From an uncultured Ectothiorhodospiraceae bacterium (GTDB lineage: Bacteria > Pseudomonadota > Gammaproteobacteria > JAABTG01), in the NCBI GenBank assembly GCA_937867305.1, contig CALMKJ010000085.1:1-34865 (forward strand): a DNA stretch of 34,865 nt, written 5' to 3'. The notes under the pieces were generated by a model that ran no database searches, was not told where the DNA came from, and saw nothing but the letters and a program-made list of their open reading frames with translations. Both the position numbers and the translations under genes were made by a program. Numbering within the stretch: the stretch's first letter is position 1; each line of letters starts with the position of its first letter. Below are positions 1 to 34,865 of the stretch, piece by piece.

Positions 1-11
1 CGTTGGCCTCC

Positions 12-53
12 GGTCCCCGGTCCCCGGTCCCCGGTCCCCGGTCCCCGGTCCCC
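12..53. repeat. Heptanucleotide tandem repeat, six copies of GGTCCCC
   Basis: Six uninterrupted perfect copies of a 7-bp unit (GGTCCCC on plus, GGGGACC on minus). The array lies immediately downstream of the -10 box of a leftward promoter at 56-83 and ends just before a GGAGG sequence (minus strand, 11-7). It would therefore form most of the 5' leader of a gene that starts left of the window. Perfect short repeats like this can change copy number by slippage; here that would alter leader length, not reading frame. Confidence 0.95.
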
Positions 54-55
54 GG

Positions 56-83
56 ATCATAGGGCGCCACGGGTGGCTGTCAA
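56..83 (-). promoter_or_regulatory. Leftward sigma70-type promoter (TTGACA-N16-TATGAT)
   Basis: On the minus strand a perfect -35 TTGACA (83-78) is followed after 16 bases by TATGAT (61-56), one mismatch from the consensus -10. The predicted transcript starts near position 49, inside the heptamer array, and runs out of the window. A GGAGG ribosome-binding sequence at 11-7 puts the expected start codon just beyond base 1. The promoter closely resembles the groES promoter at 30842-30869. The target gene is not visible; in some related genomes comF is divergent from bioB, but that is only a guess here. Confidence 0.7.
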
Positions 84-98
84 CGACAGGGAGAGCAA

Positions 99-3415
<3,317 letters not shown>

Positions 3416-4492
3416 TTATACCAGTTCGGTCAGACAGCCTTGTTCCACGTGGAACATTGCGCATGCCGTCCCGGCAGGAAGGGAGAGTACCGAGGGTTCC
3501 AGTACGGTGAGGAAACTCTGACAGCCCGTGGCGCGGATGCCTTCCAGAAGCCACTCCCGTGCGCGGGCGTCGAGTTCCGACGGAAAATCGTCGACGAGCA
3601 GAACGGGTTGGCGGCTGCACGTGGACCGTACGTATTCCACATGGCCGAGCATGATGGCTGCGGCCAGGGCCTTCTTCTCCCCGCGCGACAGCGTCTCCCG
3701 GGCAGCATGGCCCGAGACCTGCAGCGCCAGGTCGGCCAGGTGGGGTCCGTGGCTCGTCCAACCTCGCGCGGCATCCGCGGCCCAGGTACGGTCGAGGGCG
3801 TCCGCCAGCGACTCGCCCGCCGGCCATCCTCTGCGGTAGAGGATCTGCAGAGGTACCCCCGTGAGGCGCGCCAGGGTCTCGCGCACGAATGGCAATACCT
3901 CCTCGGCGTATTTCGCCCTCCAGGCGTCGATGCAGTCGGCCTCCTCGCACAACTCGTGCTCCCACACCGCTGCCGAGCGCCGGGGCGAGCCTGAGCGCAG
4001 GGCTGCGTTTCGCTGGCGGAGGCTCCGGCGGCAGCGGAGGATGGAGGCCCCGTATTCTGGTTCCACGTGGAACAATGCCCAGTCCATGAGCGAACGTCTC
4101 TGGCCGGGCGAACCCTCGACAATCTCCAGACTGTCCGGAGCGAAGACCGCCAGGGGCATGAGCCGAGCAACAACGGCTGCGCCGGGCACGTCCTGTCCAT
4201 CCAGTCGTATACGGGATTCCGGCCCCCCCTTGACCACGCCGATGCGACGCAATGTTCCGGCCGGCTCCAGAACCTCGCCGAAGACACTGAGTTCGGTGGA
4301 TTCCCAGCGGACGAGAGGCTCTACGTCCCGCGACCGGAAGGACCGGCCCGTGCCGAGTACGTGAATGGCTTCGAGAATGCTGGTCTTGCCCGCGGCGTTG
4401 CCGCCGGCAATGACGTTGAGGGTCGGGTGAGGGCGAAGCGAGACGCTCCGGAGAATGCGGAGGTCCCGGACCTCCAGCCGAGTCAGCCGCAC
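3416..4492 (-). CDS. recF: DNA replication and repair protein RecF
   Basis: 358 residues of the SMC-like RecF ATPase, which helps RecO/RecR load RecA at gaps. Walker A is GGNAAGKTS (about 30-38), the ABC-type signature is LSRGEKKALA, and Walker B is VLLVDDFPSELD. The start is GTG, preceded by GAGGA at 10 bases, 21 bases after the dnaN stop. Two 16-bp ParB-type palindromes lie inside the gene (3441-3456 and 4060-4075). Both are read in the same frame and each encodes Phe-His-Val-Glu, once in the middle and once in the C-terminal MFHVEQG motif. Confidence 0.97.
   Translation of the reverse strand: MRLTRLEVRDLRILRSVSLRPHPTLNVIAGGNAAGKTSILEAIHVLGTGRSFRSRDVEPLVRWESTELSVFGEVLEPAGTLRRIGVVKGGPESRIRLDGQDVPGAAVVARLMPLAVFAPDSLEIVEGSPGQRRSLMDWALFHVEPEYGASILRCRRSLRQRNAALRSGSPRRSAAVWEHELCEEADCIDAWRAKYAEEVLPFVRETLARLTGVPLQILYRRGWPAGESLADALDRTWAADAARGWTSHGPHLADLALQVSGHAARETLSRGEKKALAAAIMLGHVEYVRSTCSRQPVLLVDDFPSELDARAREWLLEGIRATGCQSFLTVLEPSVLSLPAGTACAMFHVEQGCLTELV
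3441..3456. other. parS: parS site (ParB/Spo0J binding palindrome), perfect copy
   Basis: TGTTCCACGTGGAACA is a perfect 16-bp palindrome and matches the parS consensus known from Pseudomonas and other bacteria. It lies in the 3' end of recF, about 2.2 kb from the candidate origin, as expected for the ParABS system, whose sites cluster near oriC. parA and parB are not in this window. Confidence 0.88.
4060..4075. other. parS: parS site, one mismatch
   Basis: GGTTCCACGTGGAACA differs from the perfect site at 3441-3456 in one end base; the inner 14 bases are the full palindrome. It lies in the middle of recF, 619 bp from the first site and about 1.6 kb from the candidate origin. Confidence 0.85.
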
Positions 4493-4513
4493 GCCGACGC
4501 AGTCCTCGGCAAA

Positions 4514-5620
4514 TCAGAGCCTCATGGGCATGACCACGTAGCGGCAGGCGGTCTCGGTCTCTGCCAGCAGCAAGCAACTGCTGTTGTCGTCATTGAGGCA
4601 CAGTCGCACGCGCTCGCCCGGGATTGCGGAGACCGCGTCGATCAGATATCCGACGTTGAAGCCAATCACGATGGGAGGCCCCTCGTAGTCCACCTCGAGG
4701 TCCTCCTCGACCTGCTCGTGCTCCGCGTTCTCCGACTGTATTCCGAGCCGTCCGCTGGTCACTGACAACCTCACGGAACGGTACCGCTCGTTGGCGAGGA
4801 TCGCCGCCCGCGAGAGGGCCTGCCGCAACTCCTCACGCTCCACGAGCACGTGTTTGTCCCAGACCTCCGGGTCCGGGATCACCCGCTGATACTCGGGAAA
4901 ACGTCCCTCGATCAGGCGCGCGACCAACCTCAGATCCCCCGTGGTCACCCGAAGGGCCTGCGCCCCGATTTCCAGGGTCGCCTCTTGTGCCTCGCCATAG
5001 CCCAGGCGCATGACCTCACCGACGGCCTTCCGGGGCACGATGGCCTGCAGGATCTCCCCCTGGTTTCCCACGAGCTTCGCGTCGCAGAGTGCCAGGCGGT
5101 GTCCGTCCGCGCCGACCGCCCTGAGCCTTCCCTCCCCGACCTCCAACAAGAGTCCGTTCAGGTAATAGCGGACATCCTGCTGGGCCATCGCGAAATGGAC
5201 GCGTTCCAGCAACGTCTTGAGTTCGGTTGCCGGGAGCGTCACCGTCACCAGGGCCTCGAAGCCCTGGGTGAGAGGGAACCCCTCCGGTTCCAGCGTGGTC
5301 AACGAAAAGCGGGTCGGACCGGACCGGATGGTCGCGCGTCCTCCCGCGGCGGAAATTTCAGCGACCGACCCCGGCGGAAGGCTTCGCCAGATCTCCCAGA
5401 GCTTCCGTGCCGGGATGGTCGTCTTCCCCTCCACCTGGACGTCGGCGGATGCAGTCGCGCTGACCTCGATCTCCAGGTCGGTACCCCACACTGCCACCTT
5501 TCCGGGTGTGGCTTCGATGAGGAGGTTACCGAGGATCGGAACCGCCTGCTTCCGGTCTACCGCCCCGTAGGCCATCTGAAGTGCTGATAGCCAGGCCTCT
5601 CGAGCGATAGTGAGCTTCAT
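4514..5620 (-). CDS. dnaN: DNA polymerase III sliding clamp (beta subunit)
   Basis: 368 residues, starting MKLTIAREAWLSALQ, the usual length of the beta clamp (E. coli 366). The protein forms a ring dimer that tethers polymerase III to DNA. Recognisable stretches are VPILGNLLIEA near the N-terminus, YYLNGLLLEV in the middle, and the C-terminal CRYVVMPMRL, the conserved VMPMRL ending. The frame is open a further 21 codons upstream, but I chose the ATG at 5620 because homologues begin there and AAGGA lies 13 bases upstream. The candidate oriC lies between this gene and dnaA. Confidence 0.97.
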   Translation of the reverse strand: MKLTIAREAWLSALQMAYGAVDRKQAVPILGNLLIEATPGKVAVWGTDLEIEVSATASADVQVEGKTTIPARKLWEIWRSLPPGSVAEISAAGGRATIRSGPTRFSLTTLEPEGFPLTQGFEALVTVTLPATELKTLLERVHFAMAQQDVRYYLNGLLLEVGEGRLRAVGADGHRLALCDAKLVGNQGEILQAIVPRKAVGEVMRLGYGEAQEATLEIGAQALRVTTGDLRLVARLIEGRFPEYQRVIPDPEVWDKHVLVEREELRQALSRAAILANERYRSVRLSVTSGRLGIQSENAEHEQVEEDLEVDYEGPPIVIGFNVGYLIDAVSAIPGERVRLCLNDDNSSCLLLAETETACRYVVMPMRL

Positions 5621-5688
5621 GGGCGTGTCTATTTCCTTAAAGGTATTTAAAGGCTTTAAGAATAGGATCAGTAGGGGCTGCAAAGGCC

Positions 5689-5697
5689 TGTGTATAA
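5689..5697 (-). promoter_or_regulatory. DnaA box TTATACACA
   Basis: Plus strand reads TGTGTATAA, a perfect match to TTATNCACA on the minus strand. It lies between two AT-rich stretches of the dnaA-dnaN gap. Confidence 0.75.
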
Positions 5698-5765
5698 AAT
5701 GCTAAGTCATTGATATTTATAACTTTAATTCAGATCGTAACCCTTCCCGATCCCTGTGGCATGCC

Positions 5766-5774
5766 TGTGGATGA
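5766..5774 (-). promoter_or_regulatory. DnaA box-like TCATCCACA
   Basis: One mismatch from TTATCCACA, same orientation as the box at 5689-5697. A second, weaker copy (GCATCCACA) starts 11 bp further on at 5777, so two sites lie on about one helical turn. Confidence 0.55.
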
Positions 5775-5811
5775 ATTGTGGATGCAGTCCCCCTCGCACC
5801 GAATCCCCAGC

Positions 5812-5820
5812 TTATGCACA
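5812..5820 (+). promoter_or_regulatory. DnaA box TTATGCACA
   Basis: Perfect TTATNCACA match on the plus strand, directly abutting the dnaA stop codon (5821-5823). Confidence 0.7.
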
Positions 5821-7203
5821 TCACGTGCTCAGGGTTCTCACCAGGATCGTGTAGTCCTCGGCCATGCTGGCATCCTGCCCCCGCAGTTCCGCCACCTTCT
5901 TGCAGGCATGGAGCACCGTGGTGTGGTCCCTGTCCCCGAACGCCTGTCCGATCTCCGGCAGGCTGTGGCTCGTGAGTTCCTTGGAAAGCGCCATGGCCAC
6001 CTGACGAGGCCTCGCGACCGACCGGCTGCGCCGCTTCGAAAGCAGGTCGGACACCTTGACCTTGTAGAATTCGGCGACGGTCTTCTGGATGTTCTCCATG
6101 GTGACCAGTTTGTCCTGGAGCGCCAGGAGGTCCTTCAGGGACTCCTTGGCGAACTCCACGGTCACGGGGTGGCCGGTGAACTGCGCATTGGCCAGAACGC
6201 GGCGCAGCGAGCCCTCGAGCTCGCGTACGTTCGAACGGATCCGCTTCGCGATGAAAAAGGCCACGTCCTCGGGGAGGGTGATGCCGGAGCTCTGGGCCTT
6301 GCGCATCAGGATCGCCACCCGCGTCTCCGTGTCGGGTGGCTCGAGGGCCACGGTGAGCCCCCAGCCGAAGCGCGACTTGAGGCGCTCCTCCAGCCCCTCG
6401 ACCTCCTTCGGGTAGCGGTCGCAGGTGAGGACGACCTGCTGCTGCTCTTCGAGCAACGCGTTGAAGGTGTGGAAGAACTCTTCCTGGGAGCGCTCCTTGC
6501 CCACGAAGAACTGGATGTCGTCGATGAGCAACGTGTCCAGCGAGCGGTAGTGGCGCTTGAAGTCGCTGATGGCGTTGTGCTGCAACGCCTTGACCATGTC
6601 GGTGACGAACCACTCCGAGTGCAGGTACGACACGCGCGCCTGGGGGCGATCGCGCACCAGCAGATTGCCAATCGCGTGCATCAGATGTGTCTTTCCGAGA
6701 CCCACGCCACCGTAGATGAAGAGCGGGTTGTAGGAACCGCCGGGGTTCTGAGCCACCTGCAGCGACGCGGCGCGCGCGAGCTGGTTGCACTTGCCCTCGA
6801 CGAAGCTCTCGAAGGTGAAATCCGTCCGCAGGCCGCTGCCGGACTTGTGCGTGGGGCCTTCGGCGCGCCAGCGTCGCGCCGAGTTCTCGGCGGCCCGCGC
6901 GGGCGCCGCGGCCGCGGGCTTCGCCGATGTCTCCCGGGTCTCCGGGGTCGCGCGGGACTCCCGGGTCCCGACGCTGACGGTCACGGACAGGTCGGGGGAT
7001 CCGGCTGCCGCCCGCGCAACCTCGCTGATCCGCTGCGCGAAGTGCTCGCTCACCCAGTCCCGCACGAAGCGGTTGGGGGCGAGCAGGCGCAGGCACGCCC
7101 CGTCCTCCACCGCCTGCAGGGGCCGCAGCCAGGTGTTGAGCTGCTGCTCGGAGAGCTCCGCCTCCAGTTCCCCGAGACAACGCTTCCAGAGACCCGCCTT
7201 CAC
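5821..7203 (-). CDS. dnaA: Chromosomal replication initiator DnaA
   Basis: 460 residues from a GTG start. DnaA binds DnaA boxes at oriC, melts the origin with ATP and loads the helicase. Domain I is recognisable ([21 protein letters not shown]). Domain II is a short Ala/Pro/Thr-rich linker (about 70-120). The AAA+ domain has Walker [10 protein letters not shown] (about 165-173) and Walker [10 protein letters not shown] (225-233). The C-terminal DNA-binding signature is [15 protein letters not shown]. The frame is open 25 codons upstream (another ATG at 7227), but the GTG at 7203 has AGGTGG just upstream and matches where homologues begin. rpmH is divergent. Confidence 0.97.
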
Positions 7204-7365
7204 GGTCCACCTGCCCCCGCTGACCATCCCGTCGCCGAAGTGTACCCCTCGCCCGGGAGGGGTCGAAAGCCCATTCAAGGCTCGTTCGGTTTGACAGGCC
7301 AGGCGGTCAGCGGGTATGTTCCCGCGTCTTGTCCCAGGCTACTGCCCTCTCAGAGCGGTCCCAAC
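7204..7365. other. Divergent dnaA/rpmH intergenic region
   Basis: 162 bp carrying the two divergent promoters. A 6-bp inverted repeat CCCCTC/GAGGGG (7245-7262) lies next to a possible dnaA -10 (TACACT on minus, 7245-7240). I found no DnaA box here, so the dnaA-dnaN gap is the better origin candidate. Confidence 0.5.
7291..7320 (+). promoter_or_regulatory. Putative rpmH operon promoter
   Basis: TTGACA (7291-7296), an 18-base spacer and TATGTT (7315-7320), 46 bases before the rpmH start. The -35 is perfect, the -10 matches four of six. It would drive rpmH-rnpA-yidD-yidC-mnmE. Confidence 0.6.
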
Positions 7366-7500
7366 ATGAAGCAGACCTTTCAACCCAGTAACCTCAAGCG
7401 CAAGCGCCGGCACGGCTTCCGCGCCCGGATGGCCACCCGCAGTGGACGACAGGTCCTGCAGGCCCGGCGGGCCAAGGGCCGCAAGCGGCTCAGCGCCTGA
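7366..7500 (+). CDS. rpmH: 50S ribosomal protein L34
   Basis: 44 residues, near-identical to the bacterial L34 pattern: [20 protein letters not shown] at the start and [11 protein letters not shown] at the end. It is a small, very basic protein of the large ribosomal subunit. It is divergent from dnaA, as in most Proteobacteria, and its 3' end is overlapped by the open frame of rnpA. Confidence 0.98.
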
Positions 7501-7906
7501 GCGACGGGCTCCGATTCGGGACGCTCGCTTTCCGCGCTCGCGCCGGCTGACCCGCAGCCGGGAGTTCACGAAGCTCTTCGCCGAGTCCTGGCGCTCCCAT
7601 GACAGCCTGTTCGTGGTCCTCTTCGCTCCGAACGGCCTCGGCCACCCCCGCTTGGGGATGGCCATCTCGCGGCGCCGGGTTCCCCTGGCCCACGAGCGGA
7701 ACCGCGTCAGGCGCCTGGTCCGGGAGAGCTTCCGGCTGCACCAGGGCCAGCTCGGGGGCTTCGACTTCGTGGTCATGGCCCAGGGCAAGCTAGCGGCCTC
7801 GGACGACCTGTCGCGGCAGAAATCTCTCGAATGGCACTGGAACCACCTCGCGACGCGCTGCAGCCGGTTCTCCGCGGGCTCATCCGGGGATACCAGCGCT
7901 TCCTGA
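7442..7906 (+). CDS. rnpA: Ribonuclease P protein component
   Basis: The protein subunit that works with the RNase P RNA to trim tRNA 5' ends. The core shows [25 protein letters not shown] and the signature [15 protein letters not shown]. The only ATG/GTG/TTG upstream of the conserved part is GTG at 7442, which lies inside rpmH and gives 154 residues with a 59-bp overlap. An ATT at 7514 sits exactly where the E. coli Met aligns (five residues before Phe-Pro), so a shorter 130-residue product from a rare AUU start is possible. The C-terminal end overlaps yidD by 76 bp. The gene identity is secure; the start is not. Confidence 0.93.
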
Positions 7907-8091
7907 GCCCGTTCGTGGGCAGCCAGTGCCGTTTCTATCCCACCTGCTCGGCATATGCCCTGGAGGCGATAGAGACGCACGGCAGTGCGCGCGGGGTCCT
8001 GATGGGGCTTCGGCGCATCTCCAGGTGTCACCCCTGGCATGCCGGGGGGTTCGATCCGGTCCCGCCGCGGTCCCCACCGCGGCAAGGTTAG
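7831..8091 (+). CDS. yidD: Membrane protein insertion efficiency factor YidD
   Basis: 86 residues of the YidD family: [20 protein letters not shown], the [11 protein letters not shown] segment and [14 protein letters not shown], with the conserved cysteines. The family is a small inner-membrane-associated protein encoded between rnpA and yidC that aids YidC-dependent insertion. The ATG at 7831 lies within the end of rnpA (76-bp overlap), a common arrangement. It ends 28 bp before the chosen yidC start. Confidence 0.95.
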
Positions 8092-8119
8092 CTTCCTGTC
8101 TACTGTAGGATTCCGAACC

Positions 8120-9799
8120 GTGGAAAACGCCCGGTTAGTGTTGTTCGCTGCGCTCGGCATGGTCCTGTTCCTGCTCTGGCAGGCCTGGCAGCAGGACTAC
8201 CGGGCGCGCTCCGCTGCGTCGACGCCCGGCAGCTCCCAGAGCGAGGTCGTGGCCCCGGCGTCGGTCCAGCCGGACGTACCCGCGGCCCCCGCGGCCTCCG
8301 CACCCACCGCAGCAGCCTCCTCCGTCGAGGGGCCATCGGCCGCCGAGGCCCGCGCGACCCCGACAGCTCCTGCCGATGCCCCCCGGGTGCAGGTCGTGAC
8401 CGACGTCTTCCGGGCCGAGATCGACACCGCGGGCGGGACCCTCCGGCGCCTGGACCTTCCCGGCTACCCGGTCAGCGCCGACGAGCCGGAGAAGCCCTTC
8501 CGTCTCCTGGGGAACGGGGAGGACCTCCTCTTCGTGGCCCAATCCGGTCTCCTGTCCGCGGGTCCCGCGCCCAACCACCACGCCCTCTACCAGGCGGAGC
8601 GCACGGAGTACTCGCTGGCCGCGGGTGAAGACACCCTGCAGGTGCCGCTGCGCTGGACCAGCCCGGAGGGCCTCACGGTCACCAAGGTCTACACCTTCCG
8701 GCGGGACAGCTTCGTCATCGACCTGGAGTTCCGGGTGGAAAACGGCACGGCGTCCGACTGGCGCGGCCGACCCTACGGACAGCTCTTGCGCAACCGGCCC
8801 CCGCAGGGGAGCCGCTTGTTCGCCTACACCTACACCGGTGGGGTGCTCCACAACGAGGAGCTGCGCTACGACAAGGTGGATTTCGACCGGATGCTGAAGG
8901 GACCGGTCACGGTCGACGGCAAGGGCGGCTGGGCGGCGATGATCCAGCACTACTTCGCCGCGGCCTTCCTTCCCGACCAGGCAGCCGCGACGCACCTCTA
9001 CGGGCGTTCCCTCGACGCGTCCCGCTTCCTCGTGGGCGTGGTCGAGCCCGAGGTGGTGGTGGCGCCGGGCGCCGCGGGGAAGCTCGACCTGCAGCTCTTC
9101 GTCGGGCCCAAGGTCCAGGAGCGCCTGGCAGCGGCGGCGCCGGGCCTGCATTTGCTCGTGGACTACGGCTACCTCACGATCCTCGCCGAGCCGCTCTTCT
9201 GGCTGTTGCAGCAGATCCAGCGCTTCGTGAAGAACTGGGGCTGGTCGATCGTGATCCTCACGGTGCTCATCAAGCTCGCCTTCTTCCATCTCTCCGCCAC
9301 GAGCTACCGCTCCATGGCGCGCATGCGCAATCTGCAGCCGCGCCTCGTCTCCCTCAAGGAGCGTTACGGGGACGACCGGGCGAAGCTGAACCAGGCGATG
9401 ATGGAGCTCTACCGCACCGAGAAGGTGAATCCGCTCGGTGGCTGCCTGCCCATCGTGGTGCAGATCCCCGTGTTCATCGCGCTCTACTGGGTGCTGCTCG
9501 AGAGCGTGGAGCTGCGCCAGGCCCCGTTCATGCTCTGGATCCGTGACCTGTCCATCCACGACCCCTACTTCGTGCTGCCCATCACCATGGGCGTCACGAT
9601 GCTGATCCAGCAGCGCCTGAACCCGTCGCCGGTGGACCCGATCCAGCAGAAGGTCATGATGGTGCTGCCGGTGGTCTTCACGGTGTTCTTCCTGTTCTTC
9701 CCGGCGGGCCTGGTCCTGTACTGGCTCGTGAACAACACCCTCTCGATCCTGCAGCAGTGGGTCATCACCCGCCAGCTGACGAAGGGTTCCGCGGCCTGA
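8120..9799 (+). CDS. yidC: Membrane protein insertase YidC
   Basis: 559 residues, the long Gram-negative form. A first membrane segment (ARLVLFAALGMVLFLLWQAW) is followed by an Ala/Pro/Ser-rich linker, a large periplasmic beta domain (about 75-350) and the conserved C-terminal Oxa1-like membrane domain (from about residue 360, including NPLGGCLPIVVQIPVFIALY). YidC inserts and folds inner-membrane proteins, alone or with SecYEG. I chose the GTG at 8120 because AGGA lies nine bases upstream and the product begins like E. coli YidC; an upstream in-frame ATG at 8039 would lie inside yidD. Its last 43 bases overlap the open frame of mnmE. Confidence 0.97.
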   Translation: MENARLVLFAALGMVLFLLWQAWQQDYRARSAASTPGSSQSEVVAPASVQPDVPAAPAASAPTAAASSVEGPSAAEARATPTAPADAPRVQVVTDVFRAEIDTAGGTLRRLDLPGYPVSADEPEKPFRLLGNGEDLLFVAQSGLLSAGPAPNHHALYQAERTEYSLAAGEDTLQVPLRWTSPEGLTVTKVYTFRRDSFVIDLEFRVENGTASDWRGRPYGQLLRNRPPQGSRLFAYTYTGGVLHNEELRYDKVDFDRMLKGPVTVDGKGGWAAMIQHYFAAAFLPDQAAATHLYGRSLDASRFLVGVVEPEVVVAPGAAGKLDLQLFVGPKVQERLAAAAPGLHLLVDYGYLTILAEPLFWLLQQIQRFVKNWGWSIVILTVLIKLAFFHLSATSYRSMARMRNLQPRLVSLKERYGDDRAKLNQAMMELYRTEKVNPLGGCLPIVVQIPVFIALYWVLLESVELRQAPFMLWIRDLSIHDPYFVLPITMGVTMLIQQRLNPSPVDPIQQKVMMVLPVVFTVFFLFFPAGLVLYWLVNNTLSILQQWVITRQLTKGSAA

Positions 9800-11235
9800 C
9801 GGCAGCCACGGGCACGCCGGCCCCGGACACCATTGCCGCGGTCGCCACCGCCCCGGGCCGGGCGGGGATCGCGGTGGTCCGGGTCTCCGGTCCGGGGGTG
9901 GCGGCGATTGGCGCCACGCTCCTCGGAGACCTTCCGCCGCCGCGCCACGCGGCCCTGCGGGACTTCCTGGACGCCCGGGGCGAGGCCATCGACCGGGGGC
10001 TTGCCCTCTACTTCGCAGCGCCTGCTTCCTACACGGGCGAGGACGTCCTCGAGCTGCAGGGCCACGGGGGCCCGGTCGTCACGGACCTCCTGCTCGCCCG
10101 GGTCCTCGCCCTCGGCGCGCGGGTCGCTCGCCCCGGCGAGTTCACCGAGCGGGCCTTTCTCAACGGGCGCATGGACCTGGTCCAGGCCGAGGCCGTCGCG
10201 GACCTGATCGATGCGGCGACCGTGGAGGCGGCGCGGGCCGCCCGGCGCACCCTCGACGGTGAGTGGTCCCGGCGCCTTGGCGAGATCGGCGAGGCCCTGA
10301 CCGACCTGCGGGCCGAGGTCGAGGCGGCCATCGACTTCCCGGACGAGGAGCTCGACGGCGCGGACGAATCGGCGGTGAGCGCACGTGCCGGGGAGGTGCT
10401 CGCGACCCTCGCCGCGGCCCTGGAGGGTGCGGCCCATGGGCAGGCCCTCGCCGAGGGCGTGCGGGTGGTGATCGCGGGCAGGCCCAACGTGGGCAAGTCG
10501 AGCCTCCTGAACGCCCTCTCCGGCAGCGACTCGGCGATCGTCACCGAAGTGCCCGGCACCACCCGCGACGCCATCCAGGTGCGGGTCCAGGTGGAGGGCG
10601 TGCCGGTGAGCCTCGTCGACACGGCCGGTTTGCGCCCGACCGGGGACCCGGTGGAGCGGATCGGCGTGGAGCGGGCGTGGGCGGCGGCCCGGGACAGCGA
10701 CCTCGTGTTGCTCGTCGTGGACTCCACGCAGGGCTTCGGGCGCGAGGAGGAGGAGATCGTCGCGGGCCTGCCGGCGGAGCTGCCGAGGGTCGTGGTCTGG
10801 AACAAGGTCGACTTGACGGGCGAGGCGCCCGGACCCTGTCCGTCCCCCGGTGGGGCGGCCTCCGGTGGGGTGGCTTCCGGTAGCGCGGCCCTTGGCGGCG
10901 TGGCCTCCGGTGGCCCGGCCCCCGCTGGTTCGGCCGTCCGTGTCTCTGCGCGCACGGGCGCCGGCCTCGGGGACCTGCGCAGACTCCTGTCGTCGGTGTG
11001 CGGGGTCTCGCCCCGGGAAGGGGTCTTCACCGCCCGGCGCCGTCACCTCCAGGCGCTCGCCCGGGTGCGCGAGCACCTCGACGAGGTCCGGCGCCTCGCC
11101 GGCGCCAGCCTGCCCGGGGAACTGGTGGCGGAGGAGCTCCGCCAGGCCCAGCGCGCGCTCGGGGAGATCACGGGAGAGGTCACCAGCGAAGAGGTCCTCG
11201 GGCGCATCTTCTCGCGCTTCTGCATCGGGAAATGA
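9757..11235 (+). CDS. mnmE: tRNA uridine-5-carboxymethylaminomethyl(34) synthesis GTPase
   Basis: 492 residues from the GTG at 9757. With MnmG it modifies the wobble uridine of certain tRNAs. The N-terminal folate-binding domain begins DTIAAVATAPGRAGIAVVR. The G domain has GRPNVGKSS, PGTTRD, DTAG, NKVD and SART; the protein ends FCIGK with the essential Cys. Between NKVD and SART is an unusual Gly/Ala/Ser/Val insertion made by 15-bp repeats (10849-10938). The start is uncertain: GTG 9757 has no ribosome site, while a CTG at 9796 has AAGGG nine bases upstream and overlaps the yidC stop as CTGA, giving 479 residues. mnmG does not follow. Confidence 0.96.
   Translation: MGHHPPADEGFRGLTAATGTPAPDTIAAVATAPGRAGIAVVRVSGPGVAAIGATLLGDLPPPRHAALRDFLDARGEAIDRGLALYFAAPASYTGEDVLELQGHGGPVVTDLLLARVLALGARVARPGEFTERAFLNGRMDLVQAEAVADLIDAATVEAARAARRTLDGEWSRRLGEIGEALTDLRAEVEAAIDFPDEELDGADESAVSARAGEVLATLAAALEGAAHGQALAEGVRVVIAGRPNVGKSSLLNALSGSDSAIVTEVPGTTRDAIQVRVQVEGVPVSLVDTAGLRPTGDPVERIGVERAWAAARDSDLVLLVVDSTQGFGREEEEIVAGLPAELPRVVVWNKVDLTGEAPGPCPSPGGAASGGVASGSAALGGVASGGPAPAGSAVRVSARTGAGLGDLRRLLSSVCGVSPREGVFTARRRHLQALARVREHLDEVRRLAGASLPGELVAEELRQAQRALGEITGEVTSEEVLGRIFSRFCIGK
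10849..10938 (+). repeat. Degenerate 15-bp tandem repeat, six units, inside mnmE
   Basis: Six consecutive 15-bp units beginning GGTGGGGCGGCCTCC. Units 1-5 are clearly related; the sixth is more diverged. Each unit encodes five residues (GGAAS, GGVAS, GSAAL, GGVAS, GGPAP, AGSAV), so copy changes keep the frame. The insertion lies between the G4 and G5 motifs of the MnmE GTPase domain. Confidence 0.85.
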
Positions 11236-11264
11236 GACGGGTTACGACGCGGTCACGCTCGCCG

Positions 11265-11663
11265 TCAGACGTCCTTTTGCCCGAGTCCTGGCCACAACCT
11301 CGCGAAGTCGAAGCTCAGCTGCCGGTGGTGGCGGATCGACAGCAGGTACAGGGTGGAGCCCTTGTTCTCCTCGGCGTACAGGATCAGATAGTCACCGCTG
11401 CCAAGCACCCGCAGGCCGTCGGCCGCCCCGGCGGGCAGTAGGCCGAGCTGTGCGATCGCTTCCGCGGACTGCGGCGGCTGGTCCAGGTAGCGCCGGCCCA
11501 TGCGTGGAAAACGCCGCAGGTTCGGGATCACCGTCTCCCGCAGCGCCGCCAGCAGCGCGTCGTAGGCGTGCGGCGCGTCGGCTTCCGCGAGAAAGGCCTC
11601 GATGGACGCCAGCCGTTCCAGGAAGCTCGCGGTCAGTTCGACGCGGTAGGTCGGATCAGCCAA
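11265..11663 (-). CDS. Type II toxin, RelE/ParE superfamily
   Basis: 132 residues with the RelE/ParE (plasmid stabilization) pattern: N-terminal YRVELTASFLERLASIEAFL, a central RRFPRMGRRYL, and a C-terminal GDYLILYAEE followed by LYLLSIRHHRQLSFDF. Family members are mRNA interferases or gyrase inhibitors; the sequence does not say which. The only start is TTG, overlapping the antitoxin stop by 8 bases, so translation is probably coupled. It converges on mnmE with 29 bases between them. Confidence 0.85.
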   Translation of the reverse strand: MADPTYRVELTASFLERLASIEAFLAEADAPHAYDALLAALRETVIPNLRRFPRMGRRYLDQPPQSAEAIAQLGLLPAGAADGLRVLGSGDYLILYAEENKGSTLYLLSIRHHRQLSFDFARLWPGLGQKDV

Positions 11664-11982
11664 GCTTGGCGGCCCGAGCGGGCGACTTTCTTGCCGAGGC
11701 GCGGCGCTTCTGCAGGGCGGCGATGGCGGTATCCGCCTCCTGCGTGCGGCCCGCCACTATGTCCTCCAGACCGCGGCGCGCGTCGTCGATCAACAGCAGG
11801 TGGATGCGTTCTCGCTCCAGCCGGTGGTAGTAGTCGAGCCGGTCGGAATCGATCAGAGCGACGTAACTCTCGCCGTTCTTGGTGATGATCTTCTCGGCGC
11901 CGGCCTTCACCTGCTCTGCGAGTTCCGACAGGTTGGCGCGGGCCTGGGTGAAGGGGACGACGTCGCGGGTGTTGAATCCCAT
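11656..11982 (-). CDS. Type II antitoxin, Phd/YefM family
   Basis: 108 residues. The N-terminal half is a Phd/YefM DNA-binding fold (VVPFTQARANLSELAEQV, then ITKNGESYVALID), and the C-terminal part is charged and Ala/Arg-rich, suited to wrapping the toxin. The ATG has AGGAG at about seven bases. It is the first gene of the pair, as usual for this family, which represses its own operon; a perfect 12-bp palindrome lies at the predicted transcription start (12005-12016). Confidence 0.87.
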   Translation of the reverse strand: MGFNTRDVVPFTQARANLSELAEQVKAGAEKIITKNGESYVALIDSDRLDYYHRLERERIHLLLIDDARRGLEDIVAGRTQEADTAIAALQKRRASARKSPARAAKLG

Positions 11983-12306
11983 GGCTGGCTCCTGGCGGGA
12001 AAGTACAGAATTCTGTGCATTCTACGCGGGACCGGTGTTCCTCGGAAGGGGCGCGTCCAGGCCGCCGGGGAACCGTGCGTGCAATGACAGAGCGAAGCTC
12101 CAGAAATGCAAGGTCGACCCATACCGCATCACAGCACCCGCCACCAGGCCACGGCCTGCACGTCGGGGGCGAGCCACTCGACCATGCGGCCGAGTGCGCA
12201 AGACGGCGGGCATCACGCGCCGCCGCGCCTTTCCCGCCCGCTCCACGCTGCGCCATAATCCGGGCCGTTCCGGTCCCTCACGCACCGGTGCGAGCGAGGC
12301 GTTCTC
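11983..12306. other. Divergent intergenic region between antitoxin and rfbD
   Basis: 324 bp without a convincing gene. The first 40 bases hold the toxin-antitoxin promoter and operator. The last 60 bases hold a possible rfbD -10 (CATAAT, 12254-12259) with no good -35. The middle (about 12030-12240) has open frames on both strands, but none has a recognisable product. Confidence 0.6.
12005..12024 (-). promoter_or_regulatory. Toxin-antitoxin operator palindrome and -10 box
   Basis: ACAGAATTCTGT (12005-12016) is a perfect 12-bp palindrome. Just upstream on the minus strand is TAGAAT (12024-12019), one mismatch from TATAAT, so transcription would start within the palindrome, 23-34 bases before the antitoxin ATG. 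This is the expected arrangement for an autorepressed type II pair. Confidence 0.65.
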
Positions 12307-13269
12307 ATGACCATTCCCTCCGCCAGGCCCACGAAGCGGTACCGCATCCTCCTCACGGGAGTCTCCGGGCAGCTCGGCTGGGAGCTCCGGCGCGCCCTGA
12401 TGCCCCTCGGCGACCTGGTGTGCACGGCGGGACCGGACATGACGCTGCGCGGCACCGAAACCCTCGACCTGGCCGACGCGGAGGCGACGCGGGACTTCGT
12501 GCGCCGCGTGGCCCCGGACCTCATCGTCAACCCCGCGGCGTACACCCGCGTGGACAACGCCGAGGACGAGGCCCCGCTCGCCCGGGCAATCAACGCCGTG
12601 GCCCCCGCCGTCCTCGCCGAGGAGGCAGCGCGCTGCGGCGCACTGATGGTCCACTACTCCACGGACTACGTGTTCGACGGCCAGGCGAGCCGGCCGTACA
12701 GCGAGAACTACCCACCGTCCCCCGTCAGCGTCTACGGTCAGACCAAGCTCGACGGCGAGCTGGCCATCCAGGCCTCCGGGGTGCCGCACCTGGTCCTGCG
12801 CACGAGCTGGATGTACGGCTGCCGGGGCAACAACTTCCCCCTCACGATCCTGCGGATCGCTGGCCGCCAGGGCGAGGTGCGGGTGGTGGACGACCAGACG
12901 GGCTCGCCCACCTGGGCCCGACAGGTGGCCGAGGCGACCGCCCAGGTCCTCGCCCAGGCCCGGCAGCTCGGTCGACCCTGGCTCGAGGAGCGCTCCGGTG
13001 TCTACCACCTGACGGCGGCCGGGTCGACGACCTGGTTCGGCTTCGCCCGGGCGATCCTGCAGCACGTGGAGGGACCGGCGCGCACCGCCAAGCTCGTGCC
13101 CATCCCGACCTCGGATTTCCCGACCCGCGCGGCGCGGCCGACCTACTCGGTGCTCGACTGCGGCAAGCTGGCGGCCACGTTCCAGGTCGCGCTGAGTCCC
13201 TGGGAGGAACAGCTGGCGCGGGTGATGGAAGAGCTCAACATGCCCCCGGGCCGGGCACCGGGGGCGTGA
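12307..13269 (+). CDS. rfbD: dTDP-4-dehydrorhamnose reductase
   Basis: 320 residues of the RmlD short-chain dehydrogenase family, which makes dTDP-L-rhamnose from dTDP-4-dehydrorhamnose using NAD(P)H. The nucleotide-binding motif is LLTGVSGQLG (15-24), followed by STDYVFDG (118-125) and the catalytic Tyr143-x3-Lys147 in VYGQTKLDG. rfbA, rfbB and rfbC are not nearby, so the other rhamnose genes must be elsewhere. First gene of the envelope operon; its TGA overlaps a GTG of the next gene. Confidence 0.93.
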   Translation: MTIPSARPTKRYRILLTGVSGQLGWELRRALMPLGDLVCTAGPDMTLRGTETLDLADAEATRDFVRRVAPDLIVNPAAYTRVDNAEDEAPLARAINAVAPAVLAEEAARCGALMVHYSTDYVFDGQASRPYSENYPPSPVSVYGQTKLDGELAIQASGVPHLVLRTSWMYGCRGNNFPLTILRIAGRQGEVRVVDDQTGSPTWARQVAEATAQVLAQARQLGRPWLEERSGVYHLTAAGSTTWFGFARAILQHVEGPARTAKLVPIPTSDFPTRAARPTYSVLDCGKLAATFQVALSPWEEQLARVMEELNMPPGRAPGA

Positions 13270-14279
13270 GCCGGGCGGCGGGCCGCAGGCGGGCCGGGTC
13301 CAGGGCTGCCCCCTCGGCACGAGGGCCCGAGAGCGTCCGCCGCGTGTCTGAGCGCGCCCGCCACGTGTCCGACCGCGCCTTCCAGGTCCGCTGGCTCGCC
13401 CCACGCTGCTGGGGGAGCTGGCTCAGCCTCGCGGGCCTGAGACTCGGCATCCGGCTCCCGTACGCCTGGCAACTCTCGTGGGGTCGGGGCATCGGTCGCC
13501 TGCTGCACCGGGTGCTCCGCCGGCGCCGCCGGATCGCGGAGCGCAACCTGGCCCTCTGTTTCCCGGAGCTGGCGCCCGAAGGGCGGGCGGAGCTCGCCCG
13601 GGCGTGCTTCGAATCCGTCGGAATCGCCTTCTTCGAGGTCGCGCTCGCCTGGTGGGGCGCCGACGAGCGCCTGCAGGCACTGGGGCGCGTGGAGGGGCTG
13701 GAGCACCTCGCTCGGGCGCTCGCCCGGGGCCGGGGCGTGATCCTGTTGAGCGGGCACTTCACGACCCTGGAGCTCGGGGCGCGGCTGCTGCACCGGCACC
13801 AGTCGTTCCGGCCCGTGTATCGCGCGAGCCGGAACGAGGTCTGGGACTGGGCTGTGCTCCGCGGGCGGGAGCGGCACGTGGGGCAGGCCATCGACCGCGG
13901 GGACGTGCGCGGGATCCTGCGCGCCCTGCGGGCCAACGGCTGCGTGTGGTACGCCCCCGACCAGGACTACGGCCGCGAGCACAGCGTCTTCGTCCCCTTC
14001 TTCGGCGTGCCGGCGGCGACCATCACGGCGACCTCGCGTCTGGCCGCCCTCAGCGGCGCCGCCGTGGTCCCCCTCTTCCAGCGCCGCCTGCCGGGGACGG
14101 GTGGCTACCGCGTGACGCTGGAGCCGGCCCTGGAGGGGTTCCCGAGCGGTGACGACGCCGCCGACGCGGAGCGCCTGAGCCGCCTCATCGAGGGGTGGGT
14201 GCGGGCCTGTCCGGAGCAGTACCTCTGGACCCACCGGCGCTTCAAGACCCGCCCGGCGGGCGAGCCACCGCTCTATTGA
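13266..14279 (+). CDS. lpxL: Lipid A biosynthesis lauroyl acyltransferase (LpxL/HtrB type)
   Basis: Transfers a secondary acyl chain to Kdo-lipid A at the inner membrane. The acyltransferase motif HFTTLE (H-x4-E) is followed by WYAPDQDYG, SVFVPFFGV and the C-terminal PEQYLWTHRRFKTRP, all strongly LpxL-like. Three in-frame GTG starts compete: 13266 (GTGA overlap with rfbD, 337 residues), 13344, and 13365 (304 residues, closest to E. coli's 306). I list 13266 because most junctions in this operon are GTGA overlaps, but it adds an Arg/Ala-rich leader of 33 residues that homologues lack. Confidence 0.93.
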   Translation: MSRAAGRRRAGSRAAPSARGPESVRRVSERARHVSDRAFQVRWLAPRCWGSWLSLAGLRLGIRLPYAWQLSWGRGIGRLLHRVLRRRRRIAERNLALCFPELAPEGRAELARACFESVGIAFFEVALAWWGADERLQALGRVEGLEHLARALARGRGVILLSGHFTTLELGARLLHRHQSFRPVYRASRNEVWDWAVLRGRERHVGQAIDRGDVRGILRALRANGCVWYAPDQDYGREHSVFVPFFGVPAATITATSRLAALSGAAVVPLFQRRLPGTGGYRVTLEPALEGFPSGDDAADAERLSRLIEGWVRACPEQYLWTHRRFKTRPAGEPPLY

Positions 14280-14395
14280 GCCGCAGCCAGCGGGCCCCGG
14301 GGGCGGCGCCCTGCCGCCGGGGCGAAGATGGTAAAGTCCGCGCAACGCCTGCGCCGAGCTGCCCGCGGGCAAGCCTTCCGCCAGCGGCCCACCCG

Positions 14396-15151
14396 ATGAC
14401 GACGACACCCCCGCCGAGCCATCCCAAGCTGGTGATCCTCATGTATCACCAGGTGGGCCAGTTCCGGCGCCCCGCGAGCCACAAGGCCTGCTTCTGCGAC
14501 ACGCGCCGGTTCCGCTCCCAGATGCGCTATCTCGCGCGCATGGGGTACGGGGTGATCGGCCTGGAGCAGGCGCTCCGCGGCCTGTTCGAGGGCGGTCCGC
14601 TGCCCAGCCGGCCCGTGGTCCTGACCTTCGACGACGGGACGCGGGACTTCCACGACCACGCCCTGCCGGTCCTCCAGGAGCACGGTTTCCCGGCCACCGT
14701 CTACGCGGTCACGGGGCTCCTCGGGCGGAGCGCCGACTTCGTGAGCTACCGCCCCGTGCCCCGCCTGATGACGGGCGAGGCCCTGCGCGCCGTGCAGCGG
14801 GCGGGGATCCAGGTCGGGTCCCACTCGGTGACCCACCCGCAGCTCACGCAGCTTGACGACGCCGACCTGCGTCGCGAGGTGTTCGACAGCAAGGCGTTCC
14901 TCGAGGACCTGCTCGGGTCGCCGGTGGACCACTTCTGTTACCCCAAGGGCGACTACGACGCACGGGTGCGCGAGGTGGTGCGCGCGGCCGGGTATCGCAG
15001 TGCCCTGACGACGGTGCGCGGCGCGGCGAACACCGCCGCCAACCCCCTGGAGATCCCGCGCAAGGCCGTGTCCTTCGGCGACAACCTGATCGGCTACGCC
15101 TGGAAGTTGCACCTGAAGCACCCCCAGAAGATCAAGGCACGGCCCCGGTGA
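14396..15151 (+). CDS. Polysaccharide deacetylase (NodB-domain) protein
   Basis: 251 residues. The NodB homology domain shows LTFDDGTRDF (catalytic/metal Asp pair at 79-80), GSHSVTHPQL (metal-binding His143-x3-His147) and FCYPKGDYD. Such carbohydrate esterases remove N- or O-acetyl groups from sugars. No signal peptide is evident, so action at the cytoplasmic face is likely, probably on an LPS or capsule precursor. The ATG at 14396 follows a 116-bp gap, the only sizeable gap in the operon. Its TGA overlaps the GTG of the next gene. The substrate cannot be read from sequence. Confidence 0.87.
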   Translation: MTTTPPPSHPKLVILMYHQVGQFRRPASHKACFCDTRRFRSQMRYLARMGYGVIGLEQALRGLFEGGPLPSRPVVLTFDDGTRDFHDHALPVLQEHGFPATVYAVTGLLGRSADFVSYRPVPRLMTGEALRAVQRAGIQVGSHSVTHPQLTQLDDADLRREVFDSKAFLEDLLGSPVDHFCYPKGDYDARVREVVRAAGYRSALTTVRGAANTAANPLEIPRKAVSFGDNLIGYAWKLHLKHPQKIKARPR

Positions 15152-16236
15152 CGCCCGGATCCTGGCACGTCATCGGCAGCAGGGATTTCGGGGGGGCGGA
15201 CCGGTTCTACTGCCGGCTCGTGCAGGCGCTGCAGGGCACCGGGGATGCGGTGCTGGCGGTGAACCGCACGGGCTCGCCCGTCGGCCAGGTCATCGGGGGC
15301 TCCGTGCCCCAGTTCCAGCTCCCCTTCGCGAACCAGTGGGACGCCTACACCGCCTGGCGTATCCACCGCCGGGCGGTGCGGGAGCGGCCTGCCATCGTCC
15401 AGACCTACATGGGCCGCGCGACCCGCCTCACGCGACTGTCCCGCCGGGGACCCACGGTGCACGTGGCGCGTCTGGGGGGCTTCTACAAGGTCCGGGGCTA
15501 TTACGAGCACGCCCACGCGTGGGTCGGGAACACAAGGGGGGTCTGCGACCACTTGGTGCAGGCAGGCCTGCCCGCCGGACGCATCTACCGGATCGGCAAC
15601 TTCGTCCCGGCGGCGCAGCCGCTCGCACCGGGGGAGGCCGAGCGCCGGCGCCGGGCGGAGTCCATTGCGCAGGAGGCCTGGGTCCTCTTCGCGCTCGGGC
15701 GACTCGTCCCGGGCAAGGGCTTCGAGGACCTGCTGGCCGCATTCGCCCTCCTGCCGCCGGAACTGGGGGGAAGGCCGGTGCACCTGGCCGTGGGCGGCGA
15801 GGGGGCGCTGCGCCCGGCCCTCGAAGGGCAGGCGAATGCCCTCGGGGTGGCACGGCGCGTCCACTGGCTCGGCTGGCTGGCGGACCCCGCCCCCTGGTAC
15901 GGTCTGGCGGACCTGCTGATCGTGCCCTCGCGGCACGAGACCCTCGGCAACGTGATCCTCGAGGGCTGGAGCCACGCCTGCCCCGTGGTCGCGACCCGGA
16001 CCGCGGGGGCGACCGAGCTCATCGAGCCCGGCGTCAGCGGTGTGCTCGCGCCGGTCGCCGACGCCGGGGCGCTCGCGGCCGCCGTGCGCGAGGCCCTGCT
16101 GGCGGCGCCCGCGGACCGCGCGGCCCTCGGCCGGGCGGGCGCCGAGTGCGTGGCGCGGGAGCACGGGGAGGAGGCGGTCGTGGGTGCCTACCGCCAGCTC
16201 TACCGCGACCTGTATCGGCAACGGGTGGCCCCGTGA
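15148..16236 (+). CDS. Glycosyltransferase, GT4 family
   Basis: 362 residues with a GT-B fold pattern. The N-terminal acceptor domain includes a Gly-rich start (GSRDFGGADRF). The C-terminal nucleotide-sugar domain begins LFALGRLVPGKGFEDLLAAF and carries the retaining-enzyme motif ETLGNVILEGWSHACPVVAT (E-x7-E). It starts GTG, overlapping the preceding TGA as GTGA, and ends with another GTGA that opens a 21-codon mini-ORF. It probably adds a sugar to the LPS core; donor and acceptor unknown. Confidence 0.9.
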   Translation: MTPGSWHVIGSRDFGGADRFYCRLVQALQGTGDAVLAVNRTGSPVGQVIGGSVPQFQLPFANQWDAYTAWRIHRRAVRERPAIVQTYMGRATRLTRLSRRGPTVHVARLGGFYKVRGYYEHAHAWVGNTRGVCDHLVQAGLPAGRIYRIGNFVPAAQPLAPGEAERRRRAESIAQEAWVLFALGRLVPGKGFEDLLAAFALLPPELGGRPVHLAVGGEGALRPALEGQANALGVARRVHWLGWLADPAPWYGLADLLIVPSRHETLGNVILEGWSHACPVVATRTAGATELIEPGVSGVLAPVADAGALAAAVREALLAAPADRAALGRAGAECVAREHGEEAVVGAYRQLYRDLYRQRVAP

Positions 16237-16298
16237 AGCCCCGTCTGAAGCTCCGTCGGCCGGGGGAGCGCCGCGGACCCGGGTGGCGGTCGCCGTGA
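16233..16298 (+). CDS. 21-codon bridging mini-ORF
   Basis: Starts with the GTG that overlaps the TGA of the preceding glycosyltransferase (16233-16236) and ends with a TGA that overlaps the GTG start of the next one (16295-16298). It encodes a short Arg/Pro-rich peptide. Both ends being GTGA junctions suggests it carries ribosomes across the gap by translational coupling. Whether the peptide has a function is unknown, and it could be chance in such GC-rich DNA. Confidence 0.4.
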   Translation: MKPRLKLRRPGERRGPGWRSP

Positions 16299-17398
16299 GG
16301 GTCCTGCACGTGGAGTGCGGGCGCCACCTGTACGGAGGGCCGCAGCAGGTGCTGTACCTGCTCCGTGGACTGGCGGAGGCGACCGGCGAGCGCCAGGACT
16401 TGGCCTGCCCCCCCGGCAGCGGCATTGCCCGGGCGGCGCGGGAGGTCGCCGAGGTCCACGAGGTCCCCCTCAGGGGCGAGCTCGACGCCGGGGCGCTCCT
16501 GCGCCTCGGGCGGCTCATCCGCACCCGTCGCCCCGCCCTGGTGCACGTGCACAGCCGGCGCGGCGCGGACTGGTGGGGGGGATGGGCGGCCCGCCGGGCC
16601 GGGGTGCCGGCGGTCGTGAGCCGGCGCGTGGTGAGCCCCGAGCCGCTCTGGGTGGCGCGCCTGAAGTACGGGCTCTACCGCGCCGTGATCGCCATCTCCG
16701 AAGGGATCCGCAACGTGCTGCTCGCGCAGGGTGTGGCGCCCGGCAAGGTGGTCACCGTGCCGAGCGCCGTGGACACGGACGTCTACCGACCGGGCGGAGA
16801 CCGTCTCTGGCTGCGCCACGCGTTCGGGTTCCCACCCGAGGCGCGGGTGCTCGCGATGGTGGGCCAGTTCATCCCCAAGAAGGGCCACCGGCTGCTGCTG
16901 CAGGCCCTGGAGGAGCTGCTGCCGGCGTACCCTGACCTGAGGGTCCTGCTGCTGGGGACCGGCGCGCTCCTGGAGGGCGTCCGGGCAGAGGTCGCGGCGC
17001 GCGGCTGGGCCGACCGGGTCCACCTGCCGGGTTTTCGCGAGGACCTGCCCCGGGTCCTGCCGGCGCTCGACCTGGTGGTCCACCCGGCGTTCGAGGAAGG
17101 CCTCGGGGTGTCGCTGCTCCAGAGCGCCGCGGCGGGCGTGCCCATCGTGGGCTCGGCCGTCGGCGGGATCCCGGAGATCGTGCGTGACGGGGTGAACGGG
17201 CTCCTGGTCCCCCCGGGGGACGGGGCCGCCCTGGAGCGGGCCGTGCGCAGCCTCCTCGACGCGCCCGCCCGCGCCCTCGCCATGGGTGCCGAGGGGCGGC
17301 GGATCGCCGAGCGGGACTTTTCTCTGGGGGCGATGGTCGCAGGCAACCTGCGGGTCTATCGCGACGTGCTCGGTTCCGGCCGAGCGACGCAGCACTGA
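16295..17398 (+). CDS. Glycosyltransferase, GT4 family
   Basis: 367 residues: VRVLHVECGRHLYGGPQQVL at the N-terminus, LVHVHSRRGADWWG, then a C-terminal domain from VLAMVGQFIPKKGHRLLLQA. The E-x7-E motif reads EEGLGVSLLQSAAAGVPIVG, with Gln in place of the second Glu, a variant I believe occurs in part of the family. GTG 16295 fits the usual start and forms GTGA with the mini-ORF stop; an in-frame GTG at 16283 is possible. Its TGA is part of a TGATG junction that has been duplicated before msbA. Confidence 0.88.
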   Translation: MRVLHVECGRHLYGGPQQVLYLLRGLAEATGERQDLACPPGSGIARAAREVAEVHEVPLRGELDAGALLRLGRLIRTRRPALVHVHSRRGADWWGGWAARRAGVPAVVSRRVVSPEPLWVARLKYGLYRAVIAISEGIRNVLLAQGVAPGKVVTVPSAVDTDVYRPGGDRLWLRHAFGFPPEARVLAMVGQFIPKKGHRLLLQALEELLPAYPDLRVLLLGTGALLEGVRAEVAARGWADRVHLPGFREDLPRVLPALDLVVHPAFEEGLGVSLLQSAAAGVPIVGSAVGGIPEIVRDGVNGLLVPPGDGAALERAVRSLLDAPARALAMGAEGRRIAERDFSLGAMVAGNLRVYRDVLGSGRATQH

Positions 17399-17424
17399 TG
17401 GTGGAGCACTGATGGTGGAGCACT
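17392..17424 (+). repeat. 14-bp direct repeat containing the msbA start
   Basis: Two exact copies of GCACTGATGGTGGA (17392-17405, 17406-17419) plus the first five bases of a third. Each copy contains TGATG. The first joins the glycosyltransferase stop to ATG GTG GAG CAC TGA, a four-codon mini-ORF (17398-17412). The second joins that stop to the msbA ATG. Confidence 0.9.
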
Positions 17425-19184
17425 CCCCCGGCCTGCGCCCCGCGCACAGCTACCGGCTCTACGTGCGGCTGCTCGGCTACGTGCGGCCCTACTGGCGCCA
17501 GTTCGCGGCCTCGCTCCTCGGCATGGTCGTGGTGGCGGCCACCGAGCCGGCCATCCCGGCGCTCTTCAAGCCACTCCTCGACCAGAACTTCGTCGGCCGG
17601 GACCCCGGCGGAATCCTCTGGATGCCCCTCGCGCTCATGGGGCTCTTCCTGGTCCGGGGGCTCGGCGACTACGTGGCCGACGTGGCCATCGCCTGGGTCG
17701 GCGGGAAGGTCGTCTACGACCTGCGCATGCAGATGTTCCAGCGCCTGCTGCACCTGCCCGCCCGCTTCTTCGACGAGCACTCGGCGGGCGTGGTGATCTC
17801 GAAGGTCACCTACGACGTGACCCAGGTGACCCAGGCGGCGACGAAGGTCCTGGACGTCGTCGTGCGGGACACCCTCGCCGTCGCGGGTCTGCTCGGGTGG
17901 ATGCTCTACCTGAACTGGCGGCTCACCCTGGTGGCGCTGGTCGTCGCGCCGCCCGTGGTCCTCATCGTGCGGGTGGTGAGCCGCAGGCTGCGGGACATCA
18001 GCCGCTCGCTCCAGCGCACCTACGGGGAGATGACCCACGTGCTGGAGGAGGCGACGGAGGGTCACCGCATCGTCAAGGTCTTCGGCGGCCAGCGCTACGA
18101 GGCCGAGCGCTTCGGGCGCAGCGCGAACTGGGTGCGCCGCTACACCTTCAAGTCCCGCGCCGCCGCCGGCCTGAACGTCCCGCTGGTCCAGTTCACCACG
18201 GCGTCGGGCCTGGCGGCCATCGTCTTCATCGCCTCCCGCCAGGCGGTCGACGGTACCCTCACCGTGGGCGCCTTCGTCTCCTTCCTGGGCGCCATGGGCA
18301 TGCTGTTCTCCCCCATCAAGCGGCTGACGCAGGTGAGCGAGCCGCTGCAGCGGGGGCTTGCCGCGGCGGAGAGCATCTTCGACATGGTCGACGAGCCCGT
18401 CGAGGCGGACCAGGGCGCGAGGCCCCTGGCGCGGGCCACCGGCCGGCTCGAGTTGCGCGGCGTGACCTTCCGCTACGACCGCACCCTGGAGCCCGCGGTG
18501 CGGGAGCTCTCGCTCACGGTGGAGCCGGGAGAGACCGTGGCCCTCGTGGGCCCTTCCGGGGGTGGAAAGACCACGGTGGCGCACCTCGTGCCCCGCTTCT
18601 ACGACCTCGAGGGCGGCCAGATCCTCATCGACGGCGAGGACATCTCCACGATCCGGCTGGCCGACCTCCGGGCCCAGGTCGCCTACGTGGGGCAGGACGT
18701 GGTGCTGTTCAACGACACCGTGGCCGCCAACATCGCCTACGGCGCGCGCCAGGGGGCGGGCGAGGAGGCGGTGCGCGAGGCGGCCCGGGCCGCGAATGCC
18801 CTCGAGTTCATCGAGGCCCTGCCCGAGGGGTTCCAGACCCGTGTGGGGGACCGGGGGGTGCGGCTCTCCGGGGGGCAGCGCCAGAGGGTCGCCATCGCGC
18901 GCGCGCTCCTGAAGGACGCGCCGATCCTGATCCTCGACGAGGCGACTTCGGCCCTCGACACCGAGTCGGAGCGGCGGGTGCAGGAGGCCCTGGAGCGGCT
19001 GCGCCGGGGCCGCAGCACGCTGGTCATCGCCCACCGCCTGTCCACCATCGAGAACGCCGACCGCATCCTGGTCCTGCGCGGCGGGCGGATCGTGGAGCGG
19101 GGCACCCATCGGGAGCTGCTCGCGCGGGGCGGTCTGTACGCCGACCTCTACCGGGTCCAGTTCGCGGACGGCGACCCGTCGTGA
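17412..19184 (+). CDS. msbA: Lipid A export ATP-binding/permease protein MsbA
   Basis: 590 residues: a six-helix exporter domain followed by an ABC ATPase. The ATPase has Walker A GPSGGGKTT (about 380-388), signature LSGGQRQR (about 485), Walker B ILILDEATSALD and H-loop AHRLS. MsbA flips lipid A-core across the inner membrane; the homodimer is the working unit. The ATG at 17412 overlaps the stop of a four-codon mini-ORF encoding the same first residues (MVEH). The end overlaps the next gene as GTGA. Flanking lipid A and core genes support MsbA over a generic exporter. Confidence 0.94.
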   Translation: MVEHSPGLRPAHSYRLYVRLLGYVRPYWRQFAASLLGMVVVAATEPAIPALFKPLLDQNFVGRDPGGILWMPLALMGLFLVRGLGDYVADVAIAWVGGKVVYDLRMQMFQRLLHLPARFFDEHSAGVVISKVTYDVTQVTQAATKVLDVVVRDTLAVAGLLGWMLYLNWRLTLVALVVAPPVVLIVRVVSRRLRDISRSLQRTYGEMTHVLEEATEGHRIVKVFGGQRYEAERFGRSANWVRRYTFKSRAAAGLNVPLVQFTTASGLAAIVFIASRQAVDGTLTVGAFVSFLGAMGMLFSPIKRLTQVSEPLQRGLAAAESIFDMVDEPVEADQGARPLARATGRLELRGVTFRYDRTLEPAVRELSLTVEPGETVALVGPSGGGKTTVAHLVPRFYDLEGGQILIDGEDISTIRLADLRAQVAYVGQDVVLFNDTVAANIAYGARQGAGEEAVREAARAANALEFIEALPEGFQTRVGDRGVRLSGGQRQRVAIARALLKDAPILILDEATSALDTESERRVQEALERLRRGRSTLVIAHRLSTIENADRILVLRGGRIVERGTHRELLARGGLYADLYRVQFADGDPS

Positions 19185-20221
19185 CGCGCGTTCTGGTGGT
19201 GCGCATGAGCGCCATCGGCGACATCGTGATGGCCTCGGCGCTCATCCCGGCCCTGCGCCGGACCTGGCCGGAGGCCCGCCTGGCCTGGCTGACCGAGCCG
19301 GCCGGGGCGGCCCTGCTCCGCCACAACCCGAGGCTGGACGAGGTCCTGGTCTGGCCCCGGGGCGAGTGGCTGCAGCTGCGCCGGGAGCGGCGCTACGGTG
19401 AGCTGGCGCGCGCGGTCTGGCGCTTCGGCAGGGAGCTCCGCACCCGGCGCTTCGACCTCGTGCTCGACGCCCAGGGGCTGCTGAAGAGCGCCGTCTGGGC
19501 CCGGCTGACCGGGGCGCCGCGGCGCATCGGCCTCGGCTCGCGCGAGGGCGGCCAGTGGCTGATGACCGAGACGCTGGGGCGCAGGACGGTCAGCCGGCGG
19601 ATCGGGGCCGAGTACCGGCTCCTCGCCGAACACCTCGGGCTCGACCTCGGTGACTTCCCGATGGACGTCCCGGTGGGGGCCTCCGCCGCCGCCCGTGCCC
19701 GGGTGGCGCTGGAGGGCGAAGGGGTCCGCGGCGCCTACGCCGTGCTCTGCCCGTTCACCACCCGGCCCCAGAAACACTGGTTGGAGGAGCGCTGGGCAGG
19801 GCTCGCGGGCCTTCTGGAGGACGCGACGGGGCTGGCTCCGGTCGTGCTGGGCGGGCCCGAAGACCGCGCTGCGGCCGAGCGCATCCGCGCCGAGAGCGGC
19901 GGCCGGGCGCGTACCCTGGCGGGGGAGACGGCGCTCGACGAATCGGTCGCCGTGGTGGCGGGCGCGGGGCTGCTCGTGGGCGTGGACACGGGTCTCACCC
20001 ACCTCGGCATCGCCCACCGCGTGCCGACCGTCGCCCTCTTCGGCGCGACCCGCCCCTACCTGGACCCGGGTACCCCCCGCGCGGAGATCCTCTACGACCC
20101 ACTCCCCTGCTCGCCGTGCAAACGCACCCCCACCTGCCACGGCCGCTTCGACTGCATGCGCCGGCACGGCGTGGAGCGGGTGCTCGAGGCGGCGAAGGCG
20201 GTGCTGGCGCGCTCGACCTGA
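19181..20221 (+). CDS. Glycosyltransferase family 9, probable LPS heptosyltransferase
   Basis: 346 residues. The start VLVVRMSAIGDIVMASALIP is the GT9 signature, followed by DLVLDAQGLLKSA and the C-terminal GVDTGLTHLGIAHRVPTVALFG motif. Heptosyltransferases add L-glycero-D-manno-heptose to Kdo or heptose in the LPS inner core. The pattern is closer to heptosyltransferase I (WaaC) than II in my judgement, but I leave the symbol open. GTGA overlap with msbA. It is the last gene of the plus-strand operon and converges on the ligase gene 15 bases away. Confidence 0.88.
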   Translation: MTRVLVVRMSAIGDIVMASALIPALRRTWPEARLAWLTEPAGAALLRHNPRLDEVLVWPRGEWLQLRRERRYGELARAVWRFGRELRTRRFDLVLDAQGLLKSAVWARLTGAPRRIGLGSREGGQWLMTETLGRRTVSRRIGAEYRLLAEHLGLDLGDFPMDVPVGASAAARARVALEGEGVRGAYAVLCPFTTRPQKHWLEERWAGLAGLLEDATGLAPVVLGGPEDRAAAERIRAESGGRARTLAGETALDESVAVVAGAGLLVGVDTGLTHLGIAHRVPTVALFGATRPYLDPGTPRAEILYDPLPCSPCKRTPTCHGRFDCMRRHGVERVLEAAKAVLARST

Positions 20222-20236
20222 CCCGTTGCCGGGGCC

Positions 20237-21568
20237 TCAGGGACGCGCCGGGGTTGGGGGCGCGCTGCCGACGGGGGCACCGATGGAGACGCTCGAGGCG
20301 ATGCCCACGAACAGGAGCCAGAAGAACCTGCCGTCGGTGCTCAGCGTCCTGCAGTTGGTGAGACCCGCGAGGACGTCGAAGGACAGGGCGGCGAGCACGA
20401 TCAGGAAGAGGTCCGAGGGGATCCGGCCCCGGTGCCGGGCGCCGACCCAGGCGCGGAGCGCGAGCCCGAGCATCGCGACGTAGGCGAAGAGCCCGGCGAG
20501 CCCCAGGCGGACCATCAGGTCCAGGGCGACGTTGTGGACGTCGTGCAGGTCCTGCAGCAGGGGCACGCCCGTCGCCCGGATGAGTGCGGGAGATGCCGCC
20601 GGGCCGTTACCGAGCCAGGGTGCCTCGGCCCACCAACCGGCCCCCAGCCGCCAGAGGTGGACCCGGAGTCCGCCCGAGGTGTAGGGCACCGCCGACCAGT
20701 CGCCCTCCAGCACCCTGCGGACGGTCTCGGTGTCCTCCGCGAAGCGGGCCGCGACCACGTCGAAGTAGGCCACCAGGGGGAGGATTGCCACGACCCCCGC
20801 CACCCCTGCGACCATCACCGCGCCATGCCCGGCGGCGCGGGTCCGCTGGCCGAGCAGCCAGACGGCGACTGCCGGCAGCACGACGGCCATCAGCATCCAC
20901 GCGGCGCGGGACTGGGTGACCAGGACGAGAAGGACCAGGAACGCCCCGGCGACGAGCCAGAGGGCCCGGGAGGCGACCCTCCACACCACCCGGCGCAGAC
21001 GGCCCGACCCCTGCCAGAGGCGTGGTCCTGCCAGCAGCAGGCCCGTGAGGGCAATCGCCGCGTACTCGGCCGTCGCGATCTCGGGCAGGCCCACGCCGCT
21101 GCGCAGGCCGCCCGCGAGGGCGGCGAAGTCCAGTTGGGGGAGGTGGAGCACCCTGCGCAGGAGGAACCCCGCCAGTGCCAGTGCCAGGACCGCCCAGATC
21201 CGCTGTGGGTCGCCGCGCACCCACCAGGCGACGATGGGGAACGCGGAGAGCCACAGGAACACGACGGCCGCCTCCCCGTGGGTCGCCCGGCTGGCCATGG
21301 GTCCCGCCAGGGAGAAGCTGACCAGTACGGCCAGGACCCAGAATCCTGCGGCCCACGCGAGGGGCTCGCCGCGCAGGTGGCGGACCAGGACGCGCCCCTC
21401 GCCGAGGGCCGCGAGAATCATGAGGACCAGCCCGACGCGCGCGGCCGCGGGGCTGAGCCACGCCGAGGCCGCGAACAGGTAGAGTCCCCCCACGCCCAGG
21501 GCCTGCGGGCGGACCGCCGTCCGAAGCGCGCGCACGGCGTCGCCCGCGAGGGAGCCCGGGCTCCTCAC
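20237..21568 (-). CDS. O-antigen ligase / polymerase family membrane protein
   Basis: 443 residues, strongly hydrophobic with about ten predicted membrane segments. The Wzy_C-type region lies around LVTQSRAAWMLMAVVLP and the loop up to LQDLHDVHNVALDLMVRLGL, where ligases carry a conserved His (HN). The family includes WaaL ligases, which join O-antigen to lipid A-core, and polymerases; sequence alone does not separate them. GTG start overlaps the TGA of the upstream glycosyltransferase, so the two are co-translated. Confidence 0.83.
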   Translation of the reverse strand: MRSPGSLAGDAVRALRTAVRPQALGVGGLYLFAASAWLSPAAARVGLVLMILAALGEGRVLVRHLRGEPLAWAAGFWVLAVLVSFSLAGPMASRATHGEAAVVFLWLSAFPIVAWWVRGDPQRIWAVLALALAGFLLRRVLHLPQLDFAALAGGLRSGVGLPEIATAEYAAIALTGLLLAGPRLWQGSGRLRRVVWRVASRALWLVAGAFLVLLVLVTQSRAAWMLMAVVLPAVAVWLLGQRTRAAGHGAVMVAGVAGVVAILPLVAYFDVVAARFAEDTETVRRVLEGDWSAVPYTSGGLRVHLWRLGAGWWAEAPWLGNGPAASPALIRATGVPLLQDLHDVHNVALDLMVRLGLAGLFAYVAMLGLALRAWVGARHRGRIPSDLFLIVLAALSFDVLAGLTNCRTLSTDGRFFWLLFVGIASSVSIGAPVGSAPPTPARP

Positions 21569-22725
21569 GGCGTGCCTGCGGTGGGGGCGGGGGCAGGTGA
21601 GAGACGGACGGGCCTCACCGGCCCGACCAGTCGGCGCAGCAACTCGGAGTACCGCCGGGCGTTCTCGGCGCGGGAGTACTCGGCCACGGCCGCCCGCAGC
21701 CGCGCGGGGTCCGGGCGGTGCGCGAGGGTGTCGAGGATGGCCCGTGCCATTGCCTGGGCGTCGCCCATGGGGACGAGCGGGCCGACGCGACCGTCCTGGA
21801 GCACCTCCCGGGGTCCGCTGGGGCAGTCCGTGGAGACCACGGGCGTGCCCAATGCGAGGGCCTCGGTCAGGACGTTGGGGGACCCCTCCCAGCGGGAGGA
21901 TAGGACCAGGACCGCCGCTGCCCGCATGAAGGGGTAGGGGTTCTCCAGGAACCCGGGAAAGGCGACGTCTGCGGACACGCCCAGGCCCCGGGCCAGGCGG
22001 CGGAGGGTCTCTTCACGCCGGCCCCGCCCGAGGAGGACGAGGCGCATCGGGCGGGTGGCGCGGGCCAGGGCGAAGGCCCGCAGGAGGGTCTCGAAATCCT
22101 TCCCGCGCCGGAACGCCCCGACGCCGAGAACCACGGGCGGCTGGCCCGTCGCGAGCCAGGCATGGCCGGGAGGCACCGCGGCCAGGGCCTCCAGGTCGGG
22201 GGTGACGACGGGGTTGCGCACCACGGGGACCGAGGCCACCGGGATCCCGGAAACAGCCTCCACGTCCCGGGCGAGCCCCTCGGAGTTGGCCACCACGAGG
22301 TCGGCCCCCCGGTAGGCCCGCCGCATCACCCGCAGGTCGCGCCAGCGCAGCAGGGCCGGCCGGCGCTGCAGGCGTTGGGAGACCGACCCCGGGCGGGCGA
22401 CGACCGCGCAGGGCGCGCCGCTCAGACGGCGGGCCTCCAGGGCCATCAGGACGGCGGGGTCCTTGGCCGCCAGCACGACGTCGGGGCGCCGTTCGGCCAG
22501 GTATCCGGCGAAGGCGGCCGTCCTGCGGCGGGTGGAGGTCCGAGGGTGGCGCAGCAGGCGGACAGCGGGGCCGAGGCGCTCGAGGAAGGGTCCGTCCTCG
22601 CGCCCCACCCAGAAATCGACGCCGAGGCCGGCCTCCGTGAGACCATTTGCCATGTTGACCAGCATCCGCTCCATCCCCCCTTCACCGAAGGTGGGCGCGA
22701 AGATCGTGAGCAGGAGCGACGACAT
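21565..22725 (-). CDS. Glycosyltransferase, GT4 family
   Basis: 386 residues from ATG 22725 (MSSLLLTIFAPTFGEGGMER). The C-terminal domain has VVLGVGAFRRGKDFETLLRA and the E-x7-E region SRWEGSPNVLTEALALGTPV, followed by TDCPSGPREVL. The frame is open further upstream and an ATG at 22782 overlaps the start of the divergent gene, but the listed start matches family N-termini. It is a clear paralogue of the divergent gene at 22781-23887. Its stop overlaps the ligase start (GTGA). Confidence 0.89.
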   Translation of the reverse strand: MSSLLLTIFAPTFGEGGMERMLVNMANGLTEAGLGVDFWVGREDGPFLERLGPAVRLLRHPRTSTRRRTAAFAGYLAERRPDVVLAAKDPAVLMALEARRLSGAPCAVVARPGSVSQRLQRRPALLRWRDLRVMRRAYRGADLVVANSEGLARDVEAVSGIPVASVPVVRNPVVTPDLEALAAVPPGHAWLATGQPPVVLGVGAFRRGKDFETLLRAFALARATRPMRLVLLGRGRREETLRRLARGLGVSADVAFPGFLENPYPFMRAAAVLVLSSRWEGSPNVLTEALALGTPVVSTDCPSGPREVLQDGRVGPLVPMGDAQAMARAILDTLAHRPDPARLRAAVAEYSRAENARRYSELLRRLVGPVRPVRLSPAPAPTAGTP

Positions 22726-22780
22726 CCTTTGCCGGAACGGCCTGACGGTGCGTAAGCTACGGGAGCGAAGGGACTCTACC
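22726..22780. promoter_or_regulatory. 55-bp divergent promoter region between paralogous glycosyltransferases
   Basis: The only space for promoters of both divergent pairs. On the plus strand TTGCCG (22729-22734) and TAAGCT are weak -35/-10 candidates. AAGGGA precedes the plus-strand ATG by seven bases. No strong element is visible. Confidence 0.4.
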
Positions 22781-23887
22781 ATGAACGCTGCGCACGTCGC
22801 CCTGTTCCTCTCTTTTTCCGGCCATGGTGGGGTCGAGCGGATGGTCGCGAACCTTGCCGGCGGGCTGGCCCGGCGAGGCCTGCGGGTCGACCTGGTGCTG
22901 GCCCGGACCGAAGGGGGCCACGCCGGGGCCTGGCCCGAAGGCGTGCGAGTCGTGACGCTCGGGACCCGCCACACCCATTCGGCGCTTCCGGCGCTGGTCG
23001 CCTACCTGCGCCGGGAGCGGCCGGTGGCGGTGCTCGCGGCCAAGGACCGTGCCATCCGGGTCGCGGTGGTGGCGCGCCGGCTGGCGGGCGTCCCGCTCCG
23101 GCTGGTGGGGCGCCTCGGCACCACCGTGACGGCGGCGCTGGCCGACCGGCCGGCCCTGACCCGGTCCCTGTGGTACCTCGGCATGCGGGGTTTCTACCCG
23201 CGCCTGGACGCGCTGGTCGCGGTCTCCGAGGGGGTCGCCGCCGACGTGAGCGCCATCACCGGCCTGCCCGCGGACCGCGTGGCCGTGGTACGCAACCCCG
23301 TCATCACCCCCGAGCTCGAGCGCCTGGCCGCCGCGGGACCGGCGCAACGGGAGCCCGCGGGGGGGCGCGACACCCCGGTGGTCCTCGGCATGGGGAGGCT
23401 GACGCGGCAGAAGGACTTTCCCACCCTGCTGCGGGCTTTCGCCCGCGTGCGCGCCGGGCGCCCGTGCCGGCTGGTGATCCTGGGGGAAGGCCGCGATCGG
23501 GGCGAGCTCTCCGGCCTGGCGCGCTCGCTCGGGGTGGAGGGAGACGTGGCGCTGCCGGGCTTCCTGGCAAACCCCTATCCCGACCTGGCCGCCGCCGACG
23601 TCTTCGTCCTCTCCTCCGCGTGGGAGGGCTCCCCCAACGCCCTCACCGAGGCGATGGCCCTCGGCACGCCGGTGGTGGCGACCGACTGCCCGAGCGGGCC
23701 GCGGGAGATCCTGCGGGGCGGCGCGGTGGCCCCCCTGGTCGCGGTGGGCGACGAGGCGGCGATGGCGGATGCCATCCGGGCCCAGCTCGAGCGCCCGACC
23801 CCGGCAGGGCGTCTGCGCGAGGCGGTGCGGGAATACCACGTCGACGTGAGCGCCGGGGCCTACGCCCGGGTGCTCGGAGTGGATTGA
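22781..23887 (+). CDS. Glycosyltransferase, GT4 family
   Basis: 368 residues starting MNAAHVALFLSFSGHGGVER. The sugar-nucleotide domain has VVLGMGRLTRQKDFPTLLRA and SAWEGSPNALTEAMALGTPV with TDCPSGPREIL, nearly the same words as in the divergent gene at 21565-22725. SD AAGGGA at seven bases supports the ATG. It is followed 13 bases later by the sulfotransferase gene. Likely adds a sugar to LPS core or a surface glycan. Confidence 0.9.
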   Translation: MNAAHVALFLSFSGHGGVERMVANLAGGLARRGLRVDLVLARTEGGHAGAWPEGVRVVTLGTRHTHSALPALVAYLRRERPVAVLAAKDRAIRVAVVARRLAGVPLRLVGRLGTTVTAALADRPALTRSLWYLGMRGFYPRLDALVAVSEGVAADVSAITGLPADRVAVVRNPVITPELERLAAAGPAQREPAGGRDTPVVLGMGRLTRQKDFPTLLRAFARVRAGRPCRLVILGEGRDRGELSGLARSLGVEGDVALPGFLANPYPDLAAADVFVLSSAWEGSPNALTEAMALGTPVVATDCPSGPREILRGGAVAPLVAVGDEAAMADAIRAQLERPTPAGRLREAVREYHVDVSAGAYARVLGVD

Positions 23888-23900
23888 GGGGAGAGGTCGC

Positions 23901-24560
23901 GTGCTGCTTTCATTGCGCAGGAACTTCCTGTTCGTGCACATCGCCAAGACCGGCGGGACGAGCGTTCGCGACGCGCTCGACCGGGAGCGCTGGCGCGAGC
24001 CCTGGGCGGCGGCGCGGTTCCTCTGCAGCCGGTTGAGCGCGCTGAGCGGGCACCGGCTCGGGGCGAAGCTCCCGCGCCACGCCAGGGCCATCGCGGCGCG
24101 CGAGATGCTCCCCCGGGAGCTCTACGACCGGTTGTTCAAGTTCGCCTTCGTGCGCAACCCCTGGGACCTGCAGGTCAGCTCCTTCCACCACATCCGGCGC
24201 GAGCGCCCGCACCTGCTCGGCCCGCACCAGGACTTCGAGGCCTTCCTGCGCCACAAGCTCGACCCCGACCGTCCGTACCAGTACCACCTGGACACCTCGA
24301 TCGAGCTGCAGTCGGACTACGTGATCGACCTGCACGGGAACGTGATCGTGGACTTCGTGGGGCGCTACGAGCGTCTGGAGGAGGACTTCGCGGAGGCCTG
24401 CCGGCGGATCGAGATCCCGGCGCCTCCCCTTCCCCACCGGCGCCGCGCCACGGACCGCCAGCGCGACTACCGGGGGTACTACACCCCGGAGACCCGCGCC
24501 CTCGTGGCCGAGCGCTTCCGCCCGGACGTGGAGATGTTCGGGTATCGGTTCGACCCCTGA
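23901..24560 (+). CDS. Sulfotransferase family protein (Sulfotransfer_2-like)
   Basis: 219 residues with both PAPS-binding signatures: FVHIAKTGGTSV (5'-phosphosulfate loop, 11-22) and FKFAFVRNPWDLQVSSF (3'-phosphate site, 79-95). Members move sulfate from PAPS to carbohydrate hydroxyls. GTG start with GGGGAGAGG four bases upstream. Placed directly after a glycosyltransferase in an LPS cluster, it may sulfate a surface sugar; the acceptor is unknown. It converges on the zinc-ribbon gene (16 bases). Confidence 0.85.
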   Translation: MLLSLRRNFLFVHIAKTGGTSVRDALDRERWREPWAAARFLCSRLSALSGHRLGAKLPRHARAIAAREMLPRELYDRLFKFAFVRNPWDLQVSSFHHIRRERPHLLGPHQDFEAFLRHKLDPDRPYQYHLDTSIELQSDYVIDLHGNVIVDFVGRYERLEEDFAEACRRIEIPAPPLPHRRRATDRQRDYRGYYTPETRALVAERFRPDVEMFGYRFDP

Positions 24561-24576
24561 GGGGGCGGGGGCTTCG

Positions 24577-24783
24577 TCAGTCGATCAGGACGAACTCCGT
24601 CCCGCAATAGGGGCAGCGCGCCTTGCCGCTCTCGGCGAGCGGCAGGAACACCCGCGGATGGGAGCTCCACAGGGGCACGCCCGCGGGCGGGCAGCTCACC
24701 GGACACTCGGCCCGGCGGACCTCGTAGCGGTTGCCCGCGCCCGTGCCCGCGAGGCGGGCACGCTCGTTGACCTCGCTCGGCAT
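24577..24783 (-). CDS. Small CHCC zinc-ribbon protein
   Basis: 68 residues. The pattern ECPVSCPPAG, SSHPRVFLPL and RCPYCGTEFVLID matches the zf-CHCC family (Cys, His, Cys, Cys ligands). These small proteins are related to a zinc-binding subunit of respiratory complex I, but the function of the stand-alone bacterial form is not known to me. As I recall, it is often next to ilvE and LPS heptosyltransferase genes in Proteobacteria, as here. It is 61 bases downstream of ilvE and probably co-transcribed. Confidence 0.85.
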   Translation of the reverse strand: MPSEVNERARLAGTGAGNRYEVRRAECPVSCPPAGVPLWSSHPRVFLPLAESGKARCPYCGTEFVLID

Positions 24784-24844
24784 CAGCCGCCCTCCCGCTC
24801 CGGCCCCCGGAACCGGCCGTCCCCGCGAGCCCGCCCGCAGGGCC

Positions 24845-25768
24845 TCACGCCACCGGCGTCAGCCAGCCCCGCCGTGCCTCGTCGCGGCCGTGCACCACGT
24901 CGAAGAAACGGGACTGCAGCCCGGCGGTGATCGGGCCGCGCGACCCGCTCCCGATCGCCCGGCCGTCGACCTCGCGGATCGGGGTGACCTCGGCCGCGGT
25001 GCCGGTGAAGAACGCCTCGTCGGCCAGATACACCTCGTCCCGGGTGATCCGCTTCTCCCGTACCGCCAGGCCCTGCTCCGCGGCAAGCGTGAGAACGGTC
25101 TCGCGCGTGATGCCCTCCAGGGCCGCGGTCAGGTCGGGGGTGTAGAGCGCGCCGTTGCGCACGATGAAGATGTTCTCCCCGCTGCCCTCCGCGACGTACC
25201 CCTCGCGGTCCAGGAGCATCGCCTCGTCGTACCCGCAGGAGAGCGCCTCCTGCAGCGCCAGCATCGAGTTCAGGTAGTTGCCGGTCGCCTTCGCCTTGCA
25301 CATCGTGATGTTCACGTGATGGCGGTTGAAGGACGAGGTCTTGATCCGGATGCCCCGCTGCATGTTCTCGGCGCCGAGGTAGGCGCCCCACTCCCAGGCC
25401 GCGACGATGGCGTGGACCTTCAGGTTGTCCGCCCGCAGGCCCATCCCCTCGGCGCCGTAGTAGAACAGGGGCCGGATGTAGGCGCTCTCGAGTCCGTTCT
25501 CCCGCACCACGCTGCGCTGGGCCTCGTTGAGGGTCTCCCGATCGAAGGGGGCCTTCATGCCCAGGATGTGGGCGGAGCGGAACAGGCGTTCCGTGTGCTC
25601 CCGAAGCCGGAAGATGGCCGTGCCGATCGCCGTGTTGTAGGCGCGAACCCCCTCGAAGACCCCCATGCCGTAGTGCAGGCTGTGGGTGAGCACGTGCGTC
25701 TTCGCGTCGCGCCAGGGGACCAGTTGACCGTCCATCCAGATGACGCCGTCGCGGTCGTCCATCGTCAT
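24845..25768 (-). CDS. ilvE: Branched-chain amino acid aminotransferase
   Basis: 307 residues of the class IV (fold type IV) PLP aminotransferases, catalysing the last step of leucine, isoleucine and valine synthesis with glutamate. Seen: HSLHYGMGVFEGVRAY (26-43), the PLP lysine in KATGNYLNSML (Lys160), and EGSGENIFIV. The ATG at 25768 has GAGG eight bases upstream; an ATG two codons on is also possible. It lies 10 bases after glnE, so the two form one transcript. Confidence 0.96.
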   Translation of the reverse strand: MTMDDRDGVIWMDGQLVPWRDAKTHVLTHSLHYGMGVFEGVRAYNTAIGTAIFRLREHTERLFRSAHILGMKAPFDRETLNEAQRSVVRENGLESAYIRPLFYYGAEGMGLRADNLKVHAIVAAWEWGAYLGAENMQRGIRIKTSSFNRHHVNITMCKAKATGNYLNSMLALQEALSCGYDEAMLLDREGYVAEGSGENIFIVRNGALYTPDLTAALEGITRETVLTLAAEQGLAVREKRITRDEVYLADEAFFTGTAAEVTPIREVDGRAIGSGSRGPITAGLQSRFFDVVHGRDEARRGWLTPVA

Positions 25769-25778
25769 AGCGTGAGCC

Positions 25779-28679
25779 TCACGATTCCATCAGGCGGTGC
25801 CAGAGTGCGGTGACGTCTTCGCGCAGGCGGGCCAGGGCCTCGTCCTCGGGAACGACCGCCTGCTCGCCCTGCAGGGCCTGGGCGTGAGCCCTGGCCCGGA
25901 AGGCGAGATAGGCCTGGGTGAGCGTCGCGGCGTCGGTCGCCGGCAGGCAACCACTCGCCGTGAGTCCCTCGAGCAACCGCACGTTGTCGGTGAAGCGCAG
26001 GACCTCCGGATAGGTGTGGCCCCAGCGCAACGCGAGATATTGCACCAAAAACTCGATGTCCGCGATACCGCCGCGGTCCTGCTTCAGGTCCAGCCGGCCC
26101 GTGCCCCCGGCGGTGAGGTGCTGGCGCATCTTCTCGCGCATCGCCCGCACCTCCCCCCGCAGTGCCTCCGGGTCCCGGGGGCGCGTGAGCGCCGCGAGGC
26201 GAGCGGCCTCGAAGCGGGCCACGAACGCCGGCTCCCCGGCGACGGCCCGGGCGCGCACCAGCGCCTGGTGCTCCCAGGTCCAGGCCTCCTCCCGCTGGTA
26301 GGACTCGAAGGCGTCCATGCTGCTCACCAGCAGCCCCGAGGCGCCGCTCGGGCGCAGCCGCGTGTCCACCTCGTACAGCACCCCGGCGCTGGTGCGGGTG
26401 GTCAGGAAATGCACGATCCGGGCGCCCAGGCGGGCGAAGAACACGGAGTTCGGTACGGAGGGCTCGCCGTCGGTGTGCGCGTCCTCCCCGGAGCTCGTGT
26501 GCAGGAACACGAGGTCCAGGTCGGACCCGTACCCGAGCTCGAGCCCCCCCAGCTTGCCGTAGGCGATGACCCCGAAGGACGGGGACTCCCAGGCGCCCCC
26601 GACCCGGCAGCGGGGCCTCCCGTGGCGGGCGACGAGGTCCCGCCAGGCGAGCTCGAGCACCTGCGCGAGGATGGCCTCGGCGAGCCAGGTCAGGTGGTCG
26701 CTCACCACCATCAGGCGCAGGGCGTGGGCCACGTCCGCCGCAGCGATGCGCAACACCTGCGCCTGCTTGAACAGGCGCAGCGCGTCCATCTCCTCCTCCC
26801 CGTCGCCGGCGGGCACCCGGGCGAGCTGCTGGGCGAGCTCCCGGGCGAGCCCGTCGCGGCCGGGCGGTGCGTACAGGGTCGCGGGGTCGAGGAGCTCGTC
26901 GAGCAGGATCGGGTAGCGTGCCAGCTGCTCGGCGATCCAGGGGCTCGCGGCGCAGAGCCGCACCAGCCGCTCCAGGGCGTCGGGGTGCTCGAGCAGGAGC
27001 GCCAGGTAGACGCTGCGCCGGGCGGTCGCCTCCAGCAGGGGGACCAGGCGGCGCAGGGTCTCGCCCGGGGCCGCCGTCGCCGCTGCCCCGGACAGCAAGC
27101 GGGGCATCAGGCGGTCGAGGCGCTCCCGGCCCTGGCGGCTCATCCACCGGACCGCGTGGCCGGAACGCAGGTCATCCAGGCGCTGGAGCGACTCGCGGGC
27201 CGGCGAGAAGCCGTGGTCAGTGAGCGTTCGCTCCGCGGCATCGTCTTGCAGGCGGCCGGCCCAGAGCAGGGACCAGGGGTCGTCGGGCGCGCCGCCGGAC
27301 GCCTGCGCCCCGGTGCTGAAGACACGCTGGAAATGGGCCTCGACGCGGTCGCGGTGCGCCTGCAGGACCCGGGAGAGTTCCTCCCATCCGCCGTGGCCCA
27401 GGGCGCAGGCGAGCCTCGCGCGCCCCAGGGGGTCGGTGGGCAGGGCCTGGGTCTGGCGGTCGTCGAGCGCCTGGAGCCGGTTCTCGGCCCGGCGCAGGAA
27501 CGTGTAGGCGGCGGCGAGCTCGCGGACCGTCTCCCCGGGCAGGTCCCCGCGATCGCCGAGGGCGGCGAGGGTCGCCAGCAGGCCCCGGCTGCGCAGGGCG
27601 GGCTCCCGGCCCCCGCGGATCAACTGGAAGACCTGGACGATGAACTCCACCTCCCGGATCCCCCCCGGTCCGAGCTTCAGGTCGTCCCCCATCCCCTTCC
27701 GCGCGACCTCCTGGGCCACCAAGGCCTTCATCTCCCGCAGCGACTCGATCGCCCCGAAGTCGAGATAGCGCCGGTACACGAAGGGCCGCAGCGCCGCCAG
27801 CAGGCGCTCGCCGGCCGCCAGGTCGCCCGCCACCGGGCGGGCCTTGATCAGGGCGTAGCGCTCCCACTCCCGGCCGTGGCCCTGGTAGTAGGCCTCCATC
27901 CCGTCGAAGGTCATCACCAGGGGGCCGGAGCCCCCGAAGGGGCGCAGGCGCATGTCCACCCGGAAGACGAAACCGTCGGGCGTGCGCTCCCCGAGGACCG
28001 TGATCAGGCGCTGACCGAGGCGCACGAAATATTCGACGCTGGAGAGGTCCCGGCGGCCGCCGGTGGTCCGCCCGTCTTCCGGGATCGCGAACACCAGGTC
28101 CACGTCGGAAGAGAAGTTGAGCTCCTCGCCCCCGAGCTTGCCCATGGCGAGAACGACCAGCCGCTGGGGCCGGCCGTCCGGCGCCCGGGGCTCCCCGAGG
28201 TCCCGGGACTGGGCCGCGTGCAGCCAACCGAGCGCCCCGTCGATGACCGCGTCGGCCAGGCCGGAGAGGTCCCGGAGCGTCTCGGCGAGGTCGGCGCGCC
28301 CCGTGAGGTCCCGCCACGCGATCCGGACCATCTCCCGCGCCCGCAGCCGGCGAAGCGCGGCTTTCAGGCCCGCTTCGTCACCCGCGCGGGCGAGGGCGGC
28401 CGCCACGCGCCGCGGGTAGGCCCCGGCCCGGTACGGGGCCGTGAGGTCGCCGCTCGCGGAGAGGTCGTGGAGGAGCTCCGGGTGGCGGATGCAGGTGAGC
28501 GCCGCGAAGTCGCTGAGCGCCCAGACCACCCGGCGCTCCGCGGCCACCGCGCCGCCCCCGGCGAGCGGGGGCAGGCCGGCGGAGAGGAAGGCCTCGGCGC
28601 AGGCATGCTCGCGCTCCTCGGCCAGTCGGGCGAGCTCCGGGGTCAACCCTGGCAGCAGGGTCCCTTCCTCGGTCTGCAT
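25779..28679 (-). CDS. glnE: Bifunctional glutamine synthetase adenylyltransferase/adenylyl-removing enzyme
   Basis: 966 residues. GlnE attaches AMP to glutamine synthetase when nitrogen is plentiful and removes it when nitrogen is scarce, under PII control. Two nucleotidyltransferase modules are visible: MGKLGGEELNFSSDVDLVF (about 180-195, de-adenylylating half) and YGKLGGLELGYGSDLDLVF (about 700-720, adenylylating half), each with the Asp-x-Asp metal site. I chose ATG 28679; a TTG six codons upstream lies in the groEL terminator T-tract. Only 16 bases separate that tract from the start codon, so the promoter is not obvious. Confidence 0.97.
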   Translation of the reverse strand: MQTEEGTLLPGLTPELARLAEEREHACAEAFLSAGLPPLAGGGAVAAERRVVWALSDFAALTCIRHPELLHDLSASGDLTAPYRAGAYPRRVAAALARAGDEAGLKAALRRLRAREMVRIAWRDLTGRADLAETLRDLSGLADAVIDGALGWLHAAQSRDLGEPRAPDGRPQRLVVLAMGKLGGEELNFSSDVDLVFAIPEDGRTTGGRRDLSSVEYFVRLGQRLITVLGERTPDGFVFRVDMRLRPFGGSGPLVMTFDGMEAYYQGHGREWERYALIKARPVAGDLAAGERLLAALRPFVYRRYLDFGAIESLREMKALVAQEVARKGMGDDLKLGPGGIREVEFIVQVFQLIRGGREPALRSRGLLATLAALGDRGDLPGETVRELAAAYTFLRRAENRLQALDDRQTQALPTDPLGRARLACALGHGGWEELSRVLQAHRDRVEAHFQRVFSTGAQASGGAPDDPWSLLWAGRLQDDAAERTLTDHGFSPARESLQRLDDLRSGHAVRWMSRQGRERLDRLMPRLLSGAAATAAPGETLRRLVPLLEATARRSVYLALLLEHPDALERLVRLCAASPWIAEQLARYPILLDELLDPATLYAPPGRDGLARELAQQLARVPAGDGEEEMDALRLFKQAQVLRIAAADVAHALRLMVVSDHLTWLAEAILAQVLELAWRDLVARHGRPRCRVGGAWESPSFGVIAYGKLGGLELGYGSDLDLVFLHTSSGEDAHTDGEPSVPNSVFFARLGARIVHFLTTRTSAGVLYEVDTRLRPSGASGLLVSSMDAFESYQREEAWTWEHQALVRARAVAGEPAFVARFEAARLAALTRPRDPEALRGEVRAMREKMRQHLTAGGTGRLDLKQDRGGIADIEFLVQYLALRWGHTYPEVLRFTDNVRLLEGLTASGCLPATDAATLTQAYLAFRARAHAQALQGEQAVVPEDEALARLREDVTALWHRLMES

Positions 28680-28695
28680 GAGCGCGACACTCCCC

Positions 28696-28722
28696 AAAAA
28701 AAACCCCGCCGGGGGGCGGGGT
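28696..28722 (-). terminator. Rho-independent terminator after groEL
   Basis: On the minus strand ACCCCGCC and GGCGGGGT form a perfect 8-bp stem with a 4-base loop, followed directly by eight T residues. Classic intrinsic terminator for groES-groEL. Confidence 0.92.
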
Positions 28723-28736
28723 CGGCTCGGCGAGAA

Positions 28737-28762
28737 GGGGCCGGTGGCTGAGCACCGGCCCC
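28737..28762 (-). terminator. Second hairpin between groEL and its terminator
   Basis: GGGGCCGGTG and CACCGGCCCC form a perfect 10-bp stem with a 6-base loop, 11 bases after the groEL stop. It has no T-tract of its own; it may stabilise the 3' end or aid the terminator at 28696-28722. Confidence 0.6.
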
Positions 28763-28773
28763 GCCCCTGCCGA

Positions 28774-30468
<1,695 letters not shown>

Positions 30469-30759
30469 TTATCCCTCGATGACCGCCATGATGTCGTCCT
30501 CGCGCATGACGAGGAGGTCCTTGCCGTCAACCTTGACCTCGGTGCCGGAGTACTTGCCGAACAGCACCTTGTCGCCCGGCTTGACGTCCAGGGGGCGCAG
30601 CTCCCCGCTGTCGAGCAGCTTGCCGTTGCCGGCGGCGACCACCTCGCCCCGGATGGGCTTCTCGGCCGCGGTGTCGGGGATCACGATCCCCCCGGGCGAG
30701 GTCCGCTCTTCTTCCGTGCGCTTGACGATGACGCGGTCGTGTAGAGGGCGCAGTTTCAT
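30469..30759 (-). CDS. groES: Co-chaperonin GroES (Hsp10)
   Basis: 96 residues: [14 protein letters not shown], the mobile loop region [15 protein letters not shown] (GroEL contact, about 17-31) and [18 protein letters not shown]. Forms the heptameric lid of the GroEL chamber. AGGAGG lies seven bases before the ATG. First gene of the groESL operon under CIRCE control. Confidence 0.99.
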
Positions 30760-30815
30760 CGAACAGCCTCCTGATGAGTTGTCCTGAGCGTTTTCTGGGA
30801 ATCTTCGGGGGATTG

Positions 30816-30842
30816 TTAGCGCTCACCCGATGCGAGTGCTAA
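30816..30842 (-). promoter_or_regulatory. CIRCE operator (HrcA binding site)
   Basis: Minus strand reads TTAGCACTC, nine bases, GAGCGCTAA; one base differs from the consensus inverted repeat TTAGCACTC-N9-GAGTGCTAA. It overlaps the end of the -10 box of the groES promoter and lies in the leader, where HrcA repressor blocks transcription in the absence of heat shock. hrcA is not in the window. Confidence 0.92.
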
Positions 30843-30869
30843 TCATAGGGGCGCCCCGGCGGCTGTCAA
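30842..30869 (-). promoter_or_regulatory. groESL sigma70-type promoter
   Basis: TTGACA (30869-30864), a 16-base spacer, then TATGAT (30847-30842). Housekeeping-type promoter combined with CIRCE, so heat control is probably by HrcA; I see no sigma32 pattern. The leader to groES is about 75 bases. Confidence 0.82.
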
Positions 30870-30948
30870 GGCCGGGACTGCGCGAGGGCTTGCGGTTCCG
30901 TGCCTGGACTCGTACCGTCCGTCGAATCGCCTGAGCTCTGGCGGGGTC

Positions 30949-30979
30949 GCGAGCCGGCCCCGCGCAGGGCCCGGCTCGC
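30949..30979 (+). other. Hairpin in the region upstream of dsbD
   Basis: GCGAGCCGG and CCGGCTCGC form a perfect 9-bp stem with a 13-base loop, ending 26 bases before the dsbD start. No T-tract follows, so it is not a normal terminator; it may be a leader structure or simply GC-rich sequence. Confidence 0.35.
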
Positions 30980-31005
30980 GTCGACGACAGCTTGAGCGCA
31001 CCCCG

Positions 31006-33276
31006 ATGAAGAGACTGCTGCGGTCCCTGATCCTGCTCGGGCTCCTGCCCGGTCCCCTCGCTGCCACCGGCGCCGAGCTGCTCCCGCCGGACCAGGCCTT
31101 CAGGGTCAGCGCCCGCGGCACTCCCGGCGGGGTGCGCCTCGAGTGGTCCATCGCGAGCGGCTACTACCTCTATCGGGACAAGTTCCGCGTGCACTCCGCC
31201 GAACCCACGGTGGTCGCCGGCGAGCTGTCCCTGCCCGCGGGCGTCCCCAAGGAGGACCCCTTCTTCGGCAAGCTCGAGACGTACCGGGAGAAGGTCGTCA
31301 TCGAGGTCCCGCTGGAGCGCCCGGCCGACGTCACCCAGGCTGCGCTCCAGATCACCAGCCAGGGCTGCTCCGACGTGGGGATCTGCTACCCGCCCCAGAC
31401 GCGGACCCTCCGGGTGGACCTGCCCACCCCCGCTTCCCCATCCGCGGCGGCGCCGGCGGGCAGCGGGGCCAGCGCCCTCAAGACCCTCGCGGGCCTGGGG
31501 CAGCCCCGGTCCCTGAACGACGGGGGAGACGAATTCCTCGAGCCGGACCAGGCCTTCCGCTATTCGGCCGAGACGAGGGACGGCGCGGTGGTGGCGCGCT
31601 GGGAGGTCGCCGACCGCTACTACCTCTACCGCGACCGGTTCAGGTTCGCCGTGCGCGACGGGTCGGGCGTGACCCTGGGCGCGCCGGTCTTTCCGGCAGG
31701 GAAGATGAAGGACGACCTCACCTTCGGGCGGGTGGAGGTCTATCACCACGGCGTCGAGGTCCGGGTGCCCCTCGCCTCGGGCCGGGCGGGCGACGGGTTC
31801 GAGCTGGAGGTGGGCTTCCAGGGGTGTGCCGAGGCCGGGATCTGTTACCCCCCGATGGTCAGGAAGACCGCTTTGAAGGTGCCGGCGGGCGGGGTGACGC
31901 CGGCAGCGTCGCCTGCGCCCGAAGCGGGGGGGTATCCGGCGGAGCCGGTCTCCGAGCAGGACCGGCTCGCCGCGCGGCTCGCCGGCGAGAGTGGCTGGGT
32001 GACCTCCCTCCTGCTGTTCGGCGTGGGTCTCCTGCTCGCCTTCACGCCCTGCGTCTTCCCGATGATCCCGATCCTCTCGGGAATCATCGTCGGGCAGGGC
32101 AGCGGGCTCACCACCCGGCGGGCCTTCGTGCTGTCGCTCACCTATGTCCTCGCGATGTCGGTGACCTACACCATCGCCGGCGTGGTGGCGGGGCTCTTCG
32201 GCGCCAACCTCCAGGCCGCCCTGCAGAACCCGTGGGTCCTCTCGAGCTTCGCCCTGGTGTTCGTCCTGCTGGCGCTGTCGATGTTCGGGCTCTACGACCT
32301 CCAGCTGCCTTCCTCCTGGCAGTCGCGGCTCACCGAGCTCAGCAACCGCCAGCGCGGCGGTACCCTGGTCGGCGTGGCGGTGATGGGGCTGCTCTCGGCC
32401 CTCATCGTCGGTCCCTGTGTCGCCCCGCCCCTCGCCGGGGTCCTCATCTACATCGGGCAGACGGGTGACCCCTGGCTCGGGGGGCTGGCGCTGTTCTCCC
32501 TCAGCCTCGGCATGGGCGCGCCCCTGGTGGTGGTCGGGACCCTCGAGGGGAGATTCCTGCCCCGGGCCGGCGGCTGGATGAACGCGGTCAAGGCCGTATT
32601 CGGCGTGACGCTCCTCGGGGTGGCCGTCTTCCTCCTGGAGCGGGTGCTCCCGGGCTGGGTCGCCCTGCTCCTGTGGTCCGCGCTCTTCATGGTGTCGGCC
32701 GTCTACCTCGGGGCCCTCGAGCCCGTGAGCCACTTCACCAGCGGGCTCCGGCACCTCTGGAAGGGGCTCGGGCTCCTGCTGTTGGTCTACGGCGTGATCC
32801 TGATGGTCGCGGCGGCGAGCGGCGGCCACGACGTGCTCCGCCCGCTGCAGGGCCTCGGGTGGGGTGGCTCCGGTTCTTCCGCCGCCTCCGCCCCCGGCGG
32901 GGGGCACGCGGGGCTCGCGTTCGAGCGCGTGAAGGGGGTCGCGGGCCTCGGGGCGCAACTGGAGCGGGCGAAGGCGCAGGGCCGGCCGGTGATGCTGGAT
33001 TTCTACGCGGACTGGTGCGTCGCCTGCAAGGAACTGGAGAAGTACACCTTTGCCGAGAACGACGTGCGGCAGACCCTCGCAGGCGCGGTGCTGCTGCAGG
33101 CCGACGTGACCGCGAACGACGCCGAGGACCAGGCGCTCCTGAAATCCCTCGGGCTGATCGGCCCCCCCGCGATCCTCTTCTTCGGCCCGGACGGGGTGGA
33201 ACGCCGCGGGTACCGGCTGGTCGGCTTCAAGCCCGCCGCGGAATTCCAGCCCCATGCGGCGAGGGCCCTGCGCTGA
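31006..33276 (+). CDS. dsbD: Thiol:disulfide interchange protein DsbD with duplicated alpha domain
   Basis: 756 residues; DsbD is usually near 560-620. It carries electrons from cytoplasmic thioredoxin to periplasmic partners. A signal peptide (about 1-22) is followed by two DsbD-alpha domains in tandem. The first (24-140) has Cys121 and Cys127 in CSDVGICYPP. The second (176-293) has Cys274 and Cys280 in CAEAGICYPP. The membrane domain has Cys349 (FTPCVFPM) and Cys471 (VGPCVAPP). The C-terminal thioredoxin-like domain has WCVAC (Cys671, Cys674). All redox cysteines are therefore present, plus one extra pair. The gene is divergent from groES and 93 bases before aroQ. Confidence 0.95.
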   Translation: MKRLLRSLILLGLLPGPLAATGAELLPPDQAFRVSARGTPGGVRLEWSIASGYYLYRDKFRVHSAEPTVVAGELSLPAGVPKEDPFFGKLETYREKVVIEVPLERPADVTQAALQITSQGCSDVGICYPPQTRTLRVDLPTPASPSAAAPAGSGASALKTLAGLGQPRSLNDGGDEFLEPDQAFRYSAETRDGAVVARWEVADRYYLYRDRFRFAVRDGSGVTLGAPVFPAGKMKDDLTFGRVEVYHHGVEVRVPLASGRAGDGFELEVGFQGCAEAGICYPPMVRKTALKVPAGGVTPAASPAPEAGGYPAEPVSEQDRLAARLAGESGWVTSLLLFGVGLLLAFTPCVFPMIPILSGIIVGQGSGLTTRRAFVLSLTYVLAMSVTYTIAGVVAGLFGANLQAALQNPWVLSSFALVFVLLALSMFGLYDLQLPSSWQSRLTELSNRQRGGTLVGVAVMGLLSALIVGPCVAPPLAGVLIYIGQTGDPWLGGLALFSLSLGMGAPLVVVGTLEGRFLPRAGGWMNAVKAVFGVTLLGVAVFLLERVLPGWVALLLWSALFMVSAVYLGALEPVSHFTSGLRHLWKGLGLLLLVYGVILMVAAASGGHDVLRPLQGLGWGGSGSSAASAPGGGHAGLAFERVKGVAGLGAQLERAKAQGRPVMLDFYADWCVACKELEKYTFAENDVRQTLAGAVLLQADVTANDAEDQALLKSLGLIGPPAILFFGPDGVERRGYRLVGFKPAAEFQPHAARALR

Positions 33277-33369
33277 CGTGAGGCCGGGGGTGGCGGCGCC
33301 AAAGATCTGCTATCCTGCCGACAAAACCCCACAACTTGCCGCCCCAGGCGAGGCTCCGGACAGGTCCCG

Positions 33370-33819
33370 ATGGCCCGGATTCTGGTCCTCCATGGCCCCA
33401 ATCTCAATCTCCTCGGTGCCCGGGAGCCCGACCACTATGGCTCGGAGTCCCTCGCCTCGATCGACGCGGCGCTTCAGCGGCGTGCCGGCGAGGCCGGCCA
33501 CGAGCTGGTGTGCTTCCAGTCCAACGCCGAGCACGAGCTGGTGGAGCGCATCCACCAGGCGGGCCGCGAGGGCGTGGGCTTCATCGTGATCAACCCGGCC
33601 GCCTTCACGCACACCAGCGTCGCCCTGCGCGACGCCCTGCTCGGGGTGGGGATCCCGTTCATCGAGGTTCACCTATCGAACGTGTACCGGCGGGAACGAT
33701 TCCGCCATCGATCCTATTTCTCTGACGTCGCCGTCGGCGTGATCACGGGCTTGGGGTCCCAGGGCTACGCACTTGCCCTGGAGGCCGCGCTCGCCCGGCT
33801 CGCGCCTGCGGCGCCGTGA
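33370..33819 (+). CDS. aroQ: 3-dehydroquinate dehydratase, type II
   Basis: 149 residues, the normal size. Third step of the shikimate pathway (3-dehydroquinate to 3-dehydroshikimate). Seen: [19 protein letters not shown] with active-site Arg18 and Tyr23, [10 protein letters not shown] with Asn75 and His81, and [17 protein letters not shown] with His101 and Arg112. It lies 13 bases before accB, the dsbD-aroQ-accB-accC order common in gammaproteobacteria. Confidence 0.98.
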
Positions 33820-33832
33820 CGGGGTGCCAGGC

Positions 33833-34288
33833 ATGGACATCCGCAAGATCAAGAAACTCATCGAAGTGCTCGTCGAGTCGGACGTCGCCGAGATCGAGAT
33901 CCACGAGGGCGAGGAATCGGTGCGGGTGAGCCGCTTCGGGGCCCCCCCCGTCGCTGCCCTTGCGGGGCCGGCACAGGGCCTGGTTCCGGGCCCCGTCCCC
34001 GCGGCGCGGGCGGACGCCGCCCGGGCGGCCCCGGACGAGGTGGCGCTCCCCCCGGGGCGTGTGGTGACCTCTCCGATGGTCGGGACCTTCTACCGGTCCC
34101 CCTCGCCCGGGTCCAAGCCGTTCGTGGAACTGGGGCAGCGCGTGGCGGAACACGACGTGCTGTGCATCATCGAGGCGATGAAGATCCTGAACCAGATCGA
34201 GGCCGACGGCGCCGGCGTGGTCAAGGCCGTGCTGGTGGAGAACGGCCAGCCGGTCGAGTTTGGCCAACCGCTGTTCGTCATCGACTAG
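33833..34288 (+). CDS. accB: Biotin carboxyl carrier protein of acetyl-CoA carboxylase
   Basis: 151 residues starting [21 protein letters not shown] Pro/Ala-rich linker (about 40-75) leads to the biotinyl domain with [11 protein letters not shown] and the biotin-acceptor motif [11 protein letters not shown] (Lys117), then GQPLFVID at the end. It carries CO2 between AccC and AccAD in the first step of fatty acid synthesis. It is followed by accC 69 bases later. Confidence 0.98.
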
Positions 34289-34357
34289 GGCGGTCCGGCC
34301 CGGCCCGGGTGCGCTCGGGTACCCGTCGGTCCCGGCCCCATCTGCGGGAAGGCAGAC

Positions 34358-34865
34358 ATGTTCGAGAAAGTCGTCATCGCGAACCGTGGCGAGATCGCCC
34401 TGCGGATCCTGCGGGCCTGCCACCAGCTCGGCATCCGCACGGTCGCCGTGCACTCGACGGCGGACCGTGACCTGAAGCACGTGCGGCTCGCGGACGAGTC
34501 GGTGTGCATCGGGCCCCCGCCGGCGGTCGACAGCTACCTGAACATCCCCGCGGTCATCAGCGCGGCCGAAGTCACCGATGCCGAGGCGGTCCACCCGGGG
34601 TACGGCTTCCTCTCCGAGAACGCCGATTTCGCCGAGCGGGTGGAGCGTAGCGGCTTCGTCTTCATCGGGCCCCGGCCGGACACGATCCGGATGATGGGCG
34701 ACAAGATCTCGGCCATCGCGACGATGCGTGCGGCCGGGGTGCCCTGTGTCCCTGGCTCCGACGGCGCCCTCGGCCAGGACCCGGACGAGAACCTGCGGGT
34801 CGCGCGGGAGGTGGGCTACCCGGTGATCATCAAGGCCTCGGGGGGCGGCGGCGGCCGGGGCATGC
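34358..34865 (+). CDS. accC: Biotin carboxylase subunit of acetyl-CoA carboxylase (5' part)
   Basis: Starts ATG at 34358 with GGGAAGG six bases upstream and stays open to the window edge (169 complete codons of about 450 expected). The N-terminal preATP-grasp domain reads [20 protein letters not shown], with [10 protein letters not shown] and FIGP. The ATP-grasp glycine loop [13 protein letters not shown] begins at the edge. AccC carboxylates the biotin of AccB with ATP and bicarbonate. Confidence 0.97.

Follow-up and report, generated by a model that had tools for sequence, protein, structure and literature searches.

Two parS-type sites inside recF, conserved at the level of DNA across much of the Gammaproteobacteria

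Why should the gene for a repair protein carry two copies of the site for the chromosome-partitioning protein ParB? The question is raised by a 34,865-nucleotide stretch of DNA (the window) from an uncultured Ectothiorhodospiraceae bacterium, in which the genes follow the order gyrB, recF, dnaN, dnaA, rnpA, yidC and mnmE, with DnaA boxes between dnaN and dnaA; the gene order around recF is the same in E. coli. The recF gene, which carries both sites, occupies positions 3416 to 4492 of the minus strand, encodes 358 amino acids and was assigned by its Pfam SMC_N/RecF match and by the RecF alignment of relatives. The next gene downstream is gyrB (968 to 3382, minus strand; Pfam DNA_gyraseB and GyrB_insert). 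Upstream lie dnaN (4514 to 5620, minus strand; Pfam DNA_pol3_beta), the start of which we set at the ATG at 5620, and dnaA (5821 to 7278, minus strand; Pfam Bac_DnaA), and the interval between these two (5621 to 5820) constitutes a candidate oriC with DnaA boxes at 5689 to 5697 and 5812 to 5820. At the very start of the contig, about seven tandem CCGGTC-type hexamers (10 to 55) stand directly upstream of a comF-like gene, and this run probably caused the assembly to break there.

Site A, near the RecF C-terminus, was found at 3441 to 3456 as a preliminary description of this DNA had reported; it reads TGTTCCACGTGGAACA and shows no mismatch to the 16-bp parS palindrome TGTTYCACGTGRAACA. Site B reads GGTTCCACGTGGAACA on the plus strand and differs from the palindrome at one position. 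The same description had placed this one-mismatch copy at 4060 to 4075; the copy is real, and its true place is one base to the left, at 4059 to 4074. On the recF strand, site A reads TGTTCCACGTGGAACA and site B TGTTCCACGTGGAACC, and both are read in the same phase: the minus-strand codons ATG-TTC-CAC-GTG-GAA-CAA at site A give M-F-H-V-E-Q, followed by G, and TTG-TTC-CAC-GTG-GAA-CCA at site B gives L-F-H-V-E-P. Translation thus bore out that both sites lie in the recF frame and yield Phe-His-Val-Glu. The claimed match to the ParB site consensus was likewise borne out, sites A and B being identical to parS2 and parS1, respectively, of Pseudomonas aeruginosa. The nearer DnaA box (5689 to 5697) is approximately 1.6 kb from site B and 2.2 kb from site A, in agreement with the 1.6 to 2.3 kb to the candidate oriC given earlier. 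Within the window, no further parS match with up to 3 mismatches was found besides sites A and B, and in shuffled windows (n = 100) 0.06 matches were expected and none reached 2. The exact 14-mer core GTTCCACGTGGAAC occurs in the whole 2.80-Mb assembly (222 contigs) only at sites A and B; eleven other places match it with 2 mismatches, which is not above the reversed-pattern control. A search for all copies, as had been proposed, accordingly returned a pair that is confined to recF and proximal to the origin, with no even scatter over the assembly. The DNA surrounding the two sites revealed neither a sigma-70-like promoter nor a terminator.

The arrangement is not peculiar to this genome. Among 95 gammaproteobacterial genomes representing 91 families, which were not chosen by site pattern, the motif GTTYCACGTGRAAC was present in 83, mostly twice, and the reversed-pattern control in 2. 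From 82 of these relatives, about one per family, we took the RecF gene for codon alignment; the encoded proteins share some 30 to 40% identity with the RecF of the window. Both sites occupied homologous codons in 61 of the 82 genes and one site did so in 12; counted as motif copies per gene, 60 genes had exactly two, one had three, 12 had one and nine had none. These nine lacked either exact site although their genomes have ParB. The spacing within the pair was nearly always 606 to 651 bp in steps of three, with two exceptions (547 and 626 bp), among them a gene whose frame is broken. In RecF genes from other classes of the phylum (n = 40), no site was found at either position, and only 1 of the 80 slots came within 3 mismatches of one. 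The recF parS pair is the ancestral arrangement in most of the class, and we infer that it was fixed in recF early in the Gammaproteobacteria.

Across the genomes that we compared, the sites are conserved at the DNA level where ParB exists and lost where it is absent, with one exception. In 16 named genomes without a chromosomal-type ParB, belonging to the Enterobacteriaceae and their relatives, the Pasteurellaceae and Gilliamella, site B was absent from all 16 and site A from 15, the site-B frequencies being biased because the named genomes were fetched partly by a pattern with FH[VN][EK] at site B. The RecF proteins of this set read FHNE, FHHH and similar at site B and FTVE, FRVE, FEV and others at site A. 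Nowhere in these ParB-less genomes was the motif found, save in Erwinia sp. 198, the exception, which has two exact motifs without a detectable ParB_N domain; one of them is recF site A and the other lies 25 kb off on the same contig. The motif was also found in none of 33 genomes (24 genera, G036 among them) of a further family, in which we detected no chromosomal-type ParB: a single match reached 65 bits and the rest were far weaker, compared with about 115 to 152 bits for a typical chromosomal ParB. This family, the sole one of its order and with large genomes of 2 to 8.5 Mb, forms a ParABS-less lineage besides the Enterobacteriaceae and Pasteurellaceae. Among ParB-bearing named genomes, both recF sites are kept in Pseudomonas (save P. 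fragi, which has lost site B), Pseudoalteromonas, Rheinheimera and a Legionellales bin, and the Pseudomonas genomes that were fetched have them on the same RecF codons as in the window. Pseudoalteromonas and Rheinheimera each have two exact copies of the motif, the recF pair alone. Site A is kept in Aeromonas and Psychromonas.

The preliminary description had predicted a ParABS system with parAB apart from the origin genes. A search with PF02195 (ParB_N) gave no match in the bacterium's own 222-contig assembly and revealed ParB in 91 of the 95 relatives, including a genome of the same genus. The ParB of this same-genus relative (L136, 7992 to 8894) is canonical (ParB_N, HTH_ParB and ParB_C); parA is also present, the order being mnmG-rsmG-parA-parB-atpB on a contig other than that of recF, and both recF sites are kept. 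The relatives thus support the prediction, while the proposed search for parB in the genome itself came back empty. The missing parB is likely an assembly gap, because mnmG and the block homologous to parAB are missing as well: a DNA search with the 8.1-kb mnmG-rsmG-parA-parB-atp stretch of the same-genus relative found no homologue in the assembly, and a protein search with MnmG found no match, both queries being without a positive control. The window contains mnmE, whose product has MnmG as its near-universal partner. As described, parAB is absent among the genes identified in the window. This separation is probably a family trait, since another genome from this family has parB on the contig of its recF sites but roughly 600 kb from them (1737246 versus 2333684), parAB having moved off from the origin genes there.

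The failure to find a ParB_N domain in the 222 contigs would also fit decaying parS relics in a lineage that has lost ParABS. We consider this very unlikely. Read on the recF strand, both sites are exact copies of working parS sequences, and the same-genus relative retains ParB, ParA and both sites. The concurrent lack of mnmG from an assembly that contains mnmE points to a gap; moreover, the sites are visibly broken in nearly all ParB-less lineages.

The strongest evidence that the sequence is maintained as DNA came from the codons. Site B followed the pattern NNG-TTY-CAC-GTG-RAA-CNN in 68 of the 82 RecF genes, and site A did so in 64 out of the 78 that could be aligned there. Where an aligned gene encoded FHV[EK] at the site (B, 70 genes; A, 67 genes), we compared the codons used with the expectation from the same gene's usage. 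His was encoded by CAC in 134 of 137 cases, where 59 were expected (B, 69 versus 30; A, 65 versus 29), and Val by GTG in 135, where 45 were expected (B, 69 versus 23; A, 66 versus 22). Glu or Lys was encoded by GAA or AAA in all 137, with 73 expected (37 for B and 36 for A). The products of the per-gene codon-usage probabilities amounted to 10^-86 and 10^-80, uncorrected for shared ancestry, the genes coming mostly from different families. The codon before the site ended in G in 137 of 137 cases, though it encoded V, L, M, A, T, W, R, K or E, and the codon after it began with C in 137 of 137, though it encoded P, H, Q or R. When 154 conserved RecF columns were scanned, the site columns made up 7 of the top 8 synonymous outliers (the codon before site B being counted). 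The eighth outlier, Ser121 (AGT), was rejected as a codon constraint and ascribed to the split of serine codons into AGY and TCN. Because synonymous codons and flanking bases are held whatever the amino acid, the constraint acts on DNA. It had been proposed to check whether the FHVE codons are conserved beyond the needs of RecF, and this check proved decisive, the synonymous codons being locked across the class. The accompanying idea that segregation site and protein constrain each other survived in a refined form, in which it is chiefly the DNA site that constrains the protein.

Only some residues of the tetrapeptide are required by RecF, namely F-H at site B and F plus V at site A. E. coli and its relatives retain just these and vary the remainder, and many RecF proteins of other classes have an F-x-V-x-x-G-like C-terminus. 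Since ParB-less and other-class RecF proteins keep only some of the residues, the tetrapeptide is part RecF and part parS, and some of the RecF sequence should not be read as RecF function. Conservation of these residues beyond the bearers of parS (FHNE and FTVE in E. coli, FHSE and FHVE in Vibrio) is also what could be expected if the 16-mers were a mere by-product of a conserved FHVE peptide and ordinary codon usage, with no role for ParB. However, this reading is extremely improbable given that the His, Val and Glu codons are locked far above per-gene usage, that the parS base is kept next to the site even though the flanking residues are chemically free, and that the DNA pattern is missing from other classes and, with one exception, from ParB-less genomes. 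Furthermore, the intragenic sites of P. aeruginosa have been recoded without amino-acid change, and the recoded parS1 exhibited reduced ParB binding (PMC4368675), so that in Pseudomonas the role of the DNA can be told apart from that of the protein.

Some lineages carry altered sites. In Vibrio, Photobacterium and Shewanella, exact motifs are found mainly outside the recF sites. Every Vibrio and Shewanella that we examined has a broken site B, one Photobacterium and one Aliivibrio still carry it intact, and site A takes the one-mismatch form GTTYCATGTGGAAC in Vibrio, Photobacterium and Shewanella. The CAT, GTG and GAA codons of Vibrionaceae site A are locked in 12 of 12 genes (log10 P of -11.8, uncorrected for ancestry), and the locked one-mismatch recF site in Vibrio is GTTTCATGTGGAAC. 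These locked codons predict that this form of site A is a weak but maintained parS. All the examined Vibrio recF genes with FHVE at site A (loci L171 to L185) keep TTT-CAT-GTG-GAA. In three other genomes both sites have departed from the consensus: G028 reads GTTCCACATGGAAC at both, with the core CACATG; G007 has GTTTCACATGAAAC at site B and its reverse complement at site A, the cores being CACATG and its reverse complement; and G035 has a GTA variant at both. A shared non-consensus core at the two sites suggests that parS drifts in concert, and in G007 the same DNA variant alters the amino acids differently at the two positions, which argues for selection at the DNA level. The ParB helix-turn-helix residues of these three genomes, compared with the canonical ones, gave no clear specificity signal.

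That the sites instead bind another reader of palindromes (a CACGTG-type regulator or a nucleoid protein) controlling the dnaA-dnaN-recF-gyrB operon has next to no probability in our view, for although they lie inside the replication operon and excess ParB itself lowers expression of that region in P. aeruginosa (PMC5521831), the conserved stretch extends beyond CACGTG to the full parS 14-mer, its loss tracks the loss of ParB, and genes beside the P. aeruginosa intragenic sites are unaffected at the native ParB level (PMC5521831).

Collectively, the two 16-mers are very probably working parS sites of a chromosomal ParABS system, dual-coded in recF; we infer ParB binding and a segregation function here by analogy with P. 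aeruginosa, whose parS1 and parS2 have the same sequences. ParB dimers would load on each site and spread across the flanking, oriC-proximal DNA, and ParA would move the resulting ParB-DNA complex so that newly copied origins separate; the complex may also load SMC. Since fixation of the pair, selection on the DNA site would have held the synonymous codons and limited the permitted amino acids. In the Enterobacteriaceae and Pasteurellaceae the sites were lost along with ParABS, and part or all of their role falls to further parS copies in Vibrio, Shewanella and Aeromonas. We further regard as probable a broader proposal: that recF harbours an ancient dual-coded centromere, fixed early at two codon-precise spots, with both sites retained though one suffices in P. 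aeruginosa, which has dictated RecF residues, has drifted in concert in certain lineages and survives in Vibrio as a locked one-mismatch site. If this is true, having two ParB loading sites next to the replication operon, some 0.6 kb from each other, serves a distinct function.

A 2020 review listed among its open questions the clustering of parS sites, their variable number and the presence of many where a single one often suffices (PMC7333895). The recF pair offers a natural experiment, as most families hold the same two sites in the same gene and ParB-less branches let them decay, and it provides a ready test set for the coevolution of parS and ParB. It can also serve as a simple genomic marker of ancestral parS in metagenome bins without parB contigs. 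More generally, a code for chromosome segregation appears to have dictated part of the sequence of a repair protein.

Intragenic parS1 and parS2 in recF are already known for Pseudomonas. In strain PAO1, the sequences of both sites and their binding by ParB in vitro have been reported (PMC4368675), as has their location within recF (PMC3909081, PMC5521831), and any single one of parS1 to parS4 suffices for segregation in P. aeruginosa (PMC4368675). Sites B and A match PAO1 parS1 and parS2 letter for letter and lie in recF in the same order. However, P. aeruginosa has further strong intergenic sites, parS3 and parS4, as well as weaker ones, whereas the assembly studied here has the recF pair only, and parAB of P. 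aeruginosa is about 7 kb from oriC, whereas in the window it is not in the origin region. The parS clusters on chromosome I of Vibrio and Shewanella belong to the same ParB-parS system, with recF site A as the locked one-mismatch form; unlike in the window, recF site B is broken there and the exact motif lies elsewhere. The class-wide orthology of the recF sites and their codon lock were not found in the literature searched, outside which the Livny 2007 and Yamaichi 2007 surveys fall, and this comparative result may be new. The consensus of the Livny 2007 survey is reportedly tGTTYCACGTGRAACa, in origin-proximal position. Chromosomal parS sites in general, such as the Spo0J sites of Bacillus subtilis and those summarized in that consensus, share consensus and origin-proximal placement with the pair in recF; they form a variable set, whereas the recF sites number exactly two and lie within a gene, with locked codons and orthology throughout the class.
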